Shown here: positions 1 to 64,000 of the stretch, in pieces | How positions within the stretch are numbered: the first letter of the stretch is position 1 | Layout: each line of letters opens with the position of its first letter | Source of the DNA: Hymenobacter radiodurans | GTDB lineage: Bacteria; Bacteroidota; Bacteroidia; Cytophagales; Hymenobacteraceae | Direction: 5' to 3' | DNA length: 64,000 bases | Assembly (NCBI RefSeq): GCF_004355185.1 | Contig: NZ_CP037922.1 | Location: forward strand, 4,664,902-4,728,901 | Position numbers and translations under genes: made by a program | The notes under the pieces: model-generated | Databases searched by the model: none | Seen by the model: only the letters and a program-made list of their open reading frames with translations | What the model was told of the DNA's origin: nothing

Positions 1-565
1 CTTCACGCAGGGCTTTGTAGTTCCAGTCGCGGGAGTAGGCCGAGGCGCCGCAGATAATAAGCTTGGGCTGCTCGCGGCGAGCAGTTTCCTTTACCTTCTC
101 CCAATCGATAAGACCGGTTTCGGGCTCTACACCATAGAAGGACGGCTTATACAGCTTACCGGAGAAATTGACGGGCGAGCCGTGCGTTAAATGCCCCCCG
201 TGGCTTAGGTCGAAGCCCAGAATTTTGTCGCCGGGGTTGAGGATGGCTAGCATCACAGCAGCGTTGGCCTGAGCACCGGAGTGGGGCTGCACATTCACCC
301 ACTCTACGCCAAACAACTCCTTTGCACGGTCGATGGCCAGTTGCTCAACTTGGTCTACAATTTCGCAGCCGCCATAATAGCGCTTGCCAGGCAAACCTTC
401 GGCATATTTATTGGTGAGGATAGACCCTTGCGCCCGCATCACTTGCTCCGAGACGTAATTTTCGGAAGCAATGAGTTCAAGACCGTGGGTTTGGCGCTCT
501 TTTTCCTTACGAATAAGGTCAAACAGCACGGTATCGGGGGCGAGAGTAGTTGTGGTCGTTTCCAT
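1..565 (-). CDS. glyA: Serine hydroxymethyltransferase, N-terminal part (cut by window edge)
   Basis: Converts serine and tetrahydrofolate to glycine and 5,10-methylene-THF, using PLP, in the cytoplasm. The reverse strand reads without interruption from an ATG at 565 for about 188 residues of the roughly 420 usual in the family. Recognisable blocks are [35 protein letters not shown] and [19 protein letters not shown], all characteristic of GlyA. The PLP lysine lies further on and is outside the window. It is divergent from the sigma-like gene starting near 719. No frame damage is seen in the visible part. Confidence 0.96.
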
Positions 566-718
566 AGCCTCAAAGGTAGGGGTGAATCATTTAGCAATAA
601 ATACACAGCTCGTGGCAATGTTCAGCAGCAGGTACCAGCAATTTACTAATAAGCTGCCGGCAAACTCGGGATACTTCTTCCGCATGTCGTTTGTTCCTCG
701 TTACTTGCCATACGCTAC

Positions 719-1258
719 GTGAGCATTTCTATGGTATCGCCCCTCGCCGAACTTCTGGCCCAGCTTCGTGTGGGCAACCAGAGATCCTTGATTACTTTCT
801 ACGAGCAGAACCGCGACCATTTTGCGCGCTGGGCGAAGTGGCACTATAAGCAGGAACCTACCACCGCTCACGCCACGTTACGAGCCGTCTTGTTGGAGTT
901 CTACGACCGCGCCACCGATGGCCGCTTGACCAAAATGCCCCCCGACCTGCGCGCTTTTATTTATGACATGGCCCGGGAGCGCCTCGATAATGCCGCTGCC
1001 GAACGGTTGCCTCAGGCCGAAGCCAATCGGCGTCAGCATTTGCTGCAAGCATTTCATGCCTTGGGCGCCGATTGTCGGCAGGTACTTTCTTACTTTTATT
1101 TTCGGGGCTATAACTTCGAAAAAGTAGCCGGCAAAATGGGCTATCCCAATGCTGTAGTGGCTCGTATTCAGAAATCTACTTATCTGCGCAAGCTGTATGA
1201 AGTAGCTCTGCAAACATCCGACGCTGACCACCAGATACTTCCGCCCACCGACACATAA
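719..1258 (+). CDS. ECF-type RNA polymerase sigma factor-like protein
   Basis: About 179 residues, the size of an ECF sigma factor. The N-terminal half (LLAQLRVGNQRSLITFYEQNRDHFARW) resembles sigma region 2. The C-terminal half (ADCRQVLSYFYFRGYNFEKVAGKMGYPNAVVARIQKS) resembles the region 4 helix-turn-helix that reads the -35 element. It is diverged: the usual 'LP..R.VF.L' wording is loose, so a degenerate sigma-like regulator is possible. The first start is GTG at 719; an ATG at 731 is an alternative. A membrane protein with an anti-sigma-like N terminus follows about 100 bp downstream, which supports a sigma/partner pair. Confidence 0.68.
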   Translation: MSISMVSPLAELLAQLRVGNQRSLITFYEQNRDHFARWAKWHYKQEPTTAHATLRAVLLEFYDRATDGRLTKMPPDLRAFIYDMARERLDNAAAERLPQAEANRRQHLLQAFHALGADCRQVLSYFYFRGYNFEKVAGKMGYPNAVVARIQKSTYLRKLYEVALQTSDADHQILPPTDT

Positions 1259-1357
1259 CCGGATGCTGGCCCTTTTCTTGTTTAGTGGCCTGCACGTCTC
1301 ATTCCTCCTACTTCTCTAGCTTCCCGCGCTGCCTTGGTTCAAAGTTCCACCTCTTCT

Positions 1358-2161
1358 ATGACGTCGTCCTTCGACTTACGCCCATATTTGGAAGATATGG
1401 AGCGCTTTGCTGACGGTCAGCTATCAGCAGCCGAGCAGGAAGCGTTTGAAGAGCGCATGCTCGAAGACCCAGAGCTACTCAAAGCGCACCAGGCTTATGA
1501 GCAGCTGACGGCCGATTTGCGCTGGGCGGCCGGACACGAGATATTGCAAGAACAGCTTCAGGCGCTGGATCAAAGCTTAGATCAACGTCAGCAAGCGCTA
1601 ACCAGAGTGCAACGTAGCCCAGCTACTACGCGCCGCCGTACCCGTCGGCGCTGGCTGCTGGCCATCATGGGCGTGATTCTGGTAGGCATTGGTACCTGGC
1701 TGATGCTGCGCCCCAGCGAAGACGATGCACCTGCTGCCTGGAGCCGCTATTATCAGCCAGATATGGGTTTGTCGGAAGACGAACCAAGCATAGCCCGTCG
1801 GCCATTGCTGGCGGAGGCCATGCACCAGTATCAGGCAGGTCGCTACCCCGATGCGCTTCGCATTTTGCAGCGCCTTTCCCCCGACCAAGTGGGCCAGGAT
1901 ACGCTCCTCTACTACAATGGCATTTTTCTGCTTCAGCAAGACCGGGCAACGGCGGCACGCTCTTACTTACGCCGCGTAAGTCAGCAGTCGAACTCTCCGC
2001 TGGCAGGCAAAGCGCTCTACCACCTTGGGATGGTGCATTGGCGCAATAAGCACCCCGTTGAGGCACGCGCTATTCTGCGGCAGGTAGCCGACGACCCCAA
2101 CAACCCATACCGGGAAGATGCCCAGCTTGTGCTGCACGACAACGTACTTCAAGACCAATAA
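1358..2161 (+). CDS. Single-pass membrane protein with TPR-like C terminus, probable partner of the upstream sigma factor
   Basis: I chose ATG 1358 (MTSSFDLRPYLEDMERF); a TTG at 1334 would add eight residues. The N-terminal 60 residues (ERFADGQLSAAEQEAFEERM) look like the cytoplasmic helix of Bacteroidota anti-sigma factors but without the zinc-binding His/Cys set. An Arg-rich stretch (RRRTRRRW) precedes one membrane helix (LLAIMGVILVGIGTWLML). The outer part has two or three TPR-like helical repeats (YQAGRYPDALRILQRL; SPLAGKALYHLGMVHW). Inferred role: it anchors or senses for the sigma-like protein just upstream. The stop codon runs into the terminator at 2160. Confidence 0.6.
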   Translation: MTSSFDLRPYLEDMERFADGQLSAAEQEAFEERMLEDPELLKAHQAYEQLTADLRWAAGHEILQEQLQALDQSLDQRQQALTRVQRSPATTRRRTRRRWLLAIMGVILVGIGTWLMLRPSEDDAPAAWSRYYQPDMGLSEDEPSIARRPLLAEAMHQYQAGRYPDALRILQRLSPDQVGQDTLLYYNGIFLLQQDRATAARSYLRRVSQQSNSPLAGKALYHLGMVHWRNKHPVEARAILRQVADDPNNPYREDAQLVLHDNVLQDQ

Positions 2162-2195
2162 AAAAGCCCCCCATACATCGTCTGGGGGCTTTTTT
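2160..2195 (+). terminator. Intrinsic terminator with GCCCCC/GGGGGC stem
   Basis: An A6-GCCCCC arm and a GGGGGC-T6 arm enclose a short loop, directly overlapping the stop codon of the preceding gene. The symmetry lets it act on both strands. It is one of many terminators here built on the same core. Confidence 0.85.
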
Positions 2196-2248
2196 GAGCA
2201 AGTAATTAACCAATAGTTCTTTCTCCGAATCTTGATCTGCGCGCCCGT

Positions 2249-2947
2249 TCAGCGGTGTGCTATTGGGTAAGGTTCTTCCTGATTAGGAATAAGCTGAAGT
2301 TGAAACGTATCTAAGTTCAACACAGCCAAGTGAGATAGCTCTGGATTGTGGCGGTAAACGCAGCCTGTATCGAGGCCGATTACTCCCTGGCGAGCCTCTA
2401 CTCGCCGCTGCACTTCGGCCGTGGGTGTCGGAACGTGACCATATAGCAAGCGCCGCCCTTGGAGCCGCGAGGCATCAAATACGAACTGCTTAATATTGAG
2501 CATCGTGTTCCAATCCTGACGCATCTGCTGGGGGGGCAAATGAAAGTCGAAGCCGGCATGGACCAATGTAAAGCCCGGAATATCCAGCTGATACGGCAAC
2601 GCATTGAGCCAGCGTAGATAATGAGTCGGAATATGAGCCGCCTCCGTCACCCCAAAGCTTTGTAGTGTCAACGCCCGGTCATCGGCCGACGCCCAAGTGA
2701 TGGAATTCCGGCCGTGGGCCGCATCGAGCAACTCCTGATCATGATTGCCGCGCAAACAATACACTTGAAAACCAGCGGCTTGCAGCTGCATCAGGTAATC
2801 AAGTACCCCGCGACTATCAGGGCCTTTGTTTACATAATCGCCCAGCACGTACAACTCATCTGTGGGCCCCAGGCGCAACTTATTTTCTACCGCGTGGCGG
2901 AAGGTGCGCAGACAGCCGTGCAAATCAGTGGTAGCGTAGCGAGCCAT
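2249..2947 (-). CDS. PPP-family metallophosphoesterase (serine/threonine phosphatase-like)
   Basis: About 232 residues. The metal-binding motifs of the PPP fold appear in order: TDLHG (usually GDxHG), GDYVNKGPDS (GDxVDRGPxS) and RGNHD, with later conserved histidines (LVHAGFDF; LLYGHVPTP). This is the pattern of bacterial PrpA/ApaH-like phosphatases, which hydrolyse phosphoproteins or dinucleotides with two metal ions; the substrate cannot be told here. I start at ATG 2947 (MARYATTDLHG), where homologous proteins begin. A longer reading to 3127 crosses a terminator and is unlikely. The replacement of the first conserved motif residue by Thr is a small oddity. Confidence 0.85.
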   Translation of the reverse strand: MARYATTDLHGCLRTFRHAVENKLRLGPTDELYVLGDYVNKGPDSRGVLDYLMQLQAAGFQVYCLRGNHDQELLDAAHGRNSITWASADDRALTLQSFGVTEAAHIPTHYLRWLNALPYQLDIPGFTLVHAGFDFHLPPQQMRQDWNTMLNIKQFVFDASRLQGRRLLYGHVPTPTAEVQRRVEARQGVIGLDTGCVYRHNPELSHLAVLNLDTFQLQLIPNQEEPYPIAHR

Positions 2948-3062
2948 TAGCGTTTTGAGAGTTACTTGATACTGTTCTTGTTTAACCTTAACCCGCAAGT
3001 CTTCCATGAAAACGGAGGTTCTGGGGGCTTTTCTGTGCTGGTCAATGCACAGTTTGTAAATC

Positions 3063-3097
3063 AAAAAGCACTTCCTCCAACGGAAGAAGTGCTTTTT
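3063..3097 (-). terminator. Intrinsic terminator after the small acidic protein gene
   Basis: A perfect palindrome, AAAAAGCACTTC with its complement, about 13 bp of stem with a loop of roughly 8 nt and a U-tract on the minus strand. It lies 30 bp past the stop at 3128 and before the phosphatase start. Confidence 0.8.
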
Positions 3098-3127
3098 AGA
3101 TACCTCAGGCAAATACCTGTTTATCAT

Positions 3128-3364
3128 CTAGCTATAAGCTGGCTTATCCAAATTGGGCTTATCGTAGTTGCGGTTGGGATTGTTGGTCATGTGAGGCGGA
3201 ATATCAGCTTCGCCGTCGTTGGTGTATTCATCGGCTAAGCGTTGCGTCAACTCGTCTTCGTTGAGCGGTGTGCTGTTTGGGTCGCCTTTGGCTTTGCCGC
3301 CGGTAGCCGGATTGCCTTTATTTTCTTTGGACTGCTGGTTGGTATTATTGCTTTTGTACGGCAT
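3128..3364 (-). CDS. Small hydrophilic protein of unknown function
   Basis: A 78-residue, highly polar protein rich in Asn, Lys, Asp and Pro (start MPYKSNNTNQQSKENKGNPA), with no signal peptide or membrane segment. A short helix-forming stretch (NEDELTQRLADEY) sits in the middle; the rest looks disordered. Its own terminator and start make it credible as a gene. It is followed upstream on the same strand by a second low-complexity gene (3408-3944), and the two could be co-expressed stress or desiccation-type proteins. That role is a guess from composition only. Confidence 0.6.
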   Translation of the reverse strand: MPYKSNNTNQQSKENKGNPATGGKAKGDPNSTPLNEDELTQRLADEYTNDGEADIPPHMTNNPNRNYDKPNLDKPAYS

Positions 3365-3407
3365 GATTTCAACAGGTTAAAGTGGTGAAATACTGGAACT
3401 ACAAGCG

Positions 3408-3944
3408 TTATTCGCCCCGCAGAATACCCGATTCTTGGGCATTAGGGTCGTTCAAATCAGCGTTGGTTTCGGGAGTGGCGCGGCCAGCGGGGCTGTCTTG
3501 CACCGTCGACACATCGTGGTCGTCTTTGGTCAATGTGTTGCGGATGCCATCCACGTCGCTTTCACCGGCACCATGCAGGGTGCGCTGGGCTTTAGTGGCG
3601 TTGGCTTCCGAGGCAGAACGTGGCCGCCGAACGGTATCAGCGCTGGGCAGGTCAGAGTCAGGCATATCTTGGTCGGCTCCTTCATCGGCGCCCTCGCCTA
3701 CGGTCAACATATTATCGGCGGGATGGCCTACTTTATCCGCATCTTCGTTCACAGAAATAGAGGTATTACCGCTGCCGCTGTCCGTGCCAAAGCCTTCTTT
3801 GCCATCACGGTTGCCAAAACCGCCACGGGCAGCTTCATTTTTGGGCGGATCAGCATCGGGGATGATATGACCGGCGGCTAATTCCTGATCAGTAGTGTCG
3901 TCGTTGATGACGCGGACGGGACGATTATTAGGATCAATGGCCAT
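3408..3944 (-). CDS. Acidic, disordered low-complexity protein
   Basis: A 178-residue protein, strongly acidic and rich in Asp, Gly, Ala, Thr and Asn, with no predicted helix of length and no signal peptide (start MAIDPNNRPVRVINDDTT). Stretches such as GEGADEGADQDMPDSD give very low complexity. I recognise no domain. It sits 40 bp upstream of the small hydrophilic gene on the same strand. The composition is reminiscent of hydrophilin-like proteins, but nothing in the sequence proves that. Confidence 0.55.
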   Translation of the reverse strand: MAIDPNNRPVRVINDDTTDQELAAGHIIPDADPPKNEAARGGFGNRDGKEGFGTDSGSGNTSISVNEDADKVGHPADNMLTVGEGADEGADQDMPDSDLPSADTVRRPRSASEANATKAQRTLHGAGESDVDGIRNTLTKDDHDVSTVQDSPAGRATPETNADLNDPNAQESGILRGE

Positions 3945-4103
3945 AGAAAGCGTCGTTTAAAGTCGTGGGTGGATTACCTTGAAGTGTACTATGGTTTGCG
4001 AAATTTGGTTTAAGTTGAACAGAAACACCGTGGCGTACAGCGAGTAAAAAGCGTTCGGGCCGAGCGCTTTATTGTCGATCATTCTTACCAAAAAAAGCCC
4101 CCC

Positions 4104-4352
4104 ATGTGGACCGAACACGATAACGCCCTCACCCGCACCTTCCGCTTCCCCGATTTCAAGGTGGCCTTCGCTTTCATGACCGCCGTGGCCGCCGAAGCGG
4201 AGCGCCAGAATCATCATCCGTGGTGGTCCAATGTGTACGATACCGTTGAGTTTCGACTCTACACCCACGATGCGGGCAATACCGTCACCAAACGCGACCA
4301 CCGCTTGGCCGAAGCCATTGATCGGCTAGCCGCTGAGCACGGCGCTAGTTAA
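4104..4352 (+). CDS. phhB: 4a-hydroxytetrahydrobiopterin dehydratase (pterin carbinolamine dehydratase)
   Basis: An 82-residue protein, shorter than the usual 95-110 but covering the catalytic core. It dehydrates 4a-hydroxytetrahydrobiopterin to quinonoid dihydrobiopterin, the recycling step after aromatic amino acid hydroxylation. The active-site signature is present: AERQNHHPWWSNVYDTVEFRLYTHD, with the paired histidines, the PxW and the later His, and the C-terminal TKRDHRLAEAID helix. The ATG directly follows an A7-GCCCCCC block with no spacing, so there is no Shine-Dalgarno. No phenylalanine hydroxylase is nearby. Confidence 0.9.
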   Translation: MWTEHDNALTRTFRFPDFKVAFAFMTAVAAEAERQNHHPWWSNVYDTVEFRLYTHDAGNTVTKRDHRLAEAIDRLAAEHGAS

Positions 4353-4405
4353 GTAGCTGTTTATTGAGCTTGCAATTTCCTGTTTAGCACATCCTCGCAT
4401 CGGCC

Positions 4406-4413
4406 TACCTTTG
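4406..4413 (+). promoter_or_regulatory. Bacteroidota -7 promoter box before rsmI
   Basis: TACCTTTG matches the TAnnTTTG -7 consensus exactly and lies 7 nt before the rsmI ATG, implying a very short 5' leader. A clear -33 TTTG at ideal spacing is not obvious. Confidence 0.55.
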
Positions 4414-4420
4414 TGCAACT

Positions 4421-5118
4421 ATGCCCGACGAATCTCCTACGACCACTGTTCTATACCTCGTGCCCACTCCCATCGGCAACCTGGAGGATATCACCCTGCG
4501 GGCCATTCGCATTTTGGGCGAGGTAGACACAGTGCTGGCCGAAGATACCCGCAACAGCGGCCGCCTAATGCAGCATCTGGGTTTGAAAAAGCCCTTGCTT
4601 AGCTATCATTTGCATAATGAGCACCAAACCGTAGCCCGCCTGATCGAGCGCCTAGAAAAAGGCGAACGGATGGCGCTGGTATCGGATGCGGGCACGCCGG
4701 GCATTTCTGATCCGGGCTTTTTGCTGGTGCGCGAGTGCCTGAGTCGGGGCCTGAAAGTAGAATGCTTGCCGGGGCTACTGCCTTTGTGCCGGCATTGCTT
4801 AAGTCGGGGTTTGGGGCTGAGCGGTTTGTGTTTGAAGGGTTTTTGCCCGTGAAGAAAGGCCGCCAGACCCGCCTGCGGGAACTGGCCACCGAAACCCGCA
4901 CGTTGATATTTTACGAATCCCCGCACCGCATTGTGAAGACGCTGGAGCAGTTGGCCGAAGTATTTGGGCCTGAGCGGCAGGCGTCGGTGAGCCGGGAATT
5001 AACCAAGTTATTTGAGGAAACCGTAAACGGCACGCTGCCCGAGCTGGCTGCCAACTTTGCGGGCCGTTCATCCATTAAAGGAGAAATCGTTGTTGTCGTT
5101 CAAGGAAGTAAAGACTAG
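4421..5118 (+). CDS. rsmI: 16S rRNA (cytidine1402-2'-O)-methyltransferase, with one frame break
   Basis: RsmI methylates the ribose of C1402 in 16S rRNA using SAM. The N-terminal part has LYLVPTPIGNLEDITLRA and AEDTRNSGRL, then VSDAGTPGISDPG, all family hallmarks. The frame breaks in the region 4750-4760: reading one extra G in the run after CCG restores VECLPGATAFVPALLKSGFG and continues through GFLPVKKGRQTRLRELA, FYESPHRI and SRELTKLFEE to the stop at 5118. With the break repaired the protein is about 232 residues, the normal length. It overlaps the start of lnt. I treat the break as a probable missing base in the consensus. Confidence 0.92.
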
Positions 5119-6802
5119 CCCAGCCGTTGCCGCGGCTCCGCGTCCTAGATCGGGATGGGCTTACTGGCAACCCTCGCTGTTGGCGCTGCTTAGTGCTGGG
5201 CTGTTGTGGGCCGGCTGGCCCGTGCACCCGGCTGCTATGGCTTTGCTACTGCTGGTGGGATGGGTACCGTATTTGCGGATGGAGCAATTGCTTACGCGAC
5301 GCGGAGCCAGTGGCTGGAAGGTATTTCGCTATACCTATCTGACCTTGGTGCTTTGGAATGCTTTCACCACGTGGTGGGTGAGCTACAGCACCTTGGGCGG
5401 CGGAATTGCGGCCGTCGTGCTCAATGCGTTGCTGATGTGCCTGCCTACCATGGCGTTCTACCACACCAAAAAACTAGCTGGTCCTACGCTGGGCTACCTT
5501 TCACTGCCTATTTACTGGATAGCCTTCGAGCAGCTGCATTTGCACTGGGACCTCACGTGGCCCTGGCTTACGCTCGGCAACGGTTTTGCGCAGGCGAATA
5601 GCTGGGTGCAGTGGTACGAATACACCGGCTTTCTGGGCGGCTCCGTCTGGATTTGGGTGGTAAATATTCTGGCGTTTATGTCCCTGCAACAATACGCGGC
5701 GGCTAGTCGGCCGGGGGCGCCAGAGTTGAGCCGCGTACAGGTGCAGCGCCTGATCTTGGTTCCGTTGCTGGCTGCTTTGCTGCCCATCGGGATTTCTAAA
5801 CTTATTGGCTACAACTACCAAGAAAAAGGCCCCCCAGTTGAGGTTTTGGTAATTCAACCCAACATCGACCCCTATCAGGAGAAGTTTCAGGGGGCCGAGA
5901 ACTTTATTCCTATTGAGGCGCAGGTTACTCGGCTGATTAATCTTACCACTGAAAACCTGACGCCCAAAACGCGCCTCGTGCTCTGGCCCGAAACCTCGCT
6001 GGATCAGGCACAGTGGGAAACGCAGTTTGATGCGAATCCGAATACCCAGCGCGTGCGGGCTATGCTGGCTCAGCATCCCAATCTGGAGCTTATCACGGGC
6101 ATCACTAGCCTAGTGGCATATCCAAGCAAGGAAAAGGCCAGCGTCACCGCCCGTTACCGCGATGATGCTGGGTATTTTGATGTATTTAATACGGCGGCTT
6201 TTCTGCCAAATGCTAGCACCCCGGCTACTTTTTATCACAAATCCCGCCTTGTGCCGGGCGTGGAGAAAGTGCCGCCGCTTCTTACTAAACTCATTGCCAA
6301 CATCGACTTGGGTGGCACGGTGGGCAGCTACGGTAGCCAAGAGGAGCGCACCGTATTCCGCTCTCCTACCGACTCCGCGTTGCGGGTGGGCCCGCTGATT
6401 TGCTACGAATCAGTGTACGGCGACTTTGTGGCTGAATACGTCAAGAATGGAGCAAGCCTGCTGGGCATCATCACGAATGACGGTTGGTGGAGCGACTCGC
6501 CCGGCCACGAGCAGCATTTGCAATACGCCACCCTGCGCGCCATTGAAACCCGGCGGGCCATTGCGCGCTCGGCCAATACAGGCATTTCGGCTTTTATTAA
6601 TCAGAAAGGTGAAGTCACGACCCAAACTGATTGGTGGGTGCCTGCGGCCAGCCGGGCCACTGTTCAACTCAACTCCGAACTCACTTTTTACGTGCGCCAC
6701 GGCGAGCTGATTGGGCCCACGATGCAAGTGCTGGCAGGATTACTGATAGCACTGACTGTAGGTAAAGCAATAATGAGGCGACGGATTATTACAGCCGCTT
6801 AA
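5090..6802 (+). CDS. lnt: Apolipoprotein N-acyltransferase
   Basis: Adds the third acyl chain to the N-terminal cysteine of lipoproteins at the inner membrane, fitting the many lipoproteins in this window. About 570 residues. Several membrane helices fill the first 200 residues, followed by a nitrilase-fold domain (VLVIQPNIDPYQEKF). The catalytic triad is visible: Glu near residue 301 (LWPETSLD), Lys near 384 (FYHKSRLVPGVEKVP) and Cys near 438 (PLICYESVYGDFV). I choose TTG 5090 because an AAAGGAG lies 6 nt before it, a rare good Shine-Dalgarno here; TTG 5057 would add 11 residues. It overlaps the end of rsmI by 29 nt. Confidence 0.93.
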   Translation: MLSFKEVKTSPAVAAAPRPRSGWAYWQPSLLALLSAGLLWAGWPVHPAAMALLLLVGWVPYLRMEQLLTRRGASGWKVFRYTYLTLVLWNAFTTWWVSYSTLGGGIAAVVLNALLMCLPTMAFYHTKKLAGPTLGYLSLPIYWIAFEQLHLHWDLTWPWLTLGNGFAQANSWVQWYEYTGFLGGSVWIWVVNILAFMSLQQYAAASRPGAPELSRVQVQRLILVPLLAALLPIGISKLIGYNYQEKGPPVEVLVIQPNIDPYQEKFQGAENFIPIEAQVTRLINLTTENLTPKTRLVLWPETSLDQAQWETQFDANPNTQRVRAMLAQHPNLELITGITSLVAYPSKEKASVTARYRDDAGYFDVFNTAAFLPNASTPATFYHKSRLVPGVEKVPPLLTKLIANIDLGGTVGSYGSQEERTVFRSPTDSALRVGPLICYESVYGDFVAEYVKNGASLLGIITNDGWWSDSPGHEQHLQYATLRAIETRRAIARSANTGISAFINQKGEVTTQTDWWVPAASRATVQLNSELTFYVRHGELIGPTMQVLAGLLIALTVGKAIMRRRIITAA

Positions 6803-6803
6803 C

Positions 6804-7148
6804 ATGAGAATGATTGCAGTTGTCCGTAAGCCCGTTTCAGACACAAAGCGTATTATGATTTATGATACAGGTAACGGTGTTTATCTGTTTGGTTATAATA
6901 CCCTGAATGATGCTGGTGCCTGCTGGGATCAATGGCACGAAAATATCCAAGAAGCTATAGCAGCTGCACTAGAGGAGTATGGTACCCTTCCGGCTGACTG
7001 GGAAGTTATATCAGATCCTCTAGATAACTGCCAACATGACTGGATTGCGCCTATTCGCGTAAAAGGCCGTCTTGAGAATAACCCAGAATGGGGTCACCTC
7101 GAGAAACTGGTTAATGGTCAGTGGGTTCCTTTCGGGCTAGCGCTATAA
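6804..7148 (+). CDS. Hypothetical protein with atypical composition
   Basis: A 114-residue soluble protein, start MRMIAVVRKPVSDTKRI; ATG 6810 is an alternative. It begins one base after the lnt stop. It is richer in aromatic and acidic residues (VYLFGYNTLNDAGACWDQW; LEEYGTLPADWEVISDPLDNC). I do not recognise the family. The DNA is clearly more AT-rich than its neighbours and uses AT-ending codons, which suggests recent acquisition or weak selection. No signal peptide or membrane segment. Confidence 0.6.
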   Translation: MRMIAVVRKPVSDTKRIMIYDTGNGVYLFGYNTLNDAGACWDQWHENIQEAIAAALEEYGTLPADWEVISDPLDNCQHDWIAPIRVKGRLENNPEWGHLEKLVNGQWVPFGLAL

Positions 7149-7210
7149 CTGACCACATAGATTTTCTCTATTATTTAGTCTGATGTAAAGTTCAGACAAC
7201 AACTCACTCT

Positions 7211-8005
7211 ATGGATTTCAACGCAATAAGCCTTCAGGTAGCGGAGATAGCGCGCCGGGCCGGGCAGTTTATTCGCCAGGAGGCAGCTAGCTTCGACCTA
7301 GCTACCGTGGAGCACAAGGGCTTGCATGATATGGTTTCGTACGTCGATCAGCAGAGCGAGAAGCAGTTGGTAGACGAACTGCATGCGCTGCTCCCAGAAG
7401 CTGGTTTTATTACGGAAGAAGGCACCGCTGCCAAAGCCCGCACCGAGGAATACAATTGGATTATCGATCCCCTCGATGGCACTACCAACTTCATACACGG
7501 ACAACCCGCGTATTGCGTAAGCATAGCCCTGATGCACCGCGACGAGCTAGTGGTAGGTGTAGTGTATGAAATCAACCAGGATGAGTGCTTCCGAGCAGCA
7601 CTGGGCGGCGGTGCTTTCTGCAACGAAAAGCCGATTCGCGTATCAGCCGCGGCCAATTTGCACGAGTCGCTGTTGGCCACGGGCTTTCCTTACTACAAGT
7701 TCGACCGGCTCGATGCGTACCTAAAAATCATGGGCGAATTCATGCAGTCAACGCACGGTATTCGGCGCGTGGGCTCAGCGGCGCTAGACCTCGCCTACGT
7801 TGCGGCCGGTCGCTTTGATGGCTATTTTGAGTTCAATATCAACTCCTACGACGTAGCGGCGGGCGTACTACTGGTGCGCGAGGCCGGTGGTCACGTGACG
7901 CAATTTCTCACTAATGGCGACCCCATATTTGGCCGGGAGGTGTTAGCTACGAACGGTCAGATACACCGGCAGATGCAGCAAACCATTGGTGATTACTGGA
8001 AGTAG
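7211..8005 (+). CDS. Inositol monophosphatase family protein (SuhB-like)
   Basis: A 264-residue Mg-dependent, Li-sensitive phosphatase fold. The metal-binding motifs are all present: GFITEEGT, WIIDPLDGTTNFIHG (the signature) and INSYDVAAGVLLVREAGGHVT near the C terminus. The family hydrolyses myo-inositol-1-phosphate and related sugar or nucleotide phosphates (for example PAP or glycerol-phosphate); the exact substrate is not fixed by sequence. Length is typical and there is no frame problem. Confidence 0.92.
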   Translation: MDFNAISLQVAEIARRAGQFIRQEAASFDLATVEHKGLHDMVSYVDQQSEKQLVDELHALLPEAGFITEEGTAAKARTEEYNWIIDPLDGTTNFIHGQPAYCVSIALMHRDELVVGVVYEINQDECFRAALGGGAFCNEKPIRVSAAANLHESLLATGFPYYKFDRLDAYLKIMGEFMQSTHGIRRVGSAALDLAYVAAGRFDGYFEFNINSYDVAAGVLLVREAGGHVTQFLTNGDPIFGREVLATNGQIHRQMQQTIGDYWK

Positions 8006-8039
8006 TAAGCGCCAGCGCCAAACTTTTTTTCTGATTGCG

Positions 8040-8047
8040 TAGTTTTG
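8040..8047 (+). promoter_or_regulatory. Bacteroidota -7 promoter box
   Basis: TAGTTTTG is a perfect TAnnTTTG -7 element and lies 8 nt before the ATG at 8056. Confidence 0.55.
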
Positions 8048-8055
8048 TGGGCGTT

Positions 8056-8262
8056 ATGCTATTCCAATATTTCCTGATCGGCGTTTTGTTTCTGGCGGCC
8101 ACTTTCTATGTGGGCCGGATATTCTGGGGGGCTTTTTTCTCCCCTAGCACCACTGGCTGCGCCAAGGGCTGCGGCGGTGCTTGCGGTACCATCGATGTCG
8201 ACCGGCTGCAACGCACTATTGAAGCGGCAGCGCAGAAAGCTGGACCGTTACCAAGTAAATAA
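8056..8262 (+). CDS. Small Cys-rich membrane protein (FeoB-associated type)
   Basis: A 68-residue protein starting MLFQYFLIGVLFLAATFYVGR, one membrane helix, then a short cysteine cluster (TGCAKGCGGACG) and an amphipathic tail. The layout matches FeoB-associated Cys-rich membrane proteins, which are small partners in iron handling, but no feo gene is seen nearby, so the role is inferred from form only. ATG 8056 is preferred over the upstream reading at 8035 because of the promoter box. A strong terminator follows at 8293. Confidence 0.65.
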   Translation: MLFQYFLIGVLFLAATFYVGRIFWGAFFSPSTTGCAKGCGGACGTIDVDRLQRTIEAAAQKAGPLPSK

Positions 8263-8292
8263 CATTCACTATTGTCGATTCAGACAACCTCG

Positions 8293-8332
8293 CCCCGTGC
8301 CGACTGCGTATAGTCGGCACGGGGTTCTTTTT
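8293..8332 (+). terminator. Strong intrinsic terminator
   Basis: CCCCGTGCCGACT pairs perfectly with AGTCGGCACGGGG across a short loop and is followed by a T-rich run. It is one of the few terminators here not built on the GCCCCC core. Confidence 0.9.
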
Positions 8333-8378
8333 GTTCCCTATTCTGCCGAACCGTTCCACTCCCAAACGCCCCCTGATC

Positions 8379-8717
8379 ATGCAAGATAAAGAAGAAGAAC
8401 GCTCCCTGATTATGGTAGAGCAAAAGCTAGCCAAGGACGGTTTCACCGAAGATTTTCGAGTTGAAGACGGCCGCCTGCGCCCTTTTAGCTCCGAAACCAT
8501 CAGCTACGGTCCCCAGGATGTGACCATCGTAGATTTTTACCGCTTCGAGGGCGAGAGCGACCCCGATGATATGTCTATCCTTTATGCCTTGGAGTGCGCT
8601 GACGGTACACGTGGCACCATTTCCTCCTCCTACGGCCCAACGGGCGACTCAGACAGTCTGGAGTTTCTGAAGCAGGTAGAAGACCTAGGCAAAAACTTGA
8701 AGAAGGATCATAAATAA
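8379..8717 (+). CDS. Hypothetical small acidic protein
   Basis: About 112 residues from ATG 8379 (MQDKEEERSLIMVEQKLA). The middle is rich in beta-type residues (VTIVDFYRFEGESDPDDMSILYALEC) followed by GTRGTISSSYG. It looks like a compact soluble fold, with no signal peptide or known motif. I do not recognise the family; similar small 'phosphoribosylpyrophosphate synthetase-like' hypothetical proteins exist in Bacteroidota, but I cannot assign it. The gene ends just before a very long hairpin shared with the convergent radical SAM gene. Confidence 0.65.
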   Translation: MQDKEEERSLIMVEQKLAKDGFTEDFRVEDGRLRPFSSETISYGPQDVTIVDFYRFEGESDPDDMSILYALECADGTRGTISSSYGPTGDSDSLEFLKQVEDLGKNLKKDHK

Positions 8718-8718
8718 G

Positions 8719-8779
8719 AGCTTCATGCACAAAAAAGCCCCCAGAGGTTCTTCCGGGGGGCTTTTTTGTGCATGAAGCT
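8719..8779. terminator. Bidirectional terminator with an extended 24-bp perfect stem
   Basis: The A6-GCCCCC core is extended outwards by AGCTTCATGCAC and its exact complement, giving about 24 bp of uninterrupted stem around a 12-nt loop. It lies between convergent genes and serves both. The outer arms differ from those of other terminators in the window. Confidence 0.88.
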
Positions 8780-8784
8780 TTTAT

Positions 8785-9806
8785 TCAGCCCCACACGCGC
8801 GTTCCTTCTGTACAGTTGCGACACATGTCAATCTGGTCGCGGCCTTTAAGCAGAGAAGCACGAAACTGCCGATACTTTGGGCCCTGCCATAAGCCGCGGA
8901 AGGTTTGCTGAGATAAATCACCGAGACGATATTCGGCGTCTTTATCGAAGCAACAGGGCACCACCAAGCCATCCCAGGTGATGACGCAGGAGTGCCACAT
9001 CTTCCAGCAATGATTCAGCAGGCGGTTTTTGATGCTCCAGGTGCCGTTTTGGTTATTCTCGTAGCGCGAGTAGTAGTCGATGGTTGGGATAAGGGGCGAG
9101 CCGTTCTGGTAGTCATAGATCTGGGCGGTTTTAAACCATACGTCGTCCACGCCCATTTCCTTGGCCAGTTGCTTGGCATCCTCAATCTGGTGCTCGTTGG
9201 GTTTTACTACCAAAAACTGAAACACCACGCGCGGCGTGTTCGATTTCAGCTCTTTGCGCCAGCGTAGCACATTGCGCGTACCCTCCAGCACCTTATCGAT
9301 TTTGCCCCCACGCGGTACTGCTGATAGGTTTCTTGAGTAGTGCCATCGAGTGAGATAATCAGCCGGTCTAGGCCAGACTCCACGGTACGGCGGGCGTTTT
9401 GGTCGTTGAGGTAATGCGCGTTGGTGCTGGTGGCGGTATAAATACCTTTATCGGCGGCGTATTTCACCAACTCTAGAAAGTGCGGATGCAAGTACGGCTC
9501 ACCTTGGAAATAAAAAATCAGGTACCAGAGCCGCGCCGCTACTTCGTCGATGGTGCGCTTAAACAGCTCGTCGGGCAGCATGCCGGTGGGCCGGGTGAAG
9601 GAGCGCAGCCCACTGGGGCATTCTGGGCAGCGCAGGTTGCAACTGGTCGTTGGCTCAAACGACAGAGCCATCGGCAGCCCCCAGTGTCGTGCCTTGCCGG
9701 TTAGCTTGCTTAGGGCGTAGCTCCCAACCACCTGCGCGGTATTAAGCGCCCGGCGCGGGGTAGTTTTGGAAAGCAGATTGAGTGCGTCGGTGAGCGTAGA
9801 GGCCAT
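8785..9806 (-). CDS. Radical SAM protein with SPASM-type C terminus, one frame break
   Basis: The first part carries the radical SAM motif: TTSCNLRCPECPSGLRSF, with CxxxCxxC binding a 4Fe-4S cluster that cleaves SAM. It continues through LWYLIFYFQGEPYLHP and DRLIISLDGTTQETYQQYRVGG. The C terminus has a SPASM-like cysteine set (CVITWDGLVVPCCFDKD; MCRNCTEG) for extra clusters. The frame breaks at 9305-9309, a C5 run in TTTTGCCCCCA. A sixth C restores YRVGGKIDKVLEGTRNVLRW. I start at ATG 9806 (MASTLTDALNLL). Such proteins modify peptides or complex metabolites; the substrate is unknown and no peptide precursor is obvious nearby. Confidence 0.85.
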
Positions 9807-9876
9807 GGTGCGGGCAAAGGTCGGCAATGCCGGAACAAAAAAGCCCCCTAAAGTTTCGACAGCGCTTCTGAGGCAC

Positions 9877-9914
9877 AAAAAAGCCCCCATACATGTCGTG
9901 TGGGGGCTTTCTTG
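9877..9914 (-). terminator. Terminator downstream of the CHRD lipoprotein cluster
   Basis: A6-GCCCCC pairs with GGGGGC-TTT around a short loop, 16 bp beyond the stop of the last CHRD gene. A second unpaired copy of A6-GCCCCC lies just beyond, near 9836-9848. Confidence 0.75.
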
Positions 9915-9929
9915 ACAACTTACAGGTAT

Positions 9930-10390
9930 CTATTTCACTTTAATATCTCCTCTTATTTCGCCGCCGGGGAAAGCGGCGCTATGCAGGTTGGCGTAGAAAC
10001 CGTTGTTGAGCAATAGGGCTTCGTCGGCTTCCGTGAAGGTGGCGGTTGCCGTGATGGGGAAGTCAGTTGGGGGAAGGGGTGAATTACGGGGCCATTCGTG
10101 CCGGGCGCGCCGCGGTGCAGGTGTCCGGCTTGCGGGGTCAGGCCGGTGTAGGTTACCGTGTAGGTGAGTACGTTGGTGTCTTTGTTGTACACTCCCGAAA
10201 AAGTGCCCGTAGCGGCTGAGGGAGTTGGTGGCACCTCTTGGCTGCCATTGAGCACCGCCGTCAATACCACATTGGGGTTTGGAGCGGGCTGAATAATCTT
10301 GCGCAACTCATCCAAATTGACTTGGTCGCAGGACGAAAACGCCACCAGGCCAAAGGCCAGGAGGAAACCGGAAGTGAGTTTTTTAAGCAT
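9930..10390 (-). CDS. CHRD-domain lipoprotein (first paralogue), one frame break
   Basis: Starts MLKKLTSGFLLAFGLVAFSSCDQ, a lipoprotein signal with Cys in the lipobox, so it should be exported and lipid-anchored. One CHRD domain follows (GSQEVPPTPSAATGTFSG; NVLTYTVTYTGL; HLHRGAPGTNGPV), a beta-rich fold named after chordin with no known enzymatic role. The reading frame breaks near 10056-10073, in runs of four and five G. Adding one base gives TSPITATATFTEADEALLLNNGFY, the expected domain end, and a stop at 9930. It belongs to a cluster of four similar domains between 9.9 and 11.9 kb. Confidence 0.82.
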
Positions 10391-10551
10391 TGGTTAGGTA
10401 GTAAAGAGTGAGTTATAGAAAAGAAGAAAAGTTGGGCCCGCTAACGCGGAAATCTGAACCGTAAACACCTTCGTAGAACGTACGACAAAGCGGCAAATTC
10501 GGTTCATAACGATTTAGTCCTCTTGCGTTTATAACTAAAATACAATCTATC

Positions 10552-11411
10552 TTAGAGTGGCACAACTGCCCCCCTAACCTCTCCATTCGGAAACTCAGCG
10601 CTATGCACGTCTATATAAGTGTCACCGGAGAGCAATGCCGCTTCGTCAGCTTCCAGAATGCTCGCCTTGCCTTCAAAGGGCAAGAAACCACTATTTGAAG
10701 GCAACGTCGCTATAATGGGCCCATTCGTGCCCGGCGCGGCGCGGTGCAAATGCACCACTGGTGATGAAGATGGTAAACTAATAAGTGACCAGTAGGTGAG
10801 CACATTGGTGTCCTTATCATATAATGCATTGATAATGCCCGCACGAGCAGAAGAAGTGGGCGGCACTACCTGACTACCATTTACCTGGGCTGTCAGAGCT
10901 ACTTGAGGGCCCGGAACGGGAACAGGAGTGGACGGCTGCCTTATAATAGCCCCCGAGTTAGGGCAGCGAGCCGCTGCCCCGCGTCGACCAGCGACTCGCC
11001 GTCCACATACATATTCCCCGCCAATAGCAGAGCCTCGTCAGCTTCGGATAACGTGACGGTCCCATTGCGGGCGGGCAAGGCATAGGCAATAGGCCCATTC
11101 GTTCCTGGCGCGCCCCGGTGCAGGTGCACTTCATCTGCGGTTACAGAATTAAATACACTGCTATTGAATGCTACCACATAAGTCAGGACGTTAGTCTGCT
11201 GGTCATAGGTGCCCGTAAAAGAAGCTAAGCCGCTGCTGGGAAACAGAGGCCTCGGCACTAGTTGGTCGTTCGTGAGTCTCGCGGACAGAGATATTTCGGG
11301 AGGACTAGGCGGCGCCTTTTTGCGCAGGTCATCTATATCAAATTGGTCACAGGCAGCCGTAATGCCCAGACTCAGGAGTAAGAGAAAACCGGAAGTGAGT
11401 TTTTGTAGCAT
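10552..11411 (-). CDS. Two-domain CHRD lipoprotein (second paralogue), one frame break
   Basis: Starts MLQKLTSGFLLLLSLGITAACDQ, a lipoprotein signal almost identical to its neighbours. The first CHRD domain runs to GNMYVDGESLVDAG. The frame then stops near 10941, and a second CHRD domain without any start or signal follows (GSQVVPPTSSARAG; HLHRAAPGTNGPI; VHSAEFPNGEVRGAV) to 10552. Adding one base in the C5 run at 10950-10954 fuses the two in frame through a Pro-rich linker (RQPSTPVPVPGPQ). I therefore read it as one protein of about 286 residues with two CHRD modules. The break is again at the GGGGGGC motif. Confidence 0.75.
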
Positions 11412-11480
11412 GATTGGGGAGCATGAAGTGAGCGTGTATCACTTTAGTATCCTTGCGGCTGGGCTATAGCAGAGCCTGCT

Positions 11481-11945
11481 TTATTGCCGCCTGACAGGCC
11501 CTCGAAGTTCGCCCTGAGGAAAAATTGGCGTATGCACATCCACATACATTCCGTTGTTGAGCAGCAACACCTCATCCTCTTCGGAAAGGGTAACGGTAGC
11601 TCCCACAGGGTGTGTGAGCGAAGGAAAGGAGAAAACGATGGGCCCATTCGTTCCTGGCTGCCCCCGGTGCAGGTGAGCCGATAGTACAGGCTCCACAGAG
11701 TAACCAATAGTAGAAACCAATACATTGGTTTGTGGGTCGTAGAGCCCTGCGTAAGTCCCAATAGCCCGCGACGGGGGGCCATTTACTACTTGGCGAGCGT
11801 CCATATTAGGGGAGGTCAAGGCTATCTTGGGCCGGGGGGCAGGCTGTCCATTCCCTCGCCAGTCTTCTAGGCCGAACTGGTCGCAGGCGGAAAACGCTAC
11901 GGAGCCTAATGCCAAGAGGCAACAGCCGGTAAGTTTGTTTAGCAT
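11481..11945 (-). CDS. CHRD-domain lipoprotein (third paralogue), intact
   Basis: A 154-residue intact copy. Signal MLNKLTGCCLLALGSVAFSACDQ with lipobox Cys, then a CHRD domain: RQVVNGPPSRAIGTYAGLYD, NVLVSTIGYS, SAHLHRGQPGTNGPIVFSFP and GMYVDVHTPIFPQGELRGPV at the end. The first gene of the minus-strand cluster. Sequence identity is strongest in the signal and the HLHRG.PGTNGPI block, so the cluster arose by tandem duplication. The function of bacterial CHRD proteins is unknown. Confidence 0.88.
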   Translation of the reverse strand: MLNKLTGCCLLALGSVAFSACDQFGLEDWRGNGQPAPRPKIALTSPNMDARQVVNGPPSRAIGTYAGLYDPQTNVLVSTIGYSVEPVLSAHLHRGQPGTNGPIVFSFPSLTHPVGATVTLSEEDEVLLLNNGMYVDVHTPIFPQGELRGPVRRQ

Positions 11946-12181
11946 AGATTCGGAATTGTAGAGTGGGAGATAAAACCGGCCATGACCTGCCCGTTGAGCT
12001 GGTGATTGACAGTATTAAAGCGCTATATGAATATAAGGAAAAGACTTTGGAATATTTCCATAACTAGCTGGAATTCTGATTGTTGAGCTGAGATAAAAGT
12101 GTATCATAGTGATTTTATACAAGCACTATAAACCTCACTCTGCCTCTACCGTTAACTAGTATCTAACTCTGATCTGCTACT

Positions 12182-12544
12182 ATGAAAATTCCAGTTGAAA
12201 AAGGCCAGGAAAAGGGCTTCTTGCCCGATGGCCGCCATACAGTTGAGATTACTGATATTCAAGAAGGCACCAGTGAGCACCAGAATGTGCCATTCTTCGC
12301 GGCGCGCATGGAAAACGAAGACGGCTTCGTGACCCAACGGTTCTATACTTCGGCGGCAGCCATGCCCATTCTGCTTTCCCTGTACTCCGCCGTTGGCATA
12401 CATGCCGAAGCCGGCAAAGACCTCGACACAAAGCAGTTGTTGGGCAAGAAGCTTTCCATTGAGGTAAGCGACCATAGCTACTCGGAGCCAGCTTCCGGCG
12501 CTGAGCGCACGATTAAGCAAGCTACCGGCTTCCGGGCAGCCTAG
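12182..12544 (+). CDS. Hypothetical soluble protein
   Basis: 120 residues, start MKIPVEKGQEKGFLPDGRHTVEITDIQEG. The pattern of short beta strands (HTVEITDI, VPFFAARMEN, GFVTQRFYTS) and a late helix resembles OB-fold-like or phage-type DUF669 proteins, but the match is by impression only. No signal peptide. The stop codon lies inside the long hairpin that separates it from the convergent thioredoxin-fold gene. The 200 bp upstream are AT-rich and may hold the promoter. Confidence 0.65.
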   Translation: MKIPVEKGQEKGFLPDGRHTVEITDIQEGTSEHQNVPFFAARMENEDGFVTQRFYTSAAAMPILLSLYSAVGIHAEAGKDLDTKQLLGKKLSIEVSDHSYSEPASGAERTIKQATGFRAA

Positions 12545-12614
12545 CTCACGGCCCTAAAGCAAAAAAGCCCCCAGAGTTAGTCTGGGGGGCTTTTTTGCTT
12601 TAGGGCCGTGAGCT
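12543..12614. terminator. Bidirectional terminator with a stem of about 33 bp
   Basis: Left arm AGCTCACGGCCCTAAAGC-A6-GCCCCCAGA pairs with its complement on the right, with one extra G on the right arm and a 5-nt loop (GTTAG). The stop codons of both convergent genes sit at the ends of the arms. This is the longest hairpin in the window apart from the palindrome at 26.3 kb. Confidence 0.9.
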
Positions 12615-14092
12615 TATTTATCGGTTGCTACGGGCAAGGCGCTGGTGTACGTGGAGGCTTTGCCAAATGACTCTTTTATCTCGTCGATTGCCGCGTGACT
12701 GCTTAGGCGTTTGGGCTTGGTATTGAGGAAGGAGCCATCTTCAGCCAACAGAAAATACGAGGGCACCTCTTGCAAAGCGTAGGCCCGAGCCAGCGCTGAG
12801 CGCAAGCCGCCCGCCGCCCGCACATGTACGCCCGGCAGCTTCTTGCTTACTACCAGTTGCTTCCAGGCGGGGTCATTGTCATCGAGGGCAATATTGAGAA
12901 ACACAATATTTTTGCCTTCGAATTTCCTCGCTAAATCCTGAGCATACGGCAGGTCGCGCAAGCTCAGACCGCTGGTCGTGCGCCAGAAGTTCAGGTACAC
13001 TAGCTTACCGGCAAAATCACGCAACGACACCGTGTCGCCTTTTACTGTCACGAGCTTGAAGTCGGGAGCCGGCGCACCAATAGCGAAGGCTTTGTGGGTT
13101 TCAAAATCGCGCTGTAGCAGCGGAAAAAACTCATTTTTGGGATCTACGCTGCGAAAGTCAGCTAGCATCGCAGCCGACTGTTTCACGTGCCCGAAACGGA
13201 ACGACTCCTGCAGAACACGACCCATAACCAAGGGCTTTACCGGACCCGTCAGTTGCTTCTTGGCCAACTCGTAGCACACCCAGTAAAAGTCGGGGTCGGT
13301 GCGCTGATGGTTGGCCGCTACTGCGGTATGATGAATGTAATTCAGCAAAAACTCCTGATGTTGCTCGCTTTGGGCAGCGCTGGGGTTGTTGATGAGCTTC
13401 GCGTCGTTGAGGAAGCCATAATACTCAGGCGTCATTTTCAGGCGGCCTTCTGTGGCTACCACCTGCTCGCGCAGATCCTGAAACGTGAGGCGGTCGTTGG
13501 CATAACTATAATCGATTTCGGCCTGTGCATATGCCTTGAAAGCGGCCGATATCTGATTGTCCTGTGCGTAGCCGTCCAAAAATTTCTGCTCGGCTTTGCG
13601 GCGGTAATCCAGAAAAGACAGAAAGCCAGGCTCGTAAAGCATGATGTTATCGGGCAGGACCTGAAAGCCATCATTTTCAATAAACTGCTCATCCAGTTCT
13701 ACCAGATAGCTGCTGGCAGCGGAGCCAGGGCCCTTAAACTTGATGCTAGAAGCTAGGTCATTGCTTTTGAAACGCACTTCAATTGCGTTGCCAGGCTCCA
13801 GAAACAAATCAGCTACATCATCGCCGTACACGAGGTCGGCGCGGGTAGGACCAGGCACCGCCACGGCCAGCCGAAACTCCCCTTTGCTATCGAGGCGCGC
13901 GTAGGTAATGTGCTCTTTCGCGTCGAGCGGATGCTCGCGAAAAGAAACAGCAATAGTATCCGTCTTATGGTTGCTCACCTTCCCGGTCAGCACCACAGTG
14001 CCCTGTGCCCGACTCACAGCGGGCGCCAACAGCGCAACAGTCAGTAGACCAATAAGAAAACGGAGAGGCGATTTTTTCGAAGCAGAATTCAT
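12614..14092 (-). CDS. Exported TlpA-like thioredoxin-fold protein lacking the CXXC motif
   Basis: About 492 residues from ATG 14092. An N-terminal signal peptide (LRFLIGLLTVALLAPAVSRAQG) is followed by a DUF4369-like beta domain, a helical middle, and a C-terminal AhpC/TlpA thioredoxin fold (IGAPAPDFKLVTVKGDTVSLRDFAGKLVYLNFW). Where TlpA proteins have W-C-x-x-C, this one reads NFWRTTSGLSLRDLP, so both redox cysteines are gone. It should be unable to act as a thiol reductase and may be a structural or binding relative. The cis-Pro region (QEVPSYFLL) is retained. Confidence 0.85.
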   Translation of the reverse strand: MNSASKKSPLRFLIGLLTVALLAPAVSRAQGTVVLTGKVSNHKTDTIAVSFREHPLDAKEHITYARLDSKGEFRLAVAVPGPTRADLVYGDDVADLFLEPGNAIEVRFKSNDLASSIKFKGPGSAASSYLVELDEQFIENDGFQVLPDNIMLYEPGFLSFLDYRRKAEQKFLDGYAQDNQISAAFKAYAQAEIDYSYANDRLTFQDLREQVVATEGRLKMTPEYYGFLNDAKLINNPSAAQSEQHQEFLLNYIHHTAVAANHQRTDPDFYWVCYELAKKQLTGPVKPLVMGRVLQESFRFGHVKQSAAMLADFRSVDPKNEFFPLLQRDFETHKAFAIGAPAPDFKLVTVKGDTVSLRDFAGKLVYLNFWRTTSGLSLRDLPYAQDLARKFEGKNIVFLNIALDDNDPAWKQLVVSKKLPGVHVRAAGGLRSALARAYALQEVPSYFLLAEDGSFLNTKPKRLSSHAAIDEIKESFGKASTYTSALPVATDK

Positions 14093-14405
14093 GCAGTAGG
14101 CAATCGACAGCACGGAGGATCCGTGGTGAATACTTAGCTAAATACTAATAACTGGTTGATCGGATCAATTCAGTATATTCTCGTTATAAGACAATTCTTA
14201 CCCCGAAGATAAGGCATAAAAACCTATAAAGTGCAATATTGCGAATCACTTTTTCGTAACTTCTTGTTAGGGTATGAGTTCGAAATTGGGAAGCTGAGTG
14301 GCGTAAAAGCTCTCTTGGCAGCTGAAAAAGGGTGAAAAATGTATTTTACCGGAATAGAAGCAGCGATTCACTACTTGTTACCAGCTATAAACATGCCTAA
14401 ATTTT
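14093..14405. other. Intergenic region without a gene
   Basis: About 310 bp of AT-rich DNA between the thioredoxin-fold gene and radA, both on the minus strand. I see no convincing coding frame, RNA gene or strong hairpin. It presumably holds the promoter of the thioredoxin-fold gene. Confidence 0.6.
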
Positions 14406-15791
14406 TTACCCAAACAGTCCCGTTAATACTTCATCTAGCCTCCCAACCGGGTGTACCCGAATACCAAAGCGCCCTAAGTCCAAACCTCGAGCATTAAACT
14501 GCGAAATGTACATTTCCTGAAAGCCGAGTTTTTCGGACTCCGACAAACGCTGATCGAGACGGCTGACGGCACGTATTTCGCCGCTCAATCCTACCTCAGC
14601 CGCCAAGCAGGTTTCGCCGCTGAGCGGTATGTCATTGAGGGAAGAAACGACAGCAGCGCACACGGCCAGATCGAGGGCTGGGTCTTCTAAACGCAACCCA
14701 CCGGCAATGTTTAGAAACACGTCGTGCTGCCCCAGGCGGAGGCCGCTCCGCTTTTCGAGTACGGCCAGCAGCATCTGTAGCCGCTTGGAGTCGAAGCCGG
14801 TACTACTGCGCTGGGGCGTGCCATACGTAGCGGGGCTCACCAGGGCCTGCACTTCCACTAGCAAGGGCCGGTTCCCCTCCAGTGTAGCCCCGATGGCAAT
14901 GCCACTGAGTGTTTCGGTGCGCTGGCTAAGCAGAATTTCCGAAGGGTTGGATACCTGGCGCAAACCAGCGCCCTGCATCTCATAAATACCCAGCTCAGAA
15001 GTAGACCCAAACCGATTTTTGATGGTGCGCAGAATCCGGTAGCTCAGATGCCGGTCGCCTTCGAACTGCAACACGGTATCGACCATATGCTCCAGAATCT
15101 TGGGGCCGGCAATGGAACCGTCTTTGGTGATATGGCCAATGAGCAGTACGGGCACGCCGGTTTCCTTGGCGTACTTAAGCAGTTCGGCGGTGCACTCCCG
15201 CACTTGCGACACCGAGCCGGCTCCTGACTCCACCAAGCCCGATTGCAGGGTCTGGATAGAATCGACTACCACCACATTGGGCTGTAGCTGGTCGATTTGG
15301 CGGAAGATATTTTGAGTATTGGTTTCGGTGAGGATGTAGCAGCCGGGATGCTGGTCGCCGAGGCGCTCCGCCCGCATCTTGATTTGCTGCTCACTTTCCT
15401 CCCCCGAGATATACAGCACCTTGAGCTGCCGTAAGCTCATGGCAATCTGGAGCATAAGCGTGCTTTTGCCAATGCCCGGCTCGCCACCGATAAGCACCAG
15501 GGAGCCGGGCACGAGGCCACCCCCGAGCACGCGGTTTAGCTCGCCGTCGTGCGTGTCGATACGGGCTTCCTCCTCGTAGTGAATCTCGCCGATGGGGCGG
15601 GGCTTGGCGCTGGTTTTGGCGCCGGGTGAAGCTGTAGGCGGCTTCCAGGAGCCGGTAGACTGGTTATTTTCTTTTTCGACTACTTCCTCCACGTAGGTAT
15701 TCCACTCCCCACACGATGGGCAGCGGCCAATCCATTTGGCTGACTGAGCACCACACTTTTGACAGAAATAAAGGGTCTTGATTTTGGCCAT
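14406..15791 (-). CDS. radA: DNA repair protein RadA
   Basis: A 461-residue RecA-like ATPase that processes recombination intermediates and branch migration. Zinc finger CQKCGAQSAKWIGRCPSCGEW at residues 10-30, Walker A GGEPGIGKST, Walker B VVVDSIQTL, the RadA signature KNRFGSTSELGIYEM, and a C-terminal Lon-protease-like domain (ALDLAVCAAVVSSLND). I start at ATG 15791 (MAKIKTLYFC) rather than further upstream, as the family begins with this zinc finger. Length and motifs are standard. Confidence 0.96.
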   Translation of the reverse strand: MAKIKTLYFCQKCGAQSAKWIGRCPSCGEWNTYVEEVVEKENNQSTGSWKPPTASPGAKTSAKPRPIGEIHYEEEARIDTHDGELNRVLGGGLVPGSLVLIGGEPGIGKSTLMLQIAMSLRQLKVLYISGEESEQQIKMRAERLGDQHPGCYILTETNTQNIFRQIDQLQPNVVVVDSIQTLQSGLVESGAGSVSQVRECTAELLKYAKETGVPVLLIGHITKDGSIAGPKILEHMVDTVLQFEGDRHLSYRILRTIKNRFGSTSELGIYEMQGAGLRQVSNPSEILLSQRTETLSGIAIGATLEGNRPLLVEVQALVSPATYGTPQRSSTGFDSKRLQMLLAVLEKRSGLRLGQHDVFLNIAGGLRLEDPALDLAVCAAVVSSLNDIPLSGETCLAAEVGLSGEIRAVSRLDQRLSESEKLGFQEMYISQFNARGLDLGRFGIRVHPVGRLDEVLTGLFG

Positions 15792-16066
15792 GAATTGGTT
15801 CGGATGAACGTATAGAATGCTCAGCGGGAAGGAAAAGTTTGGCAAGATCGAGATTTGCCGGTGCTCACTGGTTCGGGACGTCGACGGCGGTGAGTATTCG
15901 TTGCATTAGGTTAGCCGAAAGTGAATTTGGCTTACCTTGCTTAAGGTCTTTAAGTGCTTGGATTACGGAAAAAGCCCCCCAATCTGCTGCCAGATGAGCT
16001 AGCCAAACTCAGGTGCAGTGCTGCTTGTTATGTATCGATTTATTTCCCCTTAGCTATCTCTGTTGT

Positions 16067-17455
16067 ATGGTTAGCCTTGCCCCTACCGATCTAGCCGTTA
16101 TTCCGGCATTCGCCGATTTGCCCCCCGAAACCATCGATTGGCTCCTTGCTCACGGGGAGCGGCGCGAATACGCGGCCGAAGAGATTATCTTCAAACCCGG
16201 CGACCCGGCTGAGTATATGATGGCCTTACTACAAGGCGAACTTCAGTTTTTTGCGGTGCGCAATGGCAATCGGGAGCCTATTTTTCGGATAAGTGCGGGG
16301 CAAGTGAGTGGCGTGCTGCCGTATTCGCGGTTGCGCGTTGTGAATGGCTATAGCATCGCGACCATGCCTACCGTTACGTTCGTGCTGCACCGCGACCTGT
16401 TTCCGGAGCTGGAGCGAACAAGCCCGGAACTGACGCAGCGTTTGGTGGCCTTGATGAGCGACCGGGCCCGTGATGAGGCTCGCGGGCAAGAACGCGACGA
16501 CAAGCTGCGCGCCCTCGGTAAGCTGTCGGCGGGATTAGCGCATGAGCTGAATAATCCGGCGGCGGCCATTGCCCGCGCCTCGCAAGCCTTGCAGGAATTG
16601 AACCTGGCTAAGCCCTCGCAGCTGCTGGATTTGCTTCAGCATTGCCCTACTCCGGAAGCGCTGAAAGCGTTGACGCTATTAGCTACGGAAATAACTGCCA
16701 ATGAGAAGTCTATGTCGGCGCTGGAGTGCGCTGATTACGAGGACGATCTAGCCGATTGGCTCGAAGACCAAGGAGTAGCCGATGGCTACCGCCTCGCGGC
16801 CGGGCTGCTGGAGGCCGGAGTGACCAAGGATATACTTGCTCCCGTAGCCGCCAACTTGCCCAAGCCCGCGCTGCCGGCTGCTTTTGCTTGGCTGGAAGGC
16901 CAACTCACCACCCAACGTTTAATCCGAGATGTGCAGGAGGCCGGCGGCCGGATCAGCACTTTGGTAGCCAGCGTAAAGACCTACTCGCACATGGACCGCG
17001 CCACCGACCGCGCGCCCCTCGATATTCACAGCGGTCTGGAAAGCACCCTTACCATGCTGGGCCATCAGCTCCGCGACAAAAAGATTCAGCTGACTCGCGA
17101 TTTTGCCCCTCAGCTTCCGTTGGTACGGGGTCAGGTCAGTAGCCTGAACCAGGTATGGACCAACCTGCTCGATAATGCCATCGATGCTGTGGCTGTGGGC
17201 GGCGAGATTACGGTGCGCACCCATTTGCAGAGTGGCTTTGTGCGCGTTGCCATCATCGACAACGGTACGGGTATCGCGCCGGATGTGCTGAATCATATTT
17301 TTGAGCCCTTCTTCACTACAAAGGAAGCCGGTGCCGGCTCCGGCCTGGGCCTCGATATCGCTCAGCGTATTGTACGAAGCCATAATGGGCGTCTGGAGGT
17401 GAACTCAGTACCTGGGCACACGGAGTTTAGCGTGTGGCTTCCAGCGCTCACGTAA
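16067..17455 (+). CDS. Sensor histidine kinase with N-terminal cyclic-nucleotide-binding-like domain
   Basis: About 462 residues and no membrane segment. Residues 10-125 form a cNMP-binding-like barrel (FADLPPETIDWLLAHGERREY; EEIIFKPGDPAEYMMALLQGEL). A histidine kinase core follows: H-box LSAGLAHELNNPAAAIARA with the phospho-accepting His near 159, N-box NQVWTNLLDNAIDAV, G1 IIDNGTGIAPD and G2 GAGSGLGLDIA. It is a cytoplasmic sensor. The next gene carries a receiver domain and is the likely partner. The preferred start is ATG 16067; upstream in-frame codons look non-coding. Confidence 0.9.
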   Translation: MVSLAPTDLAVIPAFADLPPETIDWLLAHGERREYAAEEIIFKPGDPAEYMMALLQGELQFFAVRNGNREPIFRISAGQVSGVLPYSRLRVVNGYSIATMPTVTFVLHRDLFPELERTSPELTQRLVALMSDRARDEARGQERDDKLRALGKLSAGLAHELNNPAAAIARASQALQELNLAKPSQLLDLLQHCPTPEALKALTLLATEITANEKSMSALECADYEDDLADWLEDQGVADGYRLAAGLLEAGVTKDILAPVAANLPKPALPAAFAWLEGQLTTQRLIRDVQEAGGRISTLVASVKTYSHMDRATDRAPLDIHSGLESTLTMLGHQLRDKKIQLTRDFAPQLPLVRGQVSSLNQVWTNLLDNAIDAVAVGGEITVRTHLQSGFVRVAIIDNGTGIAPDVLNHIFEPFFTTKEAGAGSGLGLDIAQRIVRSHNGRLEVNSVPGHTEFSVWLPALT

Positions 17456-17456
17456 G

Positions 17457-17512
17457 GCTGGGGGCTTTTTCTAATAAGGCCGAGAGTAGTTGAAGTAAAA
17501 AAGCCCCCCAGC
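17457..17512. repeat. Inverted pair of the GCCCCCC motif after the kinase gene
   Basis: GCTGGGGGCTTTTT is followed 26 nt later by its complement with one extra C. The T run is inside the stem, so this is not a standard terminator. A weak 5-bp stem just upstream could make the first half a poor terminator for the kinase gene. Confidence 0.5.
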
Positions 17513-17519
17513 CCGTCTG

Positions 17520-17527
17520 TACCTTTG
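17520..17527 (+). promoter_or_regulatory. Bacteroidota -7 promoter box before the fused receiver gene
   Basis: TACCTTTG is a perfect TAnnTTTG element about 90 bp upstream of the ATG at 17616. It would give the fused gene its own promoter apart from the kinase. Confidence 0.45.
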
Positions 17528-17615
17528 CATGGATACGATTGACCATCAGGCAAAGCGCAGCATGACATCCTACCTAATCTATTAGCGCATAGTTTACCAA
17601 GCACCTATCACTGCT

Positions 17616-19267
17616 ATGAAAAAACCAGTTCTCCTTGTTGTGGATGACGATCCGCAGGTACTCAGCGCCATCGACCGGGATTTGCGAAGCGAATTTCGCC
17701 GCGACTATCGGGTGCTGCGGGCCAGCTCGGGGCCGGAGGCTCTGGAAATTCTGAAGGAGCTGGCCACTCGTGCCGAGCCGCTGGCGCTGCTCCTGGCCGA
17801 TCAGCGCATGCCCGAAATGGAAGGCGTGGAGCTGCTGGAAAAAGCCCGCGCCATATTTCCGGATGCCAAGCGAGTGCTGCTCACGGCCTACGCCGATACC
17901 GAGGCCGCTATTCGGGCCATCAACAACGCCCACCTCGACTATTATCTCCTCAAACCTTGGGATCCGCCGCAGGAGTTACTCTACCCCACCTTGCGCGACT
18001 TGCTGGCCGCCTGGCAAGCTCACTATAGGCCACGCTTTCAGGGGCTTAGACTGATCGGATTTCAATGGTCGCCGCTTTCGCATGAGCTGAAAGACTTTCT
18101 GGCGGGCTATATGGTGGCGTATCAATGGCTCGATTATGAAACCAACCCTGAAGCGGATACGCTGTTGCAAAGCACGGGCCTCACCCCGCCGACTTGCCCG
18201 TCGTGGTGTTTGAAGATGGCTCTGCGCTAGCCCGCCCCGAGCGGGCAGCGGTGGCGCTCAAAATAGGTTTATCGCAGAAAGCTTCCGCTGAGCTTTATGA
18301 TGTAGTCGTGATTGGCGCCGGACCGTCGGGGCTGGCGTCGGCGGTGTATGGCGCTTCGGAGGGGCTGAAGACGCTGGTTATTGAGCGGGGTGCGCCCGGC
18401 GGACAGGCCGGTAGCAGCTCACGCATTGAAAACTACTTAGGCTTCCCCACGGGCCTAAGCGGCGCCGAACTGGCTCACCGGGCTTGGGCGCAGGCCGTTC
18501 GCTTAGGCGCCGAACTAGTTGGACCACAAGAGGTTACCAATCTATGCTTACAGGATGAGTACAAAGTTCTGACGCTGGCAGATGGCAGCGAAGTACGCAC
18601 CCGGGCCCTAGTGTTGGCTACTGGTGTAAGCTACCGAACCTTGGATGTACCTGGTGAGCATCACCTAAGCGGCGCTGGCGTGTACTATGGCGCGGCCCGC
18701 ACCGAAGCGCGCTCCTGCGACCAACAGGACGTCTACATTGTAGGTGGTGGCAACTCGGCAGGCCAAGCGGCTATGTACCTGGCTACTTACGCCCGCCGCG
18801 TGTTCATTCTAATTCGGGGCGAATCGTTGGCGGCTTCCATGTCGGCTTATCTGATTGAGCAGATTGGGCAAACCGACAATATCGAAATCCTACCTTTTGC
18901 ACAGGTAAAGGAAGTGCGGGGACAGGATCATTTGGAGGAAGTGATAATCGTAAACCGAGGGCAGGAAGAAGTGCGGCCCGCCCGCGCCATGTTCGTCTTT
19001 ATTGGTGCGAAACCTAGCACCGAATGGGTTCAGGACATCCTGCTCTGCGATAAGCGCGGCTTTTTGCTCACGGGCCGCGATTTGGTAAGCGACTCGCGCT
19101 TCGCGGCCCTTTGGAAGCGCAACCGCGAGCCGTATCTGCTCGAAACCTGCGTGCCGGGCATCTTTGCCGCCGGCGACAATCGGGTGGGCGCCATGGCACG
19201 AGTGGCATCGGCCGTGGGCGAAGGCTCCATGGCGATTAAATTTGTGCACGAATACTTAGATGAATAG
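17616..19267 (+). CDS. Fused response regulator / thioredoxin-reductase-like flavoprotein, one frame break
   Basis: N-terminal receiver domain: acidic pocket VVDDDP, phospho-accepting Asp near residue 62 (LLLADQRMP), conserved Thr and Lys (LLTAYA, LLKPWD). A spacer leads to a two-dinucleotide-binding flavoprotein: FAD site DVVVIGAGPSGLASA and NADPH site VYIVGGGNSAGQAA, ending ETCVPGIFAAGDN. The classical CxxC redox pair is absent (YYGAARTEARSC), as is usual for this fused family, so a disulfide reductase role is doubtful. The frame breaks at 18184-18187 (C4); one more C restores STGLTPADLPVVVFEDGSAL. Neighbouring kinase suggests a redox-linked signalling pair. Confidence 0.87.
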
Positions 19268-19350
19268 CAACGAGCAGTAGTGACTTAGATCGATAATGGC
19301 CGTTATGCTGTCAATCAGAGAGTCACTATACCTTGCAACTAATTGAATTA

Positions 19351-20184
19351 ATGCTTATTACACTAACACGCCGTATTCGTCAGGGAATACTTCTGACGGC
19401 GGCTACATTACTGCTTACAGGCTGCGAACTGTTTGAATTCAGCCCCAACGATGTACGCGCCCCCGCCGCCGAGCGCGACCTGACAGCCAAAAACCTGGCG
19501 CGCCTGCAAGCAACGCCGAAGCCTACCGGCGGCGACACGTTGCGCTTTGTGTTTACTGGCGACTCCCAGCGTTTTCACGATGAAAGTGGGCCGCTGGTGG
19601 AAAGCGTGAATCGGCAGCGCGGTATCGCGGCGGTAGTAGTGGCCGGCGACATCTCCGATTTTGGGCTGCGCCGCGAGATGCAGTGGGTGAATGACCGTCT
19701 GCGCCATCTGAACGTGCCGTATCTCACCGTTATCGGCAACCACGACCAAGTAGCTAACGGCCGGCAAGCGTATCAGGAAATCTTCGGGCCCCTGAACTAC
19801 ACGTTCACCTACGACCGCACCCGCTTTATTCTCATCGACACGAATAGCCGCGAATATGGCTTCAATGGCAAGGTGCCCGACATCGGCTGGCTTGAGCAGC
19901 AACTCGCTGATACCGTGGGTGTACGCCGCCAGATCGTGCTTTGCCACGTGCCGCCCACCAACGAAGATTTTGACCCCACGCTTATCAAGCCTTACACCGA
20001 AGCGCTGGCAAAAGCCCCCCGCTTGCTTTTTCACCTCAATGGCCACGCCCACAGCTTCAGCATCGGTGAGCCATACGCCGATGGCGTGACATACATCAAC
20101 TCGTATGCTTTCGAGAAGCGCCAATACGTGATTCTGACCGTATGGGGTGCTGATCAGTACAAGCTCGAGAAAGTTGCCTTTTAA
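19351..20184 (+). CDS. Lipoprotein metallophosphoesterase (calcineurin-like)
   Basis: A 277-residue protein. The signal sequence ends in LLLTGC, a lipobox, so it is probably anchored outside the inner membrane. The calcineurin-like phosphoesterase motifs are complete: FTGDSQ, VVAGDISDFG, IGNHDQ, LCHVPP and NGHAHS. The substrate is unknown. I start at ATG 19351 rather than TTG 19333. The next gene begins two bases after its stop, so they form an operon. Confidence 0.88.
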   Translation: MLITLTRRIRQGILLTAATLLLTGCELFEFSPNDVRAPAAERDLTAKNLARLQATPKPTGGDTLRFVFTGDSQRFHDESGPLVESVNRQRGIAAVVVAGDISDFGLRREMQWVNDRLRHLNVPYLTVIGNHDQVANGRQAYQEIFGPLNYTFTYDRTRFILIDTNSREYGFNGKVPDIGWLEQQLADTVGVRRQIVLCHVPPTNEDFDPTLIKPYTEALAKAPRLLFHLNGHAHSFSIGEPYADGVTYINSYAFEKRQYVILTVWGADQYKLEKVAF

Positions 20185-20186
20185 TT

Positions 20187-20815
20187 ATGCGTGTTTTTCT
20201 ACTTCTGGGGGCTTTTTTGGGCTGATTCTATCCGTGTTGCCAGCAGCAGCCCAAGCTCCAACTGACTCGGCAGCCACACGTTCGACGCGGGCTTGGTACG
20301 TGCCGCAGCACGCCGTGCTGCAAACGGCGGGCGGCATCGGGATGGTGAGCGGCGGCGTGGGCTATAGCTTGTTTCGGCAGCGGCTCGACGTGGATGCGCT
20401 GGCTGGCTACGTACCCCAGCGCTACGCGGGCAATAAAGCGCTGGGCATTTTCACCCTCAAAACCACGTACACGCCCTACACTATTACACTTCGTAGCGCG
20501 GCGTGGCGGGTGCATCCGCTGTCTTTTGGCGGCTTAGTGAACTATACTCCTTCCCGTACCCTTAACCGCTCCCGCGACGAGAAATACTACGACGGCTACT
20601 ACTGGTGGTCCTCTACGGTGCGCTTCGGAGCCTTTATAGGTGGAAAACTCGCGCGCCCCCTAAAGCCTAGTCCTACGGGCCAACCGCGCGCAGTCTCGCT
20701 TTACTATGAGCTGGGCACCAATGACTTGTATGTAGTGAGTTTGGCCACCAACCTGTCGGGGCTGAAAGTGACAGATGTGCTGACGTTAGGTGTGGGGGGC
20801 AAATTCACGTTTTAG
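20187..20815 (+). CDS. Exported hypothetical protein, likely outer-membrane barrel, one frame break
   Basis: Begins at ATG 20187 with MRVFLLLGGFFGLILSVLPAAAQA once the G5 run at 20217-20221 is read as six. As given, the frame stops after about a dozen residues. The mature part (QTAGGIGMVSGGVGYSLF; LDVDALAGYVPQRYAG; YYELGTNDLYVVSLA; VTDVLTLGVGGKFTF) alternates hydrophobic and polar residues and ends in Phe, as outer-membrane beta-barrels do. No family name can be given. It is translationally close to the phosphoesterase upstream. Confidence 0.72.
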
Positions 20816-20832
20816 GGCGCAAAAATTCTACG

Positions 20833-22212
20833 TTACAGTTCATTACCAGCCACATAGGCGGCCCGTGCGTTAGCGAGCAAGCGCATAATGCTGGCACGCT
20901 GGCGCAGCAGCTTCTCTATCGCCGGGCGCTGCTGCCGAAACAGCCGTAGCACCCGCAAACGTTGGCGGCGGTCCTGCAGGTTGTTCCAATAATAAAGAGC
21001 ATAAAACCCAGTAAGCGGCAAGCTCAGAGCGTAGAGCATGGTCAGGCGCCAGTCCTGCACAAAGTGCTGTACAAGGGCAATCTGGGCGGCATAGGCGAGG
21101 CTGAACGTAACCATGCCCGTCACCATCAGAATAGGTGCTACAAACTCCACTTCCTTGGTAGCACGCTGGGCTACCACCGACGGAATCCGGTAGGGCAGGT
21201 AGTTATTTATTACCCCGTACACATACACGGGGAAGCCCAGCGCCAGCTTCAACGCCGTTTTTGCCCCCCGCAGCCACCGCTCGCCTTTGTTGCCCGACTC
21301 CAGCGACTCATCGGTGAGGCGCAACGCGCGCAGCTCACGCAGGTACTCGCTTAGTTTCTCGCGCACTTCCTGCAAGCGAGCGGGGTCGTGCTTCTCGAAG
21401 TAAATAATGGCCTCCGACAAGTTGCGGCTGAGCTCGAAGTTGTCATACAGGGTTTCATCATCGTCGGGCGCGAGGTGTTCGCCAAAGGTGCGCTCCACTT
21501 GCTGCACCAGCTCATCTTCGGCCGCATCGCGAGTTATGACCAGGTTTTCCTCTAGCCTCCGCCGAATTTCCTCGGTCAGCTCGTCGGCAGCCGCGATGGG
21601 GTCACGGGCGTAGAGGGCCGCGTAATCCGTTACCTGGATGGGCTGGGCCACGTTGAGCAGCACATCCGAGCGAAACCGGCTGGGGTCGAAGTAATTGATG
21701 CCCACGGGCAAAATCTGCACTTCTCGTTTGAAGTCGTGGCGAGCGGCGGCGCCCAGCGCGATGCGGGCAGCCCCGGTTTTGAGGGGGCGCAGCCGCCGCT
21801 CGGTTACGCTGGTGCCTTCCGGAAAAATCATAATGGTGCCGCCCTGGTCGAGGTAGTCGTAGCTGCGGCCGAAAGTAGCTTCGTTGCGCCGGGCCAATTC
21901 TTCGGGGCTTACTTGGGCGGCGGGGTCAGTGCCATCCGCGTCCTGGCGCCGATAGATAGGAATGGAGTTGGTTTGCGCCATCAGCCATTTCATAAAAGCA
22001 CCCTTAAAAAAGGTGCTCTTAGCCAGAAAAGCCACCGAATCGCGCCGATTGGCGGCTACTACCAGCGGGTCCATGAGCGTATTAGGGTGATTGGCGACGA
22101 TTAGTAACGGTCCCGGCGTTTGCAGCAGCTTGCGGTGGCGCACTTCTATTCGACGGAAAAAAACGCGCAGCCCCAGTTGAATCAGGGGCTTGAGTATGGC
22201 GTACGACAGCAT
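20833..22212 (-). CDS. Lysophospholipid acyltransferase family protein (PlsC-like)
   Basis: 459 residues. The acyltransferase core lies in the first 200: NHPNTLMDPLV (an NHxxxxD catalytic motif), GTIMIFPEGTSVTERRLRPLKTGAARIA and VQILPVGINYFD. The C-terminal half contains two or three hydrophobic helices (VAPILMVTGMVTFSLAYAA; MLYALSLPLTGFYALYY) and long basic helices, so it is membrane-bound. It probably acylates lysophosphatidic acid or a glycerolipid. It is larger than canonical PlsC (about 240 residues), which matches long GPAT-like versions in Bacteroidota. Confidence 0.9.
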   Translation of the reverse strand: MLSYAILKPLIQLGLRVFFRRIEVRHRKLLQTPGPLLIVANHPNTLMDPLVVAANRRDSVAFLAKSTFFKGAFMKWLMAQTNSIPIYRRQDADGTDPAAQVSPEELARRNEATFGRSYDYLDQGGTIMIFPEGTSVTERRLRPLKTGAARIALGAAARHDFKREVQILPVGINYFDPSRFRSDVLLNVAQPIQVTDYAALYARDPIAAADELTEEIRRRLEENLVITRDAAEDELVQQVERTFGEHLAPDDDETLYDNFELSRNLSEAIIYFEKHDPARLQEVREKLSEYLRELRALRLTDESLESGNKGERWLRGAKTALKLALGFPVYVYGVINNYLPYRIPSVVAQRATKEVEFVAPILMVTGMVTFSLAYAAQIALVQHFVQDWRLTMLYALSLPLTGFYALYYWNNLQDRRQRLRVLRLFRQQRPAIEKLLRQRASIMRLLANARAAYVAGNEL

Positions 22213-22311
22213 AAGTGGGAACAGTAAAACGTTAGCGAAAGTCAGGATTATTTCTCAACCCGGTATCTTCGGCAAGGCTTTGCCGCCGCATTCATTTTTC
22301 CTGCTCTATTC

Positions 22312-23589
22312 ATGCGTTCTGTCTTCTCGTTTTTTCTTGCTTTCCTGCTGACCCTGACTGCCGCTTCGGCCCAGACTGACAAAGCCGAATCAGCTGCCTT
22401 AAAACAGGCCAACGACTTGGTCGCCCAGCGCAAATACAGCTCAGCCTTTGCTCTGCTCCAAAAGTTTGATCCCCAAAATAGCCGGCCCGCCGTGGTGATG
22501 CGCAAACAGGAAATTGCCCTGTCATATAATATCACCACCCGCGAGTATGAGATCTTTTCGATGAAGGATCTGGCCTTGGTTGAAACGCTGGAGCAAATGC
22601 GCGCTCAGCGTTCCTACGACTCGGCCTATCGATTTCCCATCGAAACGGCACTGCTCAACCTCAAGCGCCGTAACCCCACTAACTATAAGTTGGACAAAGC
22701 GTTAGGCGACTACTATTACAGCGCCCAGCAGTGCGACTGTGCCGAGAAGGCCAAGGGTGAGGACAAGCTTTTTGCCCTTATGGTGCGTCATTACGAAGTA
22801 GCGCACCTGCGCGGCTACGGCGACTATCTTTCCTATTATGCCCTAGGGTACGCCCACGAGCGGCTCGGCAACTTCGCCCAATCGGTAGGGCCTTTCCGCC
22901 GCTCCATTCAGCTAAAGAAAGACTTTCCCGACGCCCACTATCACCTGGCCTACTCCCTGCTTGAGCTGAAGCAGCTGGAAAAATCGCGCGATGAGGTGCG
23001 CTTAGCCATGAATCTATACACAGATGAGCAATTCAAGTCTGATGCGGCTTATATGCTGGCCGATATTGAGGAGCAGATAAAGCGCGTAGCGGAGGGCAAA
23101 CCCGCCAAGCCTTCCCGCTCGAAGCCGCGCACCACACCTGTCACTGCGACAACTGCCGCCACCACTACGCCCGCCACCGAGCCCGAACCCATCAATCCTA
23201 CGGAGCTGGCGACGGTAAAACCCAAGCTGCTGGCCGCCCTCAAAGGCAAGAACAAGCCCGAAATTGTGCGGCTTACGCAGCAGCTCTACCAGTTGGCGCC
23301 CAAGGATGAAAGCACCTACCGTGAGCTGCTCGACTTATATCTAAGCAATAATCAGGGTCCAGACCTTATTACCTTTTTTACGGAGCAAGCCGCTGTTCCC
23401 AACCAGGATCCGCTGGCCCAAGGGTACCAGCGACTCTACTTGGGCCATCTGTATCTGGAGCAGAAAAACAATCTTCAGGCGCATAATCAGTTTGTGCTGG
23501 CACGCCAGTTCTTGGTGCAGGCGCTGCCTGCAAACAACTCCGCCCTCGCCGTAATTGACCAGTTGATCGCATCAACTCCGCAGGATTGA
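22312..23589 (+). CDS. Exported TPR-repeat protein
   Basis: 425 residues with a signal peptide (FSFFLAFLLTLTAASAQ). Several TPR units are visible (ESAALKQANDLVAQRKYSSAFALLQKF; LGYAHERLGNFAQSVGPFRRSIQL; AHYHLAYSLLELKQLEKSRDEV). A Thr/Pro-rich linker near residues 265-300 separates a second helical part. Likely periplasmic scaffold; the partner is unknown. It is divergent from the acyltransferase, with about 100 bp between them for both promoters. Confidence 0.78.
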   Translation: MRSVFSFFLAFLLTLTAASAQTDKAESAALKQANDLVAQRKYSSAFALLQKFDPQNSRPAVVMRKQEIALSYNITTREYEIFSMKDLALVETLEQMRAQRSYDSAYRFPIETALLNLKRRNPTNYKLDKALGDYYYSAQQCDCAEKAKGEDKLFALMVRHYEVAHLRGYGDYLSYYALGYAHERLGNFAQSVGPFRRSIQLKKDFPDAHYHLAYSLLELKQLEKSRDEVRLAMNLYTDEQFKSDAAYMLADIEEQIKRVAEGKPAKPSRSKPRTTPVTATTAATTTPATEPEPINPTELATVKPKLLAALKGKNKPEIVRLTQQLYQLAPKDESTYRELLDLYLSNNQGPDLITFFTEQAAVPNQDPLAQGYQRLYLGHLYLEQKNNLQAHNQFVLARQFLVQALPANNSALAVIDQLIASTPQD

Positions 23590-23875
23590 GGTGGGGGGAA
23601 ATTTTCATCACAAAGCGCGACCTCGTACTCCGGTCAGCAGCACGGGCTCAAATCACTTTACAGATAATTTTTGGGATCAGTCCAAGAAATATAGAGGAAA
23701 CTGCATGTACTTATTCTGATTTTTAATTGGCTATAAATCAGAATACTATAGCTGTTAAAGCTGCATAACGCTGTGATTGGCACGGTTTTGCAATAATACA
23801 TTGCAACGCTCAGCTATTCCGAAGTGCACATAGCGAATAGCAGCGTTTCCTCTTCTCCTCTACTATTTCCTGGAT

Positions 23876-24643
23876 ATGAAAAATCTGCGTCTTTGCGGTC
23901 GCCTGGCCGCGCTTGCTCTTCTCTTTTCTACTGCCATCGGAGCTCAGGCTCAGGTTCGGCAGCCCTATAACGCGCCTTTGGCACCCCGCCCAAAGCAGTA
24001 TTCTACCACTACATCTATCTCTACTTCCCCCAGTCGGGGTGTGCAGTTTGGCCTGCGGGCGGGCGTCAACGTCGCCGACTGGTCGGGTGATGCGGTGCAA
24101 AGCGTGCTTGATGTAGCCGAATTGACCAATGGGGCCGTAACGCGCGAAATGCGGCCTGGCTTTCATGCGGGCTTGTATGCTACGCTGCCTTTGGGAGCGC
24201 GCTTTGCCATTGAGCCCGGCCTGATATACTCCGAAAAAGGCACCCAACTCGCGGGGCGCGTTCCTTTAGAGCGGTTCGACTTCTTAAATGCCCGCGTAAC
24301 GGCTACCTCGCGCATGGCTTATATCGATGTGCCTGTATTGGCCAAGGCGTACCTCACGCGCGGCCTCTACATCTACGCTGGCCCGCAAGCGTCGTACTTG
24401 GTCAGCAACAAAGTGCGGGTGGAAGCCGGGGCGCTAGGTTTCTCCGCCTTTAAGCAGGACTATGACGTGCGCAACCAATTCCGGGAGCTAGACTTTGGCG
24501 TAGTTGGTGGCCTAGGTTACCAGTTCGACAGCGGCCTGGGCCTAAGCGCCGGCTACGATTACGGCCTCACTTCCCTGGATAAAAACGACCGCTTCGACGC
24601 TCAGAACCGCGTGATTAAAGCTTCAGTAAACTTTTCTTTCTAG
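23876..24643 (+). CDS. Outer-membrane beta-barrel protein (porin family, PorT-like)
   Basis: 255 residues. The signal peptide ends at GAQAQ. The mature protein has the pattern of the Bacteroidota outer-membrane beta-barrel family: VQFGLRAGVNVADWSG, GFHAGLYATLPLGARFAIEPGLIYSEKG, YIDVPVLAKAYL, LYIYAGPQASYLVS, LDFGVVGGLGYQFDSGLGLSAGYDYGL, ending in Phe. The function may be structural or secretion-linked. Preceded by about 285 bp of AT-rich DNA that I see no gene in. Confidence 0.85.
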   Translation: MKNLRLCGRLAALALLFSTAIGAQAQVRQPYNAPLAPRPKQYSTTTSISTSPSRGVQFGLRAGVNVADWSGDAVQSVLDVAELTNGAVTREMRPGFHAGLYATLPLGARFAIEPGLIYSEKGTQLAGRVPLERFDFLNARVTATSRMAYIDVPVLAKAYLTRGLYIYAGPQASYLVSNKVRVEAGALGFSAFKQDYDVRNQFRELDFGVVGGLGYQFDSGLGLSAGYDYGLTSLDKNDRFDAQNRVIKASVNFSF

Positions 24644-24672
24644 TTCTGCGCCCTATTCTTTCAACAACCAAT

Positions 24673-24704
24673 AAAAAGCCCCCGGATATTCTGGGGGCTT
24701 TTTT
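24673..24704 (+). terminator. Intrinsic terminator between convergent genes
   Basis: A5-GCCCCC with GGGGGC-T6 around a short loop, 30 bp after the barrel gene and 39 bp before the end of the convergent oxidoreductase gene. Confidence 0.85.
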
Positions 24705-24742
24705 GGTGCTTTAAAAAGTGCCTGTAACAGAAAACCCTAAAC

Positions 24743-26194
24743 CTAGCTGTTGAGTAAGGGCGCTGGCTGGCGCTTGAAAATATCCTGCAAGGCTTGCCGG
24801 GCGGCGTGGTGCCCACACATTCCGTGCACGCCGCCACCGGGGGGCGTGGAGGAAGAACAGATATAGAGACCCTTCGCCGAGGTGCGATAGGGCGAAGCAC
24901 GCAACGCCGGGCGAGTAAACAACTGCGTCACATCCAGAATGCCGCCGTTGATGTCGCCACCGACATAGTTATTGTTGTAAGATTCTATCTGCGCAGTATT
25001 CATGGTGTGCCGGGCCAGAATCCGGTCGCGGAAGCCGGGAGCAAACCGTTCTACTTGGCTTTCAATGGCGTTTGTTCTGTCTACCTGCGAACCGTTGGGC
25101 ACGTGGCAATACGCCCAAGCTGTGTGCTTGCCAGCGGGCGCGCGGGTGGGGTCAAACAGACTTTGCTGGGCCAAAAGCACAAAAGGTCGTTCGGGGTGCT
25201 TGCCTTCGCTGGTCTGCTGCTCCGAATCGGCGATTTCCTCCAGTGAATTCCCCAAATGAACGGTGCCAGCTTGGCGACATTCCGGCGCCGTGAACGGAAT
25301 AGGCTCATCCAAGGCCCAATCAATCTTGAACACGCCCATGCCGTAGCGGTAGCGCTCTAACTGCCAGCGATAAAGCGACGAAAAGGTATGCCCCGCAATC
25401 TGAAGTAACTGTCGGGGCGTGACATCGAACAGGACGGCGTGGCTGGAGGGCAGTTGAGTAAGTGAGCTAACATGCACATTTGTCTCAATTTTGCCCCCCA
25501 GTGATGTAAAATACGACCCCAACGCCTGCGCAATGGCCTGCGAGCCGCCCTGCGGTAGTGGCCACCCGCGCACATGCCCCATAGCCATCAGAACTAATCC
25601 GATGGCCGAGGTGGTGACGTTGGAAAGCGGCTGAATGGCGTGGGCAGCCATACCAGCCCACAACCCCCGCGCTTCGGGCGTTTGAAAACGCTTGGCCAGC
25701 ACCGTAGCCGAAGTAATCGCATCGAGGCCAAAACGAGCCATTGCCAACGGATGCTTCGGGATGCGCAGCGGCCCCAGAATAGCGGGCGCCAGCACCGGCC
25801 AGTCGCGGACAATAGGTTGGATAAGTTGCCGGTATGTCTTTTCATCTGCCCCCAGCCGCCGGGCCGTTTCCGATAGTGAGCTATCTAGAGTTGCGGCTCG
25901 GCCTGTATCAAAAGGGTGAGCGGCGGCTACTGATGGATTAATAAAGTGTAAGCCATGCTCTGCCAACGGCAAGGTTTTGAGGTAAGGCGACTCGGCCGCT
26001 AAGGGATGAATGGCCGAGCAAACGTCGTGCACGAAGCCGGGCAGCGTAAGTTCAGCCGACCGCAACCCACCGCCAATAGCTTCTTTGGCTTCCAGTATCA
26101 AAACGGATAGGCCAGCTTGCTGGAGCGTAATGGCGGCGGCTAACCCATTCGGCCCTGAACCGACGACTACCGCATCAAAATCACGCTTATCCAC
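24743..26194 (-). CDS. NAD(P)/FAD-dependent oxidoreductase, phytoene desaturase-like
   Basis: 483 residues. The N terminus has the FAD-binding motif DAVVVGSGPNGLAAAITLQQAG followed by EAKEAIGGGLRSAELTLPGF, typical of the CrtI/RetSat-like family. The C terminus has a second conserved stretch (LYICSSSTPPGGGVHGMCGHHAARQAL) that completes the FAD site. No other carotenoid genes are in view, so the substrate is open: a carotenoid, a retinoid-type molecule or another isoprenoid. The gene is intact, including an internal GCCCCCC site. Confidence 0.88.
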   Translation of the reverse strand: MDKRDFDAVVVGSGPNGLAAAITLQQAGLSVLILEAKEAIGGGLRSAELTLPGFVHDVCSAIHPLAAESPYLKTLPLAEHGLHFINPSVAAAHPFDTGRAATLDSSLSETARRLGADEKTYRQLIQPIVRDWPVLAPAILGPLRIPKHPLAMARFGLDAITSATVLAKRFQTPEARGLWAGMAAHAIQPLSNVTTSAIGLVLMAMGHVRGWPLPQGGSQAIAQALGSYFTSLGGKIETNVHVSSLTQLPSSHAVLFDVTPRQLLQIAGHTFSSLYRWQLERYRYGMGVFKIDWALDEPIPFTAPECRQAGTVHLGNSLEEIADSEQQTSEGKHPERPFVLLAQQSLFDPTRAPAGKHTAWAYCHVPNGSQVDRTNAIESQVERFAPGFRDRILARHTMNTAQIESYNNNYVGGDINGGILDVTQLFTRPALRASPYRTSAKGLYICSSSTPPGGGVHGMCGHHAARQALQDIFKRQPAPLLNS

Positions 26195-26270
26195 TAGAAA
26201 TGAATTTTATAAAGTAAGTATCGATTAAACAAGGCCGCGCCTGAAAGGTAACTAACCATTGATAATCCCG

Positions 26271-26377
26271 AAGGCGGTCATGTAGAACGCAGGGAAGCAT
26301 CTCGCGTGCTGATGTGAGATTAGTAATCCCAAAGACTGCACGCGAGATGCTTCCCTGCGTTCTGCATGACCGCCTTT
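26271..26377. repeat. REP-like extragenic palindrome
   Basis: A left arm of about 39 nt (26271-26309) pairs with a right arm at about 26337-26377, with one G.U-type mismatch, around a 27-nt loop. The core includes GAACGCAGGGAAGCATCTCGC. It lies between two minus-strand genes and has no coding content. Palindromes with this 'GAAGCATCTCGCG' core are familiar from Hymenobacter-like genomes as dispersed repeats; other copies cannot be checked within this window. Confidence 0.8.
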
Positions 26378-26481
26378 AGAAAAGGGGCTTACGTTAAACT
26401 TTGTGATTGGCTAGCTTACTTCTTAGAGTGTTGTCAATACGTGACTAGCTATATCCCCTTTCGGAAAAAAGCCCCCATTCC

Positions 26482-27582
26482 TTATTTAACGTCGTCGTGT
26501 GGGTTCATTACCCGGTTTTGGCGGTTGATAGATTCTAGGTGAATGGCGTCGAAATACTTGAGGATGAAATCTTTAGTCAGTCCTAGCTTGGCGCCTTTCT
26601 GTACACCGCGGTCCAGGATTTCATTCCAGCGGTTGGGCTGCAGAATGGTGATGTCGTTCTCCTTTTTGTAGGTACCGATCTTCTCGGCTACGGCCATGCG
26701 GCTGCTAATGAGCTGCATAATTTCGTCGTCGATGTGGTTGATCTGGTCGCGCAGCTTAGCCAGCACGGTCAAGAATTCCTGTTTGTCGGTGGTTTCGTGG
26801 CGCCAGATGAGGCTATCGAGCAGGGCAACCAAATTGGTGGGCGTTACCTGCTGGGCGGCGTCGCTCCAGGCTTGGTCCGGGTCGCGGTGCGACTCCAGCA
26901 TGAGGCCGTCGAAGTCAAGGTCAATGGCTTTTTGGGCTACGTCGGCGAGTAGGTCGCGGCGGCCACAGATGTGGCTGGGGTCGCAGATGAGCGGCAGCTC
27001 GGGCATGCGGCGCTTCATCTCAATGGGTAATTGCCAGAGCGGCGCGTTGCGGTATTCGGTATTGCCGTAGCTGGAAAAGCCACGGTGAATGAGGCCAATT
27101 TGCTTGACCCCCGCTTTAGCTAAACGCTCCACGGCGCCGGCCCACAGCTCTACATCGGGATTGATGGGGTTTTTGATGAACACCGGCACGTCAGTACCGC
27201 GCAGCGCGTCGGCCACGGCCTGCACTGAAAAAGGGTTCACTGTCGTACGCGCGCCGATCCAGAGAACATCCATCTCGAAGGCCAGGCTGTCTTCCACGTG
27301 TTTGGGCGTAGCTACTTCCACCATCACCGGCAGGCCGGTTTGCTCACGGGCCTTTTGCAGCCAGGGCAAGCCTTTCGTGCCGATGCCCTCAAAGCCGCCG
27401 GGCTTGGTGCGCGGCTTCCAGATGCCGGCGCGCAGCATATCCACGCGGCCGGTTTGGGCTAGTTGGTTGCAGGTATCGAGGAGCTGTTCCTCGGTTTCGG
27501 CGCTGCAAGGGCCGGAGATGAGCAGGGGCTTTTTGCTGGTAAGCTCAGCGGCCGACATGGTAGTTGTTTGGGCTTGGTCCAT
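26482..27582 (-). CDS. Bifunctional DAHP synthase / chorismate mutase (type II)
   Basis: 366 residues. Residues 1-255 are a DAHP synthase of the KDO8P-synthase-like type (KKPLLISGPCSAETEEQL; MLRAGIWKPRTKPGGFEGIG; LICDPSHICGRRD), joining PEP and erythrose-4-phosphate, the entry to the shikimate pathway. Residues 270-350 are an AroQ-type chorismate mutase helix bundle (LRDQINHIDDEIMQLISSRMAVAEKIGTYK), which makes prephenate. The fusion couples the first pathway step with the committed Phe/Tyr step. It is the last gene of the aromatic operon and its ATG overlaps the tyrA stop. Confidence 0.95.
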   Translation of the reverse strand: MDQAQTTTMSAAELTSKKPLLISGPCSAETEEQLLDTCNQLAQTGRVDMLRAGIWKPRTKPGGFEGIGTKGLPWLQKAREQTGLPVMVEVATPKHVEDSLAFEMDVLWIGARTTVNPFSVQAVADALRGTDVPVFIKNPINPDVELWAGAVERLAKAGVKQIGLIHRGFSSYGNTEYRNAPLWQLPIEMKRRMPELPLICDPSHICGRRDLLADVAQKAIDLDFDGLMLESHRDPDQAWSDAAQQVTPTNLVALLDSLIWRHETTDKQEFLTVLAKLRDQINHIDDEIMQLISSRMAVAEKIGTYKKENDITILQPNRWNEILDRGVQKGAKLGLTKDFILKYFDAIHLESINRQNRVMNPHDDVK

Positions 27583-28423
27583 TATTTCAAGATTTTACGA
27601 ATGAGGTTAGCTTGCTCAATGAGCTGATGAAAAGCGGGATAATCCTCTTGTTCCAGCACCTCTTTCATGTGCTGGAGTTGGCGCAAATGCTCACTGAGCA
27701 CATCGAGCACGTTGAGGCGGTTTTGGCGGAAAATAGGCACCCACATATCCGGCGAGCTTTTAGCCAGCCGTACCGTCGACTCGAAGCCGCCGCTGGCTAG
27801 GTTAAAGATTTGCTGCTCCTCCTTTTCCTTGTTTAAGACAGTGAGTGCCAGGGCAAAAGAGGTGATGTGAGAGATATGGGAGATGTAGGCCGTGTGCAGA
27901 TCGTGGGCAGCCCCGCCCATGTACACCAGCCGCATCCCAATTCGCTCAAAAATGCCCCCACCCGACTTACGGCGGCCGGGTCGCTGTGCTCCGCGTCGCA
28001 GATTACGACGGCCTTGTCTTGAAACAAGCCCTGGACCGCCGCCTCGGGCCCCGAATACTCGGTACCGGCCATGGGGTGCACCGCCACAAAACGGGCCCGA
28101 CGCGGGTGCTGCGCAACGGCTGTCAGCAGCTTTTGCTTGGTCGATCCTACATCGATAACTATCTGGTGGTCAGCAATTGAATCCAAAACCTGTGGCAGCA
28201 ACGTGAGCATGGCATCCATGGGCACAGCCAGCACAATGAGGTCGGCACGGCTGATGCCAGACGCCAGGTCGACTACCTCATCGACCAGATTCAAGCTCAG
28301 AGCTTTCGTTTGGTTCTCGAAGCTTTGATCTACGCCAATGATATGCATAGCCAAGCCAGCATCTTTGAGGCTCAATGCTAAGGAGCCCCCAATTAAACCA
28401 ATACCTATTATGGTGACTATCAT
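27582..28423 (-). CDS. tyrA: Prephenate dehydrogenase, one frame break
   Basis: Oxidises prephenate to 4-hydroxyphenylpyruvate, the Tyr branch. ATG 28423 gives MIVTIIGIGLIGGSLALSLKDAG, a Rossmann NAD site. Further on come DVGSTKQKLL, FVAVHPMAGTEYSGPEAA and, after the break, GGAAHDLHTAYISHISHITSFALA, all TyrA motifs. The frame breaks at the C5 run 27955-27959 (AAATGCCCCCACC); a sixth C gives SRVGGIFERIGMRLVYMGGAAHD and a 280-residue protein. The stop TAA overlaps the ATG of the DAHP synthase gene (TAATG), which supports the repaired frame and tight coupling. Confidence 0.92.
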
Positions 28424-28427
28424 CTTT

Positions 28428-29609
28428 TTATCGAGAAACAGGTGTGGCTTTTCGTGCTGTAACAATGCGTTCTAAGGCAGCCGTCAGCACGCTTTCCGGC
28501 TGGCACAAGCTCACCCGAATGAAGTCGTTGCCGTTGCTGCCAAAAATGCCCCCCGGCGTGATAAATACCTTCGCCTGGTGCAGCAGCTCGTCGCTGAGCG
28601 CGTAGCCATCCGCGTAGCCAGCCGGAATTGCCCCCCAGACGAACAACCCCGTCTGCTGCCGATCAAATTGGCAGCCGATGGTGGTGAGCAGGTTAAACAC
28701 TTGTTCGCGGCGGGCCCGGTAGGTGGCGTTAAGCTGCTCAAACCAATCTGCGCCCAGCCCCAGCGCGACAATAGCGCCGCGCTGCACCGGCAGAAACATG
28801 CCCGAGTCGAGGTTGCTTTTGAAGCGCAGCACCTGTTGCAGCCACTCGGCCCGGCCCACCAGCATACCCACGCGCCAGCCGGCCATATTGTGCGATTTGC
28901 TCAGCGAATTCAACTCTAGCGCCACTTCGCGCGCGCCCGGCACAGCCAGCAAACTCTGCGGGTTGTCGTTGAGAATGAAGCTATACGGGTTGTCATGCAC
29001 CAGCAGAATATTATGCTGCTGCGCGAAGGAAACGAGGCGGGCCAGAAACTCCATATCGGCGGGGGCACCGGTGGGCATGTGCGGGTAGTTGAGCCACATG
29101 AGCTTCACCCGACTCAGGTCGCGCTGGGCCAGGGCGTCGAGGTCGGGCTGCCAGTTGGTGGCAGCCGTCAGATCGTAGTCGACGGGCTTGGCGCCGCTGA
29201 GCTGGGCGGCGGCGCGGTACGCGGGGTAGCCCGGATTGGGAATCAGAACCTCGTCGCCGGCTTGCAAAAACGTCATGCTGATGTGCATAATACCCTCTTT
29301 TGAGCCCAGCAAGGGCAGGATTTCATTAGCTGGGTTTAGCTCCACCCGATACGCCCGCTGGTACCACTCAGCCATAGCCTGCCGCAGAGCCGGGCTACCC
29401 TGGTAGCCTTGGTAGGCGTGGGTATTCGGCTGCTCGGCCGTGGTGCTCAAGGTCTCAATTACGCTGGGGTGCGGCGGCAAATCGGGGCTGCCAATACCTA
29501 GGTTGATGACGGCGGCACCCGCCTGATTCATGGCCTCAATTTCGCGCAGCTTCTGGGAGAAATAGTACTCGCCCGTATGCTGAAGGCGGTCGGCGGTGGA
29601 GATGTTCAT
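28428..29609 (-). CDS. PLP-dependent aminotransferase, class I/II (aromatic operon)
   Basis: 393 residues of fold-type I aminotransferase. INLGIGSPDLPPHPSV at the N terminus, AYQGYQGSPALRQAMAEWY, VLIPNPGYPAYRAAA, a Tyr/Asn pair in WLNYPHMPTGAPA, and the PLP lysine in LELNSLSKSHNMAGWRVGM. Placed between pheA and tyrA, it probably converts phenylpyruvate and hydroxyphenylpyruvate to Phe and Tyr; similar proteins are often labelled LL-DAP or aspartate aminotransferases. Five bases separate its stop from the tyrA ATG. Confidence 0.92.
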   Translation of the reverse strand: MNISTADRLQHTGEYYFSQKLREIEAMNQAGAAVINLGIGSPDLPPHPSVIETLSTTAEQPNTHAYQGYQGSPALRQAMAEWYQRAYRVELNPANEILPLLGSKEGIMHISMTFLQAGDEVLIPNPGYPAYRAAAQLSGAKPVDYDLTAATNWQPDLDALAQRDLSRVKLMWLNYPHMPTGAPADMEFLARLVSFAQQHNILLVHDNPYSFILNDNPQSLLAVPGAREVALELNSLSKSHNMAGWRVGMLVGRAEWLQQVLRFKSNLDSGMFLPVQRGAIVALGLGADWFEQLNATYRARREQVFNLLTTIGCQFDRQQTGLFVWGAIPAGYADGYALSDELLHQAKVFITPGGIFGSNGNDFIRVSLCQPESVLTAALERIVTARKATPVSR

Positions 29610-29626
29610 AGTAGTAGTTACAGATT

Positions 29627-30481
29627 CTAACTAGCGTGTGTTGAGGCTGTTAATTGAGTGTCTCCCCTTTGATAAAGCCCTAGCACGCGTAAATCTTCGG
29701 TGAGCGGCTCTAGGTCTTGGAGTACTTCGTGGAATTGATCGGCGTGGTCGAACTCCAGATCGGCGTGGAAGAAGTATTGCCAGGCGCGGCCGGGCTGGGG
29801 AAACGATTGAAGCTTAGACAGATTCAGGTCGTGGTCGGCAATTTTATTGAGCACCCGCGCCAGCGAGCCTTTGGTGTGGGACGTGTGAAAGTACACCGAT
29901 GCTTTGTTGGCCGTAGCAGGCTGGGGGGCATTTTCGGCGGTGTTGATGATAAGAAAGCGCGTATAATTCTCCGGCACCGACTGGATATCCGCCGCTCCTA
30001 CTTCTAAGTCAAACAGCTCAGCGGCCGCCTGACCAGCTACGGCGGCGATGCCCGTCAGATGGCCTTCGCGAATACGCTGGGCGCTAAGGGCCGTATCCTC
30101 GGTCTCAACCAGCTTCCATTCAGGGTGTTGATTGAGAAAATCGGCGCACTGAAGCAGGGCCATCGGGTGCGAATGCACCTCCCGCAAGTCAGCCAGGGTT
30201 TGGCCGGGCAGCAGCAGCAGATGCTGCCGAATGGGCAAATACACCTCGCCCGTCACTCGTAGCGCCGACTGTTGGAGCAGGTTGTAGTTGGGTAGAATGC
30301 TGCCGGCAATAGAGTTTTCAATGGCCATTACGCCTCCCGTGGCGGTACCGCGAGCCACCTGCCGCACCACCTCTGTAAAGGTCGCGCAGGGCGTCACGGC
30401 AGTTTCGGGCCCGAAGTACTGATGAGCGGCAAGCTGATGAAAGCTCCCGGCGAAACCCTGAATGGCAATGGTAGGCGTCAT
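29627..30481 (-). CDS. pheA: Prephenate dehydratase with C-terminal ACT domain
   Basis: 284 residues from ATG 30481 (MTPTIAIQGFAGSFHQLAA). It decarboxylates and dehydrates prephenate to phenylpyruvate, the Phe branch. Catalytic-domain motifs: GGVMAIENSIAGSI, IRQHLLLLPG and the conserved NYTRFLII. The ACT domain (KASVYFHTSHTKGSLARVLNKIADHDLNLSKLQSFPQPG) should bind Phe for allosteric inhibition. It heads the operon pheA-aminotransferase-tyrA-DAHPS/CM. A longer reading to 30847 runs straight through the leader region and terminators and is rejected. The 310 bp upstream hold a tandem attenuator. Confidence 0.94.
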   Translation of the reverse strand: MTPTIAIQGFAGSFHQLAAHQYFGPETAVTPCATFTEVVRQVARGTATGGVMAIENSIAGSILPNYNLLQQSALRVTGEVYLPIRQHLLLLPGQTLADLREVHSHPMALLQCADFLNQHPEWKLVETEDTALSAQRIREGHLTGIAAVAGQAAAELFDLEVGAADIQSVPENYTRFLIINTAENAPQPATANKASVYFHTSHTKGSLARVLNKIADHDLNLSKLQSFPQPGRAWQYFFHADLEFDHADQFHEVLQDLEPLTEDLRVLGLYQRGDTQLTASTHAS

Positions 30482-30506
30482 GGAATGAGATATGAAATTA
30501 TGGTAT

Positions 30507-30540
30507 AAAAAAGGCCCCCTGGGGTGCAGGGGGCCTTTTT
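30507..30540 (-). terminator. Attenuator 2 terminator, just upstream of pheA
   Basis: On the minus strand the hairpin AGGGGGCC/GGCCCCCT is followed by U6 and ends 26 nt before the pheA ATG. Being inside the 5' leader and after a Phe/Tyr-rich ORF, it is a regulatory terminator. Its 5' arm (30527-30539) is complementary to a segment inside leader ORF 2. Confidence 0.88.
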
Positions 30541-30557
30541 CGTTGCTTCTTTTGAGG

Positions 30558-30638
30558 TTAAGCAGAATAAAAGACTCCCTGTTTCTTCCGGTAGAAGAAA
30601 TAATAGAAGCCGTAATAAAAAGAAGCGGAGAACTGCAT
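30558..30638 (-). CDS. Leader peptide 2 of the Phe/Tyr operon (26 residues)
   Basis: ATG 30638 to TAA 30558. The peptide begins MQFSASFYYGFYYFFYRKKQ and ends GVFYSA. It has 6 Phe and 6 Tyr in 26 residues, ten of them within residues 3-16. Such density of the end products of the operon marks a leader peptide for ribosome-mediated attenuation: when charged Phe- or Tyr-tRNA is scarce the ribosome stalls in the aromatic block. The codons for residues 20-24 contain the antiterminator segment, which would be free during stalling and covered during full translation. A coding function other than regulation is unlikely. Confidence 0.88.
   Translation of the reverse strand: MQFSASFYYGFYYFFYRKKQGVFYSA
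30569..30581 (-). promoter_or_regulatory. Antiterminator segment 2
   Basis: The transcript segment CAGGGAGUCUUUU can pair with AAAAGGCCCCCUG, the 5' arm of the downstream terminator (minus strand of 30527-30539): 11 Watson-Crick pairs, one G.U and one mismatch. It lies in codons 20-24 of leader ORF 2, after the aromatic block. Confidence 0.75.
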
Positions 30639-30660
30639 GATCGAAGAATACTCAGGGAAT

Positions 30661-30695
30661 AAAAAAAGCGCCTTTTCGGAGGTCCGAAGGCGCTT
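30661..30695 (-). terminator. Attenuator 1 terminator, between the two leader ORFs
   Basis: On the minus strand, AAGCGCCT and its complement plus an inner TCGGA/TCCGA stem form a hairpin followed by U7. It lies 36 nt past leader ORF 1 and 22 nt before leader ORF 2. Its 5' arm (30684-30695) is complementary to a segment right after the stop of ORF 1. It could also stop readthrough from the small gene at 30924. Confidence 0.86.
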
Positions 30696-30717
30696 GGTTT
30701 GTCTAGGGTAATGGGGC

Positions 30718-30729
30718 AAGCGGCCTCGG
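30718..30729 (-). promoter_or_regulatory. Antiterminator segment 1
   Basis: The transcript segment CCGAGGCCGCUU can pair with AAGCGCCUUCGG, the 5' arm of terminator 1: 10 Watson-Crick pairs, one G.U and one mismatch out of 12. It starts 2 nt after the stop of leader ORF 1, so a ribosome at the stop would mask it and one stalled upstream would not. Confidence 0.72.
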
Positions 30730-30731
30730 TT

Positions 30732-30791
30732 CTACGCGGTAGCGTAGAAAAAATACGAGGTAAAATAATACTGGGTAGAGGCCGTACGCAT
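30732..30791 (-). CDS. Leader peptide 1 of the Phe/Tyr operon (19 residues)
   Basis: ATG 30791 to TAG 30732, reading MRTASTQYYFTSYFFYATA. It has 4 Tyr and 3 Phe, all between residues 8 and 16. It is followed by its own antiterminator segment and terminator, so it forms a full attenuator upstream of the second. The promoter is not clear: a TACTTTAC immediately before the ATG is too close, and weaker TAnnTTTG-like matches lie 30-60 nt upstream. Expected role: stalling on Tyr/Phe codons lets transcription continue to the second switch. Confidence 0.83.
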   Translation of the reverse strand: MRTASTQYYFTSYFFYATA

Positions 30792-30923
30792 GAGGTAAAG
30801 TAGCCGTTTAGCTGCCCAAATCTGAACAAAGCCAAGCAGGAAAACAAGTTTAGCCTAAATTTTTCTGGTTTTGTTGGTTGGGCATGAGGCGTTTATGGGC
30901 AGTGATTTATGTATGATCCCTTT

Positions 30924-31226
30924 CTATTCCGTTGCCTGCGGATACTTTTTCGCCAACTTTTTGCTTTGTTGCTGCATTCGCTTTTCGCGGCGGGCAGCTT
31001 GCTTGGGGGCTTCAATCGCTTCAAGTGCCCGAATATCAGCGCACTGCGCGGCGGTGGGCAGCCACCAGGGCAGTTGTACCGCAGTTCGGGCTTGCACTGG
31101 TTCAGAAGCAGCGGTGAGCGTATCGGCCGGAGCTTGGATTGCGGCCGGAGTTGGTGAAGTCGTTTGGGCAGCGGCTGGCAAGGCAATGAGTAAGCTGGCA
31201 ACGAAGAACAGAAAGTGGTGGCGCAT
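30924..31226 (-). CDS. Small exported hypothetical protein
   Basis: 100 residues. A clear signal peptide (FLFFVASLLIALPAAAQ) is followed by a Thr/Ala/Pro-rich region and a basic C-terminal helix (PKQAARREKRMQQQSKKLAKKY). It contains one Cys (AAQCADIRAL). No family recognised. It is the gene before the pheA leader on the same strand, with no separate terminator in the 130 bp between. Confidence 0.6.
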   Translation of the reverse strand: MRHHFLFFVASLLIALPAAAQTTSPTPAAIQAPADTLTAASEPVQARTAVQLPWWLPTAAQCADIRALEAIEAPKQAARREKRMQQQSKKLAKKYPQATE

Positions 31227-31390
31227 CAGGCAAGTAGTTGGGTAGAACAGTTATTCTGATGCCCATTGAGCTGTAATTCCACACGGCGCAGTGGAAATAA
31301 GTTGATGCGTTGACGCACCGGCCGCTTAAACGCGGAATTTTGCCCCCCAGGCCGTAGCTTCCCGATTCATTTGCTGGTCGTTTCGCCTGT

Positions 31391-32017
31391 ATGTTTTTTA
31401 ACCGCCGTCGTCCTGAGTTGCCCGCCGCGCTATCCGATGCGGAGTTGCTGGTGCGCTACCGGCAGCACGGCGACGTGGCCGATGTAGGCACGTTGTATGA
31501 GCGACATATGGTGACCGTGCTAGCCATTTGCCGGCGCTACCTGCGCGACGAGGACGACGCGAAAGACGCGGTGATGCAGCTGTTTGAAAAGCTGGTGGAA
31601 AGCTTGCGGCGGCACGAGGTCGAACATTTTCCGGCCTGGCTGCATACCACGGCCCGCAACCATTGCCTCATGATTTTGCGAGCCCGGCAGCGCGCCGGCC
31701 CCGACGGTGGCGCGCTCGTGCTGCACTTTCCCGATGCAGCCGGTATGGAATCGGCGGTGGCCGCGCATCTACCTGCTGATGACCCCGACGAAGCCGCTTT
31801 GACCGAAGAACGCCTGCAAGCCCTGGAACTCGCCTTGGCCGAACTACCGCCCGGTCAGCGACGATGTCTGGAACTGTTTTACCTCGAAAAGCAGTGTTAT
31901 CGTACCATTTCCACTATCACCGGGTTTGAGTTGGGCTTAGTAAAAAGTCATCTGCAAAACGGCAAGCGCAACCTCAAACGTTACTTAGAGTCTACTTCTC
32001 CCGATGCGGCCCACTGA
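31391..32017 (+). CDS. ECF RNA polymerase sigma factor
   Basis: 208 residues. Region 2 is clear: DAELLVRYRQHGDVADVGTLYERH, YLRDEDDAKDAVMQLFEKL and HFPAWLHTTARNHCLMILR. Region 4 follows: ALAELPPGQRRCLELFYLEKQCYRTISTITGFELGLVKSHLQNGKRNLKRYL. The gene for a zinc-finger anti-sigma/TonB protein overlaps its 3' end by 14 nt, the standard sigma/anti-sigma arrangement. Confidence 0.93.
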   Translation: MFFNRRRPELPAALSDAELLVRYRQHGDVADVGTLYERHMVTVLAICRRYLRDEDDAKDAVMQLFEKLVESLRRHEVEHFPAWLHTTARNHCLMILRARQRAGPDGGALVLHFPDAAGMESAVAAHLPADDPDEAALTEERLQALELALAELPPGQRRCLELFYLEKQCYRTISTITGFELGLVKSHLQNGKRNLKRYLESTSPDAAH

Positions 32018-33468
32018 TCAGTTACCTTCTCCACTCCCGTCTGCCGAACCCGGTGGGCACCTGCCCGTGGCCTTGCTACGGCAGTACGTGGCCGGTACGC
32101 TCGCGCCCGCCGATCAGCACCGCGTGGAGGCGCATACTCTTGATTGTGAGCGTTGTGCAGAAGTATTAGAAGGGTTGGAAATGACCGACGCTACTACTAC
32201 CGACCATAGCTTGGCCGACCTGCAAAGCCGTCTGAGCACCCGCGTAGCACAGGATACCGGCCGCAAAACAGCCGCAGATTGGCCCTGGCTGCAAATGGCC
32301 GGCGCATTATTGTTGCTCATCGCTAGCCTTGTCGGCTGGCGTCTCAATCAAGCAAAGACCGAAGCGCAGTCGGAGCCGGTAGCGGCGATGATGCGCCGGG
32401 AGGAGGCAGCATCGTCGCAACAGGAAGCAGCGCCGCTAGTCGCATCCAAGCCTGAGTTGGAGGCAATGAAATCAACGCCAATGCCAGCAGAAATAGCAGC
32501 GGCTGATGTGGCTCAATCCGATGCGGCTCGGCCGACGCCGCCGCGCGCTCCGGCTTCCGCTCGGACAAAAGCAATTGCGCGGACAAGCCCGACTCGCATT
32601 GCTAAACCCGTCAATGCTGGCATAGCAGCGGTCAGGACTCAAGATGCTGCTATGGATGCTATGAAGGATAAAGCAGTCCCCGACAGCGCTTCTACGCCAA
32701 ACCTAGTCGCAGTGAGTGAAGCCCCGGCAGTAGCTACGGCTCCTCTCCCACCTGACCGGGCCCGCACAGCGCTTGCGCGCTCGGCCGCGGGCACTGCCAT
32801 CGACTCAGGTAAACAAGTGGCCAAAATGCCCCCAGCAGTGATGCGCGGTCTTTGGCCAGCAGCGGCGCGGCAGCCGCCGGTATGAGTTTGGTTCGAGGCC
32901 GTATTACTGATCAAACTTCCGGTGCGGGGCTGCCCGGCGTAACGGTGCTGGTGAAAGGCACCCAACAGGGCGTAAGCACGCAGGCCGACGGTTCTTTCGC
33001 GCTGCCCGTAGCCGATACTCAATCGACTTTGGTAATTGCCTCCATCGGCTACGAGCGCAAGGAATATAAGCTGACCAATCCAAGCGCGCCGCTCGCGCTG
33101 GCCCTCGCCCCAGACACCCGGAGCCTCAGCGAAGTAGTAGTGACGCGCAAAGGCAAAATGCCTACTCCGCCCGCTGTTGGCCCTGCCCCGGCCGGCGGGC
33201 TGCCTGCTTTCCACGAGTATTTGAAAAAAGAGCTGGAATATCCCGACAAGGCGCTGCGTGATCGTACCCAGGGAACGGTGAAGCTACGATTTACGGTAAC
33301 CGCCACTGGTACTATCGAGGACTTGAAAGTAGTAAGCGGCCTCAGCAAAGAGTGCGACGAAGAAGCTATGCGGCTGGTGCGCGAAGGACCAGCCTGGTTT
33401 CCGGGCATTATCGGGGGCGGCGCACGGCCCAGCAAGTGCGCATCTCCGTGCCGTTTCGTATTCAGTAG
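32004..33468 (+). CDS. Anti-sigma / carboxypeptidase-D-like / TonB mosaic membrane protein, two frame breaks
   Basis: The N terminus has a zinc-type anti-sigma motif (HRVEAHTLDCERCAEVLEGLE, HxxxCxxC) that should hold the overlapping upstream sigma factor. One membrane helix follows (WLQMAGALLLLIASLVGW), then a long Ala/Pro-rich periplasmic stretch. Next come a CarboxypepD_reg-like domain (SLVRGRITDQTSGAGLPGVTVLVKGTQQGVST) and a TonB C-terminal domain (FHEYLKKELEYPDKALRDRTQGTVKLRFTV). Frame breaks occur at 32829-32833 (C5) and 33413-33417 (G5). A sixth base in each restores one frame ending TAQQVRISVPFRIQ at 33468. About 488 residues. Confidence 0.84.
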
Positions 33469-33477
33469 CTTAGGTAA

Positions 33478-33536
33478 TTTCAGTCATCAAAAAAGCCCCC
33501 CAGAGTAGCTCTAGGGGGCTTTTTTTGATGACTGAA
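33478..33536. terminator. Bidirectional terminator with an extended stem
   Basis: TTCAGTCATC extends the A6-GCCCCC core; the whole right arm complements it apart from one extra C and one mismatch near the loop. It separates the convergent mosaic gene and dodecin gene. Confidence 0.87.
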
Positions 33537-33542
33537 AAACAT

Positions 33543-33926
33543 CTAGCCGCTGTAGCCGCCGCCGCTTTCGGCGGTGGTAGCGCTGCCGCCGGGCTCTACT
33601 TGGCGGGGCAGGTCGGGCTGGGTTTTCATTTCTACTTGACTATAATCGGGAGTGCCACCACCCGTTCCGGGAGTTTCGGCTTGCTCGGTTTCGGCGCTAC
33701 CTACGGCGCCCGCATTCCACTTGTGCATCACCTCGAAGGTAATTTTGGCCGTGATGCGGTACTCCACAATCCGGTTGTCCTGCACTTTGCAGCTTTGATC
33801 TTTAATATAGATGGAGCGGATGCCCTTAAGTGTGGTGCTGGCTTCGGTGAGGGCACGCTGGAGAGCGTCTTCAAAGCTTTTGTCGGAGCTGGCCAGTACT
33901 TCAATTACTTTTTTGATGCTACTCAT
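33543..33926 (-). CDS. Dodecin-family protein with a C-terminal extension
   Basis: About 127 residues from ATG 33926 (MSSIKKVIEVLASSDKSFEDALQRALTEAS). Residues 1-70 match dodecin, a small flavin-binding dodecamer (TLKGIRSIYIKDQSCKVQDNRIVEYRITAKITFEV). Normal dodecins end there at 65-75 residues. This one continues for about 55 residues rich in Gly, Thr, Glu and Pro with no visible fold (GSAETEQAETPGTGGGTP). The extension would sit on the outside of the shell. Flavin storage is the family role. Confidence 0.85.
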   Translation of the reverse strand: MSSIKKVIEVLASSDKSFEDALQRALTEASTTLKGIRSIYIKDQSCKVQDNRIVEYRITAKITFEVMHKWNAGAVGSAETEQAETPGTGGGTPDYSQVEMKTQPDLPRQVEPGGSATTAESGGGYSG

Positions 33927-34086
33927 AGCTTGGGGCGTTTGGAGGTGGAAAAGAGCGCTTACGGTCATCGGGCAACCGGGTAGCGTTATACGCGGCCACA
34001 GCTAAAAAGGGTGGCATTGGCAAAGTTTGTGACTTAGTGTTTCTTTGCTCATTCCTATATAGTGCTCCTCCCTCATTCTCGTGCGA

Positions 34087-37000
34087 ATGTCCATTTTTAC
34101 CCCTGCCGGGCGGCTACTGGTAGTTGCCACATTATGCCTGTTATCCAATTATTTAGCTGCTGAGAATGCACCGCGCAGAAACAGCATTTCGTTTATTGAG
34201 AATAAAAGCCAGTGGCCGGCGGCGGTTCGCTTTAAGGCTTCTGTTCCGGGCGGCGATGTGTACGTAGGTGCTACCGGCTTGGTATATGACTGGCACAGCG
34301 CTGCCGATGTAAGTAAGGCACACGCCGATTACGAAGCGGCTAGTACGCTCACTCATCCGCACCCAGCACTCCCAACTACCACCATCCGCGGCCACGCTGT
34401 GTTTGTCGATTTTGTGGGTGCTCAAGCGGTAAAAACTCCAGCAGGCGACCAACTGCAGGCCGCCCACCACAACTACTTTCTGGGCAATGACCCGGCCCAC
34501 TGGGCCAGCAACGTGCGCTCGTTCAGTGCCGTTGAGTACCCGGCGCTTTATCCGGGGGTGGGCCTGCGGCTCTATGGCACCGAAGCAGGCAACCTGAAGT
34601 ACGACTTCACCATTGCGGCCGGAGCTAGTCCGGCCGCCATCGCGCTGCTTTACCGGGGGGCTTTAGGACTCGATCTGCGCCCCGATGGAACCTTGCTCGT
34701 GCGTACTTCCGTGACCGATGTAGAAGAGCAAAAACCTTACGCCTACCAGACCGATGCGCATGGCGTGCGGCAGACCGTAGTTTGCCGCTACCAACTGACT
34801 GGCAGCACTGTCCGGTATGAGTTTCCGGCCGGCTACGACCGCAGCCGGCCCCTCATTATTGACCCCACGGTAGTGGCTTGCACATTTTCGGGCAGCCGAG
34901 GAAGTGTGTGGGGCGAAACAGCGGGCTACGATAAAGAAGGCAATATTTTTACCGGTGGGTTGGCTCAGACATCAGGCTACCCCATTACGCCCGGAGCGTA
35001 CCAAAATGTATTTGCAGGATCACAGGATATTGCCATCAGCAAGCTAAACCCGACCGGCTCCACCTTACTCTATGCGACCTATCTGGGGGGCAATAATTAC
35101 GATGAAATTCGCAGCCTGACCACTACTCCGACTGGTGAATTGTATTTACTCGCCCATACTACTTCCAGTAACTTTCCCACTACCGCAGCTTTCGACCGCA
35201 CCCTCAACGGAGGGAATGACTTAGTGATAAGCAAGTTGAATGCTACCGGCTCGGCCTTGCTGGCCTCTACTTACTACGGGGGCAGCGGCTTTGAAACGGG
35301 TGCCGACCTAGCGTTAGGCGCTTCAGGCGCACTGTATATAGTTGGTAATACTTCTTCCATTAATCTACCCCTCAGCCCCACCGCCTACGACCAAACACTA
35401 GGTGGCAACCAGGATGTCTTTGTGGCCTGCTTTGATGCTAACCTGACTTCTCTTACCTGGAGTACGCTTCTGGGGGGCAATTCTACTGAAACCGTAACGA
35501 CGTTTGGCATCACCTCCACAGACGAGGTTGTGGTGGGAGGCAGTACGCTTAGCATTGATTTTCCAACGACTGCCGGTGCCCTCACCACTACATACCGCGC
35601 TCCGGGTGAGGCCTTTATTAGCCGGCTACAAGCCGACGGTAGAAGGCTCGCCGCTTCTACCTTTTATGGCTCGCCTAATGGGAGCGACAACATCACCAAC
35701 CTTCAGCTGGACAAGGCTAACAACGTTTATATTTTTGGTAATACATCGGGTACGCTCGCGGCTACGCCCGGCGCGGTATCGGCCAGCAATAGCTCTACTT
35801 TTATCACGAAGCTGGCGCCCAGTTTGGCTGATGTGCGCTTTACGGCCCGGCCAGCTATGGGCCCTATCCTGTCAACGGCCTTCGGGCTGGACGCCTGCAA
35901 TAACATTTATGCGGCAGGTTTCACCCCTACGCCCGGCTTGCCACTCATAAATGCGCTGCCTAATAATACCATTGCCGGCTATTACTCTATGACCCTCAGT
36001 AGCGACGCGTCCAAGCTGCTATTCGGATCTTATTTTGGCAATACGACAGCCCACGCACACAGTCAGGTTCACCGCTTTGATTCGCAGGGACGGCTTTATC
36101 AGGTGCTTTGCGCATTTACTTATCCGACCATCGCCGGAGCATATTCGCCTACCAATAGAGCAGGTGGACTTGATGTGCTAGCCTTTAAAATTGACCAGAA
36201 TGCTGGCAGCACTAGCTCGCCGTTGCAGGCTGCAATTGCGCCCGTCGATTCGGCCTGTGCGCCTTACGCCGTGCGCTTTGCTAACGCTAGTATAGGTGAG
36301 GGCAAGTTGCGCTATCGTTGGAATTTTGGAGATGGCACCCCCGCCGATACCGCCCGGCAGCCTTCGCATACGTTCACCGCACCGGGTCTCTATCGTGTGC
36401 AGCTATCAGTGATGTCACCTAATACGTCCTGTGGCAATACCACACGCGACTCGACCATCGTGCTGGTGCGCGTGAAGGCGCTGCCTACCGTAGCGCTGCC
36501 CAAGAACCTGATACTATGTGCAGGTAATTCACTTACAATCAACGCGAATAGTCCGGGCAACACGTACCGCTGGAGTACCGGTGCCACCACCCCTACAATC
36601 AGCGTTACGCAACCTGGTAAGTACTCCGTAATTGTAAACAACGGCCGCTGTAGTAGCCGAGATAGTACCATCGTGAGGCTGGTAACTGAGCCGACCCTGA
36701 CATCTGACACGACGGGCTGCATAGCTGGCGGCATACGACTGCGCACCAGCGCCGAGCCAGGTAGCACGTACCTATGGTCGACTCAGGAGACGACGCCTAG
36801 TATTATGGCACCTACCTCGGGGCGCTATACCGTGCGCATTACGCAAAGCGGCTGCGCAACCGAAAAATCAGTGACTGTGACGCTGCTGCGGCCAGTTTTG
36901 CCCCCCAACATTATTACGCCCAATGGCGACGGCAAAAATGACGTGTTCAAGCCATCGGAGGCCGTAGCTGTTGAGCCGGGTACCCGCCTACGCCTCTATA

Positions 37001-37149
37001 ACCGGTGGGGTAAGGAAGTGTACGCGTCTGATAACTATGCGAATGACTGGATGGCGGCTGGGCAACCTGCCGGGATATATTACTACACCCTCGAAAATGA
37101 GCGGTTTTGTACCCCGCGCGTAAAAGGGTGGCTGGAAGTCGTAAAGTAA
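34087..37149 (+). CDS. Large secreted surface protein: SBBP-type repeats, PKD domain, CHU_C (gliding-motility-associated) C-terminal domain
   Basis: About 1020 residues. After a signal peptide (GRLLVVATLCLLSNYLAAENA) comes an N-terminal domain beginning SFIENKSQWPAAVRFKASVPGG, seen in Bacteroidota SBBP proteins. A beta-propeller-like set of repeats follows (DIAISKLNPTGSTLLYATYLGGNNYDEI; DLVISKLNATGSALLASTYYGGSGFETG; DVFVACFDANLTSLTWSTLLGGNSTE). A PKD domain lies near residues 730-800 (LRYRWNFGDGTPADTARQPSHTFTAPGLYRV). The C-terminal 90 residues (NIITPNGDGKNDVFKP; LRLYNRWGKEVY; WDG-like DWMAAGQPAGIYYYTLE) are the type IX secretion sorting domain, so it is probably exported by that system, whose PorP/GldJ-type genes are 9 kb away. 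Confidence 0.92.
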   Translation: MSIFTPAGRLLVVATLCLLSNYLAAENAPRRNSISFIENKSQWPAAVRFKASVPGGDVYVGATGLVYDWHSAADVSKAHADYEAASTLTHPHPALPTTTIRGHAVFVDFVGAQAVKTPAGDQLQAAHHNYFLGNDPAHWASNVRSFSAVEYPALYPGVGLRLYGTEAGNLKYDFTIAAGASPAAIALLYRGALGLDLRPDGTLLVRTSVTDVEEQKPYAYQTDAHGVRQTVVCRYQLTGSTVRYEFPAGYDRSRPLIIDPTVVACTFSGSRGSVWGETAGYDKEGNIFTGGLAQTSGYPITPGAYQNVFAGSQDIAISKLNPTGSTLLYATYLGGNNYDEIRSLTTTPTGELYLLAHTTSSNFPTTAAFDRTLNGGNDLVISKLNATGSALLASTYYGGSGFETGADLALGASGALYIVGNTSSINLPLSPTAYDQTLGGNQDVFVACFDANLTSLTWSTLLGGNSTETVTTFGITSTDEVVVGGSTLSIDFPTTAGALTTTYRAPGEAFISRLQADGRRLAASTFYGSPNGSDNITNLQLDKANNVYIFGNTSGTLAATPGAVSASNSSTFITKLAPSLADVRFTARPAMGPILSTAFGLDACNNIYAAGFTPTPGLPLINALPNNTIAGYYSMTLSSDASKLLFGSYFGNTTAHAHSQVHRFDSQGRLYQVLCAFTYPTIAGAYSPTNRAGGLDVLAFKIDQNAGSTSSPLQAAIAPVDSACAPYAVRFANASIGEGKLRYRWNFGDGTPADTARQPSHTFTAPGLYRVQLSVMSPNTSCGNTTRDSTIVLVRVKALPTVALPKNLILCAGNSLTINANSPGNTYRWSTGATTPTISVTQPGKYSVIVNNGRCSSRDSTIVRLVTEPTLTSDTTGCIAGGIRLRTSAEPGSTYLWSTQETTPSIMAPTSGRYTVRITQSGCATEKSVTVTLLRPVLPPNIITPNGDGKNDVFKPSEAVAVEPGTRLRLYNRWGKEVYASDNYANDWMAAGQPAGIYYYTLENERFCTPRVKGWLEVVK

Positions 37150-37230
37150 GCAGGCCAAGTCGGGCAGTTGCCGGGAGGTTCCTTACTTTTACCGGCACCA
37201 AAACGGATTTATCACACCAGTTTCTGCTTC

Positions 37231-38634
37231 ATGAATTTTCGCACCGAGAAAGACACCATGGGCCCCGTACAGGTGCCCGCCGACGCCTACTACGGCGCCC
37301 AAACCCAGCGCTCCATTGATAACTTCCGCATTGCTCAGGATATCAATCGGATGCCGAAGGAAATCATCCGCGCTTTTGCTTATCTGAAGAAGGCCGCTGC
37401 GTTTACCAACCGCGACGCCGGCGTATTATCGGCCGAAAAAGCTGAACTGATTGGCCGCGTGTGCGATGAGATTCTGGAAGGCAAACTGGATGCGGAGTTT
37501 CCGCTGGTGGTGTGGCAAACCGGCTCGGGCACGCAGTCGAATATGAACGTGAACGAGGTGGTAGCTTACCGCGGCCACGTACTGCAGGGCGGTCAGCTCA
37601 GCGACGAGAAGAAAGCGCTGGCCCCCAACGACGACGTAAATAAGTCGCAAAGCTCGAACGACACCTTCCCCACGGCCATGCACATTGCGGCCTACAAAAT
37701 ATTGGTGGAAGTGACGATGCCCGGCATTGAGAAGCTGCGCGATACGCTCAAGCGCAAGTCGGAGGAGTATATGCACGTGGTAAAGATTGGCCGCACCCAC
37801 CTCATGGACGCCACGCCGCTCACCGTCGGCCAAGAGTTTTCGGGCTATGTATCGCAGCTCGACCACGGCTTGCGGGCTATCAAAAACACGCTGGCGCACT
37901 TATCGGAGTTGGCCTTGGGCGGTACGGCCGTGGGTACGGGCATCAATACGCCCCCCAACTACTCCGAAAACGTAGCCAAGCACATTGCCGACTTAACGGG
38001 TCTGCCCTTTGTTACAGCCGAAAACAAATTTGAAGCCCTGGCTGCCCACGACGCGATTGTGGAAGCGCACGGTGCATTGAAAACGGTAGCGGCCTCGCTG
38101 ATGAAGATTGCCAACGACATTCGTCTGCTGGCTTCTGGCCCGCGTGCTGGCATTGGCGAGCTGTATATTCCTGATAATGAGCCTGGTTCCAGCATCATGC
38201 CCGGCAAAGTAAACCCCACCCAGAGCGAAGCCATGACCATGGTAGCCGCACAGGTGATGGGCAACGACGTGGCCATCAACATCGGCGGCATGAACGGCCA
38301 CTTCGAGTTGAATGTGTTCAAGCCTTTGATGATCTATAACTTCCTGCACTCGGCTCGCCTTATCGGGGATGTGTGCGTGTCGTTTAATGACAAGTGCGCG
38401 GAAGGCATCAAGCCAATTGAGGAGAATATCAAGAAGCACGTAAACAGCTCCTTGATGCTGGTAACGGCCTTGAACCCACATATTGGCTACTATAAAGCCG
38501 CTGAGATTGCTCAAACCGCGCACCGCGAAGGCAGCACTCTCAAAGAAACCGCCCTCAAGCTTGGATACCTGACTGAAGAGCAGTTTAATGAGTGGCTGAA
38601 GCCGGAAGATATGGTGGGCGAGATAAAGAAGTAG
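37231..38634 (+). CDS. fumC: Fumarate hydratase class II
   Basis: 467 residues from ATG 37231 ([28 protein letters not shown]). It hydrates fumarate to malate in the TCA cycle, with no iron-sulfur cluster. Family motifs: [36 protein letters not shown], the signature [15 protein letters not shown] and a substrate-binding region [12 protein letters not shown]. Intact, including an internal GCCCCCC. Confidence 0.97.
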
Positions 38635-38663
38635 CCCCAGGTACCGACTTATTAGTTAGTTAT

Positions 38664-38702
38664 AAAAACCGGCGACCAGCTATAGTGCTGGTCGCCCGTT
38701 TT
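38664..38702 (+). terminator. Intrinsic terminator after fumC
   Basis: CGACCAGC and GCTGGTCG form the stem around a short loop, with a T run after the right arm. It lies 30 bp past the fumC stop. Confidence 0.75.
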
Positions 38703-38785
38703 CGTATTGCCTTATCGTTGATTAAGTTACCGATTTCCTTTTTTCCAGCATCTTTAGGGCTGACTTTCACGCACCTGCCCTCTCT

Positions 38786-39379
38786 ATGGATTTCGCTCAG
38801 GACATTATTCTTGAAAATAACCGGGCTCAGCTGCGCCCCCTGACTGCCCAGGATTTTGAGGGACTGCAATCTGTTGCGTTCGATCCTGATTTGTGGCAGT
38901 TTACCCTCACCCGCGGCGACGACCGAATTAGTCTGGCCGCTTACATTGCGGCGGCAGTACAGGGCCGCGAGCAGCAGCAGCGCTATCCATTCCTGATAGT
39001 AGACAAGCTAACGAACCAGGTAGCCGGCAGTACCAGCTACTACAACATCAATCTGGAGGATGGGCGATTGTCCATTGGCTACACATGGGTGGGCACGGAA
39101 TTTCAACGTAGCGGCCTGAACCGAGCGGCCAAGCATCTGCTGTTTCGGCATGCCTTCGATGTGCTAGCGTGCGAGCGAGTGGAGTTGGAAACCGATGCCC
39201 ATAATTTAAAGTCGCAGGCTGCGATGCGGCGCATGGGAGCCACGGAGGAAGGCACGTTGCGCAGCCACCGCTACACGCAGGGCGGGCGGCGGCGCGACAC
39301 GGTAATTTTCAGCGTGTTGAAGCCTGAATGGCATCACTTGCGCACCACAACTTTTAAAGACTTCGACAACCATGGCTGA
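38786..39379 (+). CDS. GNAT-family N-acetyltransferase (RimJ/RimL type)
   Basis: 197 residues. The layout is that of ribosomal-protein N-acetyltransferases: NNRAQLRPLTAQDFEGLQSVAF at the start, VAGSTSYYNINLEDGRLSIGYTWVGTEFQRSGLNRAAKHLLFRHAF, with the acetyl-CoA loop (RSGLNRA in place of Q/RxxGxG/A), and VELETDAHNLKSQAAMRRMGATEEGTLR, the conserved end. The acceptor is not predictable. Its stop overlaps the dgkA start by 8 nt. Confidence 0.9.
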   Translation: MDFAQDIILENNRAQLRPLTAQDFEGLQSVAFDPDLWQFTLTRGDDRISLAAYIAAAVQGREQQQRYPFLIVDKLTNQVAGSTSYYNINLEDGRLSIGYTWVGTEFQRSGLNRAAKHLLFRHAFDVLACERVELETDAHNLKSQAAMRRMGATEEGTLRSHRYTQGGRRRDTVIFSVLKPEWHHLRTTTFKDFDNHG

Positions 39380-39764
39380 TTTGCCCCCCAGGCAGCATAG
39401 CCTACTTCGACGCCGCGCCGCAAGCTTCGGGCATGCCTTTCGCGGGGTGGTGTCGGCGCTGGGCTCGGAGGTGCACCTGCGCTTTCACGCCCTGGCTACG
39501 GTGGTCGTGATAGGGTTGGGATTTTACTTTAGCATCAGCCGGACGGAGTGGGCGCTAGTGGCGCTGGCCGTTGGCACCGTCTGGACGGCGGAACTGGCAA
39601 ATACCGCCATTGAGGCGCTCACTGATTTGGTGTCGCCGGAGTATCATCCGTTGGCTGGGAAGGCCAAGGATGTAGCCGCGGGGGCCGTTTTATTGGCTGC
39701 GCTGGCCGCTGTGGTAGTCGGATTACTCATATTTGCCCCCCGGGTATGGGGGTTGGTTGAGTAG
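39372..39764 (+). CDS. dgkA: Diacylglycerol/undecaprenol kinase family protein
   Basis: 130 residues, with three membrane helices. The conserved DagK block is present: ELANTAIEALTDLVSPEYHPLAGKAKDVAAGAVLLAALAA, with the catalytic glutamates and the KDxAAGAVL motif. These integral membrane kinases phosphorylate undecaprenol or diacylglycerol with ATP. The gene contains GCCCCCC twice and is intact. Translation is coupled to the acetyltransferase upstream. Confidence 0.92.
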   Translation: MADLPPRQHSLLRRRAASFGHAFRGVVSALGSEVHLRFHALATVVVIGLGFYFSISRTEWALVALAVGTVWTAELANTAIEALTDLVSPEYHPLAGKAKDVAAGAVLLAALAAVVVGLLIFAPRVWGLVE

Positions 39765-39898
39765 AGCGAAATAGGCCTCAAAAACAATTACTAAAGCGCG
39801 GCGTAAGGACTACTGTTCCGATTATGGGTCCGCCTCAGTGAGGTTTTCGCCCTGCAAGTAGCTTGTTGCTGCTTGTTCACTGCTTCCTTCCAGTAGTT

Positions 39899-40366
39899 AT
39901 GCGCTCTACTCTACTTCTTGTTTCCCTGTCGATGACAGCCTTGCTATCAGTGGGTTGTCAAACCGGCGTGAACGTGACTACCCCCACCGATGCCCCCGTA
40001 ACGGGCAGCGTATCAGGCACCGATACTCCCGCCCCGACCAGCGCCAATACGGTGATGCCCACACCCGTTCGCTCCTCTATTGCCGACACTACCGGGCGCC
40101 CCGTCTGGCTCCGAGAGCGTATTCAAAAAATACTGGCGGAAGAACCTGCCAACCCACCTGTGCAGGTATTCCGCTACCTCTACAACGACCAAGTGGTATA
40201 CTATGAAACGGCGCCTTGCTGCGACTTTTTTACTACGCTTTACGCCGCCGATGGCAAAATCATCTGTCAGCCCGACGGCGGTATCACGGGCAAAGGCGAC
40301 GGGCGATGCGCTGATTTTACGAAAAGACGCACGCGGGAAACGCTAGTTTGGCAAGATCCCCGATAG
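39899..40366 (+). CDS. Lipoprotein of unknown function (DUF6970-like)
   Basis: About 155 residues from ATG 39899. The signal LLLVSLSMTALLSVGCQTG ends in a lipobox Cys. A Thr/Pro-rich linker of about 40 residues leads to a small domain (RPVWLRERIQKILAEEPANPPVQVFRYLYNDQVVYYETAPCCDFFTTLYAADG) that occurs widely in Bacteroidota lipoproteins. Its paired Cys (PCCD) and later Cys may form disulfides. Function unknown. Confidence 0.78.
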   Translation: MRSTLLLVSLSMTALLSVGCQTGVNVTTPTDAPVTGSVSGTDTPAPTSANTVMPTPVRSSIADTTGRPVWLRERIQKILAEEPANPPVQVFRYLYNDQVVYYETAPCCDFFTTLYAADGKIICQPDGGITGKGDGRCADFTKRRTRETLVWQDPR

Positions 40367-40477
40367 GCTGAGCCCTTCGATTTAGATAAATTTGTCCGTC
40401 GTTATAAGGCTGTCACTTACCTCTCGATAGCCAATTGCTACGGTTGATTTCTAATCCGTTTTCATCATTCAACTCCC

Positions 40478-40969
40478 ATGATCAACACCATCGAAAAACT
40501 AGCCGCTTATAACATCTGGGCCAATGATACCTTGCTAGCGCATATGGATAAAGCGGTTGCGGGCGGCGCCGAAATCCCGGCTGTGGCCCTGCGCTTATTC
40601 AGCCACGTACTCAATGCTCAGGCTATCTGGATTGCTCGCCTCACCGATACGCAAAGCCCAGTAAAAGTGTGGCAGGAGCACACGCTGGAAGGCTTGCACC
40701 AGCTTCATGCCCAAACCTCCGGGCGTCTGCTTCAGATGGCTCAGGCAGCCGACGAAACTGAACTGCACCGCATAATTACCTATACCAACTCGGTGGGTGA
40801 CGCCTATGTTAGTCAGGTATCAGATGTGCTGACCCACGTACACGTGCACGCCAACTATCACCGCGGCCAGGTAGCTACTCGCCTACGCGACAATGGGTTA
40901 GAGCCCATCAACACCGACTTTATCACCTACTGCCGCGAGATGTCAGCTAAGGAAACCGTGAGCCTGTAG
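40478..40969 (+). CDS. DinB-family protein
   Basis: 163 residues forming a four-helix bundle. It starts MINTIEKLAAYNIWANDTLLAH and has the metal-site helices RLFSHVLNAQAIWIARL and HVHVHANYHRGQVATRLRDNG. His residues in the second and last helices bind a divalent metal in the family, which includes bacillithiol- or mycothiol-dependent transferases and DNA-damage-inducible proteins. The specific reaction is unknown. Confidence 0.88.
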   Translation: MINTIEKLAAYNIWANDTLLAHMDKAVAGGAEIPAVALRLFSHVLNAQAIWIARLTDTQSPVKVWQEHTLEGLHQLHAQTSGRLLQMAQAADETELHRIITYTNSVGDAYVSQVSDVLTHVHVHANYHRGQVATRLRDNGLEPINTDFITYCREMSAKETVSL

Positions 40970-40993
40970 CTACTGAGCTTGCAGCGCTTACGT

Positions 40994-41029
40994 AAAAACC
41001 CTTCTGGCTTGCATACCAGAAGGGTTTTT
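40994..41029 (+). terminator. Intrinsic terminator after the DinB-family gene
   Basis: AAAAACCCTTCTGG and its complement form a clear hairpin ending in T5. It does not use the GCCCCC core. Confidence 0.85.
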
Positions 41030-41066
41030 GTTTGTTATCCAGCCATTCTCCTTAACGCCCCATTCT

Positions 41067-41702
41067 ATGTCTGCTCCCCTTTCTTCTGTTTTGACTCCCG
41101 AGCGCTTAGCCTCAGCCTATACTTACGCCTCTTATCGTCAGCTTATTGATGAACTGATGGCTCAAAACCTCACCACCGGCACTAATCAAACGGAGCAGAT
41201 TTTACAATATGCTCGCTTGAATGTGCAGCGGATGCGCCGGGTAGATAAAACAATTGTACTGCTGCCCGAGCTACATGAGGCTCTGGCCAATCTGCAAAAT
41301 AAGTACGTGTGGCTCACGCTCACGGAAGGTTGGTGCGGCGACGCGGCCCAGATTGTGCCCGTAATAGAAGCCATTGTGCAAGCCAGCAACGGCAAGTTGG
41401 AATCTCGCTACCTGCTGCGCGATGAGAACCTGGATCTGATGGATCGTTATCTCACCGATGGCGGGCGCTCGATTCCTAAACTCATTGTATTACAGGCAGA
41501 TACACTTACGGAAGCCGCTACATGGGGTCCACGTCCGGCGCCTGCCCAGGCCATGTTTCGCGATTTAAAAAGCCAGAATCTGCCTTTTGAAGAATTTGCT
41601 ACCCAGCTTCACGGCTGGTACGCCCGTGATAAAACCCAATCAACTCAGCGGGAGCTGCTGGAGTTGGTTCGGGCACTGGAGCCTGCGCTTAGTGTGAAGT
41701 AA
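41067..41702 (+). CDS. Thioredoxin-family protein with a single active-site Cys
   Basis: About 211 residues from ATG 41067 (MSAPLSSVLTPERLASAYTY). The thioredoxin-like fold has KYVWLTLTEGWCGDAAQIVPVIEAI; the active site is WCGDA, so only the first Cys of the normal WCxxC remains. The cis-Pro segment reads GRSIPKLIVL. This variant is known in Bacteroidota 'thioredoxin family' proteins. Monothiol chemistry or binding is possible; a classic disulfide reductase is not. Confidence 0.82.
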   Translation: MSAPLSSVLTPERLASAYTYASYRQLIDELMAQNLTTGTNQTEQILQYARLNVQRMRRVDKTIVLLPELHEALANLQNKYVWLTLTEGWCGDAAQIVPVIEAIVQASNGKLESRYLLRDENLDLMDRYLTDGGRSIPKLIVLQADTLTEAATWGPRPAPAQAMFRDLKSQNLPFEEFATQLHGWYARDKTQSTQRELLELVRALEPALSVK

Positions 41703-41738
41703 GCGTAGTGTCATTCCGTAACCACTTGATTTGAAAGC

Positions 41739-41773
41739 AAAAAAAGCCCCCAGACGACGTCTGGGGGGCTTTT
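41739..41773. terminator. Intrinsic terminator between convergent genes
   Basis: A7-GCCCCCAGACG pairs with CGTCTGGGGGGC-T4 almost without a loop. It lies between the thioredoxin-like gene and the DUF4382 gene. Confidence 0.85.
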
Positions 41774-41789
41774 CAACTTTAAGTCAGAC

Positions 41790-42629
41790 TTAGTCAAGTT
41801 TGGTTTGACCCAACTCCGTCACCTGATTATTGGTAACTGTGATGTCGGTGCGAACCACGTTTTTGTAAGCTGGCTGATTAGCAGGAGCGGTAGTAGTGGG
41901 GAAAAACTCTACGCGATAAACGCCGGAGGGTAAGCTACCCAACTGGAAACCGCCCGAGGCGTCAGCGGAAGTGCTGAAAGTATCGGCGGGCGTAATAGAA
42001 GCGCGGATAGCCAATATTTGGGGCAACGACGCGCTAGGCGTAACTGTGCCGCGCAGACCGCCAGCAATATCCTGAGCGATAACACGGATAACTGGTTTCA
42101 GCAGAAAGCGCTCTTTCTTGTCGTTGCCGGGGCGCCAGTTGCCGCGCTGCACAATCGACTTGGCTACGTCGAAGTCGAGCAGAAGCTGGAAGGTTTCACG
42201 CTCCCGCAAAGTTGCTTTGTTTAGTTTCAGCTTAACGCCAGAAGTCTGACCGCTAGGCGTTTTCAGATCATACACTTGGCCATCACGGGTAGTGACGGTG
42301 CTGTTTGGACCGAGTACCAAGCGAATTTCTTTCAAATCACCGGGCTCGAAATCAGTATCCACCAGCAGCGCGGAGCGACCATTTACATAGTCGAGTATAT
42401 TGAGCGTTTGGGGCGTGAAAGGCAGTAACTCCCAGCCATCGGCGCTCTGTTCATCCTTAAGGTGCACTTCAATCTGACGGACATCCAGCGTTACTTTCTG
42501 GAAGTCGCCGGGTGCATCCGTTAGGCGGATTTGCAGCTTGGTAGCGTTGTTACTGCTTTTGTCGTCGGCGCAGCTTGCTAACGTAAGCCCAGCAAGTATT
42601 GCAACGGGCAGATAGTGTGAGATTTTCAT
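41790..42629 (-). CDS. DUF4382-domain lipoprotein with a carboxypeptidase-like C terminus
   Basis: 279 residues. Lipoprotein signal (LPVAILAGLTLASCADD). A DUF4382 domain follows (LQIRLTDAPGDFQKVTLDVRQIEVHLKDEQ; FTPQTLNILDYVNGRSALLVDTDFEPGDLKEIRLVLG), common in Bacteroidota lipoproteins. The last 80 residues look like a CarboxypepD_reg-type beta domain (GLRGTVTPSASLPQILAIRAS; GFQLGSLPSGVYRVEF). Probably surface or periplasmic; function unknown. Confidence 0.86.
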   Translation of the reverse strand: MKISHYLPVAILAGLTLASCADDKSSNNATKLQIRLTDAPGDFQKVTLDVRQIEVHLKDEQSADGWELLPFTPQTLNILDYVNGRSALLVDTDFEPGDLKEIRLVLGPNSTVTTRDGQVYDLKTPSGQTSGVKLKLNKATLRERETFQLLLDFDVAKSIVQRGNWRPGNDKKERFLLKPVIRVIAQDIAGGLRGTVTPSASLPQILAIRASITPADTFSTSADASGGFQLGSLPSGVYRVEFFPTTTAPANQPAYKNVVRTDITVTNNQVTELGQTKLD

Positions 42630-42794
42630 GAAAAGGTACAGATGAAAATGAAGGCAGCGAAGCTTGGTTGGCTGCGCACTACTCTAGCCATATTCAAGCC
42701 AGATTTATAGGATTTATTATATCGAAAATAAATAAATATGCTTTTACAATGAATATTAACCAAAGCACTTGCTTCTCTCACTTATTGCTAAGAC

Positions 42795-42832
42795 AAAAAA
42801 GCCCCCCACTAGTAACTAATGAGGGGCTTTTT
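42795..42832 (-). terminator. Intrinsic terminator for the AsmA-like gene
   Basis: A6-GCCCCCC (plus strand) pairs with GAGGGGC-T5 around a loop, 15 bp past the stop of the minus-strand gene. Confidence 0.78.
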
Positions 42833-42846
42833 CCAATATGGAAGAA

Positions 42847-45800
42847 TTACTTGTTGCCTGTGCTAGTAGTATCAGCCGGAGCCGGCGTTTGTTCCGGTGT
42901 AGCGGCTGGTTCTGTTGGTTCGGCAGGACGCGTTTTGGGCTTGCCAAATAGGATACCGTTGAGCTTGTCTTTAGCCTGACTACGGATCTTGGTTTCGGCT
43001 TCGAGGCGCTTTTTCTCAATTTCGAGACGAGCCTTTTCCTGCAAATCCTGCTGACGACGGGCTAAGTCACGTTGCAGGCTGTCCTGAGCTACCTGCGCGC
43101 GGGCCTGCAACTGTGATTTTGCGTCGGTCACTTTGGCTTGCACAATGTTCTGCACCAAGTCTTTGGCCTGCGCCTTTACGCTGCCACTGTTCAGCTTCAC
43201 CTGCGGATTCTTAACGGTGCCGCCAATGGTTAGGCCAAGGGTCACGCGGTCAGTGCCTTCTAGGTTTTGAACGCCAGTGAGGGAGGTGAGGCGGGCGTTG
43301 AGCTGGTTGCCCAGCTTGCCGGTGGGTACGTTTAGGGCGGTTATGTATTCGAGGTTGCCATTTACGTTGTTGGAGCCCCCCACGGTCATCTTAATCTGGC
43401 CCACGTTCACATCAAACGGCTTTACTATGAAATTGCCGTTGAGTACCTCGGCCGCTACGTCTTTGTTTTCGACCACAAACTTCTTCAACTCCTGAAACTG
43501 TGTCAGAGCACTGATCTTGTCCATCACCTCCGAATCACTAACGGCGGCCCGTACAATCTCAAACAGGCCTTTGCCGGTAAGCGAGCTGTACACGGGCATC
43601 ATATCGGGACCCATTTCGCCGCTTATGTTGAAATTCGTAGAGAAAATGCCTTCCAAGTTGGCGGCCAGGGGCACCAATGTTTTAACGGAATTAAAAGCCT
43701 GGAAAGCGTTCTGGAAGTTCAGGTTCTTGATGTTCAGCCCGAGGTTGAACTTGGGATGCTGCAAATCTTTGCTGCTGTAGCTGCCGGTTGTGGCAAAATT
43801 GCCCCCCAACGTATTAAAGGTCAGCCCATCCATGCGCACGGTTTCGTCGCGCACGACTACAGTGCCCTTCACATCGTCGAGTTTGAGGTTGTCGTAGACC
43901 ACTTGTCCGACGTTGCTATTTAGGGTCAGGTCGAAGAATTTGGGGATTTGCAGCACGCCTTGTGCCTGGGCAGGCGCGGCTGTTTTGGCGGTGGTAGTAG
44001 GCTTCGCAGTCACCTCATCCACCATCCACTCATTCACATTGAAGCGGTTGCTGTTCACCGTCAGGTTGCCCCGCAAAGGCTGACCCGGCGTAAACAGGTA
44101 GCCCATATAGTTGCTGATGGTGCCGGATGCGGCAATGTCGGAGCTACCCACAAAGCCAGTCATGTTTTGCAGCACGATCTTGTCGTTATTAAAATTGGCC
44201 GTAGCGCGCGTCACTTTTACCCCCTGGGGCAAATCGGCGCTTTTATAGGTTACGTTTTGGGCATTCACCGTACCCGAGGCTACTACGTTCTGGTAACGCT
44301 CGGCTTCGATATCAGCCATGCTGCCTTTGGCGGCGACGTTACCGTTCAAACGCCCCGTTACGGTCATGCCTTCCAGCGGGAATATTTTGGTCAGTTTGGT
44401 CAAGTCCACGGTACCGCGCACGTTGGTATCGAAGATGGGCTTGTCGATGTTTTGAGCAGCAATACGGCCTTCCAGCGGCTCGCCATCGAGCAACATGCGG
44501 AACTGTGGAATATTTATGCGCGTGTCGTTGGGTTTGCCCGTGGTGTTGGTGACCGTACCGTTTAGGGTTAGATTTTCAATGGGTGCTGGAAACTGCTTCG
44601 ACTTTACGTAACCATTGGTGAGGCGCATAGCGGCCTGAACTACCGGCATTTGAGTGGCTGAATAAGCGCCTTTAGCCGTCGCATCCACGAATAATTGCCC
44701 TTTCAGCAGCAAGTCCTCAATCGGATATACTTTCATTACCTCTGCCAAATCAACGTTGGCTTTCACGCGCCCATCCACGCGCATTGGCTCCAATCCATCG
44801 ATGGCTACGGAGCCATCTACGGGGTTTTTGCCTAAGTCGAGGTGAAATTGCTTCACATTCACTTTCACGTTGTTGGTGAAGCCCGAGGGATTGTCCACCA
44901 CCATATCCACATTGATATTGCGGGCCGCTTGTGGCAGGTCGGGGTAGTGGAACATACCGTCTTTGACTTGCAAATTCACACCATAGCCCGGCGATTTTAC
45001 ATCGCTCATGGTGCCTTTATAATAGCCATCGAAGGCCATTTTGCCTCCCGTCTCGATATTCTTGAAGCGCTCCGTGAATATGCCGGGCACCACGCTCAGG
45101 ATATTTTTAAAGTCGGTTTCGAGGGCTTTGAAGGTCAGATTGAAGTCGATATCGTCTTGGGGCATGGCAATGGTGCCGGCAAAGCTGGCCGGGAAGTCAT
45201 TGATGCGCACCTGATTGTCCTTGAACGTGAACAGCATCTTATCCAAGTTCATAGCCATCGTCACGTCGGCATTGAGCTTAGTGTTGGATAAATAATCTGT
45301 GCCGGCATAGTTCATCGTGAAACGATCGGCCGTGGTCTGCGACACCATATCGAACACGTTCTGCGTGAAGTCGCCCGAGCCGGTATGGTTTACATTGTGA
45401 GCCTGCGCTGCAAAGGGAATCGTCAGGTCTTTATAGCGAATTTTGCCCCCCACGATTTCCCAGCCCTTTATGGCGATGCTCAACTGACTGGTATCCTTGC
45501 CTTGCGTGGCCAGAGTAGAATCGGATAGGAAAATATCCCAGTTGGCGCGGCCGCTTTTCAATACCCGCAGATTAATATCAGGCTGATCAAGCTGAATAGA
45601 TTTAATTTTGATCTGCTCACCGCGCACTACACTCATCAAATCTAGCCCTACCCGAAAGGCCGGCAGGTAAGCCAGCGTGTCGCGGGCAAACGAATCTTGC
45701 CCGATGATGCGCAGTTTGTCGATGCTGAGGGCCAGATCGGGGAAGGTGCGGAATAAACTCAGGCTCACATTGGCCGGATCGTATTCTACTTTAGCTGCCA

Positions 45801-45924
45801 CCCGCTCAGCCAGCTGCCGATCCAGGGCTTGCTTGATCTTATCTTTGAATAAGAGCGGTGTGAGGGCAATGGCAGCCACCATCACCACTAAAAACACGAG
45901 TAGACCAACAAAAAATTTACGCAT
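42847..45924 (-). CDS. AsmA-family outer-membrane biogenesis protein
   Basis: About 1025 residues from ATG 45924 (MRKFFVGLLVFLVVMVAAIALTPLLF), one N-terminal membrane helix. The AsmA-like N-terminal part has SLSLFRTFPDLALSIDKLRI and the C-terminal part has repeated beta-strand modules (FNTLGGNFATTGSYSSKDLQHPKFNLGLNI). AsmA-like proteins bridge the periplasm and are linked to lipid transport and outer-membrane assembly. A charged coiled-coil tail with many Gln, Arg and Lys ends the protein (RRQQDLQEKARLEIEKKRLEA). Intact over 3 kb. Confidence 0.9.
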   Translation of the reverse strand: MRKFFVGLLVFLVVMVAAIALTPLLFKDKIKQALDRQLAERVAAKVEYDPANVSLSLFRTFPDLALSIDKLRIIGQDSFARDTLAYLPAFRVGLDLMSVVRGEQIKIKSIQLDQPDINLRVLKSGRANWDIFLSDSTLATQGKDTSQLSIAIKGWEIVGGKIRYKDLTIPFAAQAHNVNHTGSGDFTQNVFDMVSQTTADRFTMNYAGTDYLSNTKLNADVTMAMNLDKMLFTFKDNQVRINDFPASFAGTIAMPQDDIDFNLTFKALETDFKNILSVVPGIFTERFKNIETGGKMAFDGYYKGTMSDVKSPGYGVNLQVKDGMFHYPDLPQAARNINVDMVVDNPSGFTNNVKVNVKQFHLDLGKNPVDGSVAIDGLEPMRVDGRVKANVDLAEVMKVYPIEDLLLKGQLFVDATAKGAYSATQMPVVQAAMRLTNGYVKSKQFPAPIENLTLNGTVTNTTGKPNDTRINIPQFRMLLDGEPLEGRIAAQNIDKPIFDTNVRGTVDLTKLTKIFPLEGMTVTGRLNGNVAAKGSMADIEAERYQNVVASGTVNAQNVTYKSADLPQGVKVTRATANFNNDKIVLQNMTGFVGSSDIAASGTISNYMGYLFTPGQPLRGNLTVNSNRFNVNEWMVDEVTAKPTTTAKTAAPAQAQGVLQIPKFFDLTLNSNVGQVVYDNLKLDDVKGTVVVRDETVRMDGLTFNTLGGNFATTGSYSSKDLQHPKFNLGLNIKNLNFQNAFQAFNSVKTLVPLAANLEGIFSTNFNISGEMGPDMMPVYSSLTGKGLFEIVRAAVSDSEVMDKISALTQFQELKKFVVENKDVAAEVLNGNFIVKPFDVNVGQIKMTVGGSNNVNGNLEYITALNVPTGKLGNQLNARLTSLTGVQNLEGTDRVTLGLTIGGTVKNPQVKLNSGSVKAQAKDLVQNIVQAKVTDAKSQLQARAQVAQDSLQRDLARRQQDLQEKARLEIEKKRLEAETKIRSQAKDKLNGILFGKPKTRPAEPTEPAATPEQTPAPADTTSTGNK

Positions 45925-46176
45925 GAGTAAGAGGCTTTGAAACAGGAGAAGCGTACAAGTTCGGGGCACAACACATCCGCCGAAACGGGTGCTACCTGAG
46001 TTTTAAATCCTGAATAGGCAAAAATAGTGCAATGTTAGTCTGACGGGCATCGCCAGGATTAACATTCGATCCACAGACATTTTACTTACTTTATTGGGCA
46101 AGATTGCCTTTTACTTCTTGCGCCACCTTGGTCCCGCGTACCAAACGGGATGGTTGGCGCGTTAGTGTTTCTCTTT

Positions 46177-47250
46177 ATGCGTCTACTTCTACTTTCTTTT
46201 TTTTCCCCCCAGCGGCTTCGTTGTAATTGGAGTCGCTTTGTGGCGCCGGTAGTGTTGGCAGCAGGTTGTAGTCTTGGCTTGCATTCAGAGGCGCAGGCTC
46301 AAGATCTGTACTTCTCCCAGCCCTACGCTACGCGCTTGCATACCAACCCGGCTTTTACCGGTCTGCTCGATGATTATAGCGTTTCACTTAACTATCGAAA
46401 TCAATTCCCGACCCTAGCCGGCACTTTCCAAACTAGCCAGCTAGCCGCCGACTACCGCATGCGGAACCAACGCAGCGCGGTTGGCCTTTTGCTCAACTAC
46501 GACCGCACGGGTTCCGTGGGCTACACGCGCTTTGAGGTAGGTGGTTTGTACGCTTATCACACTCGTCTTACAGAATATATAAGCTTGAGCGCGGGCTTGC
46601 AGGCTAGCTATGGAAATCAGCGCGTGAGCTACGGAAACCTTGTTTTTGGCGACCAGCTTTCGGATGAAGGCCTTATTGGAACTCCCACTGCAGAGACCCT
46701 GGACGTGAATCCGATAAATTATCTTACGATTGGCGTGGGTGGTTTACTATATACGGAACGGTTTTGGATAGGGGCTGCTGCACACCACTTAAATCAGCCA
46801 GATCTGGGTTTTGCAACCCAAACAAAGCTGCCGATGCGGTTGAACTTTAATACCGGTTACAAACATTATTTCGTGCGCACTTCCACTCCCATCAAAACTC
46901 GTGAGATTAGCCTGACCGGTACGGCCAGCTACACCCGGCAGGGTGGTTCGCAGCGGGCGGAGGTTGGGTTGTATGGCACTGTTTCACCTATTACCCTTGG
47001 TGCCGTGTATCGGGGAATGCCACTGCCCGGCGCTCCTCAACCGCAGCAGATCATTGCGGCTATTGCGGGCATCAGCACCGGCGTTTTCCGCTTTGGTTAC
47101 AGCTACGATGTCAGCCTGAGTGATTTTAGTGCCGATCTGGGTGGCGCGCATGAACTTTCGGTCAGCGTACGCAATTTTGATCGGATCGAAGACGCATGGC
47201 GCCGTTTACGGCACCGCAACTTCAAAGCTATTCCGACTCCTGCTTTCTAA
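46177..47250 (+). CDS. Type IX secretion membrane protein, PorP/SprF family
   Basis: About 357 residues from ATG 46177; ATG 46150 would add nine. Signal region (FVAPVVLAAGCSLGLHSEAQAQD). The mature part starts DLYFSQPYATRLHTNPAFTGLLDDYSVSLNYRNQFP, the hallmark of PorP/SprF, an outer-membrane barrel needed for SprB/type IX export and gliding. Further strands include SAVGLLLNYDRTGSVGYTRFEVGGLYAYHTRLTEYISLSAGLQASYG. It lies directly upstream of gldJ-like. Confidence 0.92.
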   Translation: MRLLLLSFFSPQRLRCNWSRFVAPVVLAAGCSLGLHSEAQAQDLYFSQPYATRLHTNPAFTGLLDDYSVSLNYRNQFPTLAGTFQTSQLAADYRMRNQRSAVGLLLNYDRTGSVGYTRFEVGGLYAYHTRLTEYISLSAGLQASYGNQRVSYGNLVFGDQLSDEGLIGTPTAETLDVNPINYLTIGVGGLLYTERFWIGAAAHHLNQPDLGFATQTKLPMRLNFNTGYKHYFVRTSTPIKTREISLTGTASYTRQGGSQRAEVGLYGTVSPITLGAVYRGMPLPGAPQPQQIIAAIAGISTGVFRFGYSYDVSLSDFSADLGGAHELSVSVRNFDRIEDAWRRLRHRNFKAIPTPAF

Positions 47251-47326
47251 ACCACAGTACAAATAAGTAACTTGCGTCAAATTACCTTCTCTAAATCATT
47301 TTCTCTCAGGTAGTTTCTATTACATC

Positions 47327-48601
47327 ATGAATCTTTCCAAATACTTACGCTTTGCCATCGTGGGAGCCTGCGCGTTGGCTGCCTGCAGTAAAGGGGCGCC
47401 GACCGCCACTAAACCTGGTAAGTACAGCTCAACGACGGGCATCGAGTACAACACCGAAGAGGGCATGAAGGTATCCGACTACGCTGGTATTCCAGAAGGT
47501 CCGGGTCTGATCTTCATCGAAGGTGGTCGTACCGTACTTGGCTCGGCTGAAGAAGATGTCGCCATGACCCGCGACAACGTGGAGCGTACGGTTACTATCG
47601 CATCGTTCTACATGGACGAGGCTGAAGTAGCAAACATTCACTGGTTGGAGTACCTGCACTTTGTTCGCAAAGACTCAGCAGAGGAATTCTACCAGTCAGC
47701 TTTGCCCGACACTGCCGTTTGGGCGCGCGAGCTTTCCTTCAATGACCCTTACGTAGATTACTACTTGCGCTACCCCGGTTTCCGCTACTTCCCTGTGGTA
47801 GGAGTTAGCTGGTTGCAGGCCAACGACTATTGCACTTGGCGCACAGCTAAAGTGAACGAGACGTTGGCTAGTGGTGGTGGCACAACCAGCAAAAAAGGTG
47901 GTGGGCTATTTGGCCGCAGCAAAAAGAACGCTGCTGCCGACGAAGCCGCTGATGCGGCTGAAGGTGCTGGCGCAGCAAAGCCTTCTATCGAAGATGGTAA
48001 CACGCTCCCTAACTATCGTCTGCCCACAGAGGCCGAGTGGGAATTTGCTGCTCAGGCCCTTGTTGGTACCCAGGAGGTTGGCAACGAGAACCAAGAGAAC
48101 AAGCGTATCTATCCTTGGGATGGTCGTCAAGTGCGTAACCCCTACGGTAAGAAGATGGGCCAGTTCCTAGCTAACTTCAAGCGTGGCCGCGGTGACTATG
48201 CCGGTATCGCTGGTAGCCTGAATGATGGCGCCATGATTACGGAGTACATCTACAACTATCCTCCGAACGATTACGGCCTCTACAACATGGCTGGCAACGT
48301 AAACGAGTGGGTACAAGACATTTACCGTCCGCTCTCGTTTGAGGACGTAGAAGATTTGAACCCCTTCCGCCGCAACGGCTTCCTAGACCCAGCAGAGTCG
48401 GGTAACGGCAGCAGCACTGGCTACGACAAGAAGGGCTACCAGTCCCTCATCGATGACCACGTTCGTGTATACAAAGGTGGTTCGTGGAAAGACGTAGCGT
48501 ATTGGCTGTCGCCTGGTACCCGTCGCTTCATGGCTGAAGACTCAGCTACTGCTGCTATCGGTTTCCGCTGTGCCATGATTAACGCTGGCTCAAACAAGTA
48601 A
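47327..48601 (+). CDS. gldJ: Gliding-motility lipoprotein, GldJ-like (FGE-sulfatase fold)
   Basis: 424 residues. Lipoprotein signal FAIVGACALAACSKG. The core is a formylglycine-generating-enzyme-like fold: GPGLIFIEGGRTVLGSAEEDVAMTRDNVERTVTIASFYMDEAEVANIHWLEYL, FPVVGVSWLQANDYCTWRTAKVNE, NYRLPTEAEWEFAAQ, YNMAGNVNEWVQDIYRP and GGSWKDVAYWLSPGTRRF. The wording fits GldJ better than GldK. GldJ stabilises the type IX secretion ring proteins. A low-complexity insert (about residues 190-220) is unusual. Codon use is more AT-balanced than in neighbours, as expected for a highly expressed gene. Confidence 0.87.
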   Translation: MNLSKYLRFAIVGACALAACSKGAPTATKPGKYSSTTGIEYNTEEGMKVSDYAGIPEGPGLIFIEGGRTVLGSAEEDVAMTRDNVERTVTIASFYMDEAEVANIHWLEYLHFVRKDSAEEFYQSALPDTAVWARELSFNDPYVDYYLRYPGFRYFPVVGVSWLQANDYCTWRTAKVNETLASGGGTTSKKGGGLFGRSKKNAAADEAADAAEGAGAAKPSIEDGNTLPNYRLPTEAEWEFAAQALVGTQEVGNENQENKRIYPWDGRQVRNPYGKKMGQFLANFKRGRGDYAGIAGSLNDGAMITEYIYNYPPNDYGLYNMAGNVNEWVQDIYRPLSFEDVEDLNPFRRNGFLDPAESGNGSSTGYDKKGYQSLIDDHVRVYKGGSWKDVAYWLSPGTRRFMAEDSATAAIGFRCAMINAGSNK

Positions 48602-48626
48602 TCTGACTTAGTAGTCGATCAACGTT

Positions 48627-48668
48627 AAACAAAAAGCCCCCCAGCCGACTGCTGGGGGCTTTTTGTTT
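48627..48668 (+). terminator. Intrinsic terminator after gldJ
   Basis: AAACA5-GCCCCCCAGC pairs with GCTGGGGGC-T5-GTTT around a short loop, a stem of about 18 bp. Confidence 0.88.
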
Positions 48669-48730
48669 GTATCAAATTCAGTTGGTAAACTACCAGAGTG
48701 GTTTCGGCTTACAGACCATCCAAATCGATG

Positions 48731-49432
48731 TTAATTCTCGGCACAGGCAATAGTCGCAATACTAACCTCGCTACAGCCCGCTGCTAGCAATGCCGCCGCG
48801 CAAGCTTCAAGCGTAGCTCCAGTAGTCAGCACGTCGTCTACGATGAGAATGCGTTTATTTAAAATGTCTGCTTGCTGACTTACTTCAAACACCTCCGCTA
48901 CGTTTTGCCAGCGTTCCGCGCGGTTTTTCTGGGTTTGGGAAGACGTATGCTCGGTGCGACGCAAGGCAGTAGCACTCCACGGCACCTGAAGGCTCATTGA
49001 TAAGCCTTCAGCAAAAGTATCCGACTGATTATAGCCTCGCTTAGCCAGTTTGCGCGGATGCAATGGCACTGGCACAATTAGGTCAAACTCCGTAGCGAAG
49101 CCTTGATCCGCCAGTTCAGTACCGTACCAACGGCCCAGTACGCGCCCAATATCCCGCTGCCCTTGGTACTTGAGTTGATGCAATAAATGCTGTACCCTCC
49201 CGCGCCGCAGGAAACGCAGGTAGCTCAGGGAATAGCGCACGGGCAACTTACCCCAGAACTTACGGGCCAACGGATTCTCGTTGGGGGGCAATTTGTGGTA
49301 GTCCGTATACGGAAACTGCACTCGGCAGCCTGTGCAAATATGGTCTTCGCCGCGGGCTAACGGCTCATCACACGCCAAGCAAACTTGCGGAAAAATGAGG
49401 GAGACAAAGTCGGCTAGCGCAGTACGAATCAT
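48731..49432 (-). CDS. comF: ComF-family amidophosphoribosyltransferase-like protein
   Basis: 233 residues. A zinc-binding N terminus (PQVCLACDEPLARGEDHICTGC) and a phosphoribosyltransferase C terminus with the PRPP site ILIVDDVLTTGATLEACAAALL. Between them lie FDLIVPVPLHPRKLAKRGYNQ and TSSQTQKNRAERWQNV, the usual ComF blocks. ComF assists DNA uptake in competent bacteria, but in most genomes its function is unsettled. Its ATG overlaps the stop of the upstream gene (ATGA). Confidence 0.93.
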   Translation of the reverse strand: MIRTALADFVSLIFPQVCLACDEPLARGEDHICTGCRVQFPYTDYHKLPPNENPLARKFWGKLPVRYSLSYLRFLRRGRVQHLLHQLKYQGQRDIGRVLGRWYGTELADQGFATEFDLIVPVPLHPRKLAKRGYNQSDTFAEGLSMSLQVPWSATALRRTEHTSSQTQKNRAERWQNVAEVFEVSQQADILNKRILIVDDVLTTGATLEACAAALLAAGCSEVSIATIACAEN

Positions 49433-50040
49433 GAGGCGCTGGGGGGCAAAAACGTAGCCACGCTTCTGGGTTGGTCAGCTAAAAAGCTAAGCCACGCCAG
49501 AATCAGCCCACTTCCCACCAGCCAATAACTTAGACTAAGTGCTTGATAGGAGACAAAGATGGCAGCTACAACCAATACCAAACCTAACGTCCACAGCAAG
49601 TGACCAGCTACGGTGCGCCTAGGTTGGCTTCCAAGGCGAGGCGCGTAAGGCTCATCCGTCCAAAGTACGCGCAAACGACGATACTCCGATAAGAGTAACG
49701 CTATGTTCATCAACAGCAGCACCCCAATCACGTAAGGCGTACCAGCCCATTGCTGTGAGATAGTAATCAGTAGAATATTGAGCAGCATCGGCATCAATGC
49801 TATGGCTCCGAGCAGCCAAAACCTGCGCGTGAGCAGCAAGAAGCCGGTTATAACCTGGCTAAGCGCAATAAAGGCGGCATACATACCCAGCTGATAGGCC
49901 TGTAGCTTTTCAATCAGCCAAACAGGACCAATCCAGCCCGGAAAGTGGTGTCCAGCGTAAAGCTTAGCCATGCCAGAGGTAAAGAAAGTGGCCCCCAAAA
50001 ACACCATCAGACCCACACGCCACAACCGAACAATACGCAT
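49429..50040 (-). CDS. DoxX/MauE-like membrane protein
   Basis: About 203 residues from ATG 50040 (MRIVRLWRVGLMVFLGATFFTSGMAKLYAG). Five hydrophobic segments (VGLMVFLGATFFTSGMA; GMYAAFIALSQVITGFLLL; LGAIALMPMLLNILLITI; TPYVIGVLLLMNIALLLS; WTLGLVLVVAAIFVSYQAL). The first helix with FxxSGxxK resembles the DoxX/MauE group. Substrate unknown. Coupled to comF by a 4-nt overlap. Confidence 0.75.
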   Translation of the reverse strand: MRIVRLWRVGLMVFLGATFFTSGMAKLYAGHHFPGWIGPVWLIEKLQAYQLGMYAAFIALSQVITGFLLLTRRFWLLGAIALMPMLLNILLITISQQWAGTPYVIGVLLLMNIALLLSEYRRLRVLWTDEPYAPRLGSQPRRTVAGHLLWTLGLVLVVAAIFVSYQALSLSYWLVGSGLILAWLSFLADQPRSVATFLPPSAS

Positions 50041-50176
50041 AGCTAGAACTGCAAAAAGATTGAAATTAGGCAAGGAGTAAGGTAGCCGGCGTAGCAATAG
50101 CTAGCAACTATGCGGGGCATTTCTGCCTACTTTCGTGTTATAGATTCTCACCTCTGACTTACGTCCTCCATCCAAT

Positions 50177-50554
50177 ATGAGTATCGTCACCGAATTCAAC
50201 GACTACCGGGAGCGCATGAACGAAAAGATCATGGCGGCCGATAACAAGGTCATCAAGCGCTTTTTCAACCTCGACACCAACACCTACCAAGCTGGCGCCA
50301 TCGACGTCAAGACCAAAGAAATGCTGGGCCTAGCCTGCTCGATGGTGTTACGTTGTGATGATTGCATCAAGTATCATTTGGGGAAATGCCACGAAGAAGG
50401 CCTCAACGACGAGGAGATTTATGAGGTGTTTGCCATTGCCAATCTTATCGGTGGCAGCATTGTGATTCCGCATTTCCGCCGCGCCGTGGAGTACTGGGAA
50501 GCGCTGAAAGAAGAGGCCGTAACAGCCGCACCGCCTCACGCCCACGACGCATAA
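50177..50554 (+). CDS. Carboxymuconolactone decarboxylase-family (AhpD-like) protein
   Basis: 125 residues of helical AhpD fold. Signature: KTKEMLGLACSMVLRCDDCIKYHLGKCHEEGLNDEEIYEVFAIANLIGGSIVIPHFRRAVEYW, with the catalytic CxxC and the nearby His that relay protons. Members are peroxidase-linked reductases or decarboxylases. The next gene starts 2 bp downstream, so they are co-transcribed. A TACTTTCG, one mismatch from the -7 consensus, lies about 45 bp upstream. Confidence 0.9.
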   Translation: MSIVTEFNDYRERMNEKIMAADNKVIKRFFNLDTNTYQAGAIDVKTKEMLGLACSMVLRCDDCIKYHLGKCHEEGLNDEEIYEVFAIANLIGGSIVIPHFRRAVEYWEALKEEAVTAAPPHAHDA

Positions 50555-50556
50555 GT

Positions 50557-50913
50557 ATGGACGCGCAGGAAACCGAGGCCGAATTTGAAGCCCGCTGGTG
50601 GCAGCTCATGAATGAGATGCGGGAGCGGTTTGGTAAAAAACCAGATCTGAACGCGTTTTTGCTGCTTATTGGCGTGCAGGAACTTGGTCAGGGTGCTGGG
50701 CCGTTTACTAAAGAGCAGAAGCAGGACCTGATGCATATTGCTACCTGCCGTCTTTTTAGCCTCTCGGGCCACTACGAGTTGGAGCAGGTGGACGAGGATG
50801 GTTGGCCGCACTATAAGCTACTGCGGCCCGTTCCTTTTGCCAACCTGAAAGAGCAGGAGCGCATGCTGAAGTGGCACATTCTGGAGTATTTTGATAAGTG
50901 GATGAAGGACTAG
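50557..50913 (+). CDS. Hypothetical soluble helical protein
   Basis: 118 residues, start MDAQETEAEFEARWWQLMNEMRERFG. Mostly helical, with conserved-looking blocks (LNAFLLLIGVQELGQGAGPFTKEQKQDLMHIATCRLFSLSGHYELEQVDEDGWPHYKLLRPVPF). The wording is that of a widely conserved Bacteroidota hypothetical, which I cannot name. It follows the AhpD-like gene by 2 bp and precedes xth by about 40 bp. Confidence 0.75.
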   Translation: MDAQETEAEFEARWWQLMNEMRERFGKKPDLNAFLLLIGVQELGQGAGPFTKEQKQDLMHIATCRLFSLSGHYELEQVDEDGWPHYKLLRPVPFANLKEQERMLKWHILEYFDKWMKD

Positions 50914-50956
50914 CTTACAATGCTAGTTCTTCGTTCAACATCCCTTAGTTCTTCCC

Positions 50957-51721
50957 TTGAAGATTATTAGCTATAACGTCAACGGCCTGCGCTCCGCGTT
51001 GAGCAAGGGCTTGCTTGACTGGGTGCGGGAGGCCGCGCCCGACGTACTTTGCCTCCAAGAAATAAAAGCTGGCCGCGAGCCGCTCGACGTGTCGGGCTTC
51101 GAAGAGTTGGGCTACCACGTGTACTTGCACCCGGCCGCAAAGCCCGGCTACAGTGGCGTAGCCACATTTTCTAAGCACAAGCCCAACAACATAGCCGTGG
51201 GCTGCGGTACGGAATGCTACGACTGTGAGGGGCGGGTTTTGCGGCTGGATTTCGATGAGTTTTCGGTGCTGAACACCTACATGCCCTCCGGTACCAGCGG
51301 CCCCGAGCGACAGGCGTTTAAGGTGGAATGGCTACACTTTTTCCGCCAATATGTGCGCGATTTGCGCCCTATCTTGCCGCCACTCGTCATTGTAGGTGAC
51401 TTCAACTGTTGCCAGCGCGAGCTTGATCTGCACAACCCCAAAGCCAACCAAAACAGCACAGGATTCACGCCCGAAGAGCGGCGCTGGTTTGCTGATTTTC
51501 TGGCCGACGGCTTCACCGATTCGTTTCGCCACCACCATGGCGACGCTGGGGGGCATTATTCGTGGTGGACGTACCGGGCCAGCGCCCGCGCCCGCAACGT
51601 GGGCTGGCGCCTCGATCATCTTTTGGTAGACGATGCCCTGCAACCGCGCGTGACTAGTGCTGGTCTTTTGCCTGATGTGATGCACTCCGATCATTGCCCC
51701 GCCGTAGTGGAGCTGTATTAA
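50957..51721 (+). CDS. xth: Exodeoxyribonuclease III (AP endonuclease)
   Basis: 254 residues of the endonuclease/exonuclease/phosphatase fold. TTG start at 50957 (MKIISYNVNGLRSALSKG), where the family begins. Catalytic motifs: LQEIKA, GYSGVATFSK, NTYMPSG, GDFNCCQRELDL and SDHCPAVVELY. It cleaves DNA at abasic sites and trims 3' ends. Gly-Asp-Phe-Asn is followed by CC, a mild variation. Intact, including a GGGGGGC. Confidence 0.95.
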   Translation: MKIISYNVNGLRSALSKGLLDWVREAAPDVLCLQEIKAGREPLDVSGFEELGYHVYLHPAAKPGYSGVATFSKHKPNNIAVGCGTECYDCEGRVLRLDFDEFSVLNTYMPSGTSGPERQAFKVEWLHFFRQYVRDLRPILPPLVIVGDFNCCQRELDLHNPKANQNSTGFTPEERRWFADFLADGFTDSFRHHHGDAGGHYSWWTYRASARARNVGWRLDHLLVDDALQPRVTSAGLLPDVMHSDHCPAVVELY

Positions 51722-51820
51722 CAATAAACTTACCCTTGGTGCAGTGTTATCTTGGAACAATTGCCCTCCAGCGGTTGTCGTTCCAAAATAGACTGGTGAC
51801 GAAAGTCACGCGCGGCTTTA

Positions 51821-54800
51821 ATGCGTATCTTTCCTCAGCCCGGAAAGGCGTTTTTACACCTTGTGAAGAAAGAATCGGTGTCAGATACTAACGCAACTAC
51901 AACTACTCGCTTGCCGGCGCTGCAACAGGTGCTCGGTCAGCTCGATGCGTTCAAGCGTAAGTTTTATCTCAACCTGCTCGTGCGCGGTGCGCTGGTGGCT
52001 GGGGGCTTTTATTGACGTTATTCTTAGTATTGAGCTTGCTGGAGTACTTCCTGTATCTGCCTACGTGGGTGCGGGGCGGCCTGCTGTTTGGCTTTTTGGG
52101 CTTGGTGGTCTACACCTTCCTGCACTGGATTTGGAAGCCCTTGGCGGCCCTTACCAATCTGCGGCGCTTACTTTCCGACGAACAGGCGGCTCAGCGCGTG
52201 GGTGAGCTATTTCCACAGGTACAAGACAAACTTCTGAATGCCTTGCAATTGCAGGGACAGGCGCGCGAAAATGCGCTGATTGCTGCTAGCTTAGAGCAAC
52301 GCGCGGCTCAATTTACGGGCCTTGAGTTCAGTGAAGGCATCAAGATAAAAGAGCAGAGCCGGCCGCTGTGGAAATATGTGGCGGTGCCGGCTGCCATTGT
52401 ATTGGGCGTGCTGCTCGTTTACCCTAGCTTGTTTGTGCAGGGTACAGGCCGCATTCTGAACTACCGCCGGGCCTATTCGCCCCCCGCGCCGTTTGAGTTT
52501 ATCATTGAAAACAAGAAGCTGCAAGCTTTTCGTAACGAAGACTTTAAGCTACAGGTGCGGATAGAAGGCAAGGCGCTACCCAACGAAATCTCTATCCGCT
52601 ACAACGGCCGCGAGCGGCGCCTAACCAAAGAACCTGGCAGTAGCAACCGCTACAGCTACCAATTTCAGCAACTACAGAATAACACCGAGTTTCAGCTGGC
52701 CGGCGCTGGCTTTACTTCCAACGATTACGACCTGACAGTACGCTCTCGTCCCGACCTGCGCGATTTTGCAGTAGATGTCACTTATCCAACCTACCTCGGT
52801 AAACCCGCCGAAACCATTCGTAACAGCGGTAACCTGACGGTGCCAGAGGGCAGCAGAGTGCGTTGGGAGTTCGCCACTACAGCTACCGATGAGCTGCAAT
52901 TGCTGTTCAAAAACCCTGATGAAACCGTAACAGCCACAGTCGCCAACGACCAGTTTCAGGCCACGCGCCGTGTGCTGCGCAGCCAGGAATACTTGGTGCG
53001 CCTGCGTAATGCCGCCAGCCTCAACCGCGACCCTATTCAATACCAAATTACGGCTATACCGGATCAGGTACCGGAAATAACCTTGGAGGCCTTCTCCGAT
53101 ACAACGTCTTTGCGCTACTTAGCGCTGGGGGGCAATTTGCGCGATGATTACGGGTTCACGCGCTTGCAGCTAAACTATCGAGTCACGTCGGGGCCTAAGT
53201 CTAATACGGGCTATAAAACGCGGGCGCTGCCATTGCAAAGTGGTCCGGCGCAGGCTTACGCTTACCAGTGGGATTTGGCAGGCCTTAATATGAAGCCCGG
53301 CGACCGGCTCGAATACTTTGTGCAGGTGTGGGACAATGATGGTGTGAACGGGCCTAAAAGTGCCCGCACGCGTAGCTCAGAATTCCGGCTGCCCGCTCGC
53401 AAGGAGCTACGCGAGCAGCTGAATGCGCAGTCGCAGTCGGTGCAGAACCAGTTGAGCAAGTCGGCGGAGCAGTCCAAGAAATTGGAGCGGGAGTTGGCCA
53501 AAACGGAAGACAAGCTCAAGACCAAGCGCGACCTGAACTTTCAAGACCGCAAGCAGCTACACGACATGTTGGAGCAGAAGCAGCAGATGGATCAGCAGCT
53601 GGCCGACATGAAGAAGATGTTTGAGGAGATGAATCAGCGCGAAGATCAGCTGGACCCAAAAAGCCAGGAGATGGCAGAAAAGGCCAAAGAGCTGGAAAAG
53701 CTGATGGAAACGCTGCTTGACCCCGAAACCAAGAAACTGTACGAAGAGCTGCAAAAGCTACTGGAACAGCAGCAAGACCAGACGCAGCCCGAAATGCAGA
53801 AATTGCTCCAGCAGCTCGAGAACAAGGAAAACACCTTGCAAAAGGAGTTAGAACGCGCGCTGGAAATGTTCAAGCAGCTACAGTTTGAGCAAAAGCAGGA
53901 AAACACTATCAACAAGCTAGAGGAACTGGCCAAAGAGCAGCAACAGCTAGCTGAGCAAACCCAACAGAATGATAAGTCGCAGCAAAAAGGCCCCCAGCAG
54001 CAACAAAAGCAGCAAGAGCTACAGAAGCAGCAGGCCGAAAAGCAGCAAGAATTCAACGAAGTGAAGCAGAACCTCCAAGACCTGAAAAAGCTGGACGAAC
54101 AGCTCGATGGCGAAAATGGCGCCGACGAGATGAAAGAGCAGCAGCAGCAGGTGGAGCAGGAAATGCAGGAAAGCCAGGAGCAGCTCAGCAAAAACCAAAA
54201 CCAGAAAGCCAGTCAGAGCCAGCAGGACGCCGGGCAGAAAATGCAGCAGATGGCCCAGCAGATGCGTGAGCAGCAGGAAGAAGAGGAAGGCGATAAGCAG
54301 CAGGAAAACATCGATAGCCTGCGCGACATCCTCGAAAACCTGCTCAAAATCAGCTTCGATCAGGAAGGCTTGATGAAGGATTTCCGCCAAGTAGACCAAA
54401 CCGATCCGCGCTTTGTGCAGCTCGGCCAGACCCAGCGCAAGCTGAAGGACGACGCGGCCATCGTGCAGGACTCACTGTATGCGCTAGCCAAAAAGGTATT
54501 TCAGATCCAGAGCTTCGTGACCCGTGAAGTAGGGGAGATGAACAACCAAATGGACGAGTCGCTCAACCAGATTCGGCAGCGCAGCGTGGGCCGTGCTACC
54601 AACAGCCAGCAGCTGGCCATGACGAGCATGAACAACTTGGCGCTTATGCTCAACGATGCCCTGCAGCAAATGCAGGAACAGCAGCGCCAGAGTCAGCAAA
54701 GCCAGCAGGGCGACGGCAAGCCGGGCAAGAAGAAAAAAAAAGGCCAAGCCGCCGGCGAAGGGCAAATGGGCCGAATGCAGCAACAGCTCAACCAACAGAT

Positions 54801-55278
54801 TCAGCAATTGCAGCAGAGCGGTAAACAGGGACGCGAGTTATCGGAAGAGCTAGCTAAGCTGGCTGGTCAGCAGCAAATGCTGCGTGAGGCACTCAAGGAG
54901 CTGGATAAGATGCAGCAGCAATCTGGGGGGCAAAAAGGGAAAGGTCAGGAAGGCCAGGGCGGTACTGGCGACCTAAAAAAATTAATGGAACAAACCGAAA
55001 CCGACCTCGTAAACAAGCGGCTGACGGAGGAAACTGTTATGCGGCAGCGCCAAATCCTGACTCGCTTGCTGGAAGCCGAGAAATCGGCCCGGGAGCGGGA
55101 CCTGGATGACAAGCGTGAAGCACAAACAGCTCAAGCGAAGCCACCCGTTTTTCCACCCGCTTTTGATCAATATAAGCGGCAAAAAGAGCGGCAAACCGAG
55201 CTACTTCGTACGGTACCACCCGCCCTCACGCCTTACTATCAACGCGAGGTAAGTGAATATTTTCAGAAAATGAAGTAG
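51821..55278 (+). CDS. DUF4175-like membrane protein with a very Gln-rich coiled coil, one frame break
   Basis: About 1150 residues when repaired. The first part (LPALQQVLGQLDAFKRKFYLNLLVRGALVAGG) ends at 52015 in the sequence given. Reading the G5 run at 52001-52005 as G6 joins it to LLTLFLVLSLLEYFLYLPTW. Three membrane helices lie in the first 150 residues, then a beta-rich outer part and, from about residue 480 onward, several hundred residues dominated by Gln, Lys and Glu in heptad-like order (QQQQKQQELQKQQAEKQQEF). Function unknown; the family is common in Bacteroidota. The true start may be GTG 51863 or 51878 instead of ATG 51821. Confidence 0.82.
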
Positions 55279-55323
55279 CTCATCGCTACTTTTACTGCTG
55301 CTGCCCTCCCTCTTACTTTTACT

Positions 55324-55784
55324 ATGAAGCAGGTTAAAATACAGATTCCTTCGCTCGTTGAGAATATTCGCGTGGTAGAAAGCTTCATCGACAATTCGAA
55401 GGATACCTTTGATATTGAGGATGATATCTATGGTAATATTATGGTAGCCGTTACGGAAGCCGTTAATAATGCCATTCGTCACGGCAACAAATTCGACAAG
55501 GACAAAAACGTGTACCTGTCGCTGCAAGTAGCCCCGGATCGGATCAAATTTGAAGTAGAAGATCAGGGTGATGGCTTCGATTTTACCAATCTTATTGACC
55601 CTACCGCTCCTGAAAACCTGGAAAACCCAGGGGAAGAGGCATTTTCCTGATTCGCCACCTCGCCGACGAAGTGGAATTTCAGAAAGATGGACGTAATGTG
55701 CAGCTTACCTTTCTTTTAGCCCCTACTTCCGATTTGGAAGCGTCGGGCTCTGATTCCTTATCTTCCGATCATAACGCGGCATGA
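55324..55784 (+). CDS. RsbW/SpoIIAB-like serine kinase (HATPase), one frame break
   Basis: MKQVKIQIPSLVENIRVVESFIDN begins an ATP-binding anti-sigma/serine kinase domain. N-box: GNIMVAVTEAVNNAIRHGNKFD; G1 box: FEVEDQGDGFD. The frame breaks at the G4 run 55630-55633; adding a G gives NPGGRGIFLIRHLADEVEFQ, the expected lid and G2 box. The repaired gene ends at 55784 with ATGA overlap onto ybeY, which supports the repair. No antagonist or sigma gene is adjacent. The family controls sigma factors or general stress. Confidence 0.88.
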
Positions 55785-56272
55785 ACCAACACCCGCCCGG
55801 TACCGAGGACGAAATGAATAACGGCCTGCCCGAGCAGTCGCACGAGGTACACGGCATTGAGTTTATAGTTGAAGACGTAGAGTTCGAACTAGCTGAGGCT
55901 GAAGCGCTGACCAGCTGGATAGAGCGCATCGCTGAGGTACACGAGCACGAAATCGTGCAGCTTACTTACATTTTCTGTTCCGACGAGTACCTCCACCGGG
56001 TGAACGTAGAGTACCTGGACCACGACACCTATACCGACGTTATTACCTTCGACAACGCCGATATCTCGGATATCATTGAAGGCGATATTTTCATTAGTGT
56101 GGAGCGGGTCCGTGAAAATGCTGAGCAACTAGGCGTACCCTTCTGCGATGAGCTCCACCGCGTCATGATTCATGGCATGTTGCACTTATTGGGCTATCAA
56201 GACAAAGACCTGTTGAGCCAGACGGCCATGCGCAAAAAAGAGGATTACTGCCTATCTTTGCGCACGTTCTGA
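55781..56272 (+). CDS. ybeY: Endoribonuclease YbeY (16S rRNA 3'-end maturation)
   Basis: 163 residues. The metalloprotein signature is HRVMIHGMLHLLGYQDKDLLSQTAMRKKE. The first two zinc-binding His are in HGMLH, and the third family His position is replaced by the Asp/Lys pair normal for Bacteroidota (GYxDK). YbeY trims 16S rRNA and aids ribosome quality control. An N-terminal extension of about 20 residues precedes HGIEFIVEDVEFEL; ATG 55814 could be the true start. It overlaps the RsbW-like gene. Confidence 0.92.
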   Translation: MNQHPPGTEDEMNNGLPEQSHEVHGIEFIVEDVEFELAEAEALTSWIERIAEVHEHEIVQLTYIFCSDEYLHRVNVEYLDHDTYTDVITFDNADISDIIEGDIFISVERVRENAEQLGVPFCDELHRVMIHGMLHLLGYQDKDLLSQTAMRKKEDYCLSLRTF

Positions 56273-56308
56273 GCACGTTGCCTCTTCTCTTTTCTAAGAA
56301 ATTATCAG

Positions 56309-56344
56309 AAAACCGCAGGCCGTTTTGAACGGCGGCGGTTTTTT
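56309..56344 (+). terminator. Intrinsic terminator after ybeY
   Basis: AAACCGC-A-GGCCGTT pairs with AACGGC-G-GCGGTTT and is followed by T residues. Confidence 0.8.
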
Positions 56345-56486
56345 GGTTTTCAGGAACGTACGAGGGCGCATTCGTCGTTGTGCAATCCAATCTAGCAGTC
56401 AGGCAGCAACGATGGATAGGTTGTCGTCTGCCTTTTACTTATAAGCGCTTTGCTGTTAGTATGACAGCAAAAAAAGCCCCCCAGCC

Positions 56487-58355
56487 ATGTTTCAGCAAGA
56501 AGATTACGATGTTATTGTAGTAGGTGCCGGCCACGCGGGTTGCGAAGCCGCCGCTGCTGCCGCTAACCTTGGCTCCAAGGTGCTGCTCGTAACCATGAAC
56601 ATGAACACTATCGCCCAGATGTCGTGCAATCCGGCGATGGGCGGGGTGGCTAAGGGGCAAATTCTGCGCGAAGTGGACGCGCTTGGGGGACAAAGTGGCA
56701 TCGTGACCGACAAGACCATGATTCAGTTTCGGATGCTGAACCGGTCGAAAGGACCAGCCATGTGGAGCCCGCGCGCCCAAAGCGACCGGATGCGCTTTGC
56801 TGAAGAGTGGCGCCTGACCTTGGAACAAACGCTCAACGTGGACTTCTGGCAAGAAGCTGTGACAGGATTAGTGGTGGAAAATGACACCATTGTAGGTATC
56901 CGAACTGCCTTGGGTGTGGAGTTTCGTGGCAAGGCTGTGGTGCTTACTAACGGTACCTTCCTCAACGGTCTGATACATATTGGCGAAAAGCAGTTCGGCG
57001 GTGGCCGAGCAGCTGAGAAAGCTAGCTCTGGCCTGACGGAGCAGTTGTTGGAGCTAGGCTTTGAAGCCGGCCGCATGAAAACTGGTACGCCGCCCCGCGT
57101 GGATGGCCGCTCCCTGGATTACTCCAAAATGGAAGAGCAGCCCGGCGACGAAATACCCGGCCGGTTCTCTTACCTCGACACGCCTACGCTGGTCAAGCAG
57201 CGGCCGTGCTATATCACGTATACCAACCCTGAGGTGCACGAAATCTTGCGCACGGGCTTCGAGAAGTCGCCCATGTTTCAGGGTCGCATTAAGGGTTTGG
57301 GGCCGCGTTATTGCCCGTCGGTAGAGGACAAAATCAACCGCTTCGCCGACAAGGATCGCCACCAGATTTTTGTGGAGCCGGAGGGCAGCAGCACGGTGGA
57401 AATGTACATCAACGGTTTCAGCAGCTCGTTGCCGGAAGACGTGCAGTACCGGGCGTTGCGTAAGATTGCAGGCTTTGAGAATGCCAAGATGTTCCGGCCT
57501 GGCTATGCAATTGAGTACGACTTTTTCCCGCCTACCCAACTCAATCTGACGCTGGAAACGAAGCGCGTGCGCAACCTCTATTTCGCGGGCCAGATCAATG
57601 GCACCACGGGCTACGAGGAAGCTGCCTGCCAAGGCCTAATGGCGGGTATTAATGCCCACAACCGCGTCCACGGCAAGCAGCCGTTTGTGCTGAAAAGGAG
57701 TGAGGCGTATATCGGTGTGCTCATCGACGACCTTGTGAACAAAGGCACCGACGAGCCATACCGCATGTTTACCTCACGTGCCGAGCACCGCATTGTGCTG
57801 CGCCAGGACAACGCCGATTTGCGCCTTACACCGATGGGCTATGCGCTCGGCTTGGCCTCGGAGGAGCGCATGCAGCGGGTGGAGCAAAAGCAGCGTGAGA
57901 CAGCGGAGATTATAGAATATCTGCAGAAGAAATCCATTGAGCCAACCGAGATAAACGGGCTGCTCACGGAACTAGGTTCGGCTACTATCAGCGAGAAAAC
58001 GCGGGCCGTAAACCTACTTCGCCGTCCCAATGTGGAGTTGGAGCACCTTACGCGTCACCTTCCGACTTTCGCACTGGAGTTGGGTCAATATCAAGCGGAC
58101 AGCTTGGAGCAGGCTACTATTGCCATCAAGTACGAATCTTATATTCAGAAGGAACACTTGCAGGCTGCCCGCGTGGGTGAGCTGGAAAACTTCGTGATTC
58201 AAGGCCGCTTGGATTACAAGCAGATGCCGGCTTTGTCGCATGAGGCGCGTGAGAAGCTCCTACGCGTACAACCCGAAACGATTGGCCAAGCTGCGCGCAT
58301 TAGTGGCGTGTCGCCAGCGGATATTTCGGTCTTGATGGTCTACTTAGGAAAGTAA
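56487..58355 (+). CDS. mnmG: tRNA uridine-5-carboxymethylaminomethyl synthesis protein MnmG (GidA)
   Basis: 622 residues, the standard length. With MnmE it modifies U34 of several tRNAs, using FAD, methylene-THF and ammonium or glycine. Motifs: [90 protein letters not shown] and [22 protein letters not shown]. An A7-GCCCCCC block lies 4 nt before the ATG. gidA often sits near oriC, and an oriC-like cluster is 3 kb downstream. Confidence 0.97.
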
Positions 58356-58471
58356 TGCTGAATTTTGAGTGCGGAATGAGGCCTGTAAACTGCGTTTATG
58401 GTAGAAATACTTAATTAACGCAGTCTACAAGCTATTTCACAGTTAAAACCGAGCATTCAAAATTTCAATCT

Positions 58472-59363
58472 GTGTCCTACGAACGTCTGTCAGCCTGCCC
58501 GGTGTGCGGCAAAAGCGAGTTTCGCAACAAGCTGGTAGTAGAAGATAAGTCGGTAAGCAAAGAAAGCTTTGCCATTGTGCAGTGCGAGAGCTGCGGCTTT
58601 CAGTTCACCAATCCACGGCCCGGCCCAGCTGATATTGGGCGCTACTACGAGTCGGACGAGTACGTGTCGCACAACAGCGGCGCTCAGGGTGTCATCAACC
58701 AAGCTTACAAAGTCGCACGGTTTTTACCATGCGGCGCAAGGTGGCGTTGCTGAATAAAAAAGCCCCCCGCAAAGGAAAAGTATTGGATTACGGCTGCGGC
58801 ACCGGTCATTTTCTGGCGGCTTGTAAGTCTAATGGCTGGCAGGTAGCCGGTGTGGAGCCCAATACGCGGGCCCGCGAAGAAGCCGCACGGCGCGTAGGTC
58901 AGTCTATTGGCACAAACGATCTGGGGGCTTTTCTGCCGAGTCGTTCGATGCCATTACGCTCTGGCACGTGCTCGAACATGTGCACGAGCTGACCGCCACG
59001 CTCAAGCAGCTTATCAGCTTACTGAAGCCCGATGGCGTGCTGGTAATTGCGGTGCCCAACGTGGAGAGCTTCGACGCCCAGCATTACCGCCAAGACTGGG
59101 CGGCCTATGACGTGCCGCGTCACTTGTATCATTTCAGCCCCAAAACCATGACTCAGTTGCTTAAAAAGCATAAGCTCGTGGTTCGCGAAACGTTGCCGCT
59201 TCCCCTGGATGCTTACTACGTGAGCATGCTCAGCGAAAAGCACCGCGCCGAGCGTAAGGGAGGGTTATTGAGCGTATTAAAAGCCGGCTACAAGTCCAAT
59301 CAATACGCAGCCGAGCATGAAGGGCAATATTCCAGCTTAATTTACGTAGCTGCTAAACGGTGA
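58472..59363 (+). CDS. Class I SAM-dependent methyltransferase with zinc-ribbon-like N terminus, two frame breaks
   Basis: GTG 58472 gives MSYERLSACPVCGKSEFRNKLV, followed by a second Cys pair (QCESCGFQFTNPRPG), so a zinc ribbon. A Rossmann methyltransferase domain follows: GKVLDYGCGTGHFLAACKSNGWQVAGVEPN, LWHVLEHVHELTATLKQLISLLKPDGVLVIAVPNVES. The frame breaks at the T5 run 58721-58725 (six needed) and the G5 run 58923-58927 (six needed, giving LGGFSAESFDAITLWHVLEH). Repaired, it is about 297 residues. Members methylate small molecules, sugars or lipids; the substrate is not apparent. Confidence 0.87.
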
Positions 59364-59398
59364 GCTGGCCGTTTCACTAAATCACTAAATACTCATTA

Positions 59399-61032
59399 AT
59401 GTCCGTGCGCCCTCGTTTGCTGTTTTTATTAGGAATTGGAGTAGCAATGAGTGGCTGTGCGTCCGTTGGTTCACCGGAGGGCGGAGCTAAAGATTTGACC
59501 CCGCCGAAGCTGGTGCGTACTTCCCCGGAGCAAGGAGCCCGCAACGTGTCGCAACGCAGTATTCGTCTGGAGTTTTCGGAGACTGTGCAGCTGAAGGACT
59601 TGCAGAAGAACCTCATTATCGCGCCCGTCATTCCGGAGGAGAATAAATATCAGGTGCGCGAAGACAAAGGTGGCATCACGCTCACCTTCGAGCAGCCCTT
59701 TGATAAAAACACGACTTACTCGTTCAACTTCGGTACCGCCGTTACGGATATTACGGAGAACAACGTAGCGCCCAACGTGATGCTGAGCTTCAGTACGGGT
59801 GCCACGTTGGATTCGGGTCGGGTATTCGGGCGCGTGACGGACCTGCTCACCAAGCGAACGGCCGAGGACATTTCAGTTATTCTTTACCCCGAGGCTGATA
59901 CCGCTAATATTCGTCGGGGCAAGCCTTACTATCTGGCGCGCACCGCTAAAAATGGGCAGTATTCTTTCCAAAATTTGCGGGAGGGCCGCTATCGTTTGTT
60001 CGCTTTGCAAGACAAGAATAACACCCGCCGCTACGAGGAAGGGGAGAGGATAGCCTACCTGCCCGAGTTGGTTACGGTGGCACCCGGCCTTGACTCGATT
60101 GCGCTCGTGCTGGTGCGCCCAGATGCCCGGCGCCCCTTGGCTACCGGCCGGCAGGGCTCGCCCACGCAATTTAAAGTAAGCTACAACGAGGGCGTCCGTC
60201 AGGCCTCGCTGGCCCCTTTGCCTGGTGGCTCTGCAACTGCGCCAGAGGCCGTGGCGCAGCTTAACAATGCGCTGCAGGTTGCCGATCAGGGCAGATCAGT
60301 GGTGGTTTACAAAACGAAGGCCGTCAGCGAGGGCCGCTATCTGCTATCTGCCACCGACAGTGTGGGCAACGTAGGCCGTGATACAATTAACGTGCGATTT
60401 CAGGGTAACGCCCCGGCCCGGCGCGGACCAGCTTATACCGTGGAAGGTAATCCGCGGGAAGTGTATTTTCAGGGACAGGTTCAATTTGTGTTTACTGAGC
60501 CGGTTATTTTGCCCCCCAATCAGTCTTTTGGTACGCTGGTAGAAGATTCCACAGCCCGCCGGCCGCTTCGCCTGCCCCAGGATGGTACGCTCAGCCCCGA
60601 CCGCGTCCGGTTGACCATCAGACCGAATTTTAAGGCCCGCAAAACGGCTACCATCATCCTCGATAGTACCGCTATTGCCAGCGTTACGGGTCAGTCGTTG
60701 GGGCTGCGGCCACTGCGGCTGCGTATTTCTGAGCAGTCGCCTTCCGGCACACTCTCCGGAGCTATCCAAACCAAATTCACGCGCTACCAGATTCAGCTGA
60801 TCAACGACACCTTTCAGCCAATAGCCGTGCTTGATAGTCCGAAAAACCGCTATGTATTCAGCAATATTGCTCCCGGCTCGTATCAAATCCGCGTTCTGAT
60901 TGATGCCGATGCAAATGGCAGTTGGTATGGCGGCGACCCGCAGTTTAAGCAGCCTGCCGAGCCGGTTTATCTCTTCCCCAAAAAGCTGGACGTACGCGCT
61001 AACTGGAGCAGGAGGAAAATATCACCTTTTAG
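59399..61032 (+). CDS. Lipoprotein with Ig-like (Big_5) domain, late frame break
   Basis: Signal with lipobox (LLFLLGIGVAMSGCASVGSPEGG). A Big_5/Ig-like domain follows: DLTPPKLVRTSPEQGARNVSQRSIRLEFSETVQLKDL and DKNTTYSFNFGTAVTDITENN, then carboxypeptidase-like and further beta domains. This is a conserved Bacteroidota architecture of about 545 residues; its job in the envelope is unknown. Near the end the frame breaks at 61005-61006 (GG, expected GGG); the repaired tail reads ANWEQEENITF and stops at 61030-61032. Confidence 0.84.
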
Positions 61033-61269
61033 AAAAGGGCCTTTTCGTACCAATCATCCTTATTTTGGTACCTGCCTGCCCGGCAGTATCTAGCACAGAC
61101 GTATGTAGTGCGCTTCCGGGCTCAGCGCAATTCATAGCTGTCCGCAAGCTGCCGGACTTGGTGCAATAGAAACTCTTCTTACTGAAGTATGCGGGTTTGG
61201 CTTGCTAGTGCTACCACAACCTGCGCGCCCGCATCATAGCTATTTCCCACAGGCTCCCGAATGATTGAA

Positions 61270-61790
61270 AACGCTATCCACACAGCGCAAATACACTTCT
61301 GGGCGCGCTGGGGGGGCTTTTTTATGGTTTTCCACAAGCTATACACGGGGTTATCCACGGGCTTACTCCAGCGCTCGTAATCTGTGGATAATATGGGCGT
61401 AACGTGGGGATAACTCGTGGAGAAATTGCGGACAAGTTTTTTTGTGGGTGTAGATGCCAACACAGCACAGTTCGGCTGTGGATAAGGGTGGACAACTTCT
61501 CCGCAGAAAAGACCTAATCCACACTGCTGGTTTCATGTGAATTGTGAATTCGTGGATAACGTCGTGGATTGTGAATAAAGACGATATTTTACTTTCAATC
61601 AATTAGTTACAATCCACATACCCTGTTGATAGCTGGTGCATAAGCCCAAGCTTGTACACAAGTTTTCAGCACTGTTTATAACTCTGAAATCTTATCAACT
61701 TATGCACAGCCCTAATGGTGGGGATTAAAAAATATTTCTTAAAATTTCTTTTAAAAAGTTATTAACCCTGTGGATAAACCGGGCGTTTCG
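61270..61790. other. Probable chromosomal replication origin (oriC): DnaA-box cluster plus AT-rich tract
   Basis: No gene here. I find boxes matching TTWTNCACA exactly on either strand at 61328-61336, 61383-61391, 61477-61485, 61570-61578, 61700-61708 and 61769-61777. Near matches lie at 61274-61282, 61351-61359, 61515-61523, 61551-61559 and 61652-61660. A run of A/T at 61722-61765 next to the last box is a plausible unwinding element. mnmG is nearby, as at many origins. The rest of the 61033-61857 gap is AT-rich with one A6-GCCCCCC near 61795 and a G7-C motif near 61310. Confidence 0.8.
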
Positions 61791-61857
61791 CAAAAAAGCC
61801 CCCCAACACAATTCGCGGCATCTCGCGTATAAAGCAGTTCAGCTTTTGTAAGGCGCC

Positions 61858-62342
61858 ATGCCCTTTGATTACTCGCTCGATTTTAAAAAAGTGGATTTTC
61901 GGCAACGGCCAGAGCTTTACCGTGTGGGCAAGGGTGAGCAAGGTGTGCTGCTGGTAGAGCCCTATAAATCGGAAATACTGCCGCACTGGCGCTTCCGTAC
62001 GCCTGAAATAGCGCAGGAGTCATCGGAACGGATCTACGAGCTCTTTCAAGGCTATTTGAAAAGCAACGACTTTGTTGGGGCCGATATGGCGCGCAAGTTT
62101 CTACAAATGGCTTTACCCGGGCCCGTCGCTATGCCAATCATAAGGCGGGAAAAGTATGATGGCCGGTGCCTGATGATAAGAAAGGTCAGAGCGGTGCCCA
62201 CGGCCGCGCCGAGCTGCCTCGCGCCCCGAAGACCCGAGAAAGCGGCCGCTGCCGCCATCTTCAAACAGAAATGGATCAGGCCCAACACGACCCCGAATAC
62301 GAACGGCAGCGCGCCGAATTTCAGGCTCGCTACGGCAAGTGA
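61858..62342 (+). CDS. DUF4385-family protein, several frame breaks
   Basis: Begins MPFDYSLDFKKVDFRQRPELYRVGKGEQGVLLVEPYKSEILPHWRFRTP, the start of the DUF4385 family, with a conserved end (IFKQKW, then a helix ending RAEFQARYGK) recoverable in other frames. At least four single-base losses between about 62100 and 62280, at G, A and C runs, break the frame; repairing them gives about 163 residues to the TGA at 62342. The clustered damage points to poor consensus here rather than a decayed gene. Function of the family is unknown. Confidence 0.75.
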
Positions 62343-62389
62343 GCCACAGATTCCTACCTTTATCTAAACTTAGACCTCACCCTACGGCT

Positions 62390-62869
62390 ATGATTAAGCC
62401 TGACCAACCAACCAGCATGGAAGAAAACGAAATCACCCTGGCACCGCATGGTCCTCTGAAGTTGGAGCCTCCATGGACGAGGTGCGCGCCCTGATGGTGA
62501 GCCCGAAGAAATTGAAGAGTCGGAGGATGACGATGAGTTCGAGCATCAAGCTTGGAACTACTTAGAGGAGGGCTACTCGCTTTACTTCGACGCGAAGACG
62601 ACTATCGCCTCAGCTGCATCGAACGGACCATCCGGCTTACGCTTGTTCGGGGAGCCAATTCAGGCAAAAGCCAGGCTGCCATCGAGGAGCTTATGAGTCG
62701 GCATGGCTATACTAATCCGGAAACGGAGCGTATGGAAACCGGCGAAGTACGCCTCTCTTATGAGAAGGAAATGATTGACTTATACTTCGATGAGGACGAG
62801 CTGCAGTTTGTCAACTTTGGCGTGTTCATATCCGACATCTGGAAGTACAGTGGCCGAGCTAGGGTGTAG
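62390..62869 (+). CDS. Hypothetical acidic protein, several frame breaks
   Basis: A start at ATG 62390 or 62417 (MEENEITLAPHGPLKLE). The pieces MDEVRALMGEPEEIEESEDDDEFEH, AWNYLEEGYSLYFDAEDDYRLSCIER and KSQAAIEELMSRHGYTNPETERMETGEVRLSYEKEMIDLYFDEDELQFVNFGVFI lie in different frames and join when about four bases are added between 62450 and 62670. The whole is about 155 residues, acidic, with the pattern of a small alpha/beta protein. No family recognised. Confidence 0.6.
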
Positions 62870-62979
62870 TTATCCACAATACACTCGTTTTTACCTGTGG
62901 AAAAGTGGATAACTACCTATTAATTCGATACTTTACTCACCAACACCAGTGAAAAAAGCCCCCCAATAGCTTTTCCACA
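62870..62979. other. Second small cluster of DnaA boxes
   Basis: Exact TTWTNCACA matches at 62870-62878, 62896-62904 and 62971-62979, and a near match at 62904-62912, in a gap between two genes. An A6-GCCCCCC block is at about 62953. This may be part of a bipartite origin or a DnaA-titrating site about 1 kb from the main cluster. Confidence 0.6.
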
Positions 62980-62998
62980 TTTATTTACAAAATGCGTT

Positions 62999-63043
62999 AG
63001 AGCCAAAAAAGCCACCCTTAATCAGGGTGGCTTTTTTGGCTCT
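62999..63043. terminator. Terminator for the phosphate transporter gene
   Basis: AGAGCCA6-GCCACCCT pairs perfectly with AGGGTGGC-T6-GGCTCT around a 5-nt loop, a stem of about 20 bp. It lies 20 bp past the stop of the minus-strand transporter gene. The stem repeats the layout of the other long terminators but with GCCACCC in place of GCCCCC. Confidence 0.85.
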
Positions 63044-63062
63044 AATCAAGAAGGACTCAACC

Positions 63063-64000
63063 TTACAGGATAGCTCGGAAGAACAAGAACAGGGCTCCTG
63101 ACATTACCATAGTTACAGGCAGCGTGAGTACCCAGGCCAGTGCAATGTTGCGCACCATCTGAGGGTTCAGGTTCTTTACGCCCCGGTTGGCTACCATGGA
63201 TCCGGCAATGGCCGATGACAGAACGTGGGTAGTGGAACTAGGCAAACCGATAGCCGTGGATACCCCAATCATGGTGGCCGCGACCAGTTCGGAAGAGGCG
63301 CCCTGCGCATAGGTTAGGTGTTCCTTACCGATGCGCTCACCAATGGTTTTGACGATGCGCTGCCAGCCTACCATCGTACCGATACCTAGGGAAGTAGACA
63401 CCATAAGCAGCACCCACCAAGGAGCATAATCGGTGTAGGTGCGCAGATCAGTAATGCCAGCTTTATAGGTAGCTTGGTCGGCGCTGCTCAGTGAAAGCTG
63501 CTTACTGTCCAGGAGTTTTTTCGTACGATTGTCCAGTAGCAGGATGCTTTACGAATCTCGAAGCGCGCGTTCTGGGGCAGTTCGCGCACGCTGGTTTACC
63601 CACAATACGTTGTCGAGGGCAGCCGTTTGCGTTTGAATATCCACTAAGGTTTTGCGGTCTTCGGCGCTCAGCGCGTTTGCGTCCACTTCTGCACCACTTG
63701 TTCTACGCGGGCTAGGGAGGCGCGCATGTCCAATGGGTTTCAGGTCGTCGTTGAGGGCAAAAAACGTAGGTACAATGCCAATCAGAATCAGCATAATAAG
63801 CCCTACGCCTTTCTGACCATCGTTGGAACCGTGGAAAAAGCTTACCAGTGTACAGGTCACAATCAGAATAAGGCGAATCCAGAGGGTGGGGGCTTGCGCT
63901 TGTGAGGCTCGCGGAAGATAGCCTTGTTGCGCACAAAACGGCGCAGAATAAACATGAGCAGAATGGTCAGTGTGAAGCCAAACAGCGGCCCCACGAGCAG
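63063..64000 (-). CDS. PiT-family inorganic phosphate transporter, C-terminal part with frame breaks (cut by window edge)
   Basis: The C-terminal 116 residues are intact: TMVGWQRIVKTIGERIGKEHLTYAQGASSELVAATMIGVSTAIGLPSSTTHVLSSAIAGSMVANRG, with the PiT signature region GxPSSTTH, followed by IALAWVLTLPVTMVMSGALFL. Upstream in the gene lie a first signature region (FFHGSNDGQKGVGLIMLILIG) and a hydrophilic loop, in other frames, joined by several frame breaks between about 63400 and 63920. The protein takes up phosphate with H+ or Na+ at the inner membrane. The N terminus is outside the window. Confidence 0.85.

Follow-up and report, generated by a model that had tools for sequence, protein, structure and literature searches.

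Does the pheA gene of Hymenobacter radiodurans, a member of the Bacteroidota, lie behind two complete attenuators in series, and do both answer to the same amino acids? Ribosome-mediated attenuation is a textbook mechanism of enteric bacteria, whose phe operon has a leader-peptide attenuator. Upstream of pheA on the minus strand of the window (the whole 64-kb stretch of DNA that was analysed), the pattern is found twice. It is very likely that the leader holds two largely independent ribosome-mediated transcription attenuators in series, both sensing charged Phe- and Tyr-tRNA. What the computation supports is the anatomy, its conservation, the pairing of each segment with its own partner, compensated stems and where the segments lie with respect to the codons. 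That the terminators stop transcription, that ribosomes stall, that the units sense tRNA and act independently, and that the product rule given below applies, is what we infer.

The order on the minus strand is a putative promoter, ORF1, terminator 1, ORF2, terminator 2 and pheA, as read directly from the sequence with script-checked coordinates (Table 1; positions are those of the window). The original prediction had described two short aromatic ORFs of 19 and 26 residues. Its coordinates and aromatic counts proved correct when checked by script, and its main claim, two complete units in series before pheA, was confirmed by reading, folding and shuffling. A segment complementary to the 5' arm of the terminator had been claimed for each unit as well. 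This held for both, but the placement differs: the unit 1 anti-terminator begins a few bases from the ORF1 stop codon, whereas that of unit 2 falls within the final third of ORF2.

Table 1. Features of the tandem leader and of the genes behind it, in window coordinates.
Feature	Position	Strand	Description or basis
Putative Bacteroidota-type promoter	30817..30847	-	TTG 30847-30845 and CAGATTTG 30824-30817, read by eye
Leader ORF1	30732..30791	-	MRTASTQYYFTSYFFYATA, 19 aa, 7 Phe/Tyr, stop TAG
Unit 1 segment 1, codons 3-5 of ORF1	30778..30784	-	Window fold; potential partner of the segment after the ORF1 stop
Stop-codon hairpin, last codons of ORF1 and TAG	30732..30747	-	Pairing and base-pair exchange in relatives
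Unit 1 anti-terminator segment (segment 2), after the ORF1 stop	30718..30729	-	11/12 pairs with the terminator 1 5' arm
Terminator 1 with T-run	30661..30695	-	Hairpin -17.9 kcal/mol (folding); compensated changes in relatives
Leader ORF2	30558..30638	-	MQFSASFYYGFYYFFYRKKQGVFYSA, 26 aa, 12 Phe/Tyr, stop TAA
Unit 2 segment 1	30605..30611	-	Pairing with 30579-30573 (part of segment 2) possible; fold of the window only
Unit 2 hairpin, last Phe codons with Lys codons of ORF2	30582..30600	-	Window fold and 36 relatives
Unit 2 anti-terminator segment, inside ORF2	30569..30581	-	12/13 pairs with the terminator 2 5' arm
Terminator 2 with T-run	30507..30541	-	Hairpin -26.4 kcal/mol (folding); simple terminator scan
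pheA, prephenate dehydratase	29627..30481	-	Pfam PDT 2.6e-55; start ATG 30481
Class I/II aminotransferase	28428..29609	-	Follows pheA in the operon
tyrA, prephenate dehydrogenase, two reading frames in the assembly	27582..28465	-	Frame split near a G-run at about 27950
DAHP synthase fused to chorismate mutase	26482..27582	-	Follows tyrA in the operon

The 350-nt leader folds into a more stable structure than all 100 of its own shuffles (z -5.6). A classifier was used that scores a unit when at least 5 Phe/Tyr fall within 12 residues and a terminator follows 10-110 nt past the ORF. When it was applied to 2000 dinucleotide shuffles of the leader, 1967 had no unit, 33 had one and none had two, and a chance origin of two units was ruled out on this basis. 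Over the 64 kb, both strands included, the classifier returned both leader units and one extra hit at 8086-8262 (+), which was judged spurious. A simple terminator scan of the minus strand listed part of terminator 2 and missed terminator 1, the stem of which has a 2-nt bulge; the support for terminator 1 is therefore folding and conservation. Within the window, no Rfam leader, T-box or riboswitch family matched at gathering score, and an explanation by one of these listed families was rejected. Judged from sequence and folds, the leader appears to combine the parts of a ribosome-mediated attenuator: an ORF rich in product codons, an intrinsic terminator, and an anti-terminator that would exclude it.

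The original prediction had proposed looking for the same order of ORFs and terminators across the Hymenobacteraceae. PheA was matched in 168 of 204 family genomes, and one locus each was classified from 149 of them, the other 19 being left out. The pair is present in 81 of the 105 loci of the window's own genus (Hymenobacter, g1) and in all three loci of the genus g6, which together form the 84 tandem loci discussed below. The doubled layout is not universal, as the remaining 24 loci of g1 score single. In g5, six loci are tandem and 24 single, and the loci of g2 (eight) and g4 (three) are all single. None of the 149 classified family loci is devoid of a unit. One of the loci that score single, L129 (genome G055), has the second unit at about 586-725, with an ORF2 that lacks a stop codon and runs through terminator 2, as if the second switch were decaying.

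Among named loci, the best 80 of 194 were considered. The closest of these, from Hymenobacter sp. BT188, H. qilianensis and H. roseosalivarius, have two units each. The titles of the 77 others in the best 80 point mostly to Chitinophagaceae or unclassified Bacteroidetes; 67 of these loci have one Phe/Tyr unit, nine have none (including L281, with only 51 nt upstream) and one is a doubtful two (L267), the first unit of which was judged spurious. At the level of the phylum, 30 loci were hand-picked from 334 genomes with a match; 20 have one unit, eight have none and two score two, so that at least one unit is present in 22 of the 30. For one of the two (L344), the first unit was judged spurious. 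The other (L353, from G486 of family f27) has a doubled Phe/Tyr leader before pheA, in which a terminator follows each of the ORFs MAYRSAYYFYFFCFFSSCRG and MNCMGYTYYYFFSLMDHRRLWVV; folding supports this pair. Of 30 hand-picked loci at the level of the order, two of them shortened (L229 and L230), 24 have no unit, five have one and one (L232) has two weak units, which were left out of the tandem count. A search of the window's own genome for the Phe/Tyr codon-run pattern gave eight hits against seven for the reversed pattern and was uninformative. As far as these leaders can be classified by sequence, a single putative Phe/Tyr attenuator before pheA is common, not general, in the sampled Bacteroidota, and the doubled version is concentrated in Hymenobacter.

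The anti-terminator segments of both units were first picked by eye and then tested by duplex energies over the tandem loci. In unit 1, the mean duplex energy of segment 2 with the 5' arm of terminator 1 was -12.7 kcal/mol for the own partner, -10.7 kcal/mol for swapped and -6.6 kcal/mol for shuffled partners, and the own pairing was better than shuffles at 5% in 75 of 84 loci. The corresponding values for segment 2 of unit 2 with the arm of terminator 2 were -16.1, -14.4 and -9.1 kcal/mol, with the own pairing better than shuffles in 53 of 84 loci. Cross pairs rose above shuffles in 18 of 84 loci for unit 1 segment 2 with terminator 2, and in none for unit 2 segment 2 with terminator 1. By these energies, the two units look largely insulated from each other. 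The pairing of segment 1 with segment 2 in unit 1 (an anti-anti-terminator), which is seen in the window fold, exceeded shuffles at 5% in only 27 of 84 loci. In relatives (e.g., L008, L020 and L055), the unit 1 anti-terminator is followed by a conserved TGTAGCTTT / TGTAGCTAA that is absent from the window's leader; by its sequence, it could pair with the Phe-Ser-Tyr codons of ORF1.

Covariation was assessed in an alignment of 36 of the 84 tandem loci. RNAalifold gave a weak consensus for unit 2 (-2.5 kcal/mol), and the pairings were therefore tested sequence by sequence. The ORF1 stop-codon hairpin is paired in 97.7% of cells, and its inner pair is C-G in 29 loci, A-U, G-C and U-A in one each, and unpaired in four. 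In this hairpin and terminator 1 together, 13 cells have a double change, compared with 2.5 for the shuffles, none of which (0 of 500) reached this number, a count that is to be read as support and not as a probability, because the shuffles retain relatedness. Subject to the same reading, the unit 2 hairpin, paired in 93.5% of cells, has seven double-change cells against 1.4 (0 of 500), while the number of its pairs with a double change, two against 1.1 (149 of 500), is not unusual.

These data bear on the possibility that one unit alone regulates pheA and that the other is left over from a duplication or a replacement. The 24 single-scoring loci of g1 retain the unit 1 type of terminator, which would make the second unit dispensable, and the missing stop codon in L129 points the same way. 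However, aromatic codons, terminator and opposing segment are retained in both units of the 84 tandem loci, which argues against regulation by a single unit, and changes in the unit 2 stem are compensated. We regard control by one unit as improbable.

The response of each unit to the position of a ribosome was modelled by folding the transcript cut at the terminator loop, with 15 nt upstream and 14 nt downstream of the A-site masked to represent the ribosome; such folds are equilibrium structures, whereas the real choice between terminator and anti-terminator is kinetic. With the ribosome on the aromatic codons, the anti-terminator value is close to 0.79 for unit 1 and to 0.73 for unit 2. In unit 1 it starts to fall just past the last aromatic codon, and in unit 2 it is already 0.52 on the last aromatic codon (-11). 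With the ribosome at the stop codon, the values are 0.18 and 0.16 when the downstream RNA alone is allowed to pair, and 0.49 and 0.45 when the upstream RNA is also allowed. Without a ribosome they are 0.69 and 0.65, which means that termination by default is not seen in these folds. Spacers in random order gave 0.41 for unit 1 and 0.50 for unit 2, the latter being near the real value of 0.67. The contrast was retained when the footprint was made three bases shorter or longer. In the single units of other genera and in both g5 units, the fall is likewise near the end of the aromatic run, and it is gradual in the g5 singles. In this model, the position of the ribosome on the aromatic codons would decide the structure, clearly when pairing is restricted to the downstream RNA and more weakly otherwise. 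The predicted geometry of both units fits ribosome stalling.

Retention of the terminators with loss of the Phe/Tyr codons in related genomes had been named as the case that would speak against the original prediction. It was looked for and not found, as Phe and Tyr occur in both ORFs of all 84 tandem loci. The minimum number of aromatic residues is at least five in ORF1 and at least six in ORF2, although the classifier demands aromatic ORFs, so that the 84 loci were partly chosen by aromatic content; the exchange of Phe for Tyr and the absence of Trp were not built in likewise. On average, unit 1 contains 3.7 Phe and 4.0 Tyr, and unit 2 contains 5.0 Phe and 4.1 Tyr. Phe or Tyr occupies 631 of the 756 cluster positions of unit 1 and 650 of the 840 of unit 2, and the two exchange at most cluster positions. 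Trp is found in none of the 1596 cluster codons of both units; it is present in single leaders of other families. This pattern would be expected if the codons for the pathway products, rather than the peptide, were under selection. The ORF1 stop codon is TAG in 107 of the 108 g1 and g6 loci and TGA in one (eight g2 loci with TAA were left out), a preference that the stop-codon hairpin, where formed, would explain. The set labelled g1 single in the codon analysis comprised 31 loci (23 from g1 and eight from g2), the latter eight also being in the g2 and g4 set.

The leader peptides might instead act themselves, by arrest or as free peptides, or the terminators might merely insulate pheA from upstream transcription. 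A shared residue pattern, such as the small residues at -9 of ORF1, lends this some colour. Yet it is Phe-or-Tyr that is retained, with no fixed peptide and without Trp in the clusters, the terminator-opposing segments are placed where a stalled ribosome leaves them free, and insulation alone does not predict aromatic ORFs, all of which makes such a role very improbable. A division of labour, in which one unit senses Phe and the other Tyr, would match two sensors to two end products, but it is scarcely credible given that both ORFs are mixed in every tandem locus and that the two residues interchange.

The preferred reading, two serial attenuators for the same two amino acids, would work as follows. 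RNA polymerase would begin upstream of ORF1. When Phe or Tyr is short, a ribosome translating ORF1 would stall at its aromatic codons. The segment past the stop codon, left uncovered, would then pair with terminator 1 at its 5' arm, which would let the polymerase pass. A second ribosome would be tested in the same way on ORF2: stalled there on the aromatic codons, it would leave the segment at codons 20-24 available to the 5' arm of terminator 2, so that the polymerase would reach pheA. When charged tRNA is ample, each ribosome would run on and cover or disrupt the segment, and each terminator would form. Read-through into the operon would be the product of two probabilities: leaks would multiply, log-gains would add, and the full induced level would be multiplied too. 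The product rule is arithmetic on an assumed independence, and a sharper, steeper response would likewise be expected from the doubling.

The consensus of the Bacteroidota promoter box is TAnnTTTG. The window's own candidate, which was recognised by eye alone, has CA in place of TA. Allowing at most one mismatch, a search with the strict pattern TTG..TAnnTTTG ahead of ORF1 succeeded in 25 of 84 tandem loci, compared with 5 of the 84 shuffled sequences. None of the 84 stretches from ORF1 to terminator 2 contained it, and a separate promoter before ORF2 was thus not found by this pattern. A sigma-70 scan gave no site.

The operon had been predicted to consist of pheA, an aminotransferase, tyrA and DAHP synthase/chorismate mutase and to make Phe and Tyr. 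This stands, except that the tyrA frame is split. The split is near a G-run at about 27950; the same split occurs in G071, and the frame is open in G095 and G073. As hisG of the window's genome also matches in two pieces, an assembly error is possible, though the split may also be a real break. The aminotransferase, tyrA and DAHP synthase/chorismate mutase all occur within 5 kb after pheA in each of the 11 fetched g1 and g6 relatives and in two of the nine other fetched genomes. The rest of these nine have the aminotransferase and DAHP synthase/chorismate mutase (three), the aminotransferase and tyrA (one), the aminotransferase alone (one), or, in the two g5 tandem genomes, DAHP synthase/chorismate mutase alone. 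Elsewhere in the window's genome, upstream of hisG (L343), a short ORF with a His-rich end (APHHLHHGHHSSF) looks, by its sequence, like a histidine leader peptide; our terminator script found no terminator there.

A quick PheA gene tree of 91 rows, with long-branch warnings, requires at least six changes of the tandem label. On the Hymenobacter side, the early branches are tandem and the single loci are nested, which suggests that the second unit was lost in some Hymenobacter. A tandem group (G058, G059 and G021) is nested inside single loci, and this may be a regain, a transfer or a tree error. In this tree, the g5 tandem clade is nearer to Hymenobacter than to other g5 rows, and the two doublings may go back to one shared origin or to transfer. 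Up to three origins of the second unit are favoured from the sequences, because the ORFs and terminators of the g5 clade are unlike those of Hymenobacter and G486 belongs to another family. The doubling could then be a recurrent design of the Bacteroidota, in which a widespread single Phe/Tyr attenuator gained a second, complete and insulated unit up to three times (in Hymenobacter and g6, in the g5 clade, and in G486 of f27) and lost it in some Hymenobacter, to give a two-stage multiplicative switch with a lower leak and a sharper response. We offer this broader reading tentatively, as plausible and still somewhat doubtful. If it is true, ribosomes closely trail RNA polymerase in this phylum.

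Should the serial attenuators be real, many Bacteroidota would use a Phe/Tyr switch before pheA, and one lineage would have two such switches in a row for one signal. Matched single and double versions would then exist in nature, from which it can be measured how doubling alters leak and steepness, and transcription-translation coupling in the Bacteroidota would be open to testing.

No description of a doubled Phe/Tyr attenuator was found in the open-access literature searched, which does not prove its absence in print. A 2020 map of Bacteroides thetaiotaomicron mentions short ORFs in long 5' UTRs that are reminiscent of leader peptides (PMC7366714). Two sensors with terminators in series are also known from the metE leader with its tandem SAM and B12 riboswitches, as mentioned in PMC3641672; there, the riboswitch RNA binds its ligand directly, whereas the sensor in Hymenobacter would be a ribosome on an ORF. 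The Salmonella mgtCBR leader, according to the same source, resembles the Hymenobacter leader in having two short ORFs read by ribosomes. It responds to two signals (ATP and proline), independently and additively, and its stem-loops are not like intrinsic terminators (PMC3641672). In contrast, each Hymenobacter unit ends in an intrinsic terminator, and the codons are alike in the two; judged by these codons, the two ORFs would not serve different signals, as both carry Phe and Tyr. In the mefA/msrD operon, according to PMC10314930, two attenuators with the leader peptides MefAL and MsrDL answer to one inducer as a "double-lock" that avoids basal expression. Unlike in Hymenobacter, the gene mefA separates the two units, the second of which controls msrD only, and the inducer is a macrolide and not an amino acid. 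As described in these sources, mgtCBR and mefA/msrD are partial precedents, neither of which places two complete attenuators for amino acids directly one after the other.

The trp and his leader-peptide attenuators have been modelled, and the model of Elf and Ehrenberg relates many regulatory codons to a high sensitivity of one attenuator (PMC1183508). The Hymenobacter leader is like the enteric trp, his and phe attenuators in its short ORFs rich in product codons, its intrinsic terminators before the first gene and an opposing pairing that would be freed by stalling. It is unlike them in its two complete serial units, its mixed Phe and Tyr codons, its Bacteroidota host, its lack of an Rfam match, and a second unit that carries the anti-terminator within the ORF itself.
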